Assembly (NCBI RefSeq): GCF_000012305.1 | Contig: NC_007204.1 | Coordinates: 1,116,001 to 1,180,000 of the forward strand | Direction: 5' to 3' | Source: Psychrobacter arcticus 273-4 | GTDB lineage: Bacteria > Pseudomonadota > Gammaproteobacteria > Pseudomonadales > Moraxellaceae | DNA length: 64,000 nucleotides | Part shown: positions 1 to 64,000 of the stretch, piece by piece | Layout of the letters: each line of letters begins with the position of its first letter | How positions within the stretch are numbered: the first letter of the stretch is position 1 | Notes under the pieces: model-generated | The model's input: only the letters and a program-made list of their open reading frames with translations | Database searches by the model: none | What the model was told of the DNA's origin: nothing | Program-made: the position numbers and the translations under genes

Positions 1-1015
1 CGCCCAATTGTCCCATCAATACTGTCGTTTGAGTGCTAGGAAATGGGATATGAATATACTGGGACTTAGTCAATGGTTTTGGCTCAGGCAGAATAGGTGC
101 TGCTTGACCAGTGGGTAAACCAGCGGTGATATCTTCAGCCAGTTTTTTGGCTTGCGTTAAAGTGAGGTTGCCTGTCATGGCAAGGGAGGCATTAGCAGCG
201 ACTAAATAGCGGTTTTTAAAATCGATCAGCTGCTGCTTTGTTATATTCGGCACGGTTTCAAGCGTACCAACAGAAGGGTGAGCATAAGGGTGGCTGCCAT
301 AGAGTGCTTTATTAAAAGCAAGGCTGGCAAGGCTGTTTGGGTCTTGTTTTTGCTGCTGCAAACCGACCAATAATCGTGCTTTATTGCGGGCTAAAATTTT
401 CTGATCGAAACTTGGTTCGGTGAGCATTTGGGTCATCAAATCGATGGCAGGTAATAAGTGTTTATCGTCAGATAGACTCCGTAATGAGACCGTCAACATA
501 TCTTTGTACGCACTGCTACCCAAATTGATACCTAATGTTTCAACCGCGCGGGTGAACTCATTTTCATCTAAACGTTTGGAGCCTTGTTCGAGCATGGTCG
601 CTGTCATATTGGCGATACCAAAACCTGTACTGCTGATACTACCATCACGCGCGCTACCGGCATTAAAACGCAAGTCAATATCGACAATGGGTAATGCGGT
701 CGTCGGTACAAACAGTACAGGCACACCGGCTTTGGTCTTAAACGGTTGAATCTTTGGCACCGTAACTTTCAGAGGCTTGGTATTATCAAGGCTAGTCAAC
801 TTAGACAAAGCGGCAATGGGCGCATTGACATCGACTGCAGATGCCTGAATACGGTAATCCTCACCAGTGGTAGCATCTGCCTGCGCGGTCATAGCCAAAG
901 TGCTCAGCCCCAAAAAGAAGCCCATACTAAAACAGGGGAGTTGCTTGGATTTTGGCTTTATTAACGAAACCAAAGCGGTCTTCTTTTTGGTATTTAAAAT
1001 AGTATTGTGAGTCAT
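1..1015 (-). CDS. M16 family peptidase, PqqL-like, C-terminal part beyond window
   Basis: The reading frame is open from an ATG at 1015 to the left edge, so only the first 338 codons or so are visible. The N-terminus carries a basic stretch and then a hydrophobic segment ending in a plausible signal-peptidase site (TAQA-DA), so the protein should be exported. The following sequence (FKTKAGVPVLFVPT, DIDLRFNAGSARDG, GIANMTATMLEQGS) aligns by eye with the N-terminal half of insulinase/pitrilysin peptidases. The HxxEH zinc motif is replaced by MTATMLEQG, as in the inactive partner subunit of paired M16 proteins. It lies downstream of the active-type M16 gene on the same strand, with one copy of the 138-bp repeat family between them. 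Pairing of an active and an inactive M16 subunit is common; the complex itself is inferred. Confidence 0.85.
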   Translation of the reverse strand, partial: MTHNTILNTKKKTALVSLIKPKSKQLPCFSMGFFLGLSTLAMTAQADATTGEDYRIQASAVDVNAPIAALSKLTSLDNTKPLKVTVPKIQPFKTKAGVPVLFVPTTALPIVDIDLRFNAGSARDGSISSTGFGIANMTATMLEQGSKRLDENEFTRAVETLGINLGSSAYKDMLTVSLRSLSDDKHLLPAIDLMTQMLTEPSFDQKILARNKARLLVGLQQQKQDPNSLASLAFNKALYGSHPYAHPSVGTLETVPNITKQQLIDFKNRYLVAANASLAMTGNLTLTQAKKLAEDITAGLPTGQAAPILPEPKPLTKSQYIHIPFPSTQTTVLMGQLG

Positions 1016-1114
1016 ATCTTTCTTCTTATTAATAGCGTTTTTAGTCATTGGCATTTTTAGTCATGATATTTGATAAAGTTATCTGATATTACGCGGCCTT
1101 TATTTTTTCTTAGC

Positions 1115-1262
1115 TATAGTTGAAATACTGTAAAGTCGCTACCGTATTGCTGGTGTAAATTTTTTGCAGCCTCTGTCTGCGTAGGCACAGCAAGCAAGAA
1201 AAATTTGCACCAGCAATACGTGTTGTGTGGTGTTGTATCGATATTACTTTTCACCGACTATA
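1115..1262 (+). repeat. 138-bp family hairpin repeat, copy 1 (148 bp, form A)
   Basis: This copy starts TATAGTTGAAATAC and ends ACCGACTATA, with the shared core GCAGCCTCTGTCTGCG and flanking AAATTTTT/AAAAATTT arms. It carries about 10 extra bases (a GTGTGGTGTT duplication) near its right end, making it 148 bp. Its right terminus overlaps the end of the upstream M16 gene and supplies that gene's TAG stop. Confidence 0.9.
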
Positions 1263-2727
1263 CCTTTTTGACTGGCTCTTTAGGCGGAATAATATGCATG
1301 ACCGTCAAATTGTCTTTCACTAAATATTTTTTACTGGTTGCTTGTATATCTGCAATCGTCACGCTATCAAGCTTGCTTGGCAGCTGAGCAAGCAATCTGT
1401 CATCAAGACCGATAGATTGCAGTGAGCCAATCATACGTGCCTGACCTTCCATGCTGTCTTGCGCGTACACCAAACCGGTGACAGTATTGGTCTTGGCGCG
1501 CTCGATTTCATCGGCGGCAATGGGATCGGTTTTCAGCTTTTCTATTTCAAAAATAATGGCTTGCTGTGCTTGTTCTAAGCTGACGCCTTCACGCGGGGTC
1601 GCTTGTATCAAAAACAGCCCATCACCGCGATCTAATAGGTCATAAGACGTACCCACCGTGGTAAGCAAACCTTGCTCGCGTACCAGTCTGCTCTCGAGGC
1701 GTGCCGATAAACCCCCGTCCAATACGTCTTGTGCAAGTGACAAGGCATAGGCTTGTTTTTCATTGGCTGTGCCAGCTGTCACAAGGCTAGGTACGTTATA
1801 GCCCATTAACAACACAGGAACTTGTACCGCTTGCTCAGATTCCACTTGCTGATAACCACGAAAGCCTTTTTGACTAACTTCAGGACGCTTAGGTAACTTG
1901 CTTGGTTTCAGCTCACCGAAGTAACGCTTCACTTGTGTCAAGACCGCGGCTGGCTCTACGTCACCGACTATCACTAAGGTCGCGTTGTTTGGCGCATACC
2001 ATATTTTATACCAGTCTTTTAAGTCTGAGAGCGTAATCGATTCAAGCTCACTCATAGGTCCGATGACGGATTCGCCTTTAGGGCTATTTGGCAGTGCCAG
2101 TAGGCGAAATGACTCATAGGCCTTGGCAAGTGGATTGTCATCGGTACGCTGACGGCGCTCTTCCATGACGACTTGATGCTCTTTGACAAACTCTTTTTCA
2201 TCAAATACTAAGTTTTTCATACGATCTGCTTCAAGCTCAAGTGCTAAAGGAAAGCGATTGGCAGGGAAGATCTCGTAATAACCCGTATAATCGTAGCTAG
2301 TAAAGGCATTATTAACGCCGCCAAATTTGGCAATCAGGCGCTCATAATCAGCGCTTGAAACATCGGTAGTGCCTTTAAACATCATATGCTCGAGCACATG
2401 AGAGATACCGCCTTTATCGAGGGGCTCATCGGCTGAGCCCACGCGATACCAAATCTGTGTCATGACCACAGGCGCACGGTGGTCTTCTTTGACGATTATT
2501 TTTAGACCATTTTCTAGCTGATATTCATGGCGACCGGACATATCTATGGTCAGCGCTGATGATGTCTGAGCGTCTTTGGTAACTATGTTTTCAGCCACTG
2601 GATTCTTGATAGCAGTCACAGGATTGGCGTTAATGGTACTGGTTTGACAAGCGGCAAGTGTGGTCGCCATGGCTAAGGCAGATGCAAGACGTAAAGGGAG
2701 CGTGGTTCGGGATAAAGGTACAGACAT
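1258..2727 (-). CDS. M16 zinc peptidase, lipoprotein
   Basis: This is a 489-aa insulinase-family (pitrilysin) metallopeptidase. The inverted zinc motif HVLEH is at residues 110-114, and the downstream glutamate that completes the site is in LELEADRM. A signal peptide with lipobox LAAC puts the lipidated Cys at residue 27, so the enzyme is expected to be membrane anchored and periplasmic. Both M16 N-terminal and M16 C-terminal domains are present (GDVEPAAVLTQVKRYFGEL and following). It is followed on the same strand by an inactive-type M16 homologue. The TAG stop is formed by the terminus of the repeat at 1115-1262, so the native C-terminus may have been trimmed. The upstream Shine-Dalgarno sequence is weak. 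Confidence 0.93.
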   Translation of the reverse strand: MSVPLSRTTLPLRLASALAMATTLAACQTSTINANPVTAIKNPVAENIVTKDAQTSSALTIDMSGRHEYQLENGLKIIVKEDHRAPVVMTQIWYRVGSADEPLDKGGISHVLEHMMFKGTTDVSSADYERLIAKFGGVNNAFTSYDYTGYYEIFPANRFPLALELEADRMKNLVFDEKEFVKEHQVVMEERRQRTDDNPLAKAYESFRLLALPNSPKGESVIGPMSELESITLSDLKDWYKIWYAPNNATLVIVGDVEPAAVLTQVKRYFGELKPSKLPKRPEVSQKGFRGYQQVESEQAVQVPVLLMGYNVPSLVTAGTANEKQAYALSLAQDVLDGGLSARLESRLVREQGLLTTVGTSYDLLDRGDGLFLIQATPREGVSLEQAQQAIIFEIEKLKTDPIAADEIERAKTNTVTGLVYAQDSMEGQARMIGSLQSIGLDDRLLAQLPSKLDSVTIADIQATSKKYLVKDNLTVMHIIPPKEPVKKV

Positions 2728-2842
2728 GGTGTGTTCTACTTATATAAAAGGGAAACTTTTAAACGGGCAGCTTGTCAATGGAAGGAGAGTCTATCAATTT
2801 TCATCATGGCAATTAATAGCCCTTATAATAGTACTTAGACCA

Positions 2843-2995
2843 TTATAAAGATTTGTGCGCACCAACCATGACACTAGCAGTCGGTTTGAATTCTTGTGTC
2901 GTATTACAGCCTGTTGCTGATAGTGCCATCGTTGTCAGTAATAAGGCAGCAGCGATGTGGGTGATATTTTTATAATGATTGGATGCAGATAGCAT
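2843..2995 (-). CDS. Small lipoprotein, 50 aa
   Basis: This short frame starts with ATG at 2995, preceded by an AGGA ribosome site seven bases away, and stops at 2843. The protein has a basic start, a hydrophobic segment and a lipobox (LSATGC) with Cys30, followed by only about 20 residues. This is the pattern of the small entericidin-like lipoproteins common in Moraxellaceae; the function is unknown. The IS982-family copy starts about 50 bp upstream, in the region expected to hold its promoter, so expression may be altered. Confidence 0.65.
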   Translation of the reverse strand: MLSASNHYKNITHIAAALLLTTMALSATGCNTTQEFKPTASVMVGAHKSL

Positions 2996-3048
2996 AAGAC
3001 ATTCCTAATATAAGTAAGTAAGAAACATAGAAATAAAGGGTATAAATA

Positions 3049-4028
3049 ACCCCACTCTCAACTTCGAAAGTGATTGAAAAAAGAAGAGCATCTCACTAAT
3101 CTATTGTTTTCGACCAAGAATACAACGGAGTCATGAGATGCCCATAGACGAATTTATCATCAATATCTATTTAATGGTAGAGCAATATTACAAAATAGTC
3201 GTTACTGAACCCTTGCGAGGTGCAGGTTACGCGCCAAAGCTGAGTGATCCTGAGATCATTTGCATGGAACTGGTCGGTGAATTTTTAAACCTTGATCAAG
3301 ACAAACAGATTTGGCAATATTTTACCCAGCACTGGCAAGCCTGGTTTCCAGCCATAGGCTCATATCCTAACTTCGCAAAGCATTGCGCGAATCTGTGGCA
3401 AGTCAAACAGCGGATACAAGATAACGTCAGTCAACTTGAGGGCCGTGACAACATCCATTTTATGGATGGTTTTCCGATACCCGTCTGTCATTATGGACGC
3501 GCTTATCGGCATAAAAACTATCAAGACTTAGCGGCTTTTAGCTACTGTGCGGCTAAGCAAGAGAGGTACTATGGCTTTGAAGGACATTTGCTTGTTAACT
3601 TATCGGGCATGATTAAAGGCTTTACCTTTGCTCCTGCCAATGTTGATGAAAGAGCGGTTGCGCCTGATATTACTGACAATATCTATGGTTTGCTCGGCGC
3701 TGATAAAGGGTATATCAGCCCTAGTCTCACTCAGTACTACGACGCTCAAGGAGTGGATTTACAAACGCCACTCAGAGCTAACATGAAAGAGGATAGACCC
3801 AAACCTGTGGTAAAACGGCTAATGAAAGCCCGCCGTATCGTTGAAACAGTCATTGGTCAGCTATCAGAACGATTTAATATACAAAGGGTACGAGCAAGAG
3901 ATTTATGGCATTTGTCTCATCGATTGATTCGTAAAATTCTGTCACATAATCTATGCTTTGTACTCAACAAAAAACTTGGTAACCCGCCACTTCAGTTTGA
4001 ATTGCTTATTTCAAGTTGAGAGTGGGGT
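3049..4028 (+). mobile_element. IS982-family insertion sequence, copy 1 (980 bp)
   Basis: The element is bounded by 16-bp inverted repeats, ACCCCACTCTCAACTT at 3049-3064 and its complement at 4013-4028. It is flanked by a 7-bp direct repeat ATAAATA (3042-3048 and 4029-4035), a clean target duplication. It contains one transposase gene. A second 980-bp copy with the same protein sequence lies inverted at 14040-15019. It sits between the small lipoprotein gene and ftsY. Confidence 0.95.
3138..4019 (+). CDS. IS982-family transposase
   Basis: This 293-aa DDE transposase matches IS982-family length. The catalytic residues can be read as D in FMDGFP, D in GADKGY and E in RIVETVIGQ; the ADKGY motif is typical of the family. 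The protein is identical residue for residue to the one encoded at 14049-14930, which implies recent transposition. The start ATG at 3138 lies 89 bp inside the left end of the element, and the stop is 9 bp before the right end. Confidence 0.95.
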   Translation: MPIDEFIINIYLMVEQYYKIVVTEPLRGAGYAPKLSDPEIICMELVGEFLNLDQDKQIWQYFTQHWQAWFPAIGSYPNFAKHCANLWQVKQRIQDNVSQLEGRDNIHFMDGFPIPVCHYGRAYRHKNYQDLAAFSYCAAKQERYYGFEGHLLVNLSGMIKGFTFAPANVDERAVAPDITDNIYGLLGADKGYISPSLTQYYDAQGVDLQTPLRANMKEDRPKPVVKRLMKARRIVETVIGQLSERFNIQRVRARDLWHLSHRLIRKILSHNLCFVLNKKLGNPPLQFELLISS

Positions 4029-4035
4029 ATAAATA

Positions 4036-4373
4036 GTTATTTAATAAGCCTTGCTAAGAGTAGGCGAAGTTTGGCATCACAAAGGTCAGATTTTTGTGTC
4101 CAAACCTTAAGCGAAACTTGCTCGGTTAGCCATCCTATTTATCGTCTTTTTTATGCTAGAGGTTTGACATTGCTCTTGTATCGCTTGAGGGTTTTTACCA
4201 TTTACGGGCAATCTAGAATGCGAAAGGCTGAGCTCAACTTGAATTATGCTAAACTAGGCTAAAAATAATCTCTGGATTAAATCATAGAAAACGGACGATA
4301 CGACGATACACAGATCCGGTTTTACCATAAACACATTACTAATACTGATACTGATAAACTTTAGGGCAAACTT
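4036..4373. other. Gap between IS copy 1 and ftsY
   Basis: No supported gene was found here. A 63-codon frame at 4071-4262 has no ribosome site and no recognisable composition. The stretch presumably contains the ftsY promoter. An AGGG ribosome site precedes the ftsY ATG, but no convincing -35/-10 pair was identified. Confidence 0.4.
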
Positions 4374-5810
4374 ATGAATAACCTCAATAATAGCAATCGT
4401 GTGGTCATTAACCTTGACAGCGGACTTGATGAATTAGATGACGATGATATTACCTTACCCAGTCTGCCGGTGCAATCTGTACCCATTATCGATGCGCCTG
4501 AAAAAAGTGATGTCAGTGAAGGTAATGAGTCAGCAACCGTAACAGCAACTGTCAATAAGCAAGTATCAAGCACCGATGCAGCAGAGAGTATTGCCCTAGG
4601 CGCGCCTATCATTATTAGGCAAAAGCAGAGTAATACAGGGAATACCTCGGAGAGCTTTTCAAATACCAATGAAACAGCGGCTGCGACACCAGCTGTCTCT
4701 GCGTCAAAAATCCCCACTATGCCCTTACAAGCACAATTAGGGGATTTTCCAAGCGTGACTTCTAGCCGTGCAAGTACCATTAATAGTAGCAATCAAGTGT
4801 CTTCTGAGCCACAGCAAACGGTGGCAGTAGAGTCGCAAGAAACTAAAGCGTTGCAAGAGGAGCAAGAAAATAGCAAAAAAGGCAGTTGGTTTAACCGGAT
4901 GAAAACCGGCTTGAGTAAATCGCGCAAAAATTTAGCTGAAGGGATGGTCGGTATCCTTATTGGTGGCAAAGAGATTGATGATGAGCTGTTAGAAGAAGTC
5001 GAAGACCAGCTACTAGTGGCTGATATCGGTGTCAACGCGACCAATCGTATTATTAAAAGTCTTACTGAGCAGACAGATCGTGGCGATTTAATCTATGCAC
5101 ATTCATTGTACAAGGCACTGCAAACTGAATTGGTCGATATCTTAACGCCAAAAGTTGCACCACTCATCATTGATACCAGTAAACAGCCTTTTGTTATCTT
5201 GGTTGTAGGCGTGAATGGCGTGGGCAAAACCACTACTATCGGCAAGCTTGCCAAACGTCTGCAAGGCGAGGGCAAGTCGGTCATGCTGGCAGCTGGTGAT
5301 ACGTTCCGCGCCGCCGCCACTGAACAGCTACAAATTTGGGGCGAACGCAATAATATTCCAGTCGTGGCGCAAGGTCATGGCTCTGATAGTGCTTCTGTTA
5401 TATTTGATGCCATGCAATCTGCTAAAGCAAAAAACATTGATGTATTAATTGCTGATACCGCTGGGCGCTTACAGAATAAAACTCACCTGATGGCAGAGCT
5501 CGAAAAAGTAGTGCGCGTGATGCGTAAAGCAGACTCAAGTGCGCCTCATGAGGGTATGATTGTGCTTGATGCTGGCACGGGTCAAAATGCAATTAATCAA
5601 GTTGAGTTATTCAATAAAGTGGTGCCATTAACCGGTATTACGATTACCAAATTAGACGGTACTGCTAAAGGCGGCGTGGTCTTTAATATTGCCGAAACAA
5701 CGGATGTGCCTATTCGTTATATTGGTGTAGGCGAGTCGATTGATGATTTGCGTGCTTTTAGTCCCAAACAATTTGTCGCCGCATTGTTTGAGACCGATGA
5801 TAAAGAATAG
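4374..5810 (+). CDS. ftsY: Signal recognition particle receptor FtsY
   Basis: FtsY is the membrane-associated SRP receptor GTPase that docks Ffh/4.5S RNA-ribosome complexes for co-translational membrane insertion. The 478-aa protein has a long acidic, low-complexity A domain (about 1-170). The N domain follows, and then the G domain with P-loop GVNGVGKTTT near residue 279, DTFRAAATEQL, DTAGR and TKLDGTAKGG. The length is close to that of E. coli FtsY, whose A domain is similarly variable. The SRP RNA partner gene is also in this window, at 57.8 kb. ogt follows 50-65 bp downstream on the same strand and may be co-transcribed. Confidence 0.97.
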   Translation: MNNLNNSNRVVINLDSGLDELDDDDITLPSLPVQSVPIIDAPEKSDVSEGNESATVTATVNKQVSSTDAAESIALGAPIIIRQKQSNTGNTSESFSNTNETAAATPAVSASKIPTMPLQAQLGDFPSVTSSRASTINSSNQVSSEPQQTVAVESQETKALQEEQENSKKGSWFNRMKTGLSKSRKNLAEGMVGILIGGKEIDDELLEEVEDQLLVADIGVNATNRIIKSLTEQTDRGDLIYAHSLYKALQTELVDILTPKVAPLIIDTSKQPFVILVVGVNGVGKTTTIGKLAKRLQGEGKSVMLAAGDTFRAAATEQLQIWGERNNIPVVAQGHGSDSASVIFDAMQSAKAKNIDVLIADTAGRLQNKTHLMAELEKVVRVMRKADSSAPHEGMIVLDAGTGQNAINQVELFNKVVPLTGITITKLDGTAKGGVVFNIAETTDVPIRYIGVGESIDDLRAFSPKQFVAALFETDDKE

Positions 5811-5875
5811 CGCTCAACAGCTCATTTTAGCCAATAATCAATTCTTAAAAATATAACGATTTGAGAGGAACAGTC

Positions 5876-6448
5876 ATGATAGTTACTACCGCTGCTTTTG
5901 GATCGCACCAGTTAACATTAATTGCGAGTGTCAATGAACATAGCAATCCTAAGCTGGTTGAGGTCAATTGGCTGCTAGCAGGTGACTCTTGGCACAGCTC
6001 AAAATCCATTCCGAAACTTAAAAAGCATTATGGTATTGACGATCAAAGCTTTACTTTCATAGAGAAAGATAGCTTAAGAAAAAGTGAACCTGCTCAAGCA
6101 TTATTAATAGAGACTGTAGCGCAATTAGCAGAATATTTTAACGGTGATCGTCAAACGTTCGATTTACCACTAGATGCAAATTTGGGAACTAAGTTCCAGC
6201 AGCGAGTTTGGCAAGCATTACAAGATATTGGCTACGGCGAGACGATTAGCTATGCAACGCTGGCACAAAATGTAGATAGTCCTAAAGGCTTTCGTGCGGT
6301 TGCAAATGCCAATAGTAGAAACCCTTTTAGTATTATCGTTCCGTGTCATCGTGTCATTGCAAGTGACGGCAAACTTGGTGGTTATACAGGCGGCTTAGAT
6401 AAGAAAATACACTTGTTAGCGCTTGAAGGCGTCACGTGCAAAGCTTAG
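5876..6448 (+). CDS. ogt: Methylated-DNA--protein-cysteine methyltransferase
   Basis: This suicide repair protein transfers the methyl group from O6-methylguanine in DNA to its own cysteine. The active-site motif PCHRV is at about residue 155, with the downstream GGYTGG loop and the helix-turn-helix region (SYATLAQ...GFRAVANANSRNP). The frame extends upstream to a TTG at 5861. The ATG at 5876 is preceded by GAGAGGA at good spacing and is preferred, giving 190 aa. Family members range from 160 to 200 aa. A hairpin terminator follows, and then the IS3 element. Confidence 0.93.
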   Translation: MIVTTAAFGSHQLTLIASVNEHSNPKLVEVNWLLAGDSWHSSKSIPKLKKHYGIDDQSFTFIEKDSLRKSEPAQALLIETVAQLAEYFNGDRQTFDLPLDANLGTKFQQRVWQALQDIGYGETISYATLAQNVDSPKGFRAVANANSRNPFSIIVPCHRVIASDGKLGGYTGGLDKKIHLLALEGVTCKA

Positions 6449-6489
6449 TTTGAAGCAAGTGCTTATGGCACTCTTAAGCCTATAAACAT

Positions 6490-6523
6490 ATAAAAAAAGC
6501 CAAAAAACGTTTGGCCTTTTTAA
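6490..6523 (+). terminator. Terminator after ogt
   Basis: An A-run, the stem GCCAAA/TTTGGC around a short loop, and a T-run form a factor-independent terminator just downstream of the ogt stop and directly before the IS3 element. Confidence 0.75.
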
Positions 6524-6571
6524 TACAAAATGTCCCGTCCTAAAATAAGTTTACGAAAAAGGAGCTTATTA

Positions 6572-6952
6572 ATGGACAAGTTAGACACCGTAAAGGTTAA
6601 GCGTACGCAAAAAGATTACACACTAGGCTTTAAATTAGCCGTCGTTGACAGTGTAGAAAAAGGCGACATGACCTATAAACAAGCCCAAGCGATTTATGGC
6701 ATACAAGGACGCAGTACTGTTTTAGTTTGGCTGAGAAAGCATGGTAAATTAGACTGGATTCACCCACCTAAGAGCCAGCGTATGCCACATAAAGAAACCC
6801 CCGCCCAAACTATTAAACGTCTAGAGCGTGAACTGGCTGATGCCAAAGCCCATAATCTCATTTTAGGCAAGATCATAGAAGTATTTGATGGTGAACACGG
6901 AGCAAGTGTTAGAAAAAAGTCTGCTACGGCATCCTCTGGCAACTCAAAATAG
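6572..6952 (+). CDS. IS3-family OrfA (helix-turn-helix)
   Basis: OrfA is the DNA-binding half of the IS3 transposase. The start chosen is ATG 6572, preceded by AAAGGAG; a longer in-frame start at 6530 would lie outside the element. The protein has a helix-turn-helix (YKQAQAIYGIQGRSTVLVWLRKHG) and a C-terminal coiled segment (IKRLERELADAKAHNLIL) typical of the leucine zipper. Near its 3' end the heptamer A AAA AAG (6913-6919) is in the zero frame, where ribosomes can slip -1 into the orfB frame. Confidence 0.9.
   Translation: MDKLDTVKVKRTQKDYTLGFKLAVVDSVEKGDMTYKQAQAIYGIQGRSTVLVWLRKHGKLDWIHPPKSQRMPHKETPAQTIKRLERELADAKAHNLILGKIIEVFDGEHGASVRKKSATASSGNSK
6913..6919 (+). promoter_or_regulatory. 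Programmed -1 frameshift site
   Basis: The heptamer A AAA AAG is read in orfA frame as AAA AAG. After a -1 slip the reading continues without a stop into orfB. Downstream, GGCATCCT (about 6928) can pair with AGGATGTC (about 6975), giving a possible stimulatory stem. This is the standard way IS3 elements make the OrfAB transposase. Confidence 0.85.
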
Positions 6953-6984
6953 ACAAACAAATAAGTCTAGCCCAAGGATGTCGT

Positions 6985-7791
6985 TTGCTTGATGTTAGCC
7001 CGCAGGCTGTTTACCAACACCGTATCCGGCAGCATGACAAAGCAAACAAGCTTGCCGTCATTAAAGACTGGGTGCAAACGTATCGAATGCTGATGCCTCG
7101 CATTGGTGGACGCAAGCTATACTGGCTAATTAAACCTAAGCTGATTGCTCATGGTATCAAAGTTGGGCGTGATGGGTTCTTTGATTATCTAAGAGCACAC
7201 AGACTATTGGTTAATCCTAGACGCAGCTATACTAAAACGACCTTTAGCAAGCATTGGATGAAAAAGCATCCTAATCTAACTAAAGACGTACCCGCTCCTG
7301 TCAAACCAGAACAAATCTTGGTGGCTGATATTACTTATGTCACCTCCAAACAAGGTACTCATTATCTATCTTTAGTGACGGATGCTTATTCAAGACAGAT
7401 CATGGGCTATCATTTAAGTGAGAGTATGCCAGCAAGTGAGGTTGTAAAAGCTTTAGAGATGGCAGTTGATAGACGATGCTATACCCATAAAACAATCCAT
7501 CATTCTGATAGAGGTCTACAGTACTGTGCCTCAGAGTACCAAGAGGCTCTTAGAGTAAATAAAATCACTCCATCTATGACCGATGGCTATGATTGTTATC
7601 AAAATGCTTTGGCTGAGCGGGTTAATGGTATTTTAAAGAATGAGTTTTTGTTGTATGAGTGCACTACTATGAGTGAACTTAAGCAGCTAATTGATGAGTC
7701 TGTTTGTATTTATAACAATGTGAGACCTCATTTAAGTTTAGATATGAGAACACCTGCCCAGGTACATGGCAGTTATTTATGTCCTGCTTAA
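6985..7791 (+). CDS. IS3-family OrfB (DDE integrase domain)
   Basis: This is the catalytic half of the transposase, normally made as an OrfAB fusion by frameshifting; the ATG at 6985 is a convenient frame limit rather than a proven start. The DDE triad is D in VADITYV, D in HHSDRGLQYC and E in NALAERVNGILKNE, with the IS3-type spacing and the conserved K/R seven residues after the glutamate. An HTH_21-like segment (MPRIGGRKLYWLIKPKL) precedes the catalytic core. No internal stops are seen, so the element looks active. Confidence 0.92.
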   Translation: MLDVSPQAVYQHRIRQHDKANKLAVIKDWVQTYRMLMPRIGGRKLYWLIKPKLIAHGIKVGRDGFFDYLRAHRLLVNPRRSYTKTTFSKHWMKKHPNLTKDVPAPVKPEQILVADITYVTSKQGTHYLSLVTDAYSRQIMGYHLSESMPASEVVKALEMAVDRRCYTHKTIHHSDRGLQYCASEYQEALRVNKITPSMTDGYDCYQNALAERVNGILKNEFLLYECTTMSELKQLIDESVCIYNNVRPHLSLDMRTPAQVHGSYLCPA

Positions 7792-7799
7792 TGTAAAAA

Positions 7800-7824
7800 A
7801 GCCAGATACGCACGGTATCTGGCT
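7800..7824 (-). terminator. Hairpin at the right end of the IS3 element
   Basis: A perfect 9-bp stem (GCCAGATAC/GTATCTGGC) with a 5-nt loop is followed on the minus strand by a T-run. It would stop transcripts leaving yebC before they enter the element on the antisense strand. Confidence 0.7.
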
Positions 7825-7871
7825 TAGCAAAAAACTATCAATCTATTTTAGGACGGGACATAATAAAAAAA

Positions 7872-8621
7872 TTATTGCTCAAGCTGTGCCATGACTTCGT
7901 CTGAGAAATTGACGTTGCTATAAACCTCTTGCACATCATCGATATCTTCTAACATATCAATCATCTTCATGACTTTTTCGGCATCTTCAACGTTGTCTAT
8001 TTCAGCACTGGTTGATGGCGACATGGTCACTTCAGCATTGTCGGAGACTAAGCCTGCCGCATTAAGCGCATCTTTGACATGACCGAAATTTTCCCATTCA
8101 GTGATAACAAGCAAGCTTTTGCCATCATTTTCGATATCAAGTGCGCCTGCATCTAATGCCACTAGCATGACTTCATCTTCTAAGCTTATGTCATTAAAGC
8201 TGATTTCACCGCGCTTATTAAAGAGATAAGCCACCGAACCAGTAGTACCAAGATTGCCTTCATTTTTGGTAAAAGCATGGCGTACTTCACTGACCGTTCG
8301 GTTGAGATTGTCGGTCATGGTTTCGACCAGTACCGCGACGCCGCCGATGCCATAGCCCTCATAGCTCACTTCGTCCATATTGTCATTGTCATCGCCACCT
8401 GTACCACGGGCTACCGCACGGTTGATGGTGTCTCGCGTCATATTGACGGACAGGGCTTTTTCAATGACAGCACGTAGGCGTGGATTCTTATCAGGGTCAG
8501 GATCACCTTGCTTGGCAGCAGAAACAATTTCACGAATAATCTTGGTAAATACTTTGCCTTTTACCGCATCCTGACGGGCTTTACGGTGTTTGATATTTGC
8601 CCATTTTGAATGGCCTGCCAT
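7872..8621 (-). CDS. yebC: YebC/PmpR family translation/transcription factor
   Basis: The protein has 249 aa, the usual length, and begins with the hallmark [18 protein letters not shown]. The conserved [19 protein letters not shown] region follows, and the C-terminal domain ends with [11 protein letters not shown]. Family members act as DNA-binding regulators or, in the sense recently shown for YebC proteins, help ribosomes through difficult peptides; which applies here cannot be told. It is monocistronic as seen. The IS3 element sits immediately after the stop codon and may have displaced its terminator. Confidence 0.95.
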
Positions 8622-8977
8622 ATGACGTCCTTAAGTGTTACGAATGATGTGTTGTACGGCTAAAAAAGTTATTGGTAAAAATATTTTATATCTAATGCAG
8701 TGTTTTATTACCTGATTATGCCGTTAAACTCAGGTAAGTGATCCGTCGCTATAAGTTAACGATTTGTATGTTGTTGATAGCGCTTTTTTGCTACACTGCT
8801 AGGTTATGGCTTTTAACCCACTATCGATTATTCTCGTAGTGACGCATAGCAGCCGATAACCATACTATTTTCAATATTATAAACCACTTTCACGTATTTT
8901 GACCAATCTTAGCTTACGCATGTAAGCCTAAGTTGTCCGGTTTTATATAACCTTGATCCTACGATTTTATTGACTTT
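8622..8977. other. Divergent intergenic region yebC / ion channel
   Basis: This 356-bp AT-rich spacer lies between two divergent genes and must contain both promoters. I could not assign convincing -35/-10 pairs or any operator. No open frame of note was found. Confidence 0.4.
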
Positions 8978-9808
8978 ATGAAGCAGCCGAATACCGAAGC
9001 CGTTACTCATTTGCGTAACCGCATTCATATTATTATTGAAGGCACAGATACTCGTTTGGGTAAGCTGTTTGATATTGTATTGTTGATCGCGATTTTGGCC
9101 AGTGTGGCGGTCGTGATGCTCGATAGTGTGCTCTATATGCGCTTGCAGTATGGCATGCTATTTTTGTATGCAGAATGGTTTTTTACTATTTTGTTTACGA
9201 TTGAGTATATGCTCAGGTTATTCTCAGCACCCAATCGCTTCCGTTATGTATTTAGTTTTTTTGGAATAGTGGATTTATTGTCCGTATTGCCAAGCTACTT
9301 AAGCTTAATGTTTGTGGGCGTACAGTACTTACTCGTCATTCGTATCTTACGTATTTTGCGTATCTTTCGGGTACTTAAGCTTGAAGCCTACATGCAACAA
9401 GCAGGGTTTTTGGCGTCTGCGCTTAAAACCAGTCAGCAAAAAATCACCGTCTTTTTCTTGTCACTGGTCTTACTGGTCACCATTTTTGGCTCGATTGTTT
9501 ATGTCGTAGAAGGACCAGAAAATGGCTTTACCAGTATTCCGCAGTCTATCTACTGGGCAGTTGTCACTCTGACGACGGTCGGCTACGGCGATATGTCACC
9601 AAAAACGCCATTGGGACAAGCTATTGCAACGATGGTCATGATTACAGGTTACTCAATCATTGCTGTACCGACAGGGATTTTCACCTCAGAGCTTGCCCGT
9701 AATATGCGCCCGCAGCTCAATCCTGTCACTTGTCCGAACTGTGGTAAATTTGGTCATGCAGTCGGTGCAGAGTTTTGTGACCGCTGTGGACATGCCTTGC
9801 ATGTATAA
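8978..9808 (+). CDS. Voltage-gated K+ channel-like ion transporter with C-terminal zinc ribbon
   Basis: This 276-aa protein has a six-helix ion-transport domain. The S4-like helix shows regular arginines (RILRILRIFRVLKL). A pore loop carries the selectivity signature TTVGYGD at about residues 198-204, which indicates potassium selectivity. The last 25 residues are unusual: CPNCGKFGHAVGAEFCDRCG forms two CxxC knuckles of a zinc ribbon on the cytoplasmic side after S6. It is divergent from yebC. The start codon lacks an obvious ribosome site. Family assignment is firm; gating and the role of the zinc ribbon are unknown. Confidence 0.92.
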   Translation: MKQPNTEAVTHLRNRIHIIIEGTDTRLGKLFDIVLLIAILASVAVVMLDSVLYMRLQYGMLFLYAEWFFTILFTIEYMLRLFSAPNRFRYVFSFFGIVDLLSVLPSYLSLMFVGVQYLLVIRILRILRIFRVLKLEAYMQQAGFLASALKTSQQKITVFFLSLVLLVTIFGSIVYVVEGPENGFTSIPQSIYWAVVTLTTVGYGDMSPKTPLGQAIATMVMITGYSIIAVPTGIFTSELARNMRPQLNPVTCPNCGKFGHAVGAEFCDRCGHALHV

Positions 9809-9867
9809 CCAATACTGAAACTTGTCCTATATATTTATAGCCATTTAACGCTCTAAAATTCAATGCT

Positions 9868-11181
9868 TTAAAAATCTATATATTCATGCACCAGTGGTGA
9901 TAAATCTATCGTCACTCCTAGATGGACTAGGTTCCAGTATTGCCCTGATATCGTGCGATCAAGCATCATTGTAGAGGCTGATGGCTGAAACTGCCCAAAG
10001 TATTTCAAAGAAGTACGCATCTGGGCAATGGCTTCATGATGGGTTTGACTGCTTGCAAAATCAAAAGTACCGTCTTGATAGGGTTTGATAGATAAGGGTT
10101 TCAGCCCAATCTCTAGCCATTTTCCATAAAAATCGCCAGGTATGGTTTTATTGTCCTCACGGCGTATGTCAAGAGCGACTAAATCCTGCTCAAGGGCGGT
10201 GACATCGCCTTTTAAAGCGTGCTTGGCAAATCGGCGAAACAATTGCACTTCGCTGTCACTATAGCTTCGAATCCCACCAAAATCATAGGCAACCACACTG
10301 CCATCAGGGCGGAACGCGAAGTTGCCCGGGTGAGGATCGCAGTGCATTCGATATAACCCAAACAGCTGCCCTGCGGTAAAATGAAACAGGCGCACTGCAA
10401 TTTTCTGCTTAATGTCATTATCCCACGTTGCTGCCACTGTCAGCGTTTCGCCACTTTCTTCTGTCAAGGTTAAGATTCTTTTGGAAGAGTGGCTGCTAAT
10501 CACTTTTGGGATAATAAGGCCTGTATCTTCGGCATGAAAAGCGCCGAATACCCGCAGATTATGCGCCTCTTTAATATAATCCAGCTCGTCATGTAAGCTT
10601 TGGCGAATCTCGTGAAACAGCTGCTCTTGCAATTGCTTACTCATATTGAGCACGCCAGCGATTTTTAGTGCCATACGCACTTGTTTTAGATCGCTATCAC
10701 AGTTTTTGTCGACATCCGGATACTGCACCTTGACCACCACCCTTTGTCCAGATGGCAAAATTGCTCGATGCACCTGTCCGATGGAAGCAGCGGCAAAAGG
10801 CACTTCTTCAAATTCAGTAAACAATTCATTAATAGGCGCTTTGAGCTCACGTTCAACTTGTGCTCGTATCTGCGCATAGGGCATTGCCGGTGCATCTTTC
10901 TGCAGCTTCTCTAGGGCGGTTGCCACTTCAGGCGGGAATACGTCTTTATATTGCGAGGCAATTTGCCCTACCTTCATGACCGCACCTTTCATCTCGCCTA
11001 AGGTTTCAGCGATTTGAATACCGACATCTTGCATCAATTCTGAGCGTGCTTGTAGGCGTTTTTCTTCGTCACTTGAGAGATGCTTTAGTGAGTTTTTAGC
11101 TGCTTTTCCGGCAATGCTTGCTGTCATACCAGCGAGTTTCATAAAGCGCGTTCCGGACGATTTTGCCATGCCTATCACCAT
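9868..11181 (-). CDS. ABC1/AarF/UbiB family atypical kinase
   Basis: This 437-aa member of the ABC1 kinase-like family has the diagnostic KxGQ motif (MKVGQIASQYKDVFPPE), the nucleotide-binding lysine in VVVKVQYPDV, and the catalytic region CDPHPGNFAF followed by YDFGG. Family members support ubiquinone biosynthesis or other lipid/isoprenoid functions, usually near the membrane. The chromosomal ubiB that sits with ubiE/ubiJ is normally a longer protein with C-terminal membrane helices, which are missing here, so this is probably a paralogue. An alternative ATG lies 12 bases downstream (11169), and neither start has a strong ribosome site. Confidence 0.88.
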   Translation of the reverse strand: MVIGMAKSSGTRFMKLAGMTASIAGKAAKNSLKHLSSDEEKRLQARSELMQDVGIQIAETLGEMKGAVMKVGQIASQYKDVFPPEVATALEKLQKDAPAMPYAQIRAQVERELKAPINELFTEFEEVPFAAASIGQVHRAILPSGQRVVVKVQYPDVDKNCDSDLKQVRMALKIAGVLNMSKQLQEQLFHEIRQSLHDELDYIKEAHNLRVFGAFHAEDTGLIIPKVISSHSSKRILTLTEESGETLTVAATWDNDIKQKIAVRLFHFTAGQLFGLYRMHCDPHPGNFAFRPDGSVVAYDFGGIRSYSDSEVQLFRRFAKHALKGDVTALEQDLVALDIRREDNKTIPGDFYGKWLEIGLKPLSIKPYQDGTFDFASSQTHHEAIAQMRTSLKYFGQFQPSASTMMLDRTISGQYWNLVHLGVTIDLSPLVHEYIDF

Positions 11182-11347
11182 ATAGTGGGTTGTTTACTAA
11201 ACCTTAATATTATTATTTTAATCAAATGAATGCTGTTTAACTACTGTGCCAAAAGTATCGCAATGACGGTTTTTGTACTATTTGCCGCAGTAATTTTTAT
11301 CATATTTTTAGTAGTATTGTTCAGATAAAAATCTGAACGCCAACAAA

Positions 11348-11884
11348 TTACTTATTCAATGTTATTGCATAAGTATGGGTCAGCCAATAATCTAATGCCA
11401 TATGATAGCCCAAATGCCCTAGACCACAAATTACGCCAACCGCCACATCGCATAGATAAGAATGTTCGCGGAACGACTCGCGTGCGTGGACGTTAGATAA
11501 ATGCACCTCAATAAAGGGCTTTTGGGTAGCTAATAGCGCGTCGCGTATCGCAACAGAGGTATGAGTAAAGGCAGCAGGGTTAATAATTATTGCATCGACC
11601 TGCACACTTGCTTCTGCTAATAGACCGTAATGCTGAATATCATCGACCAGTTTGCCTTCGTGATTAGACTGTATGCAAATCAGCTCAATACCATGTGCCG
11701 CCGCGCGCTCGGTTAAGGCACTTTCAATATCAGCAAGCGTCATATGACCATAAATATCAGGCTCACGTTTGCCTAATAAATTTAGATTCACACCATTAAT
11801 CAATAATAATTTATGAGTAAGGGTTTTATTGGCTTTTTGATGGGACGCACTGGTGGTCGTTGCTGATTGAGATGAGGTGGTCAT
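11348..11884 (-). CDS. aroQ: 3-dehydroquinate dehydratase, type II
   Basis: AroQ dehydrates 3-dehydroquinate to 3-dehydroshikimate in the shikimate pathway. Visible motifs are [20 protein letters not shown] (catalytic Tyr in the lid loop), [29 protein letters not shown] and [17 protein letters not shown] (catalytic His). The frame opens at a TTG (11905), but the ATG at 11884 is more likely, giving 178 aa. This still leaves a Ser/Thr-rich N-terminal extension of about 28 residues compared with the usual 150-aa enzyme. Confidence 0.94.
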
Positions 11885-12370
11885 AATAGTCTCTATAAGT
11901 AGCAATGAATATTTTTCTATAAATTATTGGTGAGTATAAGCGTACTACAATAACAGGTTTTAGAAAACATGGCGCTCTCTATCCCTTTATATTAACAGCT
12001 TGCGAGATAACTTATAAAAAATAATTCTAAAAAATAGTCCAAGTGATAAAAATCATGTTAAAAGCCTTTGTGTTGCTAAAAACCCGTGTTATGATATTTT
12101 TTACACAATAAACATTACATATTTATTGCTAATTTTAGTTTAGCTGATTATTAACGCTTTTTTAGTAAAGTGGTGTTAGTTTCTGCCAAAGACTAGAAAC
12201 AGTAAAATGACTATATGCTAAATACTAAAAGTCAGTATAAAGCTTTTATATTTCACTAATACTATATTGGATAGTCACTCTTAAATTTTGATTTCATAAT
12301 TTTAGTACCCGTTTATATGCAATGATGCAAAGGAATTTGGGACTAAGTACACTTTTTAGGAAGTAATATT
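11885..12370. other. Divergent spacer aroQ / cspA with long csp leader
   Basis: This very AT-rich spacer of about 485 bp has no open frame. The part nearest cspA is likely to be the long structured 5' untranslated leader typical of cold-shock genes. A ribosome site (AGGAAGT) precedes the cspA ATG. I cannot place the transcription start or a cold-box with confidence. Confidence 0.45.
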
Positions 12371-12586
12371 ATGTCAGCTCGTGAGCAAGGTATCGTTAAG
12401 TGGTTTAATGACTCAAAAGGCTTTGGTTTCATTCAACGTGATAGCGGAGAAGATATTTTTGTGCATTTCCGCGCGATCCAAGGTGATGGTTATCGCTCTC
12501 TAAAAGACGGCGAAAAAGTTGAGTTCAGTGTGGTAGAAGGTGATAAAGGTCTACAAGCTGAAGAAGTCAGAAGAGTAGAAGAGTAA
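12371..12586 (+). CDS. Cold-shock protein, CspA family
   Basis: This 71-aa single cold-shock domain has both RNA-binding motifs intact: RNP1 (KGFGFI) and RNP2 (DIFVHF). The start [15 protein letters not shown] and the end AEEVRRV are standard. It binds single-stranded RNA/DNA and acts as an RNA chaperone. The long AT-rich leader upstream is consistent with temperature-dependent control. The DEAD-box helicase that follows, about 220 bp downstream, is a plausible functional partner at low temperature, though the spacing suggests a separate promoter. Confidence 0.95.
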
Positions 12587-12843
12587 TCGCGACAGTCATT
12601 CGTGCAGTTTAGCTATAATATCTGTACAAACTACTGATATACTACTGAGTCAAGCCCGTCCTGTCTTACTTATGTTGAGTTTAAAACAGCATATTTGGTA
12701 AGTATTGACATAGTGCTTGGCTTTTTTATGTTTATTAGTTTTATAGGGCTTGCCTGCTGGCTAATGGTCGATATAAACCGTTAAGCCTTATAGCCTCTCA
12801 TTTATTGATGATACACAAACGGTTTATACAAAAGGATATTTTT

Positions 12844-13998
12844 TTGAGTAACTTTACGACGTTTACGGATTTGCCACTTTCAGCAGCGACCTTGCGTGCA
12901 GTAAGTGACTTAGGTTTTACTGAATTAACGCCGATTCAAGCAAAAATACTGCCGCATACATTGGCAAATCAAGATGCGATCGGACAGGCACAGACGGGTA
13001 CGGGCAAGACGGCCACATTTCTATTGACTATTATGGAGGCGTTACTTAAGCGTCCGTTTGCCGCTGATGAAGAGCGTCATTTAGGTGAGCCACGTGCCGT
13101 CGTCATGGCACCAACCCGTGAGCTTGCTCAGCAAATATTTGATGATTGTATCGCCTTGAATAAATATACCTCTTTGCATAGCGTTTGCATTATGGGTGGT
13201 ACCAATTATGAAACCCAGCAGCATGAGCTTGAGCGCCAGTATGTCGATATCTTGATTGCTACGCCTGGTCGTTTGATTGATTTGATGCACAAAGGCATGG
13301 TCTATCTGGATCGAGTAGAGGTGCTAGTATTAGACGAAGCAGACCGCATGCTCGATATGGGATTTATACCTGATATCAAGCGTTTGGTTGGTCGTATGCC
13401 GCCCAATACCGATCGTCAAAGTTTGTTGTTTTCTGCTACCTTTAACCAAGATGTAATGGGTCTGGCATATCGCTGGTTACATGAACCAGCATTTGTTGAG
13501 ATTGAACCTGAGCATAAAACCAGTGAATTGGTAGACCAGCATTTTTATCTCTTAACCGAAGATCAAAAACTAGAAGCGGTCGAGCGTATCATCACCGATA
13601 CAACGGTAGAAAAAGTAATCATCTTCGCCAATCGTAAAGATCAAGTAAAGCGTCTATATCATAAGCTGCGTCAGGGACACAAAATCGTCATGTTATCGGG
13701 CGATGTGATTCAGCAAAAACGCGAAAAGTACTTGCAACGCTTCAAAGACGGGCATGCCTCTGTTTTGGTCGCGACTGATGTGGCAGGACGCGGTATTCAT
13801 GTTGATGATGTCAGCCATGTGATTAATTATACCTTGCCAGATCAGCCAGATGATTATGTACACCGCATTGGTCGTACTGGACGCGCTGGGAAAACCGGTA
13901 TTAGTATTAGCTTTGTCAGTGAAGATGATGCTTTTAATATACCGGCATTAGAGAAGCATTTAGATACTAAATTTAAGCTTGAGCAGTGGCAGCCTTAA
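12844..13998 (+). CDS. DEAD-box RNA helicase (RhlB/RhlE-like)
   Basis: This ATP-dependent RNA helicase carries all core motifs: Q motif (FTELTPIQ), Walker A (AQTGTGKT), PTRELAQQI, TPGRLIDL, DEAD, SATF, the VATDVAGRG motif and HRIGRTGRAG. The frame extends to an ATG at 12805. The likelier start is TTG at 12844, because AAGGA lies seven bases before it and the protein then begins at SNFTTFTDLPLS as in relatives. This gives 384 aa. The lack of a long C-terminal extension fits RhlB-type enzymes. IS982 copy 2 lies just past the stop. Confidence 0.92.
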   Translation: MSNFTTFTDLPLSAATLRAVSDLGFTELTPIQAKILPHTLANQDAIGQAQTGTGKTATFLLTIMEALLKRPFAADEERHLGEPRAVVMAPTRELAQQIFDDCIALNKYTSLHSVCIMGGTNYETQQHELERQYVDILIATPGRLIDLMHKGMVYLDRVEVLVLDEADRMLDMGFIPDIKRLVGRMPPNTDRQSLLFSATFNQDVMGLAYRWLHEPAFVEIEPEHKTSELVDQHFYLLTEDQKLEAVERIITDTTVEKVIIFANRKDQVKRLYHKLRQGHKIVMLSGDVIQQKREKYLQRFKDGHASVLVATDVAGRGIHVDDVSHVINYTLPDQPDDYVHRIGRTGRAGKTGISISFVSEDDAFNIPALEKHLDTKFKLEQWQP

Positions 13999-14039
13999 TA
14001 AGCTAACGTTTAGAATCTAAGTAAGATTTTATTAATTAA

Positions 14040-15019
14040 ACCCCACTCTCAACTTGAAATAAGCAATTCAAACTGAAGTGGCGGGTTACCAAGTTTTTTG
14101 TTGAGTACAAAGCATAGATTATGTGACAGAATTTTACGAATCAATCGATGAGACAAATGCCATAAATCTCTTGCTCGTACCCTTTGTATATTAAATCGTT
14201 CTGATAGCTGACCAATGACTGTTTCAACGATACGGCGGGCTTTCATTAGCCGTTTTACCACAGGTTTGGGTCTATCCTCTTTCATGTTAGCTCTGAGTGG
14301 CGTTTGTAAATCCACTCCTTGAGCGTCGTAGTACTGAGTGAGACTAGGGCTGATATACCCTTTATCAGCGCCGAGCAAACCATAGATATTGTCAGTAATA
14401 TCAGGCGCAACCGCTCTTTCATCAACATTGGCAGGAGCAAAGGTAAAGCCTTTAATCATGCCCGATAAGTTAACAAGCAAATGTCCTTCAAAGCCATAGT
14501 ACCTCTCTTGCTTAGCCGCACAGTAGCTAAAAGCCGCTAAGTCTTGATAGTTTTTATGCCGATAAGCGCGTCCATAATGACAGACGGGTATCGGAAAACC
14601 ATCCATAAAATGGATGTTGTCACGGCCCTCAAGTTGACTGACGTTATCTTGTATCCGCTGTTTGACTTGCCACAGATTCGCGCAATGCTTTGCGAAGTTA
14701 GGATATGAGCCTATGGCTGGAAACCAGGCTTGCCAGTGCTGGGTAAAATATTGCCAAATCTGTTTGTCTTGATCAAGGTTTAAAAATTCACCGACCAGTT
14801 CCATGCAAATGATCTCAGGATCACTCAGCTTTGGCGCGTAACCTGCACCTCGCAAGGGTTCAGTAACGACTATTTTGTAATATTGCTCTACCATTAAATA
14901 GATATTGATGATAAATTCGTCTATGGGCATCTCATGACTCCGTTGTATTCTTGGTCGAAAACAATAGATTAGTGAGATGCTCTTCTTTTTTCAATCACTT
15001 TCGAAGTTGAGAGTGGGGT
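14040..15019 (-). mobile_element. IS982-family insertion sequence, copy 2 (980 bp)
   Basis: The length and terminal 16-bp inverted repeats (14040-14055, 15004-15019) match the copy at 3049-4028, but the element is inverted. The flanking heptamers TAATTAA (left) and TATTTAA (right) differ at one base, so the target duplication is slightly degraded or the ends have recombined. It separates the helicase stop from its terminator at 15051. Confidence 0.94.
14049..14930 (-). CDS. IS982-family transposase (copy 2)
   Basis: This 293-aa DDE transposase is identical in sequence to the protein at 3138-4019 and has the same catalytic residues (FMDGFP, GADKGY, RIVETVIGQ). Both genes are intact, so either could drive further transposition. 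Confidence 0.95.
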   Translation of the reverse strand: MPIDEFIINIYLMVEQYYKIVVTEPLRGAGYAPKLSDPEIICMELVGEFLNLDQDKQIWQYFTQHWQAWFPAIGSYPNFAKHCANLWQVKQRIQDNVSQLEGRDNIHFMDGFPIPVCHYGRAYRHKNYQDLAAFSYCAAKQERYYGFEGHLLVNLSGMIKGFTFAPANVDERAVAPDITDNIYGLLGADKGYISPSLTQYYDAQGVDLQTPLRANMKEDRPKPVVKRLMKARRIVETVIGQLSERFNIQRVRARDLWHLSHRLIRKILSHNLCFVLNKKLGNPPLQFELLISS

Positions 15020-15050
15020 TATTTAAGCTCTAAAGTTGTTAAATAACAAG

Positions 15051-15079
15051 AAAGCCCTTAATCATTTATTAAGGGCTTT
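15051..15079. terminator. Bidirectional terminator
   Basis: A perfect 12-bp stem, AAAGCCCTTAAT/ATTAAGGGCTTT, has a 5-nt loop and a T-rich tail in the plus direction. It probably served the DEAD-box helicase before IS982 copy 2 inserted, and it faces the TauE gene from the other side. Confidence 0.8.
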
Positions 15080-15118
15080 CTTATACGTCTGTTTTTAGAT
15101 GACATCAATTTGAAATCA

Positions 15119-15256
15119 TATAGTTGAAATACTTTAAAGTCGCTACCGTATTGCTGGTGTAAATTTTTTGCAGCCTCTGTCTGCGTAGGCACAGCAAGCA
15201 AGAAAAATTTGCACCAGTAGTACGTGTTGTATCGATATTACTTTTCACCGACTATA
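15119..15256 (+). repeat. 138-bp family hairpin repeat, copy 2 (form A)
   Basis: A full-length 138-bp copy, TATAGTTGAAATAC...ACCGACTATA, with the canonical core. It lies just 3' of the TauE/SafE gene. Confidence 0.92.
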
Positions 15257-15277
15257 TCAAACAGTAAATCGTTGGTG

Positions 15278-16096
15278 CTAATGCTCCATGACTGCTGAGT
15301 CATCATTCATATTGTGCATACTATGATCCATCTGGCTTATATCCTGGTGGGTAGTATCATCTGTGTCAGCCATCATCATAGTATCGACATGCGCCATGCC
15401 TTGACCACCGCCATGGTTGCCATGCATATTGGACATGGCGATAGGAATGAAAATCACGGCCAAACCAGATAATACCATCACAGCACCATTGAGCTGTCTT
15501 AAGCGAAAACGCCCAATCTTATCCCGTAACCAGCCGACGGTCTCGTGAGTAGCAACCAACATGGGTACGGTTCCTAAGCCAAAAACGAACATCAAGGCAG
15601 CACCGCTGAGTGGATTGTGCGCTACGACGGCAATCAGTAGAGCGCCATAGACCAAACCACAAGGCAAAAATCCCCATAGAAGACCGGCAGACAATGCACG
15701 TGGAAAAGTGTTTAGTGGAAATACTTTTTGACGAATAGGGCTCAGGTACTGCCAAAATCGCATGCCAAAACGCTCAAGTTTGTTTAGAAACGGTGCACCC
15801 AGCATCGTCACGCCGACAAACACCAATACCAAACCAAGCAAAATACGCGGTGTACTATTGCCTTGCATCAATGGCTGTAGTACGGCTGTGCCTATCAGGC
15901 CTGCGACCAAACCCAAAAACGTATAGCTGGCCAAGCGACCGAAATGATAGGTCGCTACCAATGCACGGCGTTTGGCAGGGCTGACATCTTTCATCGATAG
16001 ACCAAAGGCAGTCACCAAGCCACCACACATTCCTAAGCAATGCGGTGAACCAAAAAAACCCATTAATAATGCCGCAACGAGTAAAGCTGTGGTCAT
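15278..16096 (-). CDS. TauE/SafE (COG2836-type) membrane protein with metal-binding tail
   Basis: This 272-aa polytopic membrane protein begins with the family signature FGSPHCLGMCGG, which contains Cys and His residues suited to copper. Several hydrophobic helices and a conserved LLWGFLPCGLVYGAL segment follow. The last 50 residues are rich in His, Met and Asp (for example MHGNHGGGQGMAH, HSMHNM), a likely Cu-binding tail. The gene upstream in the same direction is ccoS-like, and this protein family is often found in cbb3 cytochrome oxidase assembly clusters. A role in copper delivery or maturation is therefore the best inference. Confidence 0.88.
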   Translation of the reverse strand: MTTALLVAALLMGFFGSPHCLGMCGGLVTAFGLSMKDVSPAKRRALVATYHFGRLASYTFLGLVAGLIGTAVLQPLMQGNSTPRILLGLVLVFVGVTMLGAPFLNKLERFGMRFWQYLSPIRQKVFPLNTFPRALSAGLLWGFLPCGLVYGALLIAVVAHNPLSGAALMFVFGLGTVPMLVATHETVGWLRDKIGRFRLRQLNGAVMVLSGLAVIFIPIAMSNMHGNHGGGQGMAHVDTMMMADTDDTTHQDISQMDHSMHNMNDDSAVMEH

Positions 16097-16193
16097 GGGA
16101 AGGTACTCCTAAAAATGGTAAAAGGCGTACCGACTTATTACTCTCTTATGCAGATAGAATAAGTGGGTAACGTATTAGTAAGATAGCCCAAGG

Positions 16194-16499
16194 CTATATT
16201 TTTGAGTTCTTGTCTGTATCAGAGAGAGGAGTTGCGGCAGTGTCCGCATTATTTAGCTGATTAGATTCTTTTTCAGTCGAAGTAGTATCGCTCACTTCTT
16301 TTGCTTCTTGAATAGGCGTTACATTTTCCTGAGCTTGTATGACTTGTCGACGCTCCTGACGATCGTCTAAGATAATACGCTGTGATGCATTATCCAAATC
16401 TTCAAATTGGTTGGATTTTACCGCATAACGTACTGCCCAAATCGCTACCACAAACAGCATGAGACTTAATGGAATTAATAAAAATATACTGAGCATGGC
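16194..16499 (-). CDS. ccoS: cbb3-type cytochrome oxidase assembly protein CcoS
   Basis: The single N-terminal membrane helix and the sequence IFLLIPLSLMLFVVAIWAV...AVKSNQFEDLD match CcoS, the small protein needed for cofactor insertion into cbb3 oxidase. The frame opens at a TTG at 16544. The ATG at 16499 gives the standard CcoS beginning and about 101 aa. The C-terminal extension (about 60 residues, Gln/Glu/Thr rich) is longer than in typical 50-70 aa members and has no recognisable domain. It precedes the TauE/SafE gene by about 100 bp on the same strand. Confidence 0.85.
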   Translation of the reverse strand, partial: AMLSIFLLIPLSLMLFVVAIWAVRYAVKSNQFEDLDNASQRIILDDRQERRQVIQAQENVTPIQEAKEVSDTTSTEKESNQLNNADTAATPLSDTDKNSKI

Positions 16500-16622
16500 A
16501 AATCTTTTTAATAGCAGTTTTTTATCATTATACACCTGATGCAAGTGTAGTGGATGAACTGTAAAGATAAATGTGGGGTAGATGCTTATGACTGTATGTT
16601 TGACAAGATTGGCTCACCAACT

Positions 16623-17426
16623 CTATTCATCAGCCGTTTTTGCTACCTTGCCTCTTGGGGTTAATAGCTGCTGCGACGTCACCTCTTTAGCTTGGCGACA
16701 ATTTGCTTGAGGACGTATCACATCACGTAAGTAAGCGGCAACTTCATAAACCGCGCGCCGTGAATGGCTTAAATTTTGTGCGGGTTCCATCCAATCACGT
16801 CTGACGGGTAAAGGGGCATTAATCGCTGTGCTATTGATGCCGTTTAACGCAAATTGTCTGCGAGCACGCGCCATATGATAACTGTCGGTAATCAGATAAA
16901 CATGATGCAGAGGGATGCGTTTTGCGGTAAAGCGGGCATTCTCGCATGTATTCATACTGGCATTTTCACTGATTAACCCATCAATACCATGCTCAATCAG
17001 CCATTGACCAAGCCAGGGGGCCTCAGCACCGCTGAGTACAATGGGCAAAGGCAGGTCATGGTAAGCTGTGGCGGCAGTGCGCGCACGATTAAGGCTATAG
17101 CGGTTGAGGATAATTTGGTTGTGATTATCATTGGTCAGACCGCCACCCAATACCAAATAAGCGGTAGGGGGAGAGCTCATTGCCGCAGGTGGCATTTTTG
17201 GCAGCGGCAGATGAGTCAATATATACACCACCGCTTGAGAAAATAGCGGCGTAAATAAACTGATCAGCACCAAAATAACCGTCGTTGCACCCAGCATAAA
17301 TGTGGCATTGATAATACGAAACAGCTTGATCATACGCTCAGCTGAACGTAAATAATGTCGCCATAGGCGATTTGACCATGACTGCTTAGACCACATGCTT
17401 ATCATATCCGATGGAGCCATCGGCAT
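16623..17426 (-). CDS. YdcF/SanA family protein (DUF218)
   Basis: This protein of up to 267 aa has N-terminal membrane-spanning sequence (FMLGATTVILVLISLFTPLF) and a DUF218 domain: LVLGGGL, LNRARTAATAYHDLPLPIVLSGAEA, ITDSYHMARARRQF. ElyC/SanA relatives affect envelope integrity; the enzymatic activity is not known. Its 5' end overlaps murB. In-frame starts at 17405 or 17396 would leave only a short overlap and are probably closer to the truth than 17426. Overlap with murB suggests translational coupling and an envelope function. Confidence 0.85.
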   Translation of the reverse strand: MPMAPSDMISMWSKQSWSNRLWRHYLRSAERMIKLFRIINATFMLGATTVILVLISLFTPLFSQAVVYILTHLPLPKMPPAAMSSPPTAYLVLGGGLTNDNHNQIILNRYSLNRARTAATAYHDLPLPIVLSGAEAPWLGQWLIEHGIDGLISENASMNTCENARFTAKRIPLHHVYLITDSYHMARARRQFALNGINSTAINAPLPVRRDWMEPAQNLSHSRRAVYEVAAYLRDVIRPQANCRQAKEVTSQQLLTPRGKVAKTADE

Positions 17427-18507
17427 TTACCCACACCGGCTCGCGTGACAACGGTATCGCAAATCTCTCATACACAGTATCGGTAATATACTGTTGGGCG
17501 GCGGCTACCTCTTTTTGGGTGGCTTGGTAAGGTGTGTGATTGGTCAATACTAGCGCTTGCTGCTGATGGGTCACAATAGGTTCTATACCGCCGCCTTTTA
17601 GACCCGCTTGTTCGATAAGCCAACCAGCTGCTACTTTAATCATCGCGTCAGGCATTGGGTAACCAACGATAGCAGGATAAGAGGATTGCAGCGCGGTAAA
17701 TTGATCTTGAGGGATAATAGGGTTTTGAAAAAAGCTGCCACAATTTGGCAATTGCTTTGGATCAGGCAGCTTTTGCTGACGAATGTCAATAATAGCGTGC
17801 ATCACATCAGCAGGCGTCGGCTTGGTGCGACTTTGCTTCATCGCATAGCCTTGTGCGACTGTCTGTACATCGCCATAGCTTGCCAATACTTTTGTCGCAT
17901 CAGTATGTAGTCTAAAACCCACGCGGCTGATTAGCCAAGTATTTGGTTGACGTTTAAAAATACTATCACGATAGCCAAACTCGCAATCGACTGCGGTCAA
18001 ATCATGCCAAGTTTGGCTTGGGAAATGATAAGCACGTACATACTGCAAGCAGTCCTCTAGCTGAACACCATAAGCGCCGATATTTTGTATGGGAGCGGCA
18101 CCAGTAAGACCAGGTATTAAGGCAAGGTTTTCAAGTCCATACCAGCCTTGAGCGACGGTATGTAAAACTAAGTCATGCCAGTTTTCACCTGCCATTACCT
18201 CAATATCGACATGAGAGTCTGTCTGGGATGTCACCTGTATGCCACGCATTTGTGGTCGTAAAACAATTGCATTCAGCTTTGCTGGTAATAGCACATTGCT
18301 ACCGCCGGATAAGACAAATAATGGCTGGCTATACTGAGTATCTTGCCCATAGTTTGCCATAAACTCATCAAGCTGCGCCTCATTTTTCAACGTAACAACA
18401 GAGTTAGCTGTACATGCCAAAGCCATGGTGTTGCTATGAGACAAATCAGCTACATCATCAGATAAGGTGTGTGGTGCAGTAGATTTAGAGCATAAAGCTG
18501 AAGTCAT
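17386..18507 (-). CDS. murB: UDP-N-acetylenolpyruvoylglucosamine reductase
   Basis: MurB is the FAD enzyme that reduces UDP-GlcNAc-enolpyruvate to UDP-MurNAc in peptidoglycan synthesis. FAD-binding features are LSGGSNVLLP and GAYGVQLEDC; the substrate/catalytic regions include FGYRDSIFK and CGSFFQNPII (Ser proton donor). The frame extends to a TTG at 18534, but the ATG at 18507 is more likely and gives 373 aa. That is still longer than the 342-aa E. coli type I enzyme because of an N-terminal extension of about 20 residues. It is followed by the overlapping YdcF-family gene. Confidence 0.94.
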   Translation of the reverse strand: MTSALCSKSTAPHTLSDDVADLSHSNTMALACTANSVVTLKNEAQLDEFMANYGQDTQYSQPLFVLSGGSNVLLPAKLNAIVLRPQMRGIQVTSQTDSHVDIEVMAGENWHDLVLHTVAQGWYGLENLALIPGLTGAAPIQNIGAYGVQLEDCLQYVRAYHFPSQTWHDLTAVDCEFGYRDSIFKRQPNTWLISRVGFRLHTDATKVLASYGDVQTVAQGYAMKQSRTKPTPADVMHAIIDIRQQKLPDPKQLPNCGSFFQNPIIPQDQFTALQSSYPAIVGYPMPDAMIKVAAGWLIEQAGLKGGGIEPIVTHQQQALVLTNHTPYQATQKEVAAAQQYITDTVYERFAIPLSREPVWVNADGSIGYDKHVV

Positions 18508-18612
18508 AACATAGCCTATAGGGCAAATAAACAAAAAGTCATACGGTGTTTATTATAAAGGATGCTGGGTATAAAGGTAGCAAAAATATAGCGCTTTATG
18601 ACTACTATATCT

Positions 18613-19107
18613 TTATATCTTCCAGCTTTCAATCCAACCTTGGACGCTTGACTCAATACGCTCTATCACCTCTTCAAAGGCATTGCTATCACCAGTATAA
18701 GGGTCTGGTACGTCGTCACCGCCATAGATAGGGTCTTCTTCACTAAATAAAGCCAGCTTGGCTAATTTGGTATCAGTATCTGTTATACCGTTTTTGATAG
18801 ACTGTAGATTTGCTAAATTTTGTGCATCCATCGCCAAGATTAAATCAAAATCGCGAAAGTCATCAGCACTGATTTGGCGCGCGACCAATTTATTGATGTT
18901 ATAACCATGAGCTTTAGCGTGACGCTGTGCTCGCTCATCAGGTGCATGCCCAATATGCCAATCTCCAGTTCCCGCTGAATCCACCTTCATCGACAGCCCT
19001 GCAATCGCTGCTTGCTGACGAAAAATCTCTTCTGCCGTCGGTGAACGGCAGATATTCCCCAAACAGACCAATAATACAGATGAGGGAGTAGACGCTTTGA
19101 TGGGCAT
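18613..19107 (-). CDS. Low-molecular-weight protein-tyrosine phosphatase
   Basis: The P-loop CLGNICRSP near the N-terminus (Cys nucleophile, Arg) and the distal DPYTGD (general acid Asp) identify a class of small phosphatases that often control exopolysaccharide kinases. The start chosen is ATG 19107, preceded by AAAGG at good spacing, giving 164 aa, the normal family length. The longer frame begins with GTG at 19155 and would add an implausible hydrophobic leader. No tyrosine kinase or capsule genes are nearby. Confidence 0.92.
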   Translation of the reverse strand: MPIKASTPSSVLLVCLGNICRSPTAEEIFRQQAAIAGLSMKVDSAGTGDWHIGHAPDERAQRHAKAHGYNINKLVARQISADDFRDFDLILAMDAQNLANLQSIKNGITDTDTKLAKLALFSEEDPIYGGDDVPDPYTGDSNAFEEVIERIESSVQGWIESWKI

Positions 19108-19338
19108 ATGATGACCTTTTGTCGCAATAAAAAAACATGCTATCAAAATCAACACTGGAAATGTGATTTATAAGCATGCTATAGAGTAATGTAATTTGTT
19201 ATAGCGTAACGGTTAATACCTTGAATGGCAAGGGCAGAGGGTAAACAATCGGGTCAGTCTGTCAGGCAGATAAAGGACAGCTACCAACTCTATTGTTTTT
19301 AGAATGATTTGAGGCTATTACTGGCGTCGCTAGTAGAA

Positions 19339-19782
19339 TCAATCTTGGTTGCTTTTAAAGCGCTGTAAATCACGGCGCTCTTTTTTATTGGGTTTATTAT
19401 CTGGGCGCGCAAGGTTGGCAAGTTTGCGCTGCTCAGCATAATAGTCACGGCGAGCGATGCTTTCTTTAGTTTCTGAATATAAGACTTCCGCATCGGTGGC
19501 ATTACCACGTTGTACCGTCAATGCTTCAACCACGACCGTCTTTTCGGTCATAGCAGTGGCTGAGCCTTGACGAATCTGCAATTCATCGCCAACAGCAATC
19601 TCTTTACTGGTCTTTACGCGGCTACCAGCATAATGCACGCGACCGCTTTCGATGGCTTCTTTAGCAAGATTGCGCGTCCGATAAAAGCGCGCCGCCCATA
19701 GCCATTTATCAATACGCATACGCACAGCATCAGGCTTGCTATGGCTGGGCTGATTGTGGTTTTTATTGTGTTTACTCATCAA
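19339..19782 (-). CDS. hslR: Heat shock protein 15, ribosome-associated S4 protein
   Basis: Hsp15 binds free 50S subunits carrying nascent chains and helps recycle them. The 147-aa protein contains an S4 RNA-binding domain (MRIDKWLWAARFYRTRNLAKEAI...GRVHYAGSRVKTSKEIAVGDELQIR) and a basic C-terminal tail (KPNKKERRDLQRFK). Length and layout match E. coli HslR (133 aa). The N-terminus carries a short His/Lys/Asn-rich extension. Confidence 0.92.
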   Translation of the reverse strand: MMSKHNKNHNQPSHSKPDAVRMRIDKWLWAARFYRTRNLAKEAIESGRVHYAGSRVKTSKEIAVGDELQIRQGSATAMTEKTVVVEALTVQRGNATDAEVLYSETKESIARRDYYAEQRKLANLARPDNKPNKKERRDLQRFKSNQD

Positions 19783-19900
19783 AACCTCATAGCTATCAAT
19801 AACGTAAGATAATAATGGTGGCTTTTTTGCCGATTAAAAGAGCAGTACGTTATTAAAGTCACGGATAAAATATTTACAATCTTTCTTACTGTTAAAATGA

Positions 19901-20017
19901 TTAACACCACTGTTTTTCACAGGGTACGCCGTCATTGTTACCATCCATTTTTGTATTAGGGCAGTGTTGTATAAAGTAAGTTGCTTCTGCGCATGAGGTC
20001 ATCTGAGAGCATTGCAA
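19901..20017 (-). pseudogene. Excalibur-domain protein fragment
   Basis: A 38-codon frame ends in MDGNNDGVPCEKQWC, the calcium-binding DxDxDGxxCE motif of the Excalibur domain, preceded by CSQMTSCAEATYFIQHCPN as in full-length family members. Upstream there is a stop codon and no ATG, so the N-terminal part (usually a cold-shock or membrane segment) is missing. Only a TTG could start it. I read it as the decayed 3' remnant of an Excalibur gene. Confidence 0.6.
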
Positions 20018-20045
20018 GTTAACAAATCATCACTGGCAGTTTCAC

Positions 20046-20072
20046 AATGAAAAAACTGCCAGGATAGATGCT
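20046..20072 (-). terminator. Hairpin downstream of ilvA
   Basis: A 10-bp perfect stem, CTGGCAGTTT/AAACTGCCAG, with a 10-nt loop lies just beyond the ilvA stop. There is no strong T-run, so termination is only probable. Confidence 0.45.
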
Positions 20073-20090
20073 AATTTACCTCTATGCTTG

Positions 20091-21644
20091 CTACTTTAAA
20101 AATAACTGATAACCAATATTGTCATTGAGCATGGTGCAGTCGTAACCGATATCCAGCAAGGCATCTTGTAGTTGGCGCGAGTTGCTTTCAGAAGCTTGCA
20201 AACCGACCAATACGCGACCTTCAGCAGCGCCATGATTGCGATAATGGAAAAGTGTGATATTAAAATCGTTACCCAATTTTTCTAAAAAGGTCAATAAAGC
20301 GCCGGGACGTTCTGGGAAAGTGACTTGCAATAACTGTTCATTTTCAACATGCGCATGACCACCAATTAGATAGCGGATATGTGATTTGGCGACATCGTCA
20401 TCGGTCAAGTCATGTGCTGTATAGCCATCAGCTGCCAATTGTGTACGAATAGTTTGACGCTCTTTATCGCCTTCTTTTAATGCAATACCGACGAAGATTG
20501 CTGCAGGTTCCATAGAGTCCGGTGATTTTTTACTATCAGCACGGTAATTGAACTCAGTGATATTACGACCGTGCAGACTACGGCAGAAGCTTAAGAAAGC
20601 GCCAGTCTGTTCAGGGATGGTCACGCCAAAGACAGCTTCTTTTTTCTCACCAATCTCAGTACGCTCAGCGATGTAGCGCAAGCGATCAAAATTCATATTG
20701 GCACCGCAGATAATGGCGACGCAGTTTTTGCCTTGTAGGTCATGAGCCTCAAGGTATTTTTTCATACCAGCGACAGGAAGCGCCCCTGCAGGCTCAACGA
20801 TACTGCGGTTCTCTTCAAAAATATCTTTGATGGCAGCGCAGACTTCATCATTGGTACAAGTAACGACTTGAGGTTCGACGACAGGACCGGATTTATCGCT
20901 CTTCTGCATACGGACAATATCAAAAGGCAATTCACCGATTTGGGCAACTGCCACACCATCGACGAACAGTCCTACTTGCTCAAGTTTGACTCGCTCATTG
21001 GCTTCAAGCGCGGCTTTTAGTGATGCTGATTGGTCGGCTTCTACAGCGATGACTTTGACATGCGGGGCAACTTCACCCAAAAATGCAGCGACACCAGAAA
21101 TCAGACCGCCACCACCAACTGCTACAAAAACGTAATCCATATTACGCCATTGCTGGGTGAGCTCAAGTCCAATCGTACCTTGTCCGGCAATTACCAGCTC
21201 GTCATCGTATGGTGGTATAAAAGTCAGACCTTCACGCTCAGCGCGATCAATGGCATAGCGATTGGCTTCATCAAAACTGTCACCATACAAGTCGACATTG
21301 CCGCCAAGCGCTCTGACGGCATCTACTTTGATATCAGGGGTAGTGGTTGGCATAACAATAATATTGTTCAGTGCAAGTTTACGGGCAGAGTAGGCAACGC
21401 CTTGGGCATGGTTACCCGCCGATGCGCAAATCACGCCGCGTGCTTTTTGCTCATCATTCAATTGGCTGATGCGGTTATAAGCGCCGCGCAATTTAAAGGA
21501 TTTTACCGGTTGCAGGTCTTCACGTTTAAAACGAATGTCATTAGCAAAACGTTGGGTCAGCTTGGGTGCCGCTTCAAGTGGTGTTTGAATAGCAACGTCA
21601 TAGACGGTGGCTTGTAAGATGGCTCGTACCCAATGTGACAGCAT
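20091..21644 (-). CDS. ilvA: Threonine ammonia-lyase, biosynthetic
   Basis: IlvA is the PLP enzyme that deaminates threonine to 2-oxobutanoate, the first committed step to isoleucine. The PLP lysine lies in KREDLQPVKSFKLRGAYNR, and the glycine-rich phosphate loop is VGGGGLISG. At 517 aa it has the long C-terminal regulatory part with two ACT-like repeats (FGVTIPEQTGAFLSFC and VTFPERPGALLTFLEKL). Isoleucine feedback inhibition is therefore expected. It appears monocistronic. Confidence 0.96.
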   Translation of the reverse strand: MLSHWVRAILQATVYDVAIQTPLEAAPKLTQRFANDIRFKREDLQPVKSFKLRGAYNRISQLNDEQKARGVICASAGNHAQGVAYSARKLALNNIIVMPTTTPDIKVDAVRALGGNVDLYGDSFDEANRYAIDRAEREGLTFIPPYDDELVIAGQGTIGLELTQQWRNMDYVFVAVGGGGLISGVAAFLGEVAPHVKVIAVEADQSASLKAALEANERVKLEQVGLFVDGVAVAQIGELPFDIVRMQKSDKSGPVVEPQVVTCTNDEVCAAIKDIFEENRSIVEPAGALPVAGMKKYLEAHDLQGKNCVAIICGANMNFDRLRYIAERTEIGEKKEAVFGVTIPEQTGAFLSFCRSLHGRNITEFNYRADSKKSPDSMEPAAIFVGIALKEGDKERQTIRTQLAADGYTAHDLTDDDVAKSHIRYLIGGHAHVENEQLLQVTFPERPGALLTFLEKLGNDFNITLFHYRNHGAAEGRVLVGLQASESNSRQLQDALLDIGYDCTMLNDNIGYQLFLK

Positions 21645-21901
21645 AAAAATTCCTAGACTTGTGTGTATGAATATAAAAAGTGCGGATGGTTAAAAATAAG
21701 TGGCAATTAACGATAAGAACTACCAAAAAGCGCAGATAAGTATAAAAATGAAATAGATTAGCCTATGCTGATTTTAAGCATCTTGCAAGACACAATTACA
21801 GCTTTTTAAGCTGCTTTGATAGGTGATGACCATCAATTGTAGAAGATTTGAAGGAAAGTTAAAAGCAAGACAGTTTTTTTGATTGTTTATCTAAAAATTC
21901 T

Positions 21902-21949
21902 TGAGTTATTTCCATATGTCTGTATTATTGGACATATGGAAATAACTCA
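21902..21949 (+). promoter_or_regulatory. 19-bp perfect inverted repeat over the arsR start
   Basis: The arms at 21902-21920 and 21931-21949 (TGAGTTATTTCCATATGTC and its exact complement) are separated by 10 bases. The right arm contains the arsR ATG at 21936. It could be the ArsR operator or an RNA hairpin hiding the start codon. Confidence 0.75.
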
Positions 21950-22310
21950 TGCTATTACAAGTTTTGCCGCCCTCTCTCAAGACACCCGTTTAAAGGCATT
22001 TCGGCTGTTGGTCAGTCACGAGCCTAAAGGGTTAGCTGCGGGTGAAATTGCGCGTCAGTTATCTGTGCCACACAATACGATGTCAACGCACTTAGCCGTG
22101 CTGGCACGAGCGGGATGGGTGATATCAGAGCGCCAAAGTCGCCAGATTATCTATCGTGCTTCTTTATCACATATGCAGTCAGTCATTGAGTTCTTATTAC
22201 AAGATTGCTGCGCTGGAAATGCAGAGCTGTGTGCGGCTCTTGTTGATAATTTAAATGGCTGTCCAACCGATCAACTGGATAATGATACTGATAACCAGCG
22301 CAACAGTTAA
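21936..22310 (+). CDS. arsR: ArsR family arsenic-responsive repressor
   Basis: This is a winged-helix ArsR/SmtB regulator of about 124 aa from the ATG at 21936; a longer frame begins at 21879 but would run through the operator-like palindrome. The recognition helix region is LSVPHNTMSTHLAVLARAGWVI. The C-terminal cysteines in LLQDCCAGNAELC form the As(III)-sensing site of the proteobacterial type that lacks the N-terminal CVC motif. It leads the operon arsR-arsC-arsH-arsB and should repress it in the absence of arsenite. Confidence 0.93.
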   Translation: MEITHAITSFAALSQDTRLKAFRLLVSHEPKGLAAGEIARQLSVPHNTMSTHLAVLARAGWVISERQSRQIIYRASLSHMQSVIEFLLQDCCAGNAELCAALVDNLNGCPTDQLDNDTDNQRNS

Positions 22311-22369
22311 ATCACTACAAATCAATAAACACCCTAATTCTATATTCATAAAAAATAGGTGAGATTACT

Positions 22370-22780
22370 ATGACCTCGTTAATTTTTCATAACCCAAAAT
22401 GCGGTACTTCTCGTAATACTTTAGCTATTATGCAAGCGTCAGGTGAAAATCCAGAAGTGGTTGAGTATCTTAAAACGCCGCCGAGCCGTGATTACTTGGT
22501 TGATCTACTGGCAAAAATAGCCCTCTCGCCACGTGAGTTATTACGCAGTAAAGAGTCTGTTAATGATGAGCTAGGCTTAGACAATCCTGCACTATCTGAT
22601 GATGAGATTATCGATGCCATGATTGCTCATCCTATTTTAATCAACCGTCCTATTGTGATTACGGATAAAGGTGCGGCATTGTGCCGACCATCAGAGCGAG
22701 TATTTGCGTTATTAGCCAATCCAGTGAGCAGCTTTACTAAAGAAGATGGAGAGATTATTTATAATGCTAAAGATAAATAA
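22370..22780 (+). CDS. arsC: Arsenate reductase, glutaredoxin type
   Basis: ArsC reduces arsenate to arsenite using glutathione and glutaredoxin. The catalytic cysteine is in [12 protein letters not shown] near the N-terminus. The conserved [15 protein letters not shown] and [19 protein letters not shown] segments carry the oxyanion-binding arginines. At 136 aa it is the usual length. An AGGTGAG ribosome site precedes the ATG. The 3' end overlaps arsH. Confidence 0.95.
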
Positions 22781-23555
22781 TGAACGCTCTGGAACGGTTT
22801 TTGCTCCTGCTAATTTGGCTGAGATAGATTTAGACAAAGCGTGTGCTAATGACTTGCCCAATATCGATTTAAGCTATATCGAGCCCATCGATATTGAGTC
22901 TTTAATAGGAGCAAATGACCCGCGTCATGCACCAAGAATATTGGTGTTATACGGCTCATTGCGCACGCGCTCATTCTCAAAGCTGGCAGCCGAGGAGGCG
23001 AGTCGTCTATTGCGCTGGTATGGTTGTGAGGTGAAGATGTTCGACCCATCTGGCTTGCCATTACCGGATGATGCCGATATAGAGCATCCTAAAGTACAAG
23101 AGCTGCGTGAGCTTGCACAGTGGTCTGAAGGTATGCTGTGGGTCAGTCCTGAACGCCACGGTAGTATGACCAGTATCATGAAAGCACAAATCGATTGGAT
23201 TCCGCTGTCATTAGGCGGTGTCCGTCCGACTCAAGGTAAGACTCTAGCGGTGATGCAAGTGAGTGGCGGCAGTCAAAGTTTCAATACAGTCAATCAGCTG
23301 CGTATTCTAGGGCGCTGGATGCGCATGATCACTATCCCCAATCAATCGTCTATTCCAAAAGCCTTTCTAGCGTTTAATGATGAAAATCGCATGGATAAAT
23401 CCCCTTTATATCTGCGCCTCGTTGATGTCTGCGAGGAGTTGGTGAAGTTCACGTGGCTCACTCGTGGACGCTCAGCCTATCTGACGGATCGTTACTCTGA
23501 AAGGGTCGAGAGTGCTGAAGAGGTCTCGCAACGTGTCAATCAAAAATCGAGTTGA
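22764..23555 (+). CDS. arsH: ArsH, NADPH-dependent FMN oxidoreductase
   Basis: ArsH is a flavoprotein that oxidises trivalent organoarsenicals. FMN-binding features are [19 protein letters not shown] and [43 protein letters not shown] is also typical. The ATG at 22764 has GGAGAG at suitable spacing and overlaps arsC by 17 nt. The alternative ATG at 22746 has no room for a ribosome site. About 263 aa. Its presence suggests resistance to methylated arsenicals as well as arsenite. Confidence 0.93.
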
Positions 23556-23572
23556 TTGCCTATATTCTCAGC

Positions 23573-23710
23573 TATCGTTGAAATACTTTAAAGTCGCTAC
23601 CGTATTGCTGGTGTAAATTTTTTGCAGCCTCTGTCTGCGTAGGCACAGCAAGCAAGAAAAATTTGCACCAGTAGTACGTGTTGTATCGATATTACTTTTC
23701 ACCGACTATA
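23573..23710 (+). repeat. 138-bp family hairpin repeat, copy 3 (form A)
   Basis: A full 138-bp copy with a slightly altered left end (TATCGTTGAAATAC) and a canonical core and right end. It lies inside the ars operon between arsH and arsB. Confidence 0.92.
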
Positions 23711-23784
23711 TATTATCTGGGCTGTGTCAGCCGAAAATCATCAATTTTACCTAAATAAGAAAGTTTGCCTCTATAAGGTTATAC

Positions 23785-25089
23785 ATGCTCGCATTCATTA
23801 TTTTTATTGTCACTTTAGGGCTAGTAATATGGCAGCCTAAAGGTTTGGGTATTGGTTGGAGTGCGATGGGCGGGGCGTTAGTTGCCCTAGCTTTTGGTGT
23901 GGTGCAATTATCTGATGTTGGTATCGTCTGGGATATCGTCTGGGATGCGACCTTTACCTTTGTTGCACTAATTATCATCTCTCTTATATTAGATGAGGCG
24001 GGGTTTTTTGCTTGGGCTGCGCTACATGTGGCGAGGTTGGGTAACGGACAAGGGCGTTTGTTATTTCCTATGATTGTGATGTTAGGGGCCTTTATCTCAG
24101 CGTTTTTTGCCAATGATGGGGCTGCATTACTATTGACGCCGATTGTGATTGCGATATTGCTACGGCTTGATTTCTCACCGCCATCCGCTTTGGCATTTAT
24201 CATAGCGACAGGCTTTATTGCTGATACAGCGAGCCTACCATTGGTCACATCGAATCTGGTTAATATCGTCAGTGCCAACTATTTTGATATTGGTTTTGGA
24301 CGTTACGCCGCGGTTATGGTACCGGTCAATATTGTCTCTGTACTAGCGACGCTGGCGGTGCTATGGATTTTTTATGCACGCCACATTCCAACACACTATT
24401 CGATGGCGAACCTTAGCGCGCCTGAGTCAGCGATTGAAGACCCCTTAGTTTTTAAAGCCGCTTTTCCGCTATTGGCTTTGCTGCTTGTCGCTTATTTTGC
24501 AACAGAGTCGCTCGGTATTCCTGTTTCATTGATTACTGGCACGGCTGCATTACTGCTCATGGCAATTGCTGGTCGCGTTTGGCAAGGGGGTCGTGGGACA
24601 GTGATGTCTGTGCCTAATATTTTGCGTAAAGCACCTTGGCAGATCGTTTTATTTTCAATCGGCATGTACTTGGTCGTTTATGGCTTGGGTAATGCAGGAT
24701 TGACCGCATACGGCGCACAAATACTGAATTGGTTAGGAAAGCAAGGTGCATTGGTCGCAACGTTGGGGACAGGGTTTCTCTCCGCTATTGTGGCATCTAT
24801 TATGAATAATATGCCCTCCACTTTAGTAGGCGCACTGGCGATTGATAGCGCCCAAGTACCTGCAGCAACTCGTGAGCTGATGATTTATGCCAATGTCATC
24901 GGCAATGATTTGGGACCCAAATTCACTCCTATTGGCAGCCTTGCGACTTTACTATGGCTGCATGTCTTGGCAGAAAAAGATTATAAAATTAGCTGGGGGC
25001 AATATATGAAGATCGGGCTGATTATTACGCCGCCAGTATTATTCGTCACGCTGTTAGCTTTAGCATTTTGGTTGCCATACTTGTCTTAG
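23785..25089 (+). CDS. arsB: Arsenite efflux permease ArsB
   Basis: ArsB is the arsenite/H+ antiporter of the inner membrane. The 434-aa protein is highly hydrophobic with about 12 membrane segments. It contains family landmarks [45 protein letters not shown] and [24 protein letters not shown]. An AAGGT ribosome site precedes the ATG. It closes the ars operon, but a 138-bp hairpin repeat separates it from arsH and may tune its expression relative to arsC/arsH. Confidence 0.95.
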
Positions 25090-25235
25090 TAAAGAGTGAT
25101 TCACGCATATTTATTTTATTTTTTATTGACTCTATCTTCTGCTTAAAATGAGCATTACGCTAACATCCATGAAAGTCATCGGTTATAATAGGCAGCTGTT
25201 TTATAATGACACGTTTATTTTGCCAAGGACTTATG

Positions 25236-25895
25236 ATGAGTGATCAGCAAGCACAAAAGCAAGCCGCAGCCAAAGCCGCTCTACGCTATATTGAAGATGA
25301 TATGATACTTGGCGTGGGGACGGGCAGTACGGTGAACTGTCTGATTGAGTTATTACCGACATTAAAGCTTGCTGGCGCGGTTGCAAGCTCGCAGGTGACA
25401 GAAGATAGATTGCGTGCACTTGGTATCGAGATTGTTGATTTAAACTTTGCAGGTCAGCTTGATGTGTATATTGATGGTGCTGACGAAGTAAACGCGCATT
25501 TGCAACTGATTAAAGGTGGCGGCGGTGCGCTGACACGCGAAAAAATCGTCGCCGCAGCTTCCAATAAGTTTGTCTGCATGGTCGATGAGAGTAAAAGTGT
25601 TGAGATACTGGGGCGCGCTTTCCCAGTACCAATAGAGGTATTGCCCCAAGCACGTTCTTATGTGGCGCGGCAATTAGCCCGTATGGGCGGCGAGCCGGTT
25701 TATCGTGAAGATTTTGTCACGGATTATGGCAATGTGATTTTGGATACTTACGATTTGGATGTCAGTAATCCACTAGCACTTGAACAGCAGTTAAACAATA
25801 TCGTCGGTGTGGTTTGTAATGGTATCTTTGCTGCCAATCAAGCAGACGTTTTGCTCAAAGCAAGCAGTAACGGGGTTGAAATACTTAACCGTTAA
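25236..25895 (+). CDS. rpiA: Ribose-5-phosphate isomerase A
   Basis: RpiA interconverts ribose 5-phosphate and ribulose 5-phosphate in the pentose phosphate pathway. Signature motifs are [13 protein letters not shown] (phosphate loop), YIDGADEVN (catalytic Asp) and [15 protein letters not shown] (catalytic Glu/Lys). The start at 25236 is favoured because AAGGA lies six bases upstream; ATG 25233 and the longer frame from 25206 have poorer spacing. It gives 219 aa, as in E. coli. A strong bidirectional terminator follows. Confidence 0.95.
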
Positions 25896-25913
25896 TTTTT
25901 CGTTGATTAAACA

Positions 25914-25954
25914 TTAAAAAGGCAAAGCACTATCAAGGTGCTCTGCCTTTTTTA
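25914..25954. terminator. Bidirectional terminator rpiA / argF
   Basis: The long stem AAAAAGGCA..AGCAC/GTGCT..TGCCTTTTT has A- and T-runs on both sides and lies between the convergent rpiA and argF genes. Confidence 0.85.
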
Positions 25955-25969
25955 GTAATGTTATTGCTA

Positions 25970-26107
25970 TATAGTTGAAATGCTTTACGGTCGCTACAGT
26001 ATTGCTGGTGTAAATTTTTTGCAGCCTCTGTCTGCGTAGGCACAGCAAGCAAGAAAAATTTGCACCAGTAGTACCTGTTGTATCGATATTACTTTTCACC
26101 GACTATA
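25970..26107 (+). repeat. 138-bp family hairpin repeat, copy 4 (form A)
   Basis: A full 138-bp copy lying between the rpiA terminator and the argF stop. On this strand the 22-nt arms around the core can pair completely when three G.U pairs are allowed. Confidence 0.92.
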
Positions 26108-26153
26108 ACTGCTATTTAATCCGCTTTTTGAGAGCCGTACCTGATGCAGATAT

Positions 26154-27077
26154 TTATGCAGGCAATTTGATCTTATCTTTTAATAAAAACTCCATTAAAG
26201 CTTTTTGGGCATGTAAACGGTTTTCAGCCTCATCCCATACCACAGAGCGTGGATCATCTAGCATATCATGAGAGATTTCTTCACCGCGATGCGCTGGCAA
26301 GCAGTGCATAAACACCACTTCAGGATCAGCTTTATCAAGCAGTGATGGCGTCACTTGATAAGGAGCAAATCGACGTGCGCGAGTATTTTGTTCAGACTCT
26401 TGACCCATACTTGCCCATACATCAGTAACAATCAAGTTGGAGTCTTTTGCCGCATCTTGTACATTTTCGACAAGGCTGACGCAATGCGAGAAGCGTTCCA
26501 TAAGTGCTGAGTCAGGCTCAAAGCCATAAGGCGCGGCGACACGCAGCTCAAAACCAAACTGATGAGCAGCTTGCATAAATGAGGCGCACATATTATTGCC
26601 ATCACCGACCCAAGTGACGATTTTGTTTTCGATACTGCCGCGATGCTCATAATAAGTTTGCATGTCAGCCAGTAGCTGGCAGGGATGAAATTCGTCGGTC
26701 AGGGCATTGATGATAGGGACACTTGAGTACTTTGCAAAAGTCTCGACTTTTTCGTGACCAAAGGTGCGAATCATAATGATATCGACCATACTAGAGATGA
26801 CGCGAGCAGAATCTTCTAAAGGCTCACCGCGTCCAAGTTGGGTATCATTTGGCGATAAGAAGATGGCATTGCCACCGAATTGCCCCATACCTGTCTCAAA
26901 TGAGATACGCGTACGGGTTGATGACTTCTCAAATATCATGCCGAGCGTCCGACCAACAAAGGGCTGATATATCTCGCCTGCATGTTGCATCTTGCGCAAT
27001 TCGCTGGCGCGTTTGATGAGGTTTTCTAGTTCTTGTTTGGTGAAATCAGATAAGGTCAAAAAATGGCGCAAACTCAT
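26154..27077 (-). CDS. argF: Ornithine carbamoyltransferase
   Basis: ArgF condenses ornithine and carbamoyl phosphate to citrulline in arginine synthesis. The carbamoyl-phosphate loop is [12 protein letters not shown], the [11 protein letters not shown] segment follows, and the ornithine-binding [12 protein letters not shown] motif is near the C-terminus. At 307 aa it has standard length. No ARG-box operator could be assigned with confidence in the 210-bp upstream spacer. Confidence 0.96.
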
Positions 27078-27288
27078 AGCAATCCTAGCAGTCGAACACG
27101 GTCAGTGAAAAGTAATAGGTTATCAGCCGGCAATTATACTGGGTCAATACATCAGGGCGTCAGTGCGTAGGCTGGGATAACAACAAACTTTTAGTATAGC
27201 GCAATTACTCTCAATGTAAATGTTCAATTTACTCTGATTTTTTAGTCATGCACACATGCAATGGGTGAGTGGTTATCTGGAACAATCC

Positions 27289-28395
27289 TTATCCCTGTAG
27301 TCGTTGAGGGCGTAAGCTTAAGCGGCACAGCAACTCATAACTAATCGTACCTGCATGAGTAGCGACTTCATCGACACGTGGCGCATTACCCCATAGTATT
27401 ACTTTGCTATTTAATGCAGTGCCCTCTGGTACGTTGCTAACATCAATGACAATCATATCCATTGCTACTCGCCCAATCACAGTACATGGATAGCTTTGAT
27501 GGTTGATGGTATCAATGACAGTAACGTAAGTCTTATCGGCAATCACACGTGGATAGCCATCACCATAGCCGACACTCACCAGTGCGGTTCTGGTATCTTG
27601 TTGTGCCAGCCAGCGACTACCATAACCGATTCCCTCACCTGCATTGACAGTTTGCAGTGCAATAATTTGAGCACTAAATTCCATGGCTGCTTGCAAGTCT
27701 AGCTCATACGCACTTTGGTCAATGACAGGTGTACTGCCATATAGCATGATGCCTGGGCGTACCCAATCATGATGATGTGTGGGGAAATTAACAATACCAG
27801 CAGAATTGCATAATGAGCCTTGAACATCTGCGCTGACGGTTTCTTGCAAAGTGCTAAGCATGTCATTAAAACGCTGGATTTGCATGGCATTTAATGGATG
27901 CGTCTGGTCGTCAGCGTTGGCAAAGTGGGTGGTCAAAATCAGCTGGTAGCCTGCTTCATGTAAACGCTGAGCCGCGACAATAACGCCATCGGCATTAAAG
28001 CCCAAGCGGTTCATACCTGTATTGTATTTTAGCCAAACGACACGAGTTGCGCAATGAACAGGTGGCGTATGCTCTAACGCCCATGTCAATTGCGGCGCAT
28101 GATGAATCACGCAACTGATATCGTGCTCAATAGCTTGTCGCCATTCATCGACAGTAAATGCTCCTTCAATCAGAGCAATCGTTTTGTCCCAGCCCAACTG
28201 CCTTGCTTCCAGCGCCTCTATCAAGGTTGCTACACCAACCCCATTGGCTTGTTGCAGCGCTGGCAAGACAGCAGCAACCCCATGTCCATAGGCATTGGCT
28301 TTTACCATAGCAAGGACTTTGGTTTCTGGTGCAAATTTTTTAACTTGATTAAGATTATGAGTAATGGCGGCAGGTTTAATAGTGATTGTGCGCAT
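27289..28395 (-). CDS. alr: Alanine racemase
   Basis: This PLP enzyme makes D-alanine for peptidoglycan. The PLP lysine is in MVKANAYGHG. The second catalytic Tyr is in GIGYGSRW, and substrate-binding residues are in the VRPGIMLYG region. The frame extends to 28416, but the ATG at 28395 with GAAGACG upstream yields the natural N-terminus MRTITIKPAAI and about 368 aa. It lies downstream of dnaB on the same strand, an order seen in many gammaproteobacteria, though a 13-bp hairpin separates the two. Confidence 0.95.
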   Translation of the reverse strand: MRTITIKPAAITHNLNQVKKFAPETKVLAMVKANAYGHGVAAVLPALQQANGVGVATLIEALEARQLGWDKTIALIEGAFTVDEWRQAIEHDISCVIHHAPQLTWALEHTPPVHCATRVVWLKYNTGMNRLGFNADGVIVAAQRLHEAGYQLILTTHFANADDQTHPLNAMQIQRFNDMLSTLQETVSADVQGSLCNSAGIVNFPTHHHDWVRPGIMLYGSTPVIDQSAYELDLQAAMEFSAQIIALQTVNAGEGIGYGSRWLAQQDTRTALVSVGYGDGYPRVIADKTYVTVIDTINHQSYPCTVIGRVAMDMIVIDVSNVPEGTALNSKVILWGNAPRVDEVATHAGTISYELLCRLSLRPQRLQG

Positions 28396-28440
28396 AATCG
28401 TCTTCTTTTTTAGCAAAGTTATGAGGTGGTAAATTTATAA

Positions 28441-28479
28441 AGCCAGTGATTCACCAATCAAGCTGATGAATCACTGGCT
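28441..28479 (-). terminator. Hairpin between dnaB and alr
   Basis: A 13-bp perfect stem, AGCCAGTGATTCA/TGAATCACTGGCT, with a 13-nt loop is followed on the minus strand by TTTATAAATTT. It is likely a terminator or attenuating hairpin after dnaB. Confidence 0.7.
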
Positions 28480-28535
28480 ATTGTTACGAGCAATTGTTAC
28501 GAGCAATTTTTATGAATAATTATCTGTCAGTTTTA

Positions 28536-29939
28536 TTATTCGTCATTCTCGAAACTGACGTTTTGATAGTATTCTGGAGTCAAATTGATAAAGCGGGTAA
28601 ATTGCCCTTCAAAACCTAAACGTATGGTGCCGATAGGACCATTACGCTGTTTACCAATGATAATTTCAGCCACCCCTTTATGGTCTGTATTCTCATTATA
28701 AACCTCATCACGATAGATGAACATAATCAAATCGGCATCCTGCTCAATCGCACCAGATTCACGCAGATCTGACATAATAGGGCGTTTGTTAGGGCGATTT
28801 TCTAGGCTACGGTTAAGCTGCGATAAGGCGATAACCGGACATTCAAGCTCACGTGCCAGCGCTTTTAAGCTCCGAGAAATCTCAGAGATCTCTCCAACAC
28901 GGTTACCATCTAGACCTGGTACTTTCATTAATTGTAGGTAATCGACAATGATAGCGCCAAGCTTGCCATCATGGTTTTTGGCAATACGGCGACAGCGTGA
29001 GCGCAGCTCAGATGGTGGCAGGGCAGTACTGTCATCAATATATAGATGCTTTGACTGCAAATGCTGAATGGCGTTCATCATTTTTGCCCATTCATCTTCG
29101 TTCATTTGCCCAGAACGCAGGTGCGTCTGATTGATGGCGCCCCACGATGACAGCAAGCGCATCACGATAGATTCTGCGGGCATCTCCATCGAAAATACCA
29201 CCACGGGCAAATCTTCATTAAATAAAATCCCTTCTGCTAAGTTCATGGCAAAGGTGGTTTTACCCATCGATGGACGGGCAGCCACAATGACTAAATCGCC
29301 TGCTTGCAAGCCTTGGGTTTTATTATTGAGCTCAACAAATGGTGTTTGTAAGCCAATCATGCCATCTGGGTTTGATTTAAGTTCTTGGATTTTATCAAGG
29401 ACATTGGTCAATACGGCGGTAATACCTACAGGTCCACGCTGCTCAGCACGTTTGTTATGTTGCTCATTGATACTAAATATTTTTGCTTCTACGTTGTCCA
29501 AAATATCGCTGACGGTTTGGTCTTTGGGGTTGTAGGCTAGGGTCAACATATCATTACCGGTGGTAATGAGCTGACGTAGCGTAGACAGCTCACGCACGCG
29601 CTGGGCGTAAGCGGTCAGGTTAAATAAGGTGGCAGGGCTTTGGCTCAAAATATCTGCCAAATAACTGTCACCACCTGCGCTTTTGAGCAGTTTTTGTGCC
29701 TCTAACCAATCGTGCACCATGACGGTATCATAAGGCTCATTGACGGCGGCTAAATGAGCAATGGCATCAAAAATATACTGGTGTCGTCCAGCATAAAAAT
29801 CGTCTTTGGTGACAATATCTGCAATTTTGTCATATGCCTCTTCGATACTCATCAAAGACGCTAGCAATGCCTTTTCAATATCGATATTGTGCGGCGGTGT
29901 TTGATTGAGTAAGTCGTCGGTTTTTTCAGTATCTGCCAT
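28536..29939 (-). CDS. dnaB: Replicative DNA helicase DnaB
   Basis: DnaB is the hexameric helicase of the replication fork. The 467-aa protein has the N-terminal primase-interacting domain (PHNIDIEKALLASLMS...) and a RecA-like motor with Walker A (AARPSMGKTTFAMN), Walker B (AIIVDYLQLM) and the arginine-finger/DnaB motif region (GAIEQDADLIMFIYRDEVYN). There is no intein. Length is close to E. coli DnaB (471). alr follows downstream. Confidence 0.97.
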   Translation of the reverse strand: MADTEKTDDLLNQTPPHNIDIEKALLASLMSIEEAYDKIADIVTKDDFYAGRHQYIFDAIAHLAAVNEPYDTVMVHDWLEAQKLLKSAGGDSYLADILSQSPATLFNLTAYAQRVRELSTLRQLITTGNDMLTLAYNPKDQTVSDILDNVEAKIFSINEQHNKRAEQRGPVGITAVLTNVLDKIQELKSNPDGMIGLQTPFVELNNKTQGLQAGDLVIVAARPSMGKTTFAMNLAEGILFNEDLPVVVFSMEMPAESIVMRLLSSWGAINQTHLRSGQMNEDEWAKMMNAIQHLQSKHLYIDDSTALPPSELRSRCRRIAKNHDGKLGAIIVDYLQLMKVPGLDGNRVGEISEISRSLKALARELECPVIALSQLNRSLENRPNKRPIMSDLRESGAIEQDADLIMFIYRDEVYNENTDHKGVAEIIIGKQRNGPIGTIRLGFEGQFTRFINLTPEYYQNVSFENDE

Positions 29940-30037
29940 GAGTGCCTAATATTTCAAAAGTCGGTATAGATGGATATTTGGTATAAGTATTTATTTTAGT
30001 CATGATACAGCAAAGCAAACGCAATGCACTTCGACGA

Positions 30038-30175
30038 TATAGTCGGTGAAAAGTAATATCGATACAACACGTACTACTGGTGCAAATTTTTCTTGCTTGC
30101 TGTGCCTACGCAGACAGAGGCTGCAAAAAATTTACACCAGCAATACGGTAGCGATTTTAAAGTATTTCGACGATA
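30038..30175 (-). repeat. 138-bp family hairpin repeat, copy 5 (form B on +)
   Basis: A full 138-bp copy in the opposite orientation (TATAGTCGGTGAAAAG...TTCGACGATA) in the divergent spacer between dnaB and pdxA. The right terminus reads CGATA instead of CTATA. Confidence 0.92.
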
Positions 30176-30399
30176 GCAGTACCAAAACGTCGTCTCACGC
30201 CTGCCAGTAAATGCTACAATCAAAAGCGAAAGTTTAACACATTATGCGGTTTTTTCGGCTCATATAAGTAATTATCTATAAAAATGCACGCTTCTATGAA
30301 ATGAAATTCATGACATTTAATACCGCTTTAAATGCGCTCGTTTATCATAAAAAATATAATAAAATCAGGTTCTTAATATAATAATAGGATATTATTGCT

Positions 30400-31497
30400 A
30401 TGCAAAAAAAATTACCACTATTAATCACGACTGGTGAACCTGCGGGCATCGGTATGGACATCGTGCTGCTGCTAGCGGCAGAGGGTAAGTTACAAGATTT
30501 TGATCGTCCAGTTTGGGTCACTGCTGATGCGACTGCCATGCAAAAACGCGCCGATGAGCTCATTGCTGCGGGCATACTCGAAATCTGCCCACCTTGGAAA
30601 ACGCTCAATGCAAATGATGCAACTATAATAGAAGAAGATTTTTTAAATCAAATGTCACAGCAGAATATTAACGGTGGCACGGTTAATGATGACAATGCTT
30701 TTATCTTATTCAATATACCTTGTGCTGCGCCCGTAGTTTGCGGAAAAGTCGATACCAATAACTCATCAATGGTCGCACAGCAATTGCAAATTGCGCATAA
30801 ACTGGCAATCAACAAAACAGTCGCCGCTATCGTCACCGGACCATTGCAAAAATCAGCATTGATAGATGCCGATATTAAGTTGCTAGATGGCACTATGTTT
30901 AGTGGTCATACTGAGTTTTTTATGCAGCAAAGTGGCTGTGATAAAGTGGTCATGATGCTCGCTAACCAAGCCATGAAAGTCGCGCTTGTGACCACTCATT
31001 TAGCATTAAAAGATATCCCTGCTGCCATCACCGCCGATAACGTACGTCAAACGGTACAAATTGTCATCGATGATATGCGCGAGAAATTTGGCTTGACCCA
31101 GCCCCGTATTTTGGTCTGTGGTCTCAATCCACATGCAGGCGAGGGTGGGCATTTAGGGACTGAAGAGATTGAGATTATCAATCCAGTACTACAATGTTTT
31201 ATTAATGCTGGGATAGATATATCAGAGGCGATGCCGGCGGACACTTTGTTTACGCCAAGACATTTAGCCAACTGCGATGCAGTGATTGCCATGTATCATG
31301 ACCAAGGATTGCCCGTGCTCAAATCGCATGGCTTTGGGGATACGGTCAATCTTACCTTAGGACTGCCTTATATTCGCACCTCGGTCGATCACGGTACGGC
31401 GCTTGATTTAGCAGGACGCGGCGGTGCCAGTGCAACCAGCCTATACCAAGCACTCATCATGGCAAATGAGATGGCGAATAAATCACTCGTAAATTAA
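30400..31497 (+). CDS. pdxA: 4-hydroxythreonine-4-phosphate dehydrogenase
   Basis: PdxA oxidises 4-phosphohydroxy-L-threonine in pyridoxal phosphate synthesis. Hallmarks are TTGEPAGIGMDIV, the metal ligands in SGHTEFF, NPHAGEGG and YHDQGLPVLKSHGFG, and the C-terminal VDHGTALDLAG. At 365 aa it is about 35 residues longer than E. coli PdxA, owing to an insertion around residues 65-90. It heads the cluster pdxA-rsmA-apaH, the same order as in the surA-pdxA-ksgA-apaGH operon of enterics, here without surA and apaG. Confidence 0.95.
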   Translation: MQKKLPLLITTGEPAGIGMDIVLLLAAEGKLQDFDRPVWVTADATAMQKRADELIAAGILEICPPWKTLNANDATIIEEDFLNQMSQQNINGGTVNDDNAFILFNIPCAAPVVCGKVDTNNSSMVAQQLQIAHKLAINKTVAAIVTGPLQKSALIDADIKLLDGTMFSGHTEFFMQQSGCDKVVMMLANQAMKVALVTTHLALKDIPAAITADNVRQTVQIVIDDMREKFGLTQPRILVCGLNPHAGEGGHLGTEEIEIINPVLQCFINAGIDISEAMPADTLFTPRHLANCDAVIAMYHDQGLPVLKSHGFGDTVNLTLGLPYIRTSVDHGTALDLAGRGGASATSLYQALIMANEMANKSLVN

Positions 31498-31666
31498 TCT
31501 GCGCCTTTCATATCTATGATGGTTATTGATCGTGTTTATCAAAAATACAGCGCCATTATGAGCTGTGGTATAATTCGATGTAATAGCGTCAGCAGGGTAA
31601 TACTAATACTGCCATTGCTGCCAATACCTTATCGACCATTTCTTTTTTATCTATTAAGAATTTTTT

Positions 31667-32530
31667 ATGTCCAAAATTTCGTTTGATGCTCAATCCATTT
31701 CTAACAGCCTACGTGCTGCAAAACACCAACCGCGTAAACGCTTTGGTCAAAATTTCTTACATGACCGTAGTGTTATCCGTGAGATTGTTGAGAGCATTCG
31801 CTTAGAGCGCGATGATAATTTGATTGAGATTGGACCAGGGATGGGCGCACTAACTGAGCCATTGTTGGCAGAAGTAGATGCGATGACTGTAGTCGAGCTG
31901 GATCGTGATTTGGCAGATAGCTTGCGTATTCGTATCGGTGCCAACAGTCACCCAAACTTCACCATTATCAAAGACAATGCCATGCATGTGGATTATCGGG
32001 AGCTGTATAGCGAGGAGCGCGGCAAGTTACGCGTGGTGGGTAATCTACCGTATAACATTTCTACGCCTATCTTATTTCATTTGCTCAGCTATGCCGATGT
32101 GATTGAAGACATGCATTTTATGCTGCAAAAAGAAGTGGTCGAGCGTATTACCGCTGACGTTGGTAGTAAAACTTACGGTCGCCTATCTGTCATTATGCAG
32201 TATCACTGCCATACGGATTATCTACTAACCGTACCGCGCGGTGCTTTTAATCCACCGCCAAAAGTGACCAGTGCTGTTTTTCGTCTGACCCCGCATATCA
32301 TTAAGCCAGTCGTGGCAGAAGATGAAGAGTATTTTGCATTGGTAGTGCGCGAAACCTTTAATCATCGCCGTAAAACATTGCGCGCTATCTTTAAAAAATC
32401 AACGCTATTGCCGACGTTGAGCGAAGACGATTTTGCGGCTTGCGCCATCGACCCACAAGCCCGCCCTGAAACCTTAAATGTGAAAGATTTCGTGAATTTG
32501 AGCAATCAGGCGCGTACTATACCGGTATAA
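31667..32530 (+). CDS. rsmA: 16S rRNA dimethyladenosine transferase
   Basis: RsmA (KsgA) dimethylates A1518 and A1519 of 16S rRNA, a checkpoint of 30S assembly. Motifs are [10 protein letters not shown], the SAM-binding [14 protein letters not shown], the catalytic [17 protein letters not shown] and the PxxV loop in [14 protein letters not shown]. At 287 aa it has the usual length. pdxA is 170 bp upstream and apaH 144 bp downstream on the same strand. Confidence 0.97.
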
Positions 32531-32673
32531 CGTATAACAGGCATAAAAACGGTGAGCAGGTGCTGTTCTCATTGTTTAAATAAGTGATGGTCATTGGATG
32601 GTTAAAAAGCATCAGCCAAAATCATTACCTAACCGTTATTTAAAAAATATTGTGTAAAAATTATTGAGGGTTT

Positions 32674-33516
32674 ATGAGTTTCCGTCATCAGTATGTCATC
32701 GGTGATTTGCAAGGCTGTTATGCTGCGTATCTTCAGCTACTTGAAACATTGGATTTTGATCCTGCGCAAGATAAATTATGGTTTGCCGGTGACTTAGTGG
32801 CACGTGGCGAGGACTCGTTGAATACGCTGCGTCATGTCAAAGCCTTGTGCGAGCAAGGGGCAGCAGCGACAGTACTTGGCAATCATGATATCAACTTGCT
32901 TGCGGTATGGCGTGGCGCGGCAAGCATTAAGAAAAAAGATAAAACGGCACCGATTTTTTCTGCTGATGATTGTGATGATTTGCTGGAGTGGCTACGCCAT
33001 CAGCCGTTATTGGCTTATCCTGATAAGCATACGGTGCTGGTGCATGCCGGTATCCCGCCGCACTGGAGTATTGAAGACGCCGAAAATTATGCACGGCAGT
33101 TAGAGTCACAGTTGCGCGGTCATTTAAAACAGCTTGATAGATTGTTGCCAAATCTCTATAGCAAGACGGCAGATGAGTGGCATGCAGACATTCATGGGTT
33201 CACTAAAATGCGTGCGATTGCCAATTATTTTACTCGTATGCGCTTATGTCAGCAGGATGGGTTGCTTGAGTTTAGTTTTACCGCAGGATTAGATGAGCGC
33301 ATGCCAGAGAATTTTCTGCCTTGGTTTGAATGGCAAGTGCCGCGCACGCGTAAGGTGTTATTTGGCCATTGGGCAGCACTCAAAGGTGAGATTGATTTGC
33401 CTTATGCTCGCGCACTTGATGGCGGCTGTGTTTGGGGCAATCATCTGCTTGCCTATCGCTTGAGTGATGGCAAAACCATCACGTCAAGTGCGCAGTGCTT
33501 GCCAATACCCTCTTAG
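32674..33516 (+). CDS. apaH: Bis(5'-nucleosyl)-tetraphosphatase, symmetrical
   Basis: ApaH cleaves Ap4A symmetrically to two ADP. It belongs to the calcineurin-like phosphoesterases and shows all metal-binding blocks: GDLQGC, GDLVARG, LGNHD, and HAGIPP. At 280 aa it matches E. coli ApaH. A GAGGG ribosome site precedes the ATG. apaG, which usually precedes it, is absent here. Confidence 0.96.
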   Translation: MSFRHQYVIGDLQGCYAAYLQLLETLDFDPAQDKLWFAGDLVARGEDSLNTLRHVKALCEQGAAATVLGNHDINLLAVWRGAASIKKKDKTAPIFSADDCDDLLEWLRHQPLLAYPDKHTVLVHAGIPPHWSIEDAENYARQLESQLRGHLKQLDRLLPNLYSKTADEWHADIHGFTKMRAIANYFTRMRLCQQDGLLEFSFTAGLDERMPENFLPWFEWQVPRTRKVLFGHWAALKGEIDLPYARALDGGCVWGNHLLAYRLSDGKTITSSAQCLPIPS

Positions 33517-33561
33517 ATTTTTAGTGATTCCAAAAACCAGTCAAGCCATCAAATTAACCCA

Positions 33562-36042
33562 TTAACTGGGTAGATTTGGTGGTTTTTTTGGTTTAGGCAG
33601 TGGTGTTTTGGCGTCGCCCGCAACTTTGGTATTAGGGTGGCTATCATTGCTAATAGGATCAGATGGCGTCTGATTATTCTCATCAAACGCTGCAGGCGTC
33701 TTATCATATTGAATATCCTGACTATAAGGGACACTACTGAGTGCTTCCTCTGTCAGACCATCATCAAGCTCAATGGTTTTATTCATGGTTGGTTTATTGA
33801 CAGTAGTATGAGTCTCGCGGCTGTTTAGCTCAGGACTCAGCTGATGCTCTGCTGAAGGATTAGTATAATGTATATCGGTTGCCGCCTGCTGGTCTTCTGT
33901 CTTTTTTTGCAAGGCTTTTGGTAGCACTTTGACATCAGATAAACGCCGTACCACATAGTTTTTGGGAAGTGGCTGATTGCTATTTTGTGGTGCCGTATCA
34001 TCAAAAATCATCTGACCTTGGCTATCAATGCGCGCATACTTCATCGGTTTGTCACGTGGCCAAAAAAAGTCTGAAGGATGAGCCATTAAGTGGCTGAAGA
34101 GTTGTTTGGTTAAGCGACTCCAATCGACGAATTTCACCTCTTTTGAGCGTAATGCGACAAATAATGCCAATGAGAAACTGACGATCAAGTTGACCATACC
34201 AATAAGTAAAACGCCAAAGACAGAAAGCAGCACCACTTGCCACTCTAGCTGATTAGACGATATATTAAATAAGCCATGAGCCAAGTTCGCTGAGGCAAAT
34301 GCAATATGGCGAATATCAATCGGTAAGCCAAATAAGAAACCAATCGTTGCGGTACTTCCTAAGAATACCCCAAATATAAAGTTGCCCATGATAGCGCCGA
34401 GATTGGCTTCTATAAAGCCGCTTAAACGTTGCAGCCATGTTTTGGGTAATAAATACTGTAATAGCTTATGACGCTGGATACGGGCACCTATTTGGTTGTA
34501 AACCGCCAAATTGTCATAGTAGCCAGCAATCAGACCTGATAAGAATAAATACACCCCAGCAATGGCAGCATGTGGCAAAGCCAGCGAGCGAAAAGGGTCA
34601 AGATCATGAAGTAGCTGGGCGGCCTTATCGGTATCAATCATCGGTGCACCGGTATATTGTAACCAGGCAAAAGAAATAATAAGGGCGACTGGTATTGCTA
34701 TCATAATATTACCTATGATAGCAATAAATTGGGTGCGTAAAATATCGACCACCAATTCAGATAGCTTATTTAACTGATGTGATTTTTTGCCTGAGCTGTC
34801 TGATATGGTTGAGGCGATAGCTGCCGCTGTCATGGCAGGCTGCTTGGTAGCAACTGTACCATGGACGATGTGGATAAAAACGAAGCCTAAACCATAAATC
34901 ATACTATTTACAAAGGCACGGCCCATCGGTGCGAGGGCTAGGTGGTACGCCAATATCTTAGTCGTCGCCATAAAAGCAATGATAAAACCACCGATAGAGG
35001 CTTTTTTAAACATATCCTGATAACCGGATTTATCGGTACTAATATAATGTTCACCGACGCGGCTGGCGTTTTCAGTGACTTTACGCGATAGCAGCTTGGT
35101 ATTATTATCAATCAAATAACCAATACTATAACGGTGACTGGCAGTCGTAATTAACGCTTGAATCAACTCAATTATTGCTCGATCGCGCTTATCGTAGTTG
35201 TTTGCTACCAGCTCAGTCAATATACGCATACGCTGCAAGCTTTGATCCAAGCGTAGCATCATGTTGGTTAAGCGAATAGAGATACCGGTTTTGTAAATGC
35301 GTTTGCGTATGGTGGCAACGATGTCTTCGCATTGTTCAATCATGACCAATAAAGGCGCTGGATCCACGGCTTTTTCGGGAATGATATCAGTTAAGGTGTC
35401 AAGCTCATGGGCTTCTCGGTACTGATTGACGTACAAGACCGCTTCTTGATTTTGTGCGACAAATGACGCTGAATAATTCAGCATTTGCGGGTAAGATTCC
35501 ATCAAGTCTGGATGCAAGCCAATGCCGCTGATACGATACGATAAAATAATAATCGCGTTCAAAATGCTGTTTTTTGCCGTCGCCACTAAGTTTAAATGTT
35601 GCTCATTTACTTTGAGTAGCCCGACCAGCTCATCCCATTTTTCTTTTTCAATATTAGCAAGCCAGCGCTCATCAGAGCGTTTATCAAATAGATAACCGAC
35701 CAATTCTACGACAGAATCTTCTTGTGGCAGCAGTGGCAAAAACCGATGACCAACCAGACGGCGCAAACTGTAAAAGAAACCCTGATCTGACATAATGCCG
35801 GTATCAGTATAAAGAGCGATTTGTCGATATTCAATAATAAGTTTTAAGACGAAGCTTGACAGCCCATCGCCATATTCTGGATACTGACGTAAAACATCAA
35901 TCAGGTCTTGAATATTCTGATTGGCTAAAGCGGGCTCTTTATCGCTGACTCGTAGCTCATCGATTAAGCGCTTAAGTACCGCGGGATCTGGCACATCACT
36001 TAAGGCAGTAATCTGTTGTAAAATGTGTTTTATCTCTGACAC
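33562..36042 (-). CDS. Gcr-type 'site-specific recombinase' family membrane protein
   Basis: This very large polytopic protein (826 aa from the GTG at 36042, which has AAGGG at ideal spacing; the longer frame starts with TTG at 36096) has an N-terminal helical region and several membrane segments between about 350 and 680. A hydrophilic, Pro/Thr/Asn-rich C-terminal tail of about 150 residues follows. The segment TDTGIMSDQGFFYSLRRLVGHRFLP is characteristic of the SpecificRecomb/Gcr family. The family name comes from a gonococcal gene, but a membrane protein of this kind is unlikely to be a recombinase, so its function is best treated as unknown. Confidence 0.82.
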   Translation of the reverse strand: MSEIKHILQQITALSDVPDPAVLKRLIDELRVSDKEPALANQNIQDLIDVLRQYPEYGDGLSSFVLKLIIEYRQIALYTDTGIMSDQGFFYSLRRLVGHRFLPLLPQEDSVVELVGYLFDKRSDERWLANIEKEKWDELVGLLKVNEQHLNLVATAKNSILNAIIILSYRISGIGLHPDLMESYPQMLNYSASFVAQNQEAVLYVNQYREAHELDTLTDIIPEKAVDPAPLLVMIEQCEDIVATIRKRIYKTGISIRLTNMMLRLDQSLQRMRILTELVANNYDKRDRAIIELIQALITTASHRYSIGYLIDNNTKLLSRKVTENASRVGEHYISTDKSGYQDMFKKASIGGFIIAFMATTKILAYHLALAPMGRAFVNSMIYGLGFVFIHIVHGTVATKQPAMTAAAIASTISDSSGKKSHQLNKLSELVVDILRTQFIAIIGNIMIAIPVALIISFAWLQYTGAPMIDTDKAAQLLHDLDPFRSLALPHAAIAGVYLFLSGLIAGYYDNLAVYNQIGARIQRHKLLQYLLPKTWLQRLSGFIEANLGAIMGNFIFGVFLGSTATIGFLFGLPIDIRHIAFASANLAHGLFNISSNQLEWQVVLLSVFGVLLIGMVNLIVSFSLALFVALRSKEVKFVDWSRLTKQLFSHLMAHPSDFFWPRDKPMKYARIDSQGQMIFDDTAPQNSNQPLPKNYVVRRLSDVKVLPKALQKKTEDQQAATDIHYTNPSAEHQLSPELNSRETHTTVNKPTMNKTIELDDGLTEEALSSVPYSQDIQYDKTPAAFDENNQTPSDPISNDSHPNTKVAGDAKTPLPKPKKPPNLPS

Positions 36043-36257
36043 ATTGTATCCCTTATGGTGGTTATTTCGATCATTGTTATTATTCAGTATGTGCAACGAT
36101 ATCTTTGTTTCTAGTAATGGTATGTATCACTGTTGCGATATATACCATCATTAATTTATAGTGTAATAATTTATAAATTTTAGGATATTTTTATTAGGTT
36201 TAATGCGCTTGGTTTTGCGTTATTTTAATCGTAACGGCGCATCAGTAGTCAATTATT

Positions 36258-36293
36258 TTGTTGTGTTGATTGTTGTGTTGATTGTTGTGTTGA
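36258..36293. repeat. Tandem repeat, 3 x 12 bp
   Basis: The unit TTGTTGTGTTGA is repeated three times exactly in the spacer between the Gcr-family gene and the first acyl-CoA dehydrogenase gene. A repeat of this size is likely to vary in copy number. Confidence 0.9.
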
Positions 36294-36303
36294 TATCTTA
36301 GAC

Positions 36304-36338
36304 ATAAAAAAAGGACAGTAGCGTAACTGTCCTTTTTA
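36304..36338. terminator. Bidirectional terminator after acyl-CoA dehydrogenase 1
   Basis: The stem AAGGACAGT/ACTGTCCTT has a 6-nt loop with an A-run before and a T-run after it. It lies about 40 bp past the stop of the minus-strand dehydrogenase gene. Confidence 0.85.
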
Positions 36339-36379
36339 TCATAGTGCGGTAGGGCTTACTTTATTATAAAAGTAAAAAA

Positions 36380-38164
36380 TTAGCTAGCAGGTACATCAAA
36401 GTAATTAAGGTCAAAGTTCATCATCGGGTCACTACCCGCTCTAACCATCTGAGCATGAGCATCGATACGTGGCAAGATACGGCCAACGAAATAATCGGCA
36501 AGCTTGGCTTTGTTGGTGTAAAAATCACCTTCTTTACCGTTAGCCGCTTCGACCATTAATGCAAACATGTACGAGTAGGCGAGGTAACCAAAAGCGTGCA
36601 TGTAGTCAACAGCACAGCCGTTAATTTCATTCTTACGCTCGCCAATGTTATTTAGCACCGTTGTGGTTAGCGCTTCGATAGTATCTGCAGCATTTAATGT
36701 TGCTTGCTTGATACTATGATCTGCCTGCATATTACTGACAAAATCACGAATCTCACCTAAGAAATGGGTGACGTATTTGCCATTGTTACGCGCCACTTTG
36801 CGACCCAGTAGATCAAGTGCTTGAATGCCATTGGTGCCTTCATAAATTTGCGCAATACGTGTATCACGAACGATTTGCTCCATACCCCACTCACGGATAT
36901 AGCCATGACCACCGAATACTTGCTGACAATCAACAGTCGCTTCTAGCGCTTTGTCGGTCAAGAATGCTTTAGCAACGGGTGTCAGTAGTGCAACGCGAGC
37001 AGTTGCGGCTTGAGCCGCTTCAGGATCGGTACTAAACTTCTCTGCATCAAGGTTTTTGGCAACGTACATTGCAAAGCAACGTGAGGCTTCAGTATTGGCT
37101 TTGGCATTCAATAGCATACGGCGTACATCTGCATGATGAATGATCGCATCAGCAGGCTTTTCTGGGCTTTGGACTTGAGTGTCGCTACGACCTTGACCAC
37201 GGTCGTTGGCATATAGCGCCGCATTCTGATAAGCAAGCTCAGAACCACCTAAACCTTGTAGACCCATGGTTACACGCTCATAGTTCATCATAATGAACAT
37301 TGAAGACAAACCAGTGTTTTCTGCACCAACCATCCAGCCTTTGGCGCTGTCAAAGTTCATCACACAAGTGGCAGATGCTTTGATGCCCATTTTGTGCTCG
37401 ATAGAGCCAACTGCCAAAGTATTGCGCTCGCCTAAGCTACCATCTTCATTGACCAAGAACTTTGGTACCACAAATAGTGAGATACCTTTTGAACCTTCTG
37501 GTGCATTCGGAGTTTTTGCCAATACCAAATGAATGATGTTGTCAGTGAGGTCATGCTCACCGCCGGTGATAAAGATTTTGGTACCAGAGATATCATAGCT
37601 ACCGTCATCATTAGGGATAGCTTTGGTTTTGATGATGCCCAAGTCAGTACCAGCATGTGGCTCTGTCAAACACATAGTACCAGCCCATTCGCCGTTGTAC
37701 ATTTTTTCTAAGTAAGTTTGCTTTTGCTCTTCAGAAGCAGCCGCGTTTAGGCAAAGTGTCGCACCAACTGTTAGATTAGGGTAGAGTGCGAATGATTGGT
37801 TGGCGGTAAAAACCATCTCTTCAGTCAGCATGGTGACCATTTTTGGGAAGCCTTGACCGCCATATTCAGCGTTACCGCTTAAGCCGACCCAGCCAGATTC
37901 AGCATACTGCTTATAAGCTTCTTTAAAGCCAGTTGGAGTCGTAACAACGCCATCACCTTGGAAGGTTGCGCCTTCTTCATCACCGCTACGGTTGATAGGT
38001 AACAAAACGTTTTTTGTCAGTTTTGCCATTTCTTCCAAAATCATATCGACCGTTTCCATGTCGACATGAGCGAGATTTTCGTTGTTTTGCCAAAATTCAT
38101 GGGCTTTAAATACGTCAGTTAAAATAAAGCGCATGTCGCGAAGAGGGGCATTATAAACAGCCAT
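36380..38164 (-). CDS. Acyl-CoA dehydrogenase, long C-terminal form (1)
   Basis: This flavoenzyme catalyses the first step of fatty acid beta-oxidation. The 594-aa protein has the N-terminal extension (MAVYNAPLRDMRF), the middle domain (TMCLTEPHAGTDLG, ITGTKIFITGGEHD) and the catalytic region YEGTNGIQALDLLGRK. A C-terminal extra domain follows, typical of the approximately 600-aa bacterial class. The start at 38164 has AAAGGA at good spacing; the ATG at 38170 lies too close to it. A paralogue of the same size follows upstream at 38635, so the pair probably arose by duplication and may differ in chain-length preference. Confidence 0.93.
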   Translation of the reverse strand: MAVYNAPLRDMRFILTDVFKAHEFWQNNENLAHVDMETVDMILEEMAKLTKNVLLPINRSGDEEGATFQGDGVVTTPTGFKEAYKQYAESGWVGLSGNAEYGGQGFPKMVTMLTEEMVFTANQSFALYPNLTVGATLCLNAAASEEQKQTYLEKMYNGEWAGTMCLTEPHAGTDLGIIKTKAIPNDDGSYDISGTKIFITGGEHDLTDNIIHLVLAKTPNAPEGSKGISLFVVPKFLVNEDGSLGERNTLAVGSIEHKMGIKASATCVMNFDSAKGWMVGAENTGLSSMFIMMNYERVTMGLQGLGGSELAYQNAALYANDRGQGRSDTQVQSPEKPADAIIHHADVRRMLLNAKANTEASRCFAMYVAKNLDAEKFSTDPEAAQAATARVALLTPVAKAFLTDKALEATVDCQQVFGGHGYIREWGMEQIVRDTRIAQIYEGTNGIQALDLLGRKVARNNGKYVTHFLGEIRDFVSNMQADHSIKQATLNAADTIEALTTTVLNNIGERKNEINGCAVDYMHAFGYLAYSYMFALMVEAANGKEGDFYTNKAKLADYFVGRILPRIDAHAQMVRAGSDPMMNFDLNYFDVPAS

Positions 38165-38339
38165 AAACATTCCTTTGGTTTAAATAAATAAAAGTGAGTT
38201 GGACAAATTTACAAGAGATCTTTTGAGTTGGGCTTAAGTATTTATTATTAAAGTCTAGCAAATTAGTGTGTGAACAGGTGTATTTGTTCGTGAATTATGC
38301 GTACACCAAAAGTATTTATTATTTTATTTAAAAAATGGC

Positions 38340-38477
38340 TATAGTCGGTGAAAAGTAATATCGATACAACACGTACTACTGGTGCAAATTTTTCTTGCTT
38401 GCTGTGCCTACGCAGACAGAGGCTGCAAAAAATTTACACCAGCAATACGGTAGCGACTTTAAAGTATTTCAACTATA
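38340..38477 (-). repeat. 138-bp family hairpin repeat, copy 6 (form B on +)
   Basis: A full 138-bp copy between the two acyl-CoA dehydrogenase genes, oriented so that transcripts from the minus-strand genes would contain form A. Confidence 0.92.
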
Positions 38478-38488
38478 TATCAGCTTCT

Positions 38489-38544
38489 AAGTGATTATAA
38501 ATAAGTGATTATAAATAAGTGATTATAAATAAGTGATTATAAAT
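38489..38544. repeat. Tandem repeat, 4 x 14 bp
   Basis: The unit AAGTGATTATAAAT is repeated four times without mismatch, directly between the hairpin repeat and the terminator. It is likely a variable-number repeat. Confidence 0.9.
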
Positions 38545-38547
38545 AAA

Positions 38548-38577
38548 ATCGGCAACACACCTGGGTATGTTGCCGAT
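38548..38577 (-). terminator. Terminator after acyl-CoA dehydrogenase 2
   Basis: A 10-bp perfect stem, ATCGGCAACA/TGTTGCCGAT, with a 10-nt loop is followed on the minus strand by TTTTATTTAT, downstream of the gene ending at 38635. Confidence 0.8.
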
Positions 38578-38634
38578 AGAAGATGCCTTATTTAGCGTAG
38601 CAAAAAATGATCGATCAATCATTTTTGGTGTTAA

Positions 38635-40428
38635 TCAAAATGCAAATTGATCAACATCCATGCTCATATATGGCTCAACACCTGTGCTAATACGTTGTAC
38701 GTGAGTGGTCGTACGTGGCAACAGTTTGGCAAAATAGAATTGTGCTGTTTTGATTTTGGCATCATAGAATGCCTGCTCGCTGCTACCATTAGCGATTTTG
38801 GTTTGCGCTACTAGTGCCATGCGTGCCCATAGGTAAGCCAACGTCACATAGCCGCTAAAATACATGTAATCAACTGCCGCGCCGCCAACTGCATCTGGGT
38901 TTTCAGTCGCTTGCATGCCTATACGTGCGGTCAAATCGCCCCATTCTTTTAAGTGCTTGGCAAGTGGGCGAATAAATTGACCCATCTCATCATTGTCTTT
39001 GTTATCATCACAGAATGCTTGAATGATTTTGACGAAGTTTGTAAGCAATTTACCTTGTGAGCCCAAGACTTTACGACCGAGTAAATCAAGCGCTTGAATT
39101 TCAGTGGTACCTTCGTATAAGCAAGCAATGCGGGTATCACGGACGTTTTGCTCCATGCCCCATTCGCTGATAAAGCCGTGACCACCATAAACCTGTACAC
39201 CATGATTAGCCGCTTCTAGACCGGTTTCAGTCAAAAAGGCTTTAGCAATCGGTGTTAGTAGTGATAGCATTTGGTCAGCAAATTTCAGCTCATCGCCTTC
39301 GCCTTTTGCAACAGTATCCGCAAAGTGTGAGAGGTAATAAACTAAGGCACGACCACCTTCTGCAAAGGCTTTTTCAGTCAACAGCATATTACGCACGGCG
39401 GGATGCACAATAATAGGATCAGCCGCTTTTTCTGGCGCTTTAGCACCTGACAATGACCGCATGGCTAGACGGTCTTTGGCATACATTAATGAGCCTTGAA
39501 AAGCATATTCAGCAGCGGTTAAGCCTTGAACCGCTGTACCGATACGGGCTACGTTCATAAAGGTAAACATGCATTGTAGACCACGGTTTTCAGGACCAAT
39601 TAAGTAACCTGTCGCGCCATCGAAATTCATGACACAAGTTGCTGAGGCTTTGATGCCCATTTTGTGTTCGATAGAACCACAAACGACATTGTTTTTTTCG
39701 CCTAGGCTGTTGTCTTCATTGACCATGATTTTAGGCACGATGAATAAAGAGATGCCTTTGGTGCCAGCAGGCGCACCTGGTAGACGAGCTAAACAGATAT
39801 GGATAATGTTGTCAGTTAAATCGTGCTCACCAGCTGAAATAAAGATTTTTTGACCGGTAATGCTATAACTGCCATCAGTATTTGGTTCTGCTTTGGTACG
39901 GATAATACCCAAATCAGAGCCGGCATGGGCTTCAGTCAAACACATGGTGCCTGACCATTCGCCGCTTACCATTTTTTCTAGGTAAGTTTGTTTTTGCTCG
40001 TCCGTACCATGATGCTCAATGGTTTGGATAGCGCCGTGCGATAAACCGGGATACATAGAAAATGACCAGTTCGCTGTACCAACCATTTCATTGATGACCG
40101 TCGATAACGAGACCGGCATGTTTTGACCACCGAATGCTTCTTCAGCAGATAAAGCTGGGAAGCCAAGCTCACAATATTGCTTATAGGCTTCTTTAAAGCC
40201 CTTTGGCGTAGTTACTTGACCGTTATCAAATTGACAGCCTTCAGCATCACCGCTTTGGTTCAATGGTGACAGCTCATTTTCAGCAAAGCTTGCGGCCATC
40301 TCAAACAGACTGTCCATCAACTCGCGATCTGCTTCTTGGAACGCTGGCAAGGTTTTATAGTGGTTTTCGCTATCAAGTAACTCATGCATCACGAATTGGA
40401 TATCACGTAAGGGTGCTTTGTATTGCAT
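38635..40428 (-). CDS. Acyl-CoA dehydrogenase, long C-terminal form (2)
   Basis: This 597-aa paralogue of the downstream dehydrogenase has the same layout: MQYKAPLRDIQF N-terminus, TMCLTEAHAGSDLG, ITGQKIFISAGEHD and LYEGTTEIQALDLLGRK, the last including the region of the catalytic base. Many blocks are shared exactly with the first copy (for example SATCVMNFD), but the C-terminal third diverges. A terminator hairpin and a 138-bp repeat lie between the two, so each probably has its own transcript. Confidence 0.93.
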   Translation of the reverse strand: MQYKAPLRDIQFVMHELLDSENHYKTLPAFQEADRELMDSLFEMAASFAENELSPLNQSGDAEGCQFDNGQVTTPKGFKEAYKQYCELGFPALSAEEAFGGQNMPVSLSTVINEMVGTANWSFSMYPGLSHGAIQTIEHHGTDEQKQTYLEKMVSGEWSGTMCLTEAHAGSDLGIIRTKAEPNTDGSYSITGQKIFISAGEHDLTDNIIHICLARLPGAPAGTKGISLFIVPKIMVNEDNSLGEKNNVVCGSIEHKMGIKASATCVMNFDGATGYLIGPENRGLQCMFTFMNVARIGTAVQGLTAAEYAFQGSLMYAKDRLAMRSLSGAKAPEKAADPIIVHPAVRNMLLTEKAFAEGGRALVYYLSHFADTVAKGEGDELKFADQMLSLLTPIAKAFLTETGLEAANHGVQVYGGHGFISEWGMEQNVRDTRIACLYEGTTEIQALDLLGRKVLGSQGKLLTNFVKIIQAFCDDNKDNDEMGQFIRPLAKHLKEWGDLTARIGMQATENPDAVGGAAVDYMYFSGYVTLAYLWARMALVAQTKIANGSSEQAFYDAKIKTAQFYFAKLLPRTTTHVQRISTGVEPYMSMDVDQFAF

Positions 40429-40701
40429 AACTTCCTGTCCTTTTTTAGTGTATGACCGACAGCGATGGTACGACTGTGTTTTTTAAGTCTGAGTTGCTAG
40501 TATCTTGCTGGCATGGAATGTGTCTGCATTATTAACAAACAACGATACCGATCATATGAAATAACATCGAGAAGAGAATTAAGACTGTTTCTGTAAACTC
40601 TTGGTAAAAGATAGGCGTTCACTAGCAAATATACAAGTTTGGTGACAAGACTGATAAGTCATCAACCTGTCTTGCATCCTATGTGCAATATAGCCTACGC
40701 G

Positions 40702-40845
40702 TTAAGGGTATTTATCGATTGGTTCATCTTCTGATAAGAATTCAGCCGCGTATACGCCAAGCGGACGTCCTAGCAACAAGGCTTCTGTATAACTGATCAT
40801 GCGCTCATAGGTTGCATTGACCGATAAATAATACAAATGTGCATC
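40702..40845 (-). pseudogene. PAS-domain gene remnant, 3' part
   Basis: These 47 codons directly adjoin the hairpin repeat: DAHLYYLSVNATYERMISYT and then EALLLGRPLGVYAAEFLSED, ending with a stop at 40702. The sequence is typical of a PAS sensor domain (VNxxYERMxxYxxxxLLGRP). Joined to the fragment at 40986-41090 it forms one continuous frame. The combined product would be only about 80 aa, so the gene had already lost its 3' end before or after the repeat inserted. Confidence 0.7.
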
Positions 40846-40990
40846 TATAGTCGGTCCTAAATAAAAGAAATACAAATGTTATAGAGTACTACTGGGGTTA
40901 ATTTTTCTTGCTTGCTGTGCCTACGCAGACAGAGGCTGCGAATAATTAACCCCAGTAGTTCTGCACCCTTTTAAAAGTGTATTAACTATA
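40846..40990 (-). repeat. Hairpin repeat, copy 7, divergent subtype 2 (inserted at TA)
   Basis: This 145-bp relative of the family has an identical central core (CTTGCTTGCTGTGCCTACGC and on), but its arms read ACTACTGGGGTTAATT/AATTAACCCCAGTAGT, a perfect complement different from the main type. TA dinucleotides at 40846-40847 and 40989-40990 flank the element as the target duplication within the PAS gene remnant. Confidence 0.88.
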
Positions 40991-41090
40991 AGATAAAGAT
41001 TGCGTCTTCATATTGTTCGCAGAGTTTGACCAATAATTGCTGTTTGTCCGCCAGTGGCATCGGTGTGAAAGCAGTCATCACTGAACCCAT
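40986..41090 (-). pseudogene. PAS-domain gene remnant, 5' part
   Basis: The frame starts at ATG 41090 or more likely ATG 41078 and encodes MTAFTPMPLADKQQLLVKLC and then EQYEDAIFIL. It then meets a TAG formed by the terminus of the repeat. Deleting the repeat and one TA continues the frame into the 3' part (AIFIL-DAHLYYLSVN), as expected for the beginning of a PAS domain. Confidence 0.7.
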
Positions 41091-41153
41091 AAAATGGAAG
41101 TACCTCGATTAAGAGAGTTTTTCGTGTTGACAATTAGCGCTTTTACACTGCTA

Positions 41154-42038
41154 CTAAGGTTTATTGCATGGCAATAGCGCCTGCAATGTTGCCAAGGCGA
41201 CCACTGGTGCGGTTTCTGTTCGTAACACCCTTGCGCCAATTTGCCAAGGCTCAAACCCGACACTTTGTGCCTGCTTGCATTCCTCATCACTTAATCCGCC
41301 CTCAGGACCAATCAATAACTCAATATAAGGGGCTGGCTGCTGCAATGTTGTCAATAGCGAATCAGGCATAGCAGGTTGTCCTGCCGCTGGTACACTAAGC
41401 TGTAGACGCAAATCAGCGGGTTGCTGTAATACTTGATAATAAGTATCCTGACTAAGGGTGGTGACCATAGGGCTGACGGCCGCTTCCATTTCTACAGGCG
41501 TGGTCGTTGTGACAGGCTTAAGCCAATCGTTAATGGCAATAGGAGCAAGAATAAGAGGCGGGCGATTGAGTCCACATTGCTCACAAGCGGCAATCGCGAC
41601 CTGCTGCCAATGCGCCAGTTTTTTCTCCACTTGGGTAGGTTTTAGATTGACCTCGCCATGATGACTGCTTAGCAACTGAATGGCAGTGACCCCAAGCTCA
41701 GTGGATTTTTGAATCGCGTAATCCATTCGCTCGCCGCGACTCATCACCAGTCCGATTTTGGTAAATGTCGCTGCACTACGATCATCATGTGTATGAGCAA
41801 GCAGGGTCACAGTAGCGTGTTTTTTACTGATGGCTAGTAGCTGTACCTGATACTCACCGCCGAAGCCATCAAACAAAATACCTTGGTCACCAATATTGGC
41901 ACGTAATACACGGCACCAGTGATGGACAATGCTCTCTGTTAATTCGACACTATCACCGATAGATAAGCTGCTGAGCTGAGGGTAAGTGGTCTCTGATGGG
42001 TTGCTATGATCATTAACAGCATAAAAAAAACGTCGCAC
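41154..42038 (-). CDS. rsmE: 16S rRNA (uracil-1498-N3)-methyltransferase
   Basis: RsmE methylates U1498 in the decoding region of 16S rRNA. The 294-aa protein begins MRRFFYA and has an N-terminal PUA-like domain (IVHHWCRVLRANIGDQGILFDGFGGEY). The SPOUT knot motif LLIGPEGGLSDEE and the terminal LGARVLRTETA-type motif (IGARVLRTETAPVVALATLQ) follow. It is longer than E. coli RsmE (243 aa) because of inserts at about 180-225. No partner gene is adjacent on the same strand except the PAS remnant. Confidence 0.95.
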   Translation of the reverse strand: MRRFFYAVNDHSNPSETTYPQLSSLSIGDSVELTESIVHHWCRVLRANIGDQGILFDGFGGEYQVQLLAISKKHATVTLLAHTHDDRSAATFTKIGLVMSRGERMDYAIQKSTELGVTAIQLLSSHHGEVNLKPTQVEKKLAHWQQVAIAACEQCGLNRPPLILAPIAINDWLKPVTTTTPVEMEAAVSPMVTTLSQDTYYQVLQQPADLRLQLSVPAAGQPAMPDSLLTTLQQPAPYIELLIGPEGGLSDEECKQAQSVGFEPWQIGARVLRTETAPVVALATLQALLPCNKP

Positions 42039-42242
42039 AGTGGCTTAGTCCTATAGTTTAATAATATTATTTTGCAACATATTAGCAGAATATTGTTGAC
42101 ATGGGTAAGGGATAGTTAAGGATGCTTATGTTGTCGTTTATATTTTTTAATGATTATATTGTGGCACTGATATGTTTACTTTGATAATCAAAGATATTAC
42201 AGCGCCCATCATTTGAAATTTAATAAAAATTTTAGCAACAAA

Positions 42243-42272
42243 AAAACTGGCGCTCCTAAGAACGCCAGTTAT
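42243..42272 (-). terminator. Terminator after metF
   Basis: The stem AACTGGCG/CGCCAGTT has a 10-nt loop and a minus-strand T-run (TTTTTTTGTTGC), positioned just past the metF stop at 42310. Confidence 0.85.
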
Positions 42273-42309
42273 TCAATTATCTATAGAAACATCGCTTACG
42301 TGACAAGCA

Positions 42310-43155
42310 TTATGCAAGGCCTAGCGCTTCGATCAAGCGCTTGTTCGGCTCAACCTTATTCATGCTATAAAAATGTATGGCAGGTACGCCCTCAGCGATT
42401 AAACGCTCACACAGACGATAGACCACATCAAAGCCAAATTCACGAATCGCCTTGCTATCATCACCAAAATCAGCCAACTGCTTGCGCACATAACGCGGGA
42501 TATCAGCGCCACAGCTATCAGCAAAACGCATCAGATTGCTAGAGTTGGTGATGGGCATAATGCCAGCAACCAAAGGTTGAGCAACCGTATCGATACCGCG
42601 TTTTTCTAAGCTATCACGCAGATACAAATAGCTGTCCGCGTTGTAGAAAAACTGGGTAATTGAAGAATTTGCGCCAGCTTGGTATTTATTGACCAAGTTG
42701 TCGACATCAAGCTTAAAGCTACGCGCTTGTGGATGCATCTCAGGATAGGCGGCTACTTCAATATGGAAGTGATCGCCCGAATGCTCACGGATGAACTTTA
42801 CTAAGTCTAAAGCAAATGGCAGCTCGCCCATGCCGACTTGACCTGATGGCAAGTCACCACGAAGCGCAACAAGGCGCTTAATACCTAGACTCTTATAAAG
42901 ATCGAGCAATTCCGCGATTTCTGCTTTGTCATCACCGATACAAGACATATGCGGTGCAATATCAGTATCACCACGTGCACATAAGGCATGGACGATATCT
43001 AAAGTGCGGCTACGAGTTGAGCCGCCCGCACCGTAAGTCACCGAAAAATACGCAGGGGATAGCTTATTCAACTCATCATAAGTGCTGAGTAGCTTTTCAT
43101 GTCCTTGCTCGGTTTTGGCCGGGAAGAACTCAAAGGAGAAAGCAGGCTTAGTCAC
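42310..43155 (-). CDS. metF: 5,10-methylenetetrahydrofolate reductase
   Basis: MetF makes 5-methyl-THF for methionine synthesis. Key segments are FEFFPAKTEQG, FSVTYGAGGSTRSRTLD, LRGDLPSG and GANSSITQFFYN. The best start is GTG at 43155, which has AAAGGAG at seven bases and lies 14 bp after the ahcY stop. The longer frame from 43215 overlaps ahcY. This gives 281 aa. Being co-transcribed with ahcY under an SAH riboswitch makes sense, since both enzymes recycle SAH to methionine. Confidence 0.94.
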   Translation of the reverse strand: MTKPAFSFEFFPAKTEQGHEKLLSTYDELNKLSPAYFSVTYGAGGSTRSRTLDIVHALCARGDTDIAPHMSCIGDDKAEIAELLDLYKSLGIKRLVALRGDLPSGQVGMGELPFALDLVKFIREHSGDHFHIEVAAYPEMHPQARSFKLDVDNLVNKYQAGANSSITQFFYNADSYLYLRDSLEKRGIDTVAQPLVAGIMPITNSSNLMRFADSCGADIPRYVRKQLADFGDDSKAIREFGFDVVYRLCERLIAEGVPAIHFYSMNKVEPNKRLIEALGLA

Positions 43156-43168
43156 AGTCTGGCTCCTT

Positions 43169-44593
43169 TTAGTATTTATAAGCGTCAGGCTTAAATGGAC
43201 CTTCGATAGGCACACCCAAATACTCAGCTTGTTTTTCAGTCAGCTTCGTTAATGTACCGTTAAAGCCTGCAACCATCGCAGCAGCCACTTCTTCGTCTAG
43301 TTTTTTCGGTAAGACTTTGACGTATAAGTTGTCAGTGCGCTTATCCGCTGGCAAGTCAGCGAATTTGTCTTCGAACAGATACATCTGTGCCAATACTTGG
43401 TTGGCAAATGAGCCGTCCATCACGCGTGATGGGTGACCAGTGGCGTTACCTAGGTTTACTAAGCGACCTTCAGCAAGCAAAATCAAATAGTCGTTTTCAT
43501 CATCTGAGCGGAAAATTTGATGGACTTGTGGCTTAATCTCAACCCAGCGCCAGTTGTCACGCATAAACTGCGTGTCGATTTCAGTGTCAAAGTGACCAAT
43601 GTTACAAACGACCGCGCCAGGTTTCAAGGCTGCAAGCATATGTCTATCACAAACATGGTAGTTACCGGTGGTGGTAACAATCATATCCGTATCTTCGAGC
43701 AGACGAGTATTGATGTTTTCTGCGCCGCCGGTGTTGTCGCCATTGATATAAGGTGATAATACTTCAAAGCCGTCCATACATGCCTGCATGGCACAGATAG
43801 GATCAACTTCTGAAACACGGACAATCATGCCTTCTTGACGCAAGCTTTGCGTAGAGCCTTTGCCCACATCACCGTAACCGATAACTAAAGCGCGACGACC
43901 AGCAAGGAACATGTCGGTTGCACGTTTGATGGCGTCATTTAAGCTATGACGGCAGCCGTATTTGTTGTCATTTTTAGACTTAGTAACTGCGTCGTTGACG
44001 TTGATGGCTGGTACTTTAAGCGTGCCTTTATTCAACATCTCAACTAAGCGATGCACGCCTGTTGTGGTTTCTTCTGAGATACCATGGATATTATCAAGCA
44101 GCTCTGCATAATCATTATGAATCAAAGCAGTCAAATCACCGCCGTCATCCAAAATTAAGTTAGTATCCCAAAGCTGACCTGACTCTTCGCCACCAACATG
44201 TACTTGTTGACGTAAGCACCACTCATATTCCTCTTCTGTTTCGCCTTTCCAAGCATAAACAGAGATACCAGCAGCAGCAATCGCCGCAGCAGCATGGTCT
44301 TGAGTTGAAAAGATATTACATGATGTCCAGCGTACTTCAGCACCTAGCGCGACGAGTGTCTCGATAAGGACAGCAGTCTGGATGGTCATGTGGATACAGC
44401 CAGCGATTTTGGCGCCTTTAAGCGGTTGGTCGGCTTCATAGCGACGACGCAAACCCATAAGGGCAGGCATTTCGGCTTCAGCAAGGGTGATTTCACGGCG
44501 GCCGTAATCAGCAAGGCTGATGTCGGCGACTTTATAGTCAGTGAAAGAGGGATCGATCGTATGGGCAGATGGGGTGTTAGACACTGCGTCCAT
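43169..44593 (-). CDS. ahcY: Adenosylhomocysteinase
   Basis: AhcY hydrolyses S-adenosylhomocysteine to adenosine and homocysteine, with NAD+ as bound cofactor. The 474-aa protein shows [13 protein letters not shown] (catalytic Lys/Asp), the Rossmann loop [26 protein letters not shown], and the C-terminal PFKPDAYKY that closes the neighbouring active site. The length, with the approximately 40-residue insertion, matches the proteobacterial long form. AGGAGC precedes the ATG. An SAH riboswitch-like leader lies upstream and metF downstream. Confidence 0.97.
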
Positions 44594-44639
44594 AATATGC
44601 TCCTATCAGTGGTTAATTTATGATAAAAAGAATAAAAAC

Positions 44640-44776
44640 GCAGGTGTCGTTATTTGCGCTGCTAATGACCAAAGTATGGGAATTAACAGTTACCGAGCCT
44701 AACATAAAGACTGATTAGCGTGGCTTTTAAGCCTATTTGCAAGATCAGATATTATGGCGCAACACCTCTCGGAGGG
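44640..44776 (-). promoter_or_regulatory. SAH riboswitch-like pseudoknot upstream of ahcY
   Basis: Read on the minus strand, CCGAG (44772-44768) pairs with CTCGG (44697-44693). The directly following AGGTGTTG (44767-44760) pairs with CGACACCT (44649-44642). The order a-b-a'-b' makes the interlocked helices of an H-type pseudoknot, as in the SAH riboswitch, whose consensus CCGAGGAGCGxUGC...AGGCUCGG is recognisable here (CCGAGAGGTGTTGCG...TTAGGCTCGG). The known riboswitch turns on ahcY genes when SAH accumulates. The position about 50 nt before the ahcY start codon fits. Confidence 0.75.
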
Positions 44777-44848
44777 TCATTATTGTAATAGATGACGTGT
44801 AATTTGTCACCTATTGACTGATATAAATAGTAAGTGGACAAGTCATAA

Positions 44849-44876
44849 AAAAAGGCCATCGATTGATGACCTTTAC
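44849..44876 (-). terminator. Terminator after the BtuB-like gene
   Basis: The stem AAAGG.CATC/GATG.CCTTT has a minus-strand T-run immediately downstream (TTTTTTTATGAC), about 40 bp past the receptor stop at 44914. Confidence 0.75.
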
Positions 44877-44913
44877 TATTAGTAATATAACCTTCAAATA
44901 CTGCTAAATAAAC

Positions 44914-46851
44914 TTAGAACCAGTTATAGGTTAGTGAGGTAAAGAAGTTGGTGCCGTCAGTAGCATATTCTGTACCGAACTGATTAGACAAAGTATAGTT
45001 TTCATCAGTGAGATTATCGACACGTAAGTTAGCGCGAAGATTGGGTGTAATGTAAGCGCTGCCACTCAAATTAACTAAAGTGTAGTCATCTAACTTGGTT
45101 TGATTGCTCACGTCAGAGAATCTACTATCAGTATGTTTAGCTTCGAGGCGCACATCAAAGGTAGGTTGCTGATAACCGATATAAATTAAACCGCTATTTT
45201 GAGGACGATATACAAGGTCGTTATTATAATTAGCGCTATTGGCTGTTTTGTCTTTGGCATCTAAATAGTCATAACCTAAACCAAATAGAAACGAATTAAC
45301 ACGCCAGTCTGATATAAGGCTTAACCCTTTGATTTTTGCCTCACCAGTATTGGTATTACCGCCAATCAAATCCTCTACATCAGTATGATAGCCAGTAAGG
45401 CGTGAAATTTGATTTCCTTTATTGTACTCTACGAATAGTTCAGTATTTTTACTGGTTTCAGGCTTCAAATCTGGGTTGCTATAACCAGGATAGTATAGAT
45501 CATTAAAGGTTGGAGCGCGAAAGCCTGTCGCATAGCTAGCGCCGATTCGTACACCATCCAATGGACGTACAGCAGCGCCTATATTATAAGTACTTTCGTT
45601 ACCATATTGGGAATTATCATCAACACGGTAATTGGCTTGCAAGTCATAATAAGATTCTGATAGTTGATAGCCAACGAAAGCACTTTTGACCGTTCTGTCA
45701 TCAGGGTTATAAGCAGTTTGAACGGCAGGGTTAGGGTAACCCGAAAAATCTAAAACATCTGATGCATCTAGTTTTTGGGATAACCATTCTGCACCGATAG
45801 TCACCGTACCCGGTTGCGCATTAATTTGACTTTCTAAACGCGCTTGCTCTTGGGTGGTATCAAACTGGCTACCTTGTTGATAATTAATAGAGTTATTATC
45901 ATGTGACGTGAGTCTGTCGATACTTTGACCATAGCTGAACTTAGTGACAGTCAATGGCGTTTGATGTTGAATAAAGGCATTGGCACTGCCATTTTTTTGA
46001 TCTGAATAGGCATTTGGAAACAGAGTACCTGCAGAGTCAATATCAGTTGTAGAGTCAGAATATAAGGCACTTAGCCCTGCACTTAAAGAGTCTGAAAGCT
46101 TATGCTGCAAGCCTAAACTAGCATTGGTAGATTCAAAGCCATCATCATCAGCATTATAATCGGAAGAACTGCTATCGGCAATCGCGTTAAAACCGTCTGT
46201 TTTGTTGCGACTGACGCCCAAGCTTAATGACGAAGTATCGTTTTTAAGCTGACCTGTGACGCCTACTTGGTAGTGATTATTACTTCCGTAACCAACGCTA
46301 GTCGAAATATTAGATTGCTCTACAATATTGCCCTTGGTAAAGATTTGAATAACACCGCCCATAGCGTCAGAACCATAAATACTAGACCCTGAAGCACCGT
46401 ATAGAATTTCAATGCGATCAATTTGGTCAGCCGGTAATAAATTTAATGAAGACGTTCCTGCAGAAATAGAGCTATAGCGGATACCATCTATTAGTACAAG
46501 GACTTGCTTGCTGTCATAGCCACGCATATAAAAATTGCTAATCGTTCCCATACCACCACTTTGAGCAATATTGATACCAGGCTGATTCTTTAATACATCA
46601 GTGACTGTCTGACCTTGATAACGCTGCAATTCTTCGCTATCAATCACACGAGTCTGAGCAATCACATTACTCGTCTTAGTCGGTGTACGCGTCGCGGTCA
46701 CGACGATTTTATCAAGCTCAACTTGTGGTAGATCGCTATCACTAACAATATTGACGTCAGTAGCGGCGTTAGCGCTCATAGCAAATGCGCCAAATGCGCT
46801 TAAAATACACAACCGAAGATAGGTGGTTGAAGATGAACGTGATAAAACCAT
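44914..46851 (-). CDS. TonB-dependent outer membrane receptor, BtuB-like
   Basis: This 645-aa TonB-dependent receptor has a signal peptide (to about SANA-AT), a TonB box (DKIVVTATR), and a plug domain (TVTDVLKNQPGINIAQSGG, NFYMRGYDSKQVLVLIDGIR). A beta-barrel follows and ends in an aromatic residue (TSLTYNWF), as needed for outer membrane insertion. The plug resembles BtuB, so cobalamin is the likeliest substrate. No cobalamin riboswitch or btuCDF genes were found nearby, and other substrates remain possible. The start at ATG 46851 (GGAA upstream) replaces the TTG at 46872. Confidence 0.88.
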   Translation of the reverse strand: MVLSRSSSTTYLRLCILSAFGAFAMSANAATDVNIVSDSDLPQVELDKIVVTATRTPTKTSNVIAQTRVIDSEELQRYQGQTVTDVLKNQPGINIAQSGGMGTISNFYMRGYDSKQVLVLIDGIRYSSISAGTSSLNLLPADQIDRIEILYGASGSSIYGSDAMGGVIQIFTKGNIVEQSNISTSVGYGSNNHYQVGVTGQLKNDTSSLSLGVSRNKTDGFNAIADSSSSDYNADDDGFESTNASLGLQHKLSDSLSAGLSALYSDSTTDIDSAGTLFPNAYSDQKNGSANAFIQHQTPLTVTKFSYGQSIDRLTSHDNNSINYQQGSQFDTTQEQARLESQINAQPGTVTIGAEWLSQKLDASDVLDFSGYPNPAVQTAYNPDDRTVKSAFVGYQLSESYYDLQANYRVDDNSQYGNESTYNIGAAVRPLDGVRIGASYATGFRAPTFNDLYYPGYSNPDLKPETSKNTELFVEYNKGNQISRLTGYHTDVEDLIGGNTNTGEAKIKGLSLISDWRVNSFLFGLGYDYLDAKDKTANSANYNNDLVYRPQNSGLIYIGYQQPTFDVRLEAKHTDSRFSDVSNQTKLDDYTLVNLSGSAYITPNLRANLRVDNLTDENYTLSNQFGTEYATDGTNFFTSLTYNWF

Positions 46852-47156
46852 GTTGAATTCCAAATTAATCAAATAAAGAAGTTACAGAAGCGAAATCTGA
46901 GAAGGTAAAAATTACAAAAAGTAATAAATAGACTACATGGCGCTATTATCTATAAAAGCGCCGCATTTATAAACCACTTTCACCTAATGTTTATTCATTA
47001 TAGGATGAATATTATTCACTATCAGCTATCTTCAATTGTTTTAAGTAATGGACAGGCTATTTATAATTTTTTTGTTCACTAGTGATATTCTTTATCATCA
47101 TAATTGTTATTATAGGGCAGATTTTCCCCGTTTTTCGTTATGCGATTCATAAAGCC
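46852..47156. other. Divergent spacer btuB-like / mscS
   Basis: This AT-rich 300-bp spacer lies between divergent genes. I saw no riboswitch-like conserved B12 box and no convincing promoter pair. Part of it may belong to the channel gene if its start is upstream of 47157. Confidence 0.4.
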
Positions 47157-49109
47157 ATGAGGTTTGTTTTGTTTATTAAGCGTCGTCTGAGTACTACTGC
47201 CGTGCCATCTTTATCGATGTCATTGATGAAATTACCATTAATCGTGATGACTCTACTTGTCGCTATGGCACTCAGTGTCATCTCGCAGCCTAGTGCGTTG
47301 GCAGCTGAGGCGAGCATACTGGGTGTGGGTGGTACTAAAACTGAGGAAGGGGATGGCACATCGATACCTGATTCATTCGGACGCGATACGCCTCGACATA
47401 CCGTTCAAGGATTTATTGCAGCATTGGGTGAAAATGATTATCTGCTCGCCAGTAACTATCTCAATCTATCTAAAGCTGATAATCCAACCACTGTCGTCCG
47501 TCAGTTTAAGCAAGCACTCGATGCAGGTGGTCGTTTTCAGGCTGATTTGCAGATTAATAACACGCCTGAAGGCAATTTAACCGATCAACTACCGCCAAGC
47601 CAAGAAAATGTCGGTGTCATCAAAGTCAGTGATACAAGCATTCCTTTGCTACTTGAAAGAGTGGTGTCGCAAGAAGGCGAGCAATACTGGCAGTTTTCTA
47701 CTGATACGCTCAGCTCAATACCAGAGGCAATAGAGAACTATAAGCCGACTTTGGTTTCTCGTTATACCATTGATTCACTAGAAGGTAAAAAGCTCTTTGG
47801 TTATCAGTTGGCTGATTTGGTTGCAGCTTTGGCGATAACTGTCAGTAGTTTTTTATTCACCTACATCGTCGTATGGCTACTGTATCATTTATTGGAAATC
47901 ACTTACCCTCGTGTCCGTGATGTGCCGCTGCCATTGCCAGATAAAGTTATATTGCCGCTAGCGGTGGTGATTATGGCGCTGATTTTGTCTGAGGTGATGG
48001 TTTATGCTGGGGTGTCAGTGACCCTGCGCGAGCCGGTCAACCGCTTCGCTGAGATTGCTTCGTGGGTGGCAATAACGTGGTTGTTATTACGCATTATCGA
48101 TGCCTTATTTACCCGTGCAGTGAATTTAAGCTATAAGAAAAACTATACTGAACGGGTCTCGATTTTGGGACTATTACGCAAAGTCGTCAAAGCGCTATTA
48201 TTGATATTTGCAGTCATCGTCACTTTCGGTAACTTGGGCTTTGACTTAACGACTGGTATTGCTGCATTAGGGGTAGGGGGTTTAGCCTTAGCATTAGGTG
48301 CGCAAAAGACCATCGAAAACTTAGTCGGCAGTGTGGTAGTGGTGGCAGATTCGCCTGTGCGTATCGGTGACTATTGTAAATTTGGTACGTATGAGGGCAC
48401 CGTCATCGATATTGGTATTCGCTCATCGCGCGTGCGTACCTTGACCCGTACTATCGTCACGGTACCTAACGGTGATTTTTCATCAATGCAAATTGAAAAC
48501 TTTACCTCACGTGACATGTTTCGCTTTTTACATCAACTATATATCAAGCGTACCGCTGATATTAATGTTGTGTTTAAGATGGTAAAACACTTGGATGAGT
48601 TTTTGGATAAGCATGAATTGACCAATCAAGAATGGAATCAAGTCAATATCTTAGAGTTGCGTCAAGATAGTTATATTATTCAGCTACAAGCCTATATCAA
48701 TGCCACTGGTATCATCGAATTCTATGAAAAACAAGACCGGTTATTCGTTGATTTGTTAATGCAAGTTAGGCAATATGATGTAGAGCATGCTTTGCCAACA
48801 CAGCAGCTGATTGTCAAGCAACCAGAGCTTCAGGCTCAATTAGAAAATGAAAATGAAGAAGGCGAGACCGTTGATCATAAAGATGACAAAAAAATTGCTA
48901 CTGATAACAAGTCAAAAGTCGTTCATTTAAACAAAGATAGTGATGCTGTTGATACGGAAAATGAAAATAAGCAGCCAGAGCCTGAACCAAAAAGGGATTT
49001 GTTAGACAGTAGATATAAAGCTATTCATAAAAGCAGCGGTCATACGTTAGCTCGATTAAAATTCAAACAGGTAAAAAATAGCTTTAGATTCCCAAGAGCA
49101 AAAAAGTAA
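47157..49109 (+). CDS. MscS-type mechanosensitive channel
   Basis: This large MscS homologue (650 aa from ATG 47157; the frame is open back to a GTG at 47082) has a signal-like N-terminal segment ending near ALA and a periplasmic region. Several membrane helices follow, then the pore-lining helix GVGGLALALGAQKTIENLVG and the beta domain VRIGDYCKFGTYEGTVIDIG. A cytoplasmic domain precedes a long acidic Glu/Asp/Lys-rich tail. Such channels release solutes on osmotic downshift. The stop codon TAA lies inside the adjoining hairpin repeat, so the C-terminal end was probably remodelled by its insertion. Confidence 0.92.
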   Translation: MRFVLFIKRRLSTTAVPSLSMSLMKLPLIVMTLLVAMALSVISQPSALAAEASILGVGGTKTEEGDGTSIPDSFGRDTPRHTVQGFIAALGENDYLLASNYLNLSKADNPTTVVRQFKQALDAGGRFQADLQINNTPEGNLTDQLPPSQENVGVIKVSDTSIPLLLERVVSQEGEQYWQFSTDTLSSIPEAIENYKPTLVSRYTIDSLEGKKLFGYQLADLVAALAITVSSFLFTYIVVWLLYHLLEITYPRVRDVPLPLPDKVILPLAVVIMALILSEVMVYAGVSVTLREPVNRFAEIASWVAITWLLLRIIDALFTRAVNLSYKKNYTERVSILGLLRKVVKALLLIFAVIVTFGNLGFDLTTGIAALGVGGLALALGAQKTIENLVGSVVVVADSPVRIGDYCKFGTYEGTVIDIGIRSSRVRTLTRTIVTVPNGDFSSMQIENFTSRDMFRFLHQLYIKRTADINVVFKMVKHLDEFLDKHELTNQEWNQVNILELRQDSYIIQLQAYINATGIIEFYEKQDRLFVDLLMQVRQYDVEHALPTQQLIVKQPELQAQLENENEEGETVDHKDDKKIATDNKSKVVHLNKDSDAVDTENENKQPEPEPKRDLLDSRYKAIHKSSGHTLARLKFKQVKNSFRFPRAKK

Positions 49110-49228
49110 TATCGATACAACACGTACTACTGGTGCAAATTTTTCTTGCTTGCTGTGCCTACGCAGACAGAGGCTGCAAAAAATTTACACCAGCAATACG
49201 GTAGCGACTTTAAAGTATTTCAACGATA
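49100..49228 (-). repeat. 138-bp family hairpin repeat, copy 8 (left end eroded)
   Basis: The copy begins at AAAAGTAATATCGATAC; the terminal TATAGTCGGTG is missing or mutated beyond recognition where it meets the mscS coding end. Core and right side (to CAACGATA) are canonical. Confidence 0.9.
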
Positions 49229-49258
49229 GTTATTAAACACATTGACGATTTTTTGACA

Positions 49259-49288
49259 TAAAAAAGGACTGCTTATTGGCAGTCCTCT
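49259..49288 (-). terminator. Terminator after the Smr-domain gene
   Basis: The stem AGGACTGC/GCAGTCCT has a 6-nt loop and a minus-strand T-run (TTTTTTATG), about 20 bp past the gene's stop at 49307. Confidence 0.85.
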
Positions 49289-49306
49289 TATGGTTTATAC
49301 TAAAAC

Positions 49307-50038
49307 TTATTCGGCATCAGTTTTGGTTTTTTTTAGTAGGACCAATACCGCGCCATTGCCACCATCTTTTGGCGGGGCTGAGCAAAATGCCAGCACTTCT
49401 GGCAATTGACGTAACCAACCGTTGATGCAGGTTTTTAGAATCGCTTCACTGCCTTTACCGTGGACAATTTTTACTGACGTTTCATTGTTTTGCTTTGCTT
49501 GACTCAGTAGCTGAGTCATCGCCACACGCGCTTCTTCGATAGTGCAGCCATGAATATCTACGGCATCATACCAACGCAATTTACCTTGTTTTAACTGGGT
49601 GAAAATCTTGTTTTGTAGCGTAGGGTTTTTATAAGATAAGTAGGCTTCGCCCGCAACAGGGTTCAATAAAGCCTGCATATCTGATAAACCTGCGCCCAAG
49701 TCACTCGCTTCACCACCTTGAGCTGCTGCACGTTTAGACAGTGTCGCTGCATCAGGCTTTTTGGCTTTTGCTGCATTGGCCGGTGAGCGCACGTTTTTAT
49801 CATCGAGCTGATTGACGCCATGCATCGCTTGCATAAACAATACTTTATCATCGTCGATATGTTCAGAGTCCATCTGCTTGACGGTTCTTTTGACTTGCTT
49901 TTGAGTCAATAGCGACACAGGTTCAGTCGGCTTACCATCGTCGCCATCAGGTGACACAGTATCACGACCTTTACTCAATTGACCTTTCAGCTCTTTAAGT
50001 TGGTCTTGCATTTCTTTTGAAAATAGAGAGTTTGACAT
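49307..50038 (-). CDS. Smr/MutS2-domain protein
   Basis: This 243-aa protein carries a C-terminal Smr domain: DIHGCTIEEARVAMTQLL, KIVHGKGS, LPEVLAFCSAPPKDGGNGAVLVLL. The conserved DxH and HGxG elements are typical of nucleic-acid nicking or binding Smr proteins. The N-terminal half is low complexity and charged. The frame reaches 50098, but ATG 50038 gives the natural start MSNSLFSKEMQDQL. trpC lies upstream on the same strand, about 110 bp away; no functional link is evident. Confidence 0.9.
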   Translation of the reverse strand: MSNSLFSKEMQDQLKELKGQLSKGRDTVSPDGDDGKPTEPVSLLTQKQVKRTVKQMDSEHIDDDKVLFMQAMHGVNQLDDKNVRSPANAAKAKKPDAATLSKRAAAQGGEASDLGAGLSDMQALLNPVAGEAYLSYKNPTLQNKIFTQLKQGKLRWYDAVDIHGCTIEEARVAMTQLLSQAKQNNETSVKIVHGKGSEAILKTCINGWLRQLPEVLAFCSAPPKDGGNGAVLVLLKKTKTDAE

Positions 50039-50150
50039 AATAGTTAACGTATCGTTGGTTAGTGAATAAATGATTAATTGAATGAGTGCTAAAGGCAATC
50101 AAGGCGATTGCTACTGTCATGCTGATTTTGTTTAAACTATCTTATTTACT

Positions 50151-51038
50151 TTACGCCTGTGCTGCGACGCTCGCAAGTAAGGATTGTAATGCTTGTCCGG
50201 GATGATCGGTCTTCATAAATTGCTCACCGATTAAAAAATGCTGGATATTATGGCTTAACATCATACGGATATCATTACTGCTATGGATGCCACTCTCAGT
50301 CACAATAAGCGGACGTTGTAGACTGTCATTGGGATTGGCAGAAAATGCATCATCAATGGCAAGCTCGCGTAATAGGGCGTTCTTTAAATCAAGTGTCGTC
50401 TGCAAATCCACATCAAAGGTATTTAAATCACGGTTATTGATACCGTAGATGTTGTGCTCTGAATGTGGCAATCGTAGGGCACGCTCAAGCTCTTCTGCCG
50501 TATGCACTTCTATCAACACATCCATACCAAGCTCGATGCTTAGCGCATGCAGCTCTTGCACCTGTGCATCATCAAGGCACGCCATAATCAGTAATATACA
50601 ATCTGCGCCGAGTAGATATGACTGATAAATCTGATAGACATCAATCATAAAGTCTTTACGTAATATCGGTAGGCGACAAGCTTCACGTGCTTGGATCAAA
50701 TAGCTATCATCACCTTGGAAGTAGTCACGATCAGTCAAAACAGACAGACAGCTTGCGCCTGCTTGCTCATACTGCTTAGCAAATAAGGCAGGAGCAAAGT
50801 TGTGATTGATAATACCTTTAGAAGGCGAGGCTTTTTTTATCTCAGCAATAATACCGATATCAGCGCCACGCAGGGCACTAGCAAAACCGCGACGAGGTTG
50901 TTTATCCGCTGCGACTTTCTCTTGTAAGTCTTCAAGTGATAACAACTTACGAGCAGCAGCCACTTCGTCATGTTTGGTAGCAACGATACGCTGCAATACT
51001 GAAGGAATATTTGAGCGGACTGTCGTATTGGTAGTCAT
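50151..51038 (-). CDS. trpC: Indole-3-glycerol phosphate synthase
   Basis: TrpC closes the indole ring in tryptophan synthesis. The TIM-barrel landmarks are IIAEIKKASPSKG (catalytic Lys), VLTDRDYFQG, LRKDFMIDVYQIYQ, GINNRDLNTFDVDL and VTESGI. The start at ATG 51038 replaces a TTG at 51050; about 295 aa. It is the monofunctional form. It is the last gene of trpG-trpD-trpC, but a divergent hairpin repeat sits between trpD and trpC. Confidence 0.96.
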   Translation of the reverse strand: MTTNTTVRSNIPSVLQRIVATKHDEVAAARKLLSLEDLQEKVAADKQPRRGFASALRGADIGIIAEIKKASPSKGIINHNFAPALFAKQYEQAGASCLSVLTDRDYFQGDDSYLIQAREACRLPILRKDFMIDVYQIYQSYLLGADCILLIMACLDDAQVQELHALSIELGMDVLIEVHTAEELERALRLPHSEHNIYGINNRDLNTFDVDLQTTLDLKNALLRELAIDDAFSANPNDSLQRPLIVTESGIHSSNDIRMMLSHNIQHFLIGEQFMKTDHPGQALQSLLASVAAQA

Positions 51039-51077
51039 AGCGGTATCCAAATTTGATTAAATATAAAAAAGCAATAA

Positions 51078-51223
51078 TATAGTTGATTCCAAATAAAGTA
51101 GATACATCATGTTTTGACGCGGCACTGGTATAAAATTTTCTGGCGTGCTGTGCCTGCGCAGACAGAGGCTGCAAAAAATTCATTCCAGTCCCGCTGTATC
51201 GTTTTTATACTGGGCTTACTATA
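51078..51223 (-). repeat. Hairpin repeat, copy 9, divergent subtype 3
   Basis: This 146-bp relative starts TATAGTTGATTCC. The core GTGCTGTGCCTGCGCAGACA and on is kept, but the arms are new (GCGGCACTGGTATAAAATTTT/AAAAAATTCATTCCAGTCCCGC) and still mostly complementary. It lies in the trpD-trpC spacer. Confidence 0.82.
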
Positions 51224-51325
51224 GCGTGAACTGTGTACTGATACATTTAAAGTATCAGCACAAATAAAGCGACATCACAAACAAAGTAACATCATAAAAA
51301 GCAACATTATAAAAAATAAGCGCCG

Positions 51326-52465
51326 TTAATTTTGCGCTGCTAGCTGCTGCGTATAGTGCGCCAGAGACTCAAGCTTGACTAAAGCATCGCCATTTTGGAT
51401 GATTTTTTGTGCATGACTCACGCCGTTTGGATAGTTGCTGGCAAGTCCGGCAGTATATATCGCAGCACCTGCATTTAAGGCAATCATATCACGCGCTTTA
51501 AGCACTGCGCGGTCATGTGTCTCTACACCTGATAAAGCAGCGCGTATTAGCTCAAGGCTCTGTGCTGGTGAATCTACATCAAGCCCAATAAGAGTTTGTG
51601 ACTCAATGCCCGCATCCTCTGGCATCATCTCGTAGACGGAAATTTCGCCATCTTTTAATTCAGCCACCGTCGTCGATGTTGCAAGGCTGATTTCATCCAA
51701 CCCATCTTTTGCACCGACGACCATCACATGGCGCGCACCAAGGTTTTTCATCACCTTTGCCAAAGGTTCACATAACTGCGCGGTAAAGACGCCAATCACC
51801 AAATTGGGCGTACCAGCAGGATTAGTGAGTGGACCTAAAATATTAAAAATCGTTCTAGATTTTAGCTCGCGGCGTACCGGATTGGCATAACGCATGGCGC
51901 TATGGTGGTTTGGCGCAAACAAAAAACCAATACCTTGCTCTTCGATACAGGCTTGCGCTTGCTCAGGCGTCAGCGATAGACTGATACCGGCTTGCTCAAG
52001 CAAATCCGAGCTACCAGATTTGGTTGAAACCCCGCGGTTACCATGTTTGGCAACTTGTGCACCTGCTGCTGCTGCGACCAACGCTGCCGCTGTGGACACG
52101 TTAAACAAGTTAGCGCCATCGCCTCCTGTACCGACGATATCAACCATATAGCGACAGTCTTTTGGGGCAATATTGGCAGCTAATGCACGCATGGCACTCG
52201 CCGAGGCAGTAATTTCATCAATTGATTCGCCTTTCATGCGAAGACCGGTCAAGATAGCGCCCATCATGGCATCGCTACATCTGCCTTGCATGATGATTAG
52301 CATCACTTGATACATCTCATCAAAGGTCAGATCAATATGTTGAAAAATTCTACCTAATGCGCTGGTCAGTAGCTCATGGATACTATCATCTGACAGCTGA
52401 TGGATATCTTCTGTGGTACGGGTCACATTTGAAAGTACAGTCTGCAAAGGAGCAGTGGTCATCAT
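51326..52465 (-). CDS. trpD: Anthranilate phosphoribosyltransferase
   Basis: TrpD transfers phosphoribosyl from PRPP to anthranilate. Signature sequences are DIVGTGGDGANLFNVSTAAALVAAAAG (PRPP loop), KHGNRGVSTKSGSSDLLE and FLFAPNHHSAMRYANPVRRELKSRTIFNILGPLTNPA. The 379-aa length includes a short N-terminal extension. It lies 45 bp downstream of trpG and 290 bp upstream of trpC. Confidence 0.96.
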   Translation of the reverse strand: MMTTAPLQTVLSNVTRTTEDIHQLSDDSIHELLTSALGRIFQHIDLTFDEMYQVMLIIMQGRCSDAMMGAILTGLRMKGESIDEITASASAMRALAANIAPKDCRYMVDIVGTGGDGANLFNVSTAAALVAAAAGAQVAKHGNRGVSTKSGSSDLLEQAGISLSLTPEQAQACIEEQGIGFLFAPNHHSAMRYANPVRRELKSRTIFNILGPLTNPAGTPNLVIGVFTAQLCEPLAKVMKNLGARHVMVVGAKDGLDEISLATSTTVAELKDGEISVYEMMPEDAGIESQTLIGLDVDSPAQSLELIRAALSGVETHDRAVLKARDMIALNAGAAIYTAGLASNYPNGVSHAQKIIQNGDALVKLESLAHYTQQLAAQN

Positions 52466-52510
52466 ATTCTCACTTATTATTATTTTAAATTTTGAAACAA
52501 CGATTAGCGG

Positions 52511-53134
52511 CTAGCCCACCTGTGGCAAACTATCGCTGTCTATCACAGCCAAATGATGCGCCTGTAAAAAGTTATTAAGCAGCTGATAGCCGGCCTCGCT
52601 TAAAATAGACTCAGGATGAAACTGCACCCCTTCAATGGCAAAATCGCGGTGACGAATACCCATGATTTCCTCCATACTGCCATCGATATGTTGTGTCCAA
52701 GCAGTGACCTCAAAGCCTTCCGGCAAGCTTGACTTATCAATGATCAGTGAGTGATAGCGGGTAAACTGTGCAGGATTGGGTAAATCTATAAACACGCCTT
52801 GTCCATTATGATAAATAGCAGATAAGCGTCCGTGCATCACTTCACTTGCTTTGACTATTTTGCCGCCAAACGCCTGTCCGATAGCCTGATGACCCAAGCA
52901 GATACCCAATATCGGTATAATACCTTTAAAAGTATCAATCAATTCAAGTGAGATGCCAGCGCTATCAGGAGTGCAAGGTCCAGGACCGATAACGATGGCG
53001 TCAGGCGCAAGCACTTTTATTTGCTCAATGGTAATCTCATCATTACGACAGACGGTGATGTCCTGCTGCAATTCACCGAAGTACTGTACAATATTGTACG
53101 TAAAGCTGTCGTAATTATCGATCATCAGAATCAT
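52511..53134 (-). CDS. trpG: Anthranilate synthase glutaminase subunit
   Basis: TrpG is the class I glutamine amidotransferase that supplies ammonia to TrpE, and probably also serves PabB. The triad is Cys in [15 protein letters not shown] and His-Glu in VQFHPESIL, with the N-terminal [17 protein letters not shown]. The 207-aa length is slightly above the usual 195. It starts the trpG-trpD-trpC transcript. trpE is elsewhere, as is usual in Moraxellaceae and pseudomonads. No Trp codon run for attenuation is visible upstream. Confidence 0.95.
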
Positions 53135-53412
53135 GAGGGCTTCAACTTATTGAGATGCTTGCTTTTAGTATTCATTAATTAGCGTTGATTAATAAATCTT
53201 TATGACGGTTTTTGCAGGTGGCTTTTGTCAGTTACTTAAGATTAAAGGTTTTATAACCTCGTTATCTTAACATTATTTTGCAGTCTATCAAATGTGATGG
53301 TTCTATAGGTTTAGTGTCGATAGATAAAAGTATGCTTAATCGTCAATGGAAAGGCAAACGGGTATCATTGCCACTGCTTAAAAAAAATATTTTTTCAAAA
53401 ATACTTTGGTAA

Positions 53413-53429
53413 TGTGCTATTACGGTGCA
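53413..53429. promoter_or_regulatory. NtrC-like site 1 upstream of glnA
   Basis: TGTGCTATTACGGTGCA matches the NtrC dyad GCAC-N7-GTGC in its right half and weakly in its left. It is centred 42 bp (about four helical turns) from site 2. Confidence 0.5.
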
Positions 53430-53454
53430 TATGCACTGAATGTATTCTTGGTAA

Positions 53455-53471
53455 TGCACTTTTATAGTGCT
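53455..53471. promoter_or_regulatory. NtrC-like site 2 upstream of glnA
   Basis: TGCACTTTTATAGTGCT contains GCAC-N7-GTGC, the NtrC enhancer dyad, about 170 bp upstream of the sigma-54 promoter. Confidence 0.65.
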
Positions 53472-53625
53472 AACATTACAATGTTAAATCAAAAATTTTT
53501 ATTGCTAGAAGCAAATTTGAGACGTTGGTTTTTCTTAAAAATAAGACTAAATTTGGTTTAACTATTTGTATTTATTAGTAATAATTTAAATATCTGATGC
53601 TCTAGAATATTAAAGTTAATTAGAT

Positions 53626-53641
53626 TGGCATGGCTGTTGCA
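53626..53641 (+). promoter_or_regulatory. Sigma-54 promoter of glnA
   Basis: TGGCATGGCTGTTGCA matches the -24/-12 consensus TGGCACG-N4-TTGCA with a single mismatch and correct GG-N10-GC spacing. It places transcription start near 53652, with a leader of about 265 nt before glnA. Confidence 0.8.
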
Positions 53642-53916
53642 GCTTTCTAGGGTACAAGTATCTTGTATAGCAGAATATTTATCAATCAGCGTATGAAGAG
53701 TGCAACATTGTTAGCGAGATATTGCTAAAATAGCAATTGTATTTGTCTGATTGATAAAAATGTGTCATTAATAATAAAGACGGATACTGACTAACGGATA
53801 CTGACTATTAGTATGAATAACGAGTAAACATCGTTATCTTCAATCTCAGTACGGTTCAGTAATACAAAGCCATTACCATAATTTTAGTACCATGATAATC
53901 ACAAGGGAAACTATCT

Positions 53917-55326
53917 ATGTCAAATAAACTACTTGATCTGATCAAATCATCCAACGCTAAATGGGTCGATTTTCGCTTCACTGATACCCGCGGTAAAGAG
54001 CATCATATGAGCTTTCCAGCTCATAGCGTTGATGAAGAATCGATGGAAGATGGCAAAATGTTTGATGGCTCATCGATTGCTGGTTGGAAAGGGATTGAAG
54101 CATCAGACATGATTTTGCGTCCTGATCCTGAGACGGCGTTTATTGACCCGTTCTTTGATGCGGTTACTGTTGTCGTGACTTGTGACATCATTGAGCCATC
54201 AACCCTACAAGGTTATGACCGTGATCCACGCTCTATTGCGCGCCGTGCTGAAGAGTATTTAAAATCTACCGGTATTGGTGATACGGCTTTTTTTGGTCCT
54301 GAGCCTGAGTTCTTTGTATTTGATGAGGTAAAATGGTCTGTGGGCATGTCTGGTGTCAGTCATGAAATCGTCGCTGAAGAAGCCGCATGGTCAACCAATA
54401 AAGACTATGAGTGGGGCAACATGGGTCATCGCCCACGTGTCAAAGGCGGTTATGTACCAGTACCACCTGTTGATAGCTCACAAGATATGCGTACCGTCAT
54501 GTGTGATCGCATCGAAGATATGATTGGTGAAGGCTGTATCGAAGTACATCACCACGAAGTTGCCCCTTGTCAGTTAGAAATTGGCGTTGCTTTTAACACG
54601 CTTGTACGCAAGGCAGATGAAGTACAAAAGCTCAAATATGCCGTACATAACGTTGCTCATCAGTTTGGAAAAACAGCAACCTTTATGCCAAAGCCTATCG
54701 TTGGTGATAATGGTTCTGGTATGCACGTGCATATCTCAATCTCAAAAGATGGGGTTAACACCTTCTCTGGCGATGAATATGCAGGCTTGTCTGAAACGGC
54801 ATTGTATTTCGTAGGCGGTATCATTAAACACGCTCGTGCGCTTAATGCGATTACCAATCCATCGACCAACAGCTACAAGCGTCTAGTGCCCCATTATGAA
54901 GCGCCTATCAAGCTTGCATACTCAGCATCTAACCGCTCAGCATCTATCCGTATTCCACACGTCAGCAGCCCAAAAGCGGTGCGTGTTGAAGCGAGATTCC
55001 CTGATCCAGCAGCCAACCCATACTTAGCGTTTGCTGCACTGTTGATGGCGGGTCTTGACGGTATTCAAAACAAAATGCATCCAGGTGAAGCCGCTGACAA
55101 AAACTTGTATGATTTGCCGCCAGAAGAAGAAGCATTGATTCCAACGGTCGCTGAAAATTTAGAAGTGGCATTGCAAGCACTAAAAGATGATCATGAATTT
55201 TTATTAAAAGGTGATGTATTCACCAAAGAGATGTTAGAGGCTTATATTGCTCTCAAGCAAGAAGAAGTACAGCGCGTCAATATCACGGTACATCCCGTTG
55301 AGTTTGACTTGTATTACAGCTGCTAA
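53917..55326 (+). CDS. glnA: Glutamine synthetase, type I
   Basis: GlnA forms glutamine from glutamate and ammonia and is the centre of nitrogen assimilation. The 469-aa protein has the N-terminal [21 protein letters not shown], the metal- and ATP-binding [22 protein letters not shown] and the [13 protein letters not shown] motif. The adenylylation tyrosine is in [10 protein letters not shown], so GlnE-type control is expected. AAGGG precedes the ATG. The sigma-54 promoter and NtrC sites upstream imply induction under nitrogen limitation. Confidence 0.98.
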
Positions 55327-55353
55327 TTTGTCGTTAAAGATTTAAAAGTTCAA

Positions 55354-55391
55354 TAAAAAACCAGTTAAGTAAGCCTTAGCTGGTTTTTTTG
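55354..55391 (+). terminator. Terminator after glnA
   Basis: AAAAAACCAG pairs with CTGGTTTTTTT around a second inner stem, with a strong T-run, 28 bp past the stop. Confidence 0.85.
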
Positions 55392-55448
55392 CGCTTGAAC
55401 GATTGTCTTGACTGAGCTGATAAAGTTTCTATGCAGACGATACTGCTA

Positions 55449-55587
55449 TATAGTTGAAATACTTTAAAGTCGCTACAGTACTACTGGTGTAAATTTTTTG
55501 CAGCCTCTGTCTGCATAGGCACAGCAATCAAGAAAAATTTGCACCAGTAGTACGTGTTGTATCAATATTACTTTTCACCGACTATAT
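55449..55587 (+). repeat. 138-bp family hairpin repeat, copy 10 (form A)
   Basis: A 139-bp copy with three or four substitutions (TCTGCATAGG in the core, CAGTACTACTGG on the left arm). It lies between the glnA terminator and the DUF4124 gene. Confidence 0.9.
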
Positions 55588-55656
55588 AATATGAAAAGTA
55601 CCGCATAATGGTTTCATCTGTATATCAATAAAAAATATTTATTAGGCTGACTGACC

Positions 55657-56475
55657 ATGACTTCATTATTAAAAAATAATATTTTGAGTAAAAGTATGGA
55701 TTTAAGCCTGCTAATAGGACTTGTAATCATTACAGCCAGTCTTTACGCGCCAATAACGAATGCTGCACCTATTTATAAAGTGCTTGATGAAAAAACAGGT
55801 CAAGTCACCTTTACTGACCGTCCGCAAAACCATGAGAATAAATCGGGCAAGCAAATTAGTGAAATTTCCGTTGTTACGGCTACTCGCTCTACGTCCAATA
55901 GTGCTACTAACAGCACCGCAGTAAATAGCAATCCTACTGCACCTGCTAAGCCAATGGTCGCTAGCAATACCACGCCGCCTGCGCTAGAAAATGCATCGAG
56001 CACAATTCAAGTACCACGCGTCAATTATCAATTAACCATGATTGAGCCAAGTGAAGAACGCGCCTATCGTCGTCCGGCGCAAAATATCGTCGTAAATCTA
56101 CAATTAAAACCTGCACTGCAAGCCGGCGATAGTGTGAGTGTGACACTTGATGGTAATGAGGTGGCTCAAGGTTTAAGTACCTCGATTTCTACCGTTGATA
56201 TTCTACCCGGTTCTCATGTTATTAATGCTGTGGTCAAAAACGGGAAAGGACAGGTATTAAAGCAAATCTCGCGAACTATTTATGTGATTCAAAATACGCA
56301 GACGCTGCAAAACAATAAAAAAATTGCTGAGCAGCTTTTGGCTTATCAGCGTCTACCTTGGCATCAAAAGGTACTGTTAAAACTGCGTCAAGATGGCAAA
56401 CAACCCAATATGCAATCATTCACTAAGCCACAAGCTGATACACCAATAACCCTTGAGCAGCCAGCAATAAAATAA
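55657..56475 (+). CDS. DUF4124-domain exported protein
   Basis: This 272-aa protein has a hydrophobic N-terminal segment (LLIGLVIITASLYAPITNAA) acting as a signal or anchor. The short DUF4124 motif APIYKVLDEKTGQVTFTDRP follows, then a Ser/Thr/Pro/Ala linker and an immunoglobulin-like region (VVNLQLKPALQAGDSVSVTLDGNEV). DUF4124 proteins sit in the periplasm; the function is unknown. In several gammaproteobacteria such a gene lies between glnA and ntrBC, which fits its position after glnA. Confidence 0.88.
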   Translation: MTSLLKNNILSKSMDLSLLIGLVIITASLYAPITNAAPIYKVLDEKTGQVTFTDRPQNHENKSGKQISEISVVTATRSTSNSATNSTAVNSNPTAPAKPMVASNTTPPALENASSTIQVPRVNYQLTMIEPSEERAYRRPAQNIVVNLQLKPALQAGDSVSVTLDGNEVAQGLSTSISTVDILPGSHVINAVVKNGKGQVLKQISRTIYVIQNTQTLQNNKKIAEQLLAYQRLPWHQKVLLKLRQDGKQPNMQSFTKPQADTPITLEQPAIK

Positions 56476-56544
56476 ATAATAGAAAATAGCTGTTAAGCAT
56501 TGATGGATGCAAGGTAAATCTCAGCCAAGAAAATTTATATGTAA

Positions 56545-56578
56545 TAAAGGCAAGCACTGACATCAGTGATTGCCTTTA
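56545..56578. terminator. Bidirectional terminator DUF4124 / SIMPL
   Basis: The stem AAAGGCAA.CACTGA/TCAGTG.TTGCCTTT has a 2-nt loop and lies between convergent genes. Confidence 0.8.
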
Positions 56579-56654
56579 TTTATGAGCATTATTGGTTAAT
56601 GAATGCTATTAATTAACGAAAATGATGAGTTAATAAAGAGCGTTTATTCGTCGT

Positions 56655-57374
56655 TTATTTAGTCAACTCAATCGTACCATTGGCAGTCACTGAGATGGTG
56701 CTGTTACCAGACTCAAAATTTTGGCTTGGTACCGATGCATCTGCCGACTCAGCTTTCATGCTCATGGCATTATACATCGGGCGCGGATAGTTGCTGCCAG
56801 TGTTTAGATTGACATTGACGACACGATAGCTGCGTGCATCCCAAGCACGGGTCATATTTTTAGCCTGCTGCTGAAAGGCGCGTGAAGCATCGGTCATCAG
56901 TTTCTGCTGTAACGCATTCTTTTTGATATCTGAGACCCCAAAGCTGAGATTTTCCATGACCAAGGTTTCTTGCAAATCAGCAATCAGTTGGCTGGTTGCT
57001 GTAAAATCGGTACTTTTTAGGTCTATATTTGCCTGTCCTGTCCAGCCGATGATTTTATTGTATTTATCGTAACGTGGATAAGTACGTTGTTGACCAGTGC
57101 TTACCGTGACAGTCGGGTAGCGTTTAGCGATTTTTAACGCATTATTAATCGAAGTGTTTAGTGTGGTTGCCAATGCTTTTGCATCGGTTGCCTGTGCTTT
57201 TTTGTATAAGCTGGCAGTGACCTCGTCATTTTGAATTTCTTCTTTTACTTCTGTTTGAAAAGCAAGCTGATCGTAGCCTGTGGGCGCTGCATGGGCAGTC
57301 CCCATCAGCATGGTCATTAGACAGGCTGTACCAGTGGCGAAAGCGGCTTTACCAGTTAGAATGTTTTTCATCAT
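56655..57374 (-). CDS. SIMPL-domain (DUF541) periplasmic protein
   Basis: The 239-aa protein begins with a clear signal peptide (MMKNILTGKAAFATGTACLM, cleavage after AHA) followed by a SIMPL domain. It includes the typical VSTGQQRTYPRYDKYNKIIGWTGQ and NLNTGSNYPRPMYNAMS segments. Relatives in oxidative-stress protection (YggE-like) are known, but the exact role is unclear. A start-proximal SD is present (GGAGATT). It is divergent from the hairpin repeat and ffs. Confidence 0.9.
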   Translation of the reverse strand: MMKNILTGKAAFATGTACLMTMLMGTAHAAPTGYDQLAFQTEVKEEIQNDEVTASLYKKAQATDAKALATTLNTSINNALKIAKRYPTVTVSTGQQRTYPRYDKYNKIIGWTGQANIDLKSTDFTATSQLIADLQETLVMENLSFGVSDIKKNALQQKLMTDASRAFQQQAKNMTRAWDARSYRVVNVNLNTGSNYPRPMYNAMSMKAESADASVPSQNFESGNSTISVTANGTIELTK

Positions 57375-57555
57375 AATCTCCTGAATAAAATAAATACACT
57401 TGAAGCCGTTAATTTAAAAGCCATAAAGATGCATTGTATTTATTAAGCATTATTTATGGCGCTTAACCTTCTTATCTAAAATAACAAAATTTAAATGTGT
57501 CGCTGTGATAATTTTGTCACTTACGTTATGGGTTGTGTGTTACGGAGTAGATTAC

Positions 57556-57693
57556 TATAGTTGAAATACTTTAAAGTCGCTACCGTATTGCTGGTGTAAA
57601 GTTTTTGCAGCCTCTGTCTGCGTAGGCACAGCAAGCAAGAAAAATTTGCACCAGTAGTACGTGTTGTATCGATATTACTTTTCACCGACTATA
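57556..57693 (+). repeat. 138-bp family hairpin repeat, copy 11 (form A)
   Basis: A full 138-bp copy with one arm change (AAAGTTTTTGC for AAATTTTTTGC), in the spacer between the SIMPL gene and the ffs promoter. Confidence 0.92.
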
Positions 57694-57745
57694 GCTAGAT
57701 TATGAAATTCTTTGTGATATAAACCAATCTGTTTGACGATTGGGG

Positions 57746-57773
57746 TTGTAATAATGAAAAATTCTTGTATAAT
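57746..57773 (+). promoter_or_regulatory. Sigma-70 promoter of ffs
   Basis: TTGTAA (57746-57751) and TATAAT (57768-57773) are 16 bp apart and lie 8 bp before the SRP RNA start. Confidence 0.75.
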
Positions 57774-57781
57774 TTGCAACT

Positions 57782-57890
57782 GGTGGCTCCATTGGTAGCC
57801 TCGCAACATTGTTCTATGAATCCCGCCAGGACCGGAAGGTAGCAACGGTAATAGTTATAATGTGTGCCGAGGATGTGCTGATGGAGTCGC
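57782..57890 (+). ncRNA. ffs: 4.5S / SRP small RNA
   Basis: This is the bacterial small SRP RNA, about 109 nt. The apical Ffh-binding region CCAGGACCGGAAGGTAGCAACGG contains the GGAA tetraloop and the symmetric AGCA/AC loop. The closing helix is GGTGGCTCCAT paired with ATGGAGTCGC, followed by eight T residues as terminator. It works with Ffh and with FtsY, which is encoded at 4.4 kb in this window. Confidence 0.93.
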
Positions 57891-57989
57891 TTTTTTTTGT
57901 TCGTAATTCCTTGATTTATATAGCAATAACTCTAAAAAATCAGATTTTGATTACCTCTTTGATTACCAATCGATAAAAAATAAGCAAAA

Positions 57990-58011
57990 AAAAGACCGCC
58001 TAAGCGGTCTC
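57990..58011 (-). terminator. Terminator of the phage operon
   Basis: The stem AGACCGC/GCGGTCT with loop CTAA or TTAG is followed by eight T residues on the minus strand. It overlaps the stop codon of the last gene of the operon. Confidence 0.88.
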
Positions 58012-58215
58012 ATGTTCTAAATTTTTGTTATATTCCAACAAATCGCTATTTCTAAAATAATTCTTACTAAATAATAGTATTGGCTCCGGAAACTTGCCGT
58101 CCGTCCAATATCTTCGTAAAGTCGATGTGCTCACATCATACAATTTTGCAACATTAGCCATCGTAGTAAATCCATCCGGATTCAATCCCTCGATTTGGTC
58201 GTTTTGTTCAATCAT
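58000..58215 (-). CDS. AlpA/excisionase-like DNA-binding protein
   Basis: This 71-aa protein is built around a MerR-type helix-turn-helix: MANVAKLYDVSTSTLRRYWTDGKFPEPILL, as in AlpA and phage Xis proteins. It is the last gene of the minus-strand phage operon and overlaps the upstream gene by 8 nt. An excisionase or regulator role is inferred; no integrase is seen beside it, which leaves the assignment open. Confidence 0.7.
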   Translation of the reverse strand: MIEQNDQIEGLNPDGFTTMANVAKLYDVSTSTLRRYWTDGKFPEPILLFSKNYFRNSDLLEYNKNLEHETA

Positions 58216-58471
58216 CTGTCACCTCGTCTATCGGATAAGCCTTGTTTAAATAATCGCGCAAACGTATTGCGTCGGCTTGCGGTAAGCACAATTCAGCGTT
58301 ATCACATCGCAATGCAGTCTCGCCACCGTTTTGTATTGTTGCATTCGATAATGTTACGCTTAGGTCGTTATCCATCCACTTCCATGCCGACATTTGAGCT
58401 TTTCGCTCAAGCTCGCCTAAAGTTTTCTGATACTGATAAATGAAGGGCGATAAATTTTTGTCGTCACTCAC
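58208..58471 (-). CDS. Phage hypothetical protein, 87 aa
   Basis: No family recognised. The start chosen is GTG 58471, with AAGGAG seven bases upstream, overlapping the previous gene by 8 nt; another GTG at 58477 is too close to the ribosome site. The protein is soluble with a Glu/Arg-rich middle (LGELERKAQMSAWKWMD) and ends acidic (VTDD). Position in the operon suggests an accessory role in phage DNA metabolism. Confidence 0.65.
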   Translation of the reverse strand: MSDDKNLSPFIYQYQKTLGELERKAQMSAWKWMDNDLSVTLSNATIQNGGETALRCDNAELCLPQADAIRLRDYLNKAYPIDEVTDD

Positions 58472-59015
58472 AAGCACTCTCCTTATCCAGCTTCATGCCC
58501 ATAATGACAAAAGACCGTTCACTGTCATTCGCATACATAAAGTTTTCGCCATTATCTTTAGTATGTACATGCAAGATAGTTTCGCCCTTAGTAGATAACC
58601 CAAACAGTGCTTCAAGTACATATATGCGTTGAAATCTACTACTGCCATCTTTCGGCATCAACTGACCATAAAACCCATTCTGCACATAAAAATCTGATGC
58701 CGTTATTTCGCTCGCTGGATTAAAAGCTTTGCCCGCTTGTTTAATCATAACCAATTGCGGTTTAAATCCATCAGGTACTACAACATCAGTTTCGACTGGC
58801 GGTATATTATTTTTTTCTAAACTTCTTTGTAGTTCATACCGGCAATACACACCATTGTCTAAATCGCATGGCGCTGCGTGCATACGGTGTCCGTCTGTTG
58901 CATAGGCTCTGCCAGCATTAACGCTGATGCACTCCAGGTGAGGTCGCTCGCTACACCTATCCTTTAACGCCAAGCAAAGCCAATCAAGATCATTTTCTTT
59001 GATAAATCTATCCAT
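58464..59015 (-). CDS. Phage protein, possible sliding-clamp-like fold
   Basis: The start at ATG 59015 has AAGGAG at ideal spacing (the frame is open to 59072, but that part overlaps another small gene). The 183-aa protein contains AGRAYATDGHRMHAAPCDL, strongly resembling the RxVATDGHRLA motif of DNA polymerase III beta clamps. The later FLVGPQ... part of clamps is not evident, and the C-terminus ends in GMKLDKESACE. It is shorter than a true clamp (about 370 aa), so it may be one or two clamp-like domains. Homology is inferred from this motif only. Confidence 0.65.
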   Translation of the reverse strand: MDRFIKENDLDWLCLALKDRCSERPHLECISVNAGRAYATDGHRMHAAPCDLDNGVYCRYELQRSLEKNNIPPVETDVVVPDGFKPQLVMIKQAGKAFNPASEITASDFYVQNGFYGQLMPKDGSSRFQRIYVLEALFGLSTKGETILHVHTKDNGENFMYANDSERSFVIMGMKLDKESACE

Positions 59016-59127
59016 GCTTACTCTCCTTCTCAGCGCCACACGTCTCACGCACGCTCGGCAATTCCAAATCAACTTCTAGCAACTCAGCTGCTAGGGCTTT
59101 CATTTCTTTTTCGGTACGTGTTTTCAT
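59008..59127 (-). CDS. Small phage ORF, 39 aa, coupled to the methyltransferase
   Basis: Its ATG overlaps the methyltransferase stop as ATGA, and its own stop overlaps the start of the clamp-like gene. This is the arrangement of translationally coupled genes. The product is Lys/Glu-rich (MKTRTEKEMKALAAELLEVD), probably helical, with no recognised family. Without experimental data it could also be a by-product of tight packing. Confidence 0.5.
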   Translation of the reverse strand: MKTRTEKEMKALAAELLEVDLELPSVRETCGAEKESKHG

Positions 59128-60590
59128 GCTATTTTCTCGCTGTAATTAAATTCATGTTTAAAGTTAGCTTCTACCAAGGCTTGGGCAAGGGGAGGACAAA
59201 CCGAATTACCAACCATTCTTGTTTGTGCCGTCTTGGTTAGTTTTATTGTTTTGCCATACTCATCAATACCTTTATCAATAATGTAATCGTCACCAAAACC
59301 TTGAGCGCGGAACAACTCTCTTGGCTGCAACATGCGAAAGCCGATATCAACTATTTTATAATCCACACCCTCAACCGTGACCAATCCAAACCTTTCTTTA
59401 CTGACTACTGTACGAACTGGGCTTTTAACAGACTGTCCGTTTTTTTCATTGCCGTAGTAAGCTGTCAAAAATGCAGACACTAGGCTGTTATGGTCAGTGG
59501 CCGTAACGGTATGCAACGGCTCTGTAATATCGCTACCAACCACGCCTGTATAATTCTTAGCTATGAAAGGCGCTATCAGCGCATGATGGCCGCCCTTAAT
59601 TTGAGCGCATATCGTACGCAATGGCTCGTTAGCCGGCATACATCTAGGCGATGAAGTATTGGCGCATTCTGTCATTAGCGGTGAAGCTAAACCAAAGTGA
59701 GTACCGCCAGATGTGATTGTATGCAGCGGCTCATTTATACCGTGTCCAATATTCCCTTTTCTTAACTTGACTATAAATGGCGATGGATTATTAACGACAT
59801 ACCGCATTAGACCAGCAGCTATGCGCTTGCATGTATTGTCAGATAATGGGCGTACAGCACGTATGCCATACTTGCTTTTTATCTGCTCAGCCGTTTCAAA
59901 TATTGATGGCGTAGGTATTGACCAGTCGATACATTCAGAAGCTGTTCGCCAAGGTAGTAACTTTCTTTTTTTAACAGCTGTTGATTCTGGGTCGCCATGC
60001 GTTACTACTGGCCAAGCAATAGGCAAACCATCACGACGTGCTATCAAGAAGAACCGCTTACGAATGGTAGGGGTGCCGTAATCACAAGCTCTTAACTCTT
60101 TATATTCAACTGCGTAACCCTGACGACGTAGTGCACGTATAAATGATTTGAATGTCTGACCTTTACGATCCTTACATGGTCGACCATCTTCACCAATTGG
60201 GCCCCACGTTTTAAACTCTTCGACATTCTCAAGCATGATAATTCGAGGTCTGCAATCAGCAGCCCATTTCAGTGCTATCCAAGCTAACCCGCGTATTCGC
60301 TTATCTACTGGTACACTACCTTTTGCTTTGCTGAAGTGTTTGCAGTCAGGTGATAGCCACACCAAGCCTACAGGTTGATTGCCAGTAACCGACTTTGGCT
60401 CTATATCCCAAACCGACTCGCAATAATGCTTAGTGCCAGGGTGGTTGATACGGTGCATAGCTATCGCTTCAGGGTCATGATTGATAGCAATATCAACTGG
60501 ACGGCCAAAAGCAGCTTCAAGTCCAGTTGAGGTACCGCCACCACCAGCAAAGTTATCTATTATTAGCTCATGCGGTAATAAGGATTTCAT
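59124..60590 (-). CDS. Phage DNA (cytosine-5) methyltransferase
   Basis: This C5 methyltransferase of about 488 aa has motif I FAGGGGTSTGLEAAFG (SAM binding) and motif IV SPDCKHFSKAKG with the catalytic Cys. Motif VI is ENVEEF, motif VIII is YGTPTIRKRFF, and motifs IX/X appear as RMLQPRELFRAQGF and VGNSVCPPLAQALVEA. Motif IV has Asp before the Cys instead of the usual Pro. ATG 60590 is preferred to 60596 because AAGGA then has proper spacing. No cognate restriction enzyme gene is seen, so it is probably an orphan protecting phage DNA. The target-recognition region lies between VIII and IX and is unusually long, with three LRTI/LHTI-type repeats. Confidence 0.92.
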   Translation of the reverse strand: MKSLLPHELIIDNFAGGGGTSTGLEAAFGRPVDIAINHDPEAIAMHRINHPGTKHYCESVWDIEPKSVTGNQPVGLVWLSPDCKHFSKAKGSVPVDKRIRGLAWIALKWAADCRPRIIMLENVEEFKTWGPIGEDGRPCKDRKGQTFKSFIRALRRQGYAVEYKELRACDYGTPTIRKRFFLIARRDGLPIAWPVVTHGDPESTAVKKRKLLPWRTASECIDWSIPTPSIFETAEQIKSKYGIRAVRPLSDNTCKRIAAGLMRYVVNNPSPFIVKLRKGNIGHGINEPLHTITSGGTHFGLASPLMTECANTSSPRCMPANEPLRTICAQIKGGHHALIAPFIAKNYTGVVGSDITEPLHTVTATDHNSLVSAFLTAYYGNEKNGQSVKSPVRTVVSKERFGLVTVEGVDYKIVDIGFRMLQPRELFRAQGFGDDYIIDKGIDEYGKTIKLTKTAQTRMVGNSVCPPLAQALVEANFKHEFNYSEKIA

Positions 60591-60638
60591 ATCCATTCCT
60601 TGGTTAGTCTGAGCGTTTCCGCCCAGACGTTTATATAA

Positions 60639-61685
60639 TTAACCCTGTGCGCCAATATCTTCAGCGACAATTTCTAGCGTGTCATTAAGCATCTTGATAT
60701 CACCGGCATCAAAGTCTTGCTCTTTGTCAGTGATCAAACCCTTCATGCGCTCAACGTCATCAAGTGACTCACAGGCTTTGATATGCTTCATGATATTGTT
60801 GTATTCATCAGCTAAGATGATCGACTGCTTCTGATCGGCTAGGGCTTGGCGTAGCTCATCAACGTCATCATCTTTGATATTGATAGCCGGATTGTTAAGC
60901 ATTTCGCCAATTTCTTTGCCGATGGGCCCAATCTGCTTACTATCAGTGACTTGCTCAATCGTGCTAAGTAATTCGCTAATGTCGTAATACTCAATCACTG
61001 GTGCCGCGGCAGTCGCTTGCTTTGGCTTAACGCGGTCAAGCAGGGCGGATGCACCAGCGTTAGCAGCTTTAGGTGTAACATTACGAGGGGCTTCATTATT
61101 TCGGTCAGCCAGTTCGTCAGGTGTATAAACACCTAGGATGACATCAGGGCAATGAAGTCTTGAAAAGCGCTTAGCTGCTAAGTAGGCAAGCTGTTGGCGT
61201 GGGTCAGCAGCCCACAGTGGTGAGTTACGGACAGTACCAACTTGCGCCATCGTTAGCGATAACTCGGTTGGCTCATCATCACCTTTAAATGTCGCTCGGC
61301 AGATGACGCCCACATCAGTTGATTTATCATCTTTAGCTTTAACTTTTGACCAGTCACCAAAGTATTCAAACTTGATACGGTCGACGATAGGAGCGCGATT
61401 GTTGATGACAGCGATAACCAGTTGAGCTTCATACCCCAACGTGCCATTAACTAAGTGAGTCTTTTGAGCTACTGCATATGGGTCCATGCCCCAGCGTAGT
61501 GATTGGCCAATAATTGCAAAGCAGTCACCGACGTTACCTTGTAGATGCTTTGGTACAGTACAAACACCACTAGCCATCATGTGAGCTAAGCGTTGGCACT
61601 TATTAAACAGCGAGTCATCAAGCGTGATTTGCTGCGGTGAGTATTGCTGATCAGCGGTTACTGTTATTTCGTTGTAGTTGTCCAT
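60639..61685 (-). CDS. RecT family single-strand annealing protein
   Basis: This 348-aa phage recombinase has the RecT core: LAHMMASGVCTVPKHLQGN, CFAIIGQSLRWGMDPYAVAQKTHLVNGTLGYEAQLV, and the RNSPLWAADPRQQLAYLAAKRFSRLHCPDVILGVYTPDEL segment. The C-terminal third is acidic and helical, likely for SSB contacts. Its ATG overlaps the upstream zinc-ribbon gene (TAATG). With the YqaJ exonuclease encoded just before it, it forms a complete exonuclease/annealase pair like RecE-RecT. Confidence 0.92.
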   Translation of the reverse strand: MDNYNEITVTADQQYSPQQITLDDSLFNKCQRLAHMMASGVCTVPKHLQGNVGDCFAIIGQSLRWGMDPYAVAQKTHLVNGTLGYEAQLVIAVINNRAPIVDRIKFEYFGDWSKVKAKDDKSTDVGVICRATFKGDDEPTELSLTMAQVGTVRNSPLWAADPRQQLAYLAAKRFSRLHCPDVILGVYTPDELADRNNEAPRNVTPKAANAGASALLDRVKPKQATAAAPVIEYYDISELLSTIEQVTDSKQIGPIGKEIGEMLNNPAINIKDDDVDELRQALADQKQSIILADEYNNIMKHIKACESLDDVERMKGLITDKEQDFDAGDIKMLNDTLEIVAEDIGAQG

Positions 61686-61957
61686 TAGATTGTTTCCTTT
61701 TTAACTTTGTGAGTTGTCATAGTGTCGTTTTCGGGATTGAAATGAATTTCCATCATTCCTTTACAGCTTGGACAACTGCCGCCACCTAGCTCATGAGCGC
61801 CCATCATGTGAAATATACTAGGTGCACAATCGAATTTATCTGAGCAGTGAGGGCAGCTAATGTCGTAACGCTCTTTCCAACCGTTTGGGTTTGACGGCTT
61901 TTTGTCAGTCTTCTTGAATTCAAAACCTGACTGAGTTTTCTTTACTTTTATACTCAT
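61685..61957 (-). CDS. Zinc-ribbon phage protein, 90 aa
   Basis: This small protein has CPHCSDKFDC and CPSCKGMM knuckles separated by about 22 residues, consistent with a zinc ribbon. ATG 61957 overlaps the exonuclease stop (TGATG). It is placed exactly between the exonuclease and RecT genes. It could be a structural bridge or regulator of the pair, but no named family is recognised. Confidence 0.7.
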   Translation of the reverse strand: MSIKVKKTQSGFEFKKTDKKPSNPNGWKERYDISCPHCSDKFDCAPSIFHMMGAHELGGGSCPSCKGMMEIHFNPENDTMTTHKVKKETI

Positions 61958-62973
61958 CACTTAACCCTCATCACGCGGCTTTCGCTTTGCTTGATATATT
62001 TCTCAGCAAGCTCTGGCATATCTTTCTTTAAGCGGCTACTGTCAAAGCGATTACTTACTTGGACCTTGTAAGTAGCGACCACTTCGCCGTCGATTGCCAA
62101 TGTCTCATTGTCTTGAATCTGACAAATAAGGTCAGTCTGGGCGAGCTCGAGCGCGGCTTTGACTTCTTTCTCTTGCGCCTTTAATGACTCATAATGCTCA
62201 AAGGCTTTGGCGGCTTCACTATCCGGCTCGACATCAAGCGTGGTATCAGGATTGTGGCGTGGGTACTTATCCTTAGCGTTCTGCAGCGTGGTAGCGTCAG
62301 GCTCAACACCTGCTAATACGTTGTGGGTCCAGAAGCTTTCGGCTGCCTCAAACAAGTAATCGATAAAGTCCTGGTGACGCTCAATTTTGTACTGACGATA
62401 TTTGTTACCGCCAATCAGTACAGCCATGTGACAGACTTGCGTATCAGTCACCCCCATGTACCACTGAGCTTGGCACTGATACTGGTCCGGCACTTCGTCC
62501 GACTCTTCATTGCCCCAATTTTTACCGACGTACTCAGATGCGGTCTTAATCTCGACAATCTGATCAGTAGTCAGCTTGCCGTCTTTAAAGCGTACATTGC
62601 CCCAGCCTTTAACTTCGTTGTTCACCACAGCACGATCAATGTTAGCGATGGCCCAGCGATGTTCTGGGTGACGCATGAGGAAGTTAACGTTCTGAATCTT
62701 CAGACCACTTCGTTTTGAAAATTCGCGTGCTACCGTGTCCTCGAGTATGGTTCCCCAATAGGCAAACTCGTTCATATCTTCATCAGCTAACGGCTGCGTC
62801 TTAGACTGGTAGATATCGTAAGCAGTAGCGTAGGGCGATACACCGATGATGGCTGCTATGTCACTGCCACCAATCCCGCTTTGACGTAATGTGAGCCAAT
62901 CCTCACGGCATAGAGTGCTGGTCTTAATAGCATTGGCGTCTTGATATTTCTCAAATTTGATTGCGAGTCCCAT
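61957..62973 (-). CDS. YqaJ-like viral recombinase exonuclease
   Basis: This 338-aa PD-(D/E)xK exonuclease of the lambda-Exo/YqaJ family has REDWLTLRQSGIGGSDIAAIIG near the N-terminus and AYWGTILEDTVAREFSKRSG with the first active-site Glu. IANIDRAVV and QIVEIKTASEYVGKNWG supply the Asp and the ExK motif, followed by YQCQAQWYMGVT. The product would resect 5' ends so that the RecT partner can anneal strands. The C-terminal third is a coiled region. It sits one gene upstream of recT. Confidence 0.93.
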   Translation of the reverse strand: MGLAIKFEKYQDANAIKTSTLCREDWLTLRQSGIGGSDIAAIIGVSPYATAYDIYQSKTQPLADEDMNEFAYWGTILEDTVAREFSKRSGLKIQNVNFLMRHPEHRWAIANIDRAVVNNEVKGWGNVRFKDGKLTTDQIVEIKTASEYVGKNWGNEESDEVPDQYQCQAQWYMGVTDTQVCHMAVLIGGNKYRQYKIERHQDFIDYLFEAAESFWTHNVLAGVEPDATTLQNAKDKYPRHNPDTTLDVEPDSEAAKAFEHYESLKAQEKEVKAALELAQTDLICQIQDNETLAIDGEVVATYKVQVSNRFDSSRLKKDMPELAEKYIKQSESRVMRVK

Positions 62974-62975
62974 GG

Positions 62976-63260
62976 TTACTTTCTCCCATATGCTGTTGCG
63001 ATAAATTGGTTGGCTTTTTTAGCCGTTTGGTATTCTTCAGAGTCGTAGTAAGCGTCGTTCTTGTATTGCTTGTCAGTAGCAAGAGATACTTCTAATTTGT
63101 GCAGCGCAATAGCGTTGCTTTCGTTTTGCAGGTCGACATCTAGCGCACAACCAGTTATGCCTTCTGTGACTATCACGACGATGCAATATCGGTCGACGTC
63201 TAGCGCACAACCAGTTGTTAGCATTGGCGCTAAGAGGGCGATGATTAAAGTCTTATACAT
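62976..63260 (-). CDS. Small phage lipoprotein with internal duplication
   Basis: The start chosen is ATG 63260, with AAGGAG seven bases upstream, giving 94 aa. A signal peptide ends in the lipobox LTTGC. The segment TGCALDVD occurs twice, 20 residues apart, because a 60-bp stretch has been tandemly duplicated. The rest is a charged helical region. It is located just before the exonuclease gene. A host-envelope function, for example superinfection interference, is only a guess. Confidence 0.65.
   Translation of the reverse strand: MYKTLIIALLAPMLTTGCALDVDRYCIVVIVTEGITGCALDVDLQNESNAIALHKLEVSLATDKQYKNDAYYDSEEYQTAKKANQFIATAYGRK
63131..63216. repeat. 26-bp direct repeat with 60-bp period
   Basis: GGTCGACRTCTAGCGCACAA followed by CCAGTT is present at 63131-63156 and 63191-63216 with a single difference, exactly 60 bp apart, inside the small lipoprotein gene. 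Confidence 0.9.
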
Positions 63261-63271
63261 TGGCATGCTCC

Positions 63272-63640
63272 TTATGCTGCGTAGTAGCTATTGGCTGGTT
63301 GACTTGCTTCGATATTGCCTTCGATGAAATCCTTGATAATTTCGATAATCTGTAACGTGTCATCGGCTGTCATCACGTAACTACCAAGCGGTAGTAGATC
63401 GTCGGTTTCAATATCGAGAATCTCTACAATGCTGAGATTGGTCACGCTATCGACTTCTATCCAGCTATCACCCTCTACTGCTAAGTGACCGCCCCAATAC
63501 TCATTGCGTTCGCCACATTCTCGATAATCCGAGTCGTATTTGCAGTGCACGCACTTATCATCGATGATGATGTAAGCGTGTCCATTTTTGCTTGATGCTT
63601 CGTTGTCCGCATCGTTGTCTAATCTGATAATCTGTGCCAT
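63272..63640 (-). CDS. Phage hypothetical protein, 122 aa
   Basis: No family recognised. The protein is acidic and soluble, with a cysteine cluster (DDKCVHCKYDSDYRECG) that might bind zinc. AAGGAG stands ten bases before the ATG. It lies near the promoter-proximal end of the minus-strand phage operon, upstream of the lipoprotein and exonuclease genes. Confidence 0.7.
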   Translation of the reverse strand: MAQIIRLDNDADNEASSKNGHAYIIIDDKCVHCKYDSDYRECGERNEYWGGHLAVEGDSWIEVDSVTNLSIVEILDIETDDLLPLGSYVMTADDTLQIIEIIKDFIEGNIEASQPANSYYAA

Positions 63641-63662
63641 AATCTTTTCACTCCTTAGTGAG

Positions 63663-63703
63663 TAAAGCCCCTTTAGATGTCGAAGTCGGAGGGGCTTTTT
63701 TAT
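63663..63703. terminator. Hairpin between phage genes
   Basis: AAGCCCCT pairs with AGGGGCTT around a 20-nt loop. The T-run lies on the plus strand, so it would end plus-strand transcripts and at most attenuate the operon. Confidence 0.55.
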
Positions 63704-63708
63704 GGGTG

Positions 63709-63876
63709 TTATTTGGCTAGCTCTACATCTACGCCAATGACCTTCTTTTTACTTCCTGCCCAGTCGTAAGATGACTTCATCTCGTTTAATTTTTCATCTA
63801 GATTTGACGTGCAAACGAAGTTAGGACTTTTCGAACCGTCTTGAAACTTAAGGGTTATCCAGTACATTTTGCTCAT
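63709..63876 (-). CDS. Small phage protein, 55 aa
   Basis: The ATG at 63876 is preceded by AGAGG seven bases away. The product is a compact 55-aa soluble protein (MSKMYWITLKFQDGSKSPNF...GVDVELAK), with no family recognised. It is the first gene visible in the minus-strand phage operon; more may lie beyond the right edge. Confidence 0.6.
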   Translation of the reverse strand: MSKMYWITLKFQDGSKSPNFVCTSNLDEKLNEMKSSYDWAGSKKKVIGVDVELAK

Positions 63877-64000
63877 TGCATTACCTCTTACTCAGTTGAT
63901 TAATTCAGCATTAACGACTGTTGCCAATCGTCAATAATTTATTAACTCTTAATCCCAAGTTGTTAAATAGTTTCGGCTAACTCGTTATTAGCTGATAAGG

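Follow-up and report, generated by a model that had tools for sequence, protein, structure and literature searches.

The window (the whole stretch of 64,000 nucleotides of Psychrobacter arcticus 273-4 analysed here) carries at 25970-26107 an inverted repeat with 22-nt arms, which raises the question as to the molecule and the strand in which this hairpin is maintained. MITE hairpins may owe their maintenance to selection on RNA or on DNA, or may arise as mere inverted-repeat by-products; these cases are hard to separate, and for bacterial MITEs the difficulty stems from the fact that covariation alone can also arise on DNA. The direction of wobble changes (G.U kept, A.C avoided on one strand) tells the two strands apart, and hundreds of copies from many subfamilies provide this test with statistical power. 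In the following, form A denotes the orientation read from the + strand of the copy at 25970-26107, form B its complement.

The repeat copy between rpiA and an argF-like gene

Features of the locus are as follows (window coordinates, strand, description):
25206..25895, + strand, rpiA, neighbouring gene; read-through would give form A
25916..25952, no strand assigned, terminator-like hairpin outside the element, downstream of rpiA
25970..26107, + strand (form A on +), whole MITE copy, 138 bp including both TA, delimited by alignment of 204 copies
25972-26105, element proper without the flanking TA
25970..25971, no strand assigned, left copy of the probable TA target duplication, judged from empty sites at other copies
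25970..25998, + strand, left terminal repeat, like Psychrobacter IS630 ends (family consensus nt 9-29 against shuffles, p 0.002)
25998..26019, + strand, left arm of the hairpin, 22 nt, from covariation; outermost base unpaired on form A here
26020..26053, + strand, apical region, 34 nt, with inner helix CTGT/ACAG; strongly conserved across the genus
26054..26075, + strand, right arm of the hairpin, 22 nt, from covariation
26079..26107, - strand, right terminal repeat, like Psychrobacter IS630 ends (family consensus nt 9-29 against shuffles, p 0.0004)
26106..26107, no strand assigned, right copy of the probable TA target duplication, judged from empty sites at other copies
26154..27077, - strand, ornithine carbamoyltransferase gene (argF-like), convergent neighbour; would read form B

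The copy starts with TATAGTTG, finishes with CGACTATA and lies between the convergent rpiA and argF-like genes, past the terminator-like hairpin at 25916-25952. Because this hairpin stands between rpiA and the element, form A of this particular copy may be poorly transcribed; by eye, a similar hairpin is present in many relatives devoid of the MITE copy. A scan of 25850-26200 flagged only 25916-25952 and found no intrinsic terminator (GC-containing stem plus T run) in the MITE copy, ruling out this identity. Likewise, a sigma-70 promoter was rejected, as no promoter-like site was detected within or next to 25970-26107, and membership in a known RNA family was dismissed for lack of an Rfam match at cut-off (sub-threshold matches only at E<=5).

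The rpiA and argF-like genes occur in one locus in 22 relatives, 21 of which gave no BLAST match to the element, the remaining one (L307) containing a diverged copy; at the rpiA/argF-like locus L324 an element remnant was recognised by eye. None of the loci of the 22 relatives provided an exact empty site for 25970-26107, their flanks being too diverged at the junction. Elsewhere in the window, a gene for the small bacterial SRP RNA (Rfam RF00169) is located at 57790-57886, about 100 bp past the MITE copy at 57557.

An IS630-type MITE family of Psychrobacter

The repeat at 25970-26107 is firmly identified as one copy of an IS630-type MITE. A 25-mer from the left half of the MITE matches 312 places in the genome with at most three mismatches (2,650,701 bases searched), evenly distributed between the strands (157 vs 155), and its reversed control matches none in the whole genome. 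The 22-mer CGTATTGC..., which the earlier note had quoted for the arm, is absent from 25998-26019, where the arm starts with A (one mismatch); with its initial C it occurs six times free of mismatches elsewhere in the window. With up to three mismatches, 17 matches are present in the window vs 0 expected, a number beyond chance. A profile search yielded 11 MITE copies in the window, two of which (at about 40847 and about 51080) are diverged and had escaped the 22-mer search.

From 120 genome stretches plus the window, 204 MITE copies were extracted, 185 of them full length. Coding capacity is absent from the 138-bp element, 201 of the 204 copies lacking an overlap of more than 70 nt with an ORF of at least 100 aa, and insertions are mostly intergenic. 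Within the genus, matches were obtained in 79 of 100 genomes and no match in the other 21. Among 149 genomes of the family, 39 were matched by an RNA model built from 37 representatives and the window copy; they belong to 2 of 16 genera, the second genus contributing a single genome with two matches. In an apex-motif scan, all 80 loci among the matches listed (of at least 120) belong to Psychrobacter.

Copy 38338-38481 found no match in plasmid and phage collections, in which records near the P. arcticus genome may be absent, and an origin from either was rejected on this ground; a REP/RAYT-type palindrome was set aside on reasoning alone. Among the papers listed in literature searches, none was recognised as an account of this repeat; the P. 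arcticus genome paper may contain a description. The accessible part of PMC12306157 gives palindrome counts for P. arcticus in general, that of PMC2267715 leaves Psychrobacter unnamed, and PMC3733652 names neither Psychrobacter nor Moraxella nor Acinetobacter.

Assignment to the IS630 type rests on the ends and on the insertion sites. Of 60 Psychrobacter genomes, 48 contain the IS630-type transposase domain PF13358, and in 11 of 20 IS630 loci examined both ends were readable and resemble both MITE ends. The ends of these loci start with TATAGT; in most of them TAAA and (C)GATACA-like blocks follow, spaced as in the MITE. TATAGT, TAAA and CG.TAC-like blocks are common to the terminal 28-29 bp of MITE and IS630 elements. 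Scored past their first 8 bases against a profile of 18 IS630 end sequences, the MITE ends reached 9.7 and 15.0 (shuffle p 0.002 and 0.0004), both lower than the IS630 ends on their own profile (17.6-26.9). Outside the ends, BLAST (E<=0.01) of the MITE core and of a whole copy against 23 IS630 loci returned no match.

Joined-flank searches with 357 insertions gave 49 junction-spanning matches. At least nine of these represent gap-free empty sites that carry one TA, as opposed to the two TA bordering the element in the occupied site, namely the pairs L199/L334, L177/L349, L205/L352 and L241/L049 as well as the sites for the copies of this genome at 400773, 936433, 1550594, 1556192 and 1621596. 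The remaining matches include some with CA or GA at the place of the TA, few-base gaps or alignment to other repeats. Among the 204 copies, no repeat of flanking bases outside the TATA ends was clearly beyond shuffles, and a symmetric base preference exists around the TA at insertion sites. Together, IS630-like ends and single-TA empty sites define a TA-inserting IS630-type MITE. The element is non-autonomous and would be moved in trans by IS630 transposases of relatives: only three DDE_3 fragments were found in this genome, so that the driving transposase would have to be sought in relatives or in the past. Four genomes of the genus (G022, G028, G056, G059) each contain 18-35 matches to IS630-type transposase domains and are possible sources of MITE drivers.

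Individual copies deviate from the common layout. In window 55477-55554 the version typical of the right arm occupies the left arm, and in 1143-1220 the left-arm version is found on the right arm, followed by a short duplication; the corresponding left-arm site is T in 159 and C in 38 of 203 genome copies. The right end of the copy at 49063-49260 leaves the consensus, by eye, about 11 bp short of the terminus.

Stem pairing, covariation and apex conservation

According to the earlier note, the two 22-nt arms pair at every position on form A, with three G.U wobbles, and are mismatched at the same sites on the other strand. The three wobbles were confirmed, but 21 rather than 22 pairs form (18 Watson-Crick and 3 G.U), the A at the start of arm 25998-26019 facing the C at 26075 in an outermost A.C. 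Similarly, the three wobble sites (T.G, G.T and T.G on form A) do turn into C.A or A.C on form B, whereas the outermost pair is a wobble there, so that form B contains three mismatches and one wobble. The further proposal, that form A RNA is the functional molecule, was derived from three sites in one copy, which is a weak argument: three transition differences share one strand with a chance of 1 in 4, and in most copies the three sites represent one inherited event. Its direction nevertheless survives in the genus-wide comparison described below.

For covariation analysis, representatives differing at 8 or more positions were selected (51 of 145 copies kept), 44 of which were aligned with the window copy (7 left out) to give 45 diverse copies; a further 7 were left out for the RNA model. 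Considering the 22-pair stem plus four inner pairs, the share of standard pairs is 89.4% for form A and 84.8% for form B. In the form A main stem, 17 of 22 pairs vary on both sides and 116 double-change cells were counted, compared to a shuffled mean of 38.0 (0 of 500 shuffles as high) and to only 10-28 cells when the partners were slid by 1-3 columns. This shows that the hairpin is kept across the genus. Form B yielded nearly the same result (18 pairs varying on both sides, 112 cells vs 41.3 shuffled), and since double changes are alike on both strands, covariation itself names no strand.

The 34-nt apex remains nearly unchanged across the genus while the sequence of the stem drifts. By eye, its innermost segment, located between CTGT and ACAG, is reverse-complemented in some diverged copies (L175:2470-2615, L177:3563-3710 and L307), as though turned round inside the inner helix. 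An almost invariant apex on a drifting stem would suit a trans-acting small RNA, i.e., a dispersed multicopy regulator with the apex as pairing or protein-binding part. Such a role is very improbable, given that neither a promoter-like site in or around the copy at 25970-26107 nor an Rfam family at cut-off was found, and that the distribution, from 0 matches in 21 of 100 genomes of the genus to 312 places in the present one, argues against an essential function in trans.

Direction of wobble changes in the stem

In this genome, 188 of 199 copies with complete stem (5 of the 204 left out as incomplete) have more wobbles on form A than on form B, 9 have equal numbers and 2 fewer; this excess is mostly due to shared descent of the three sites. 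Diverse copies are more informative: across the 21 inner pairs of the 45 copies, 79 wobble cells were counted for form A and 21 for form B, with 19 columns leaning to form A, none to form B and two ties. In 210 copies of other genomes (38 of 248 without complete stem left out), form A is favoured by 17 columns and form B by 2, with 2 ties (p 0.0007). Private stem mutations, i.e., those at which all near neighbours agree, amount to 35 for form A vs 13 for form B (p 0.002), as compared to 56 vs 78 in the unpaired control (p 0.07); this genome alone contributes 5 vs 2. From the 213 matches underlying this set, 44 below 60 bits and then 24 of the remaining 169 with incomplete stem were dropped.

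Changes were also placed on FastTree trees by Fitch parsimony (means of 10 reconstructions, outermost stem pair excluded), same-genome copies from two sources being treated as one only when they agreed completely in the element and in 10 flanking bases. On a tree of 362 unique copies, changes from Watson-Crick to wobble number 180 for form A vs 71 for form B (columns 19:0), with 402 vs 379 in the unpaired control. The larger tree of 417 distinct copies (56 matches below 45 bits and 34 of 514 gapped rows dropped) gave about 196 changes to G.U on form A vs about 83 on form B; of the 21 stem columns, 18 favour form A and 3 form B, and the unpaired parts display no skew (468 vs 456). These counts assume the absence of recombination between copies, while the arm-swap copies suggest that it occurs. 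Equal retention of pairing by form B across the genome, which would speak against the earlier note, was thus not observed, the changes (about 196 vs 83) favouring form A. Overall, the wobble skew supports single strands of form A as the constrained molecule.

The skew is carried for the most part by A-U pairs (121 form A vs 28 form B changes). For G-C pairs combined it is not significant (75 vs 55, p 0.10), and by orientation the G-C class (62:36) leans to form A and the C-G class (13:19) to form B. Return to Watson-Crick per 1000 branches is 34 for T.G vs 113 for C.A, with no difference between G.T (101) and A.C (99). Since a change from A-U to G.U is cheap for an RNA helix, A.C breaks it and changes of G-C are costly, this pattern would fit selection for stability; it would also fit a mutational bias from A to G that is restricted to the stem. 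In the tree test, moreover, controls with slid partners are skewed as well (58-90 vs 20-51, five of six slides significantly); they re-use the same stem mutations and are therefore not clean, so that the skew has to be ascribed to the stem sites as such, and the slid controls give no proof that the pairing partner matters.

These observations bear on an explanation without any RNA selection, in which template switching or recombination between copies keeps the two arms alike and the skew reflects inherited masters combined with a stem-specific mutational bias, chiefly A to G. The arm-swap copies at window 55477 and 1143, the excess of A-to-G changes relative to T-to-C changes implied by the A-U pairs, the skewed slid controls and the equal double-change covariation of both strands all agree with this explanation. 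Homogenisation is strand-symmetric, however, and the elements are balanced on the genome strands (157 vs 155); furthermore, the same elements show no skew in their unpaired control (468 vs 456), and the direction is common to 18 of 21 columns. An origin of the skew without RNA selection is considered rather doubtful.

Genomic context and orientation

In tandem gaps, 144 of 514 copies have form A as sense and 106 form B (p 0.019, uncorrected), the corresponding numbers for this genome alone being 59 and 42 (p 0.11). The other copies are located in convergent (148) or divergent gaps (75) or inside ORFs (9), or have no neighbour gene within the stretch (32). Compared to gaps of 20-600 bases devoid of the element in the same stretches of this genome (tandem/convergent/divergent 87/12/9), gaps bearing it include a higher proportion of convergent and divergent cases (101/55/39; p 5e-6).

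A smaller set had pointed to an influence of gene orientation on the strand skew (form A as sense, 34:10.5; form B as sense, 18:17), but this influence faded with more copies (34:13 vs 23:16, p 0.25) and was dropped. In this larger set, tip events were taken from sequences found only once; across four contexts the skew does not differ significantly (p 0.62), divergent gaps being skewed as well (23.5:11).

RNA or single-stranded DNA

As RNA, a 158-nt segment folds with -49.4 kcal/mol on form A (z -4.4) and -35.2 kcal/mol on form B (z -1.3), and the consensus fold is likewise more stable on form A (-27.3 vs -13.4 kcal/mol). For the 90-nt core the energies are -37.7 and -26.0 kcal/mol, i.e., a gap of 11.7 kcal/mol. 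DNA parameters also favour form A, with -18.0 vs -14.8 kcal/mol and a gap of 3.2 kcal/mol.

The form A strand could accordingly be constrained as a single-stranded DNA hairpin formed during replication or transposition, with a protein recognising the asymmetric apex. The strand test is blind to the difference between RNA and single-stranded DNA, in which G.T is also better tolerated than A.C; the high conservation of the apex and a skew without clear tie to gene orientation would suit a DNA hairpin, too. IS630-like ends and TA duplication point instead to double-stranded cut-and-paste, which in the Tc1/mariner type needs no internal hairpin, and the energetic preference for form A is larger for RNA (11.7 kcal/mol) than for DNA (3.2 kcal/mol). 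Taken together, a DNA hairpin is regarded as quite unlikely, and the constrained form A molecule is likely to be RNA, as judged from sequence comparison.

Proposed function

The favoured and probable reading is that of an IS630-type MITE whose form A transcript contains a hairpin kept by RNA-level selection and most likely acting in cis on its own message. Copies would be read through into neighbouring transcripts, form A of these transcripts would fold into the hairpin, and selection at the RNA level would maintain the fold. The folded RNA may then serve its carrier message as a processing or stabilising hairpin, comparable to the involvement of RNase III in case of Correia/NEMIS, which could render the insertions tolerable. 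Least certain is this last role as processing or stability element, which is suggested by analogy to Correia/NEMIS and bcr repeats. One may speculate, tentatively, that the IS630 MITE, a selfish element, now carries an RNA hairpin with nearly invariant apex, selected on form A in hundreds of dispersed copies and acting as a genus-wide post-transcriptional module (processing or stability) which every insertion supplies to the neighbouring message; if true, a transposon scatters one RNA module through a genus, where it would be open to study in a laboratory Psychrobacter.

Comparison with known systems

With respect to its ends, the MITE resembles the IS630/Tc1-mariner insertion sequences of Psychrobacter, which have end blocks and TA duplication in common with it. 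The MITE differs from them by its 138 bp without transposase gene and by an interior unmatched in the 23 IS630 loci. Within the same bacterial family, MITEAba12 is described in the accessible part of PMC6382973 (0 occurrences of Psychrobacter therein) as an element of 111-114 bp with ends common to ISAba12 and 9-bp duplications, thus differing in size, ends and duplication length.

The closest known kinds of element are the Correia/NEMIS repeats of Neisseria and the bcr elements of Bacillus. Like those of the MITE, Correia ends start with TATAG and are located at TA. For the bcr elements, the accessible part of PMC3446304 reports bcr1-bcr18 as intergenic repeats of the Bacillus cereus group, several of them MITE-like, with about half of the copies transcribed, in UTRs or operons, and with conserved RNA structures in bcr10 and bcr18. 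They belong to a different phylum, IS630 ends are not mentioned for them in that part, and the likeness to the Psychrobacter MITE is one of description.

Correia/NEMIS elements, as far as covered by the accessible part of PMC2649163, are genus-restricted and MITE-like, mostly 104-108 or 153-157 bp long and present in about 120-250 copies, with inverted-repeat ends, target duplication and a transcribed hairpin bound by RNase III. They differ from the Psychrobacter MITE by an outward promoter, which was not found at copy 25970-26107, and, compared by description, by a hairpin made of the terminal repeats, the stem of the Psychrobacter MITE being internal and capped by a separate conserved apex. 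To the extent of the same source, both share the character of a genus-restricted MITE-like repeat with inverted-repeat ends and target duplication.
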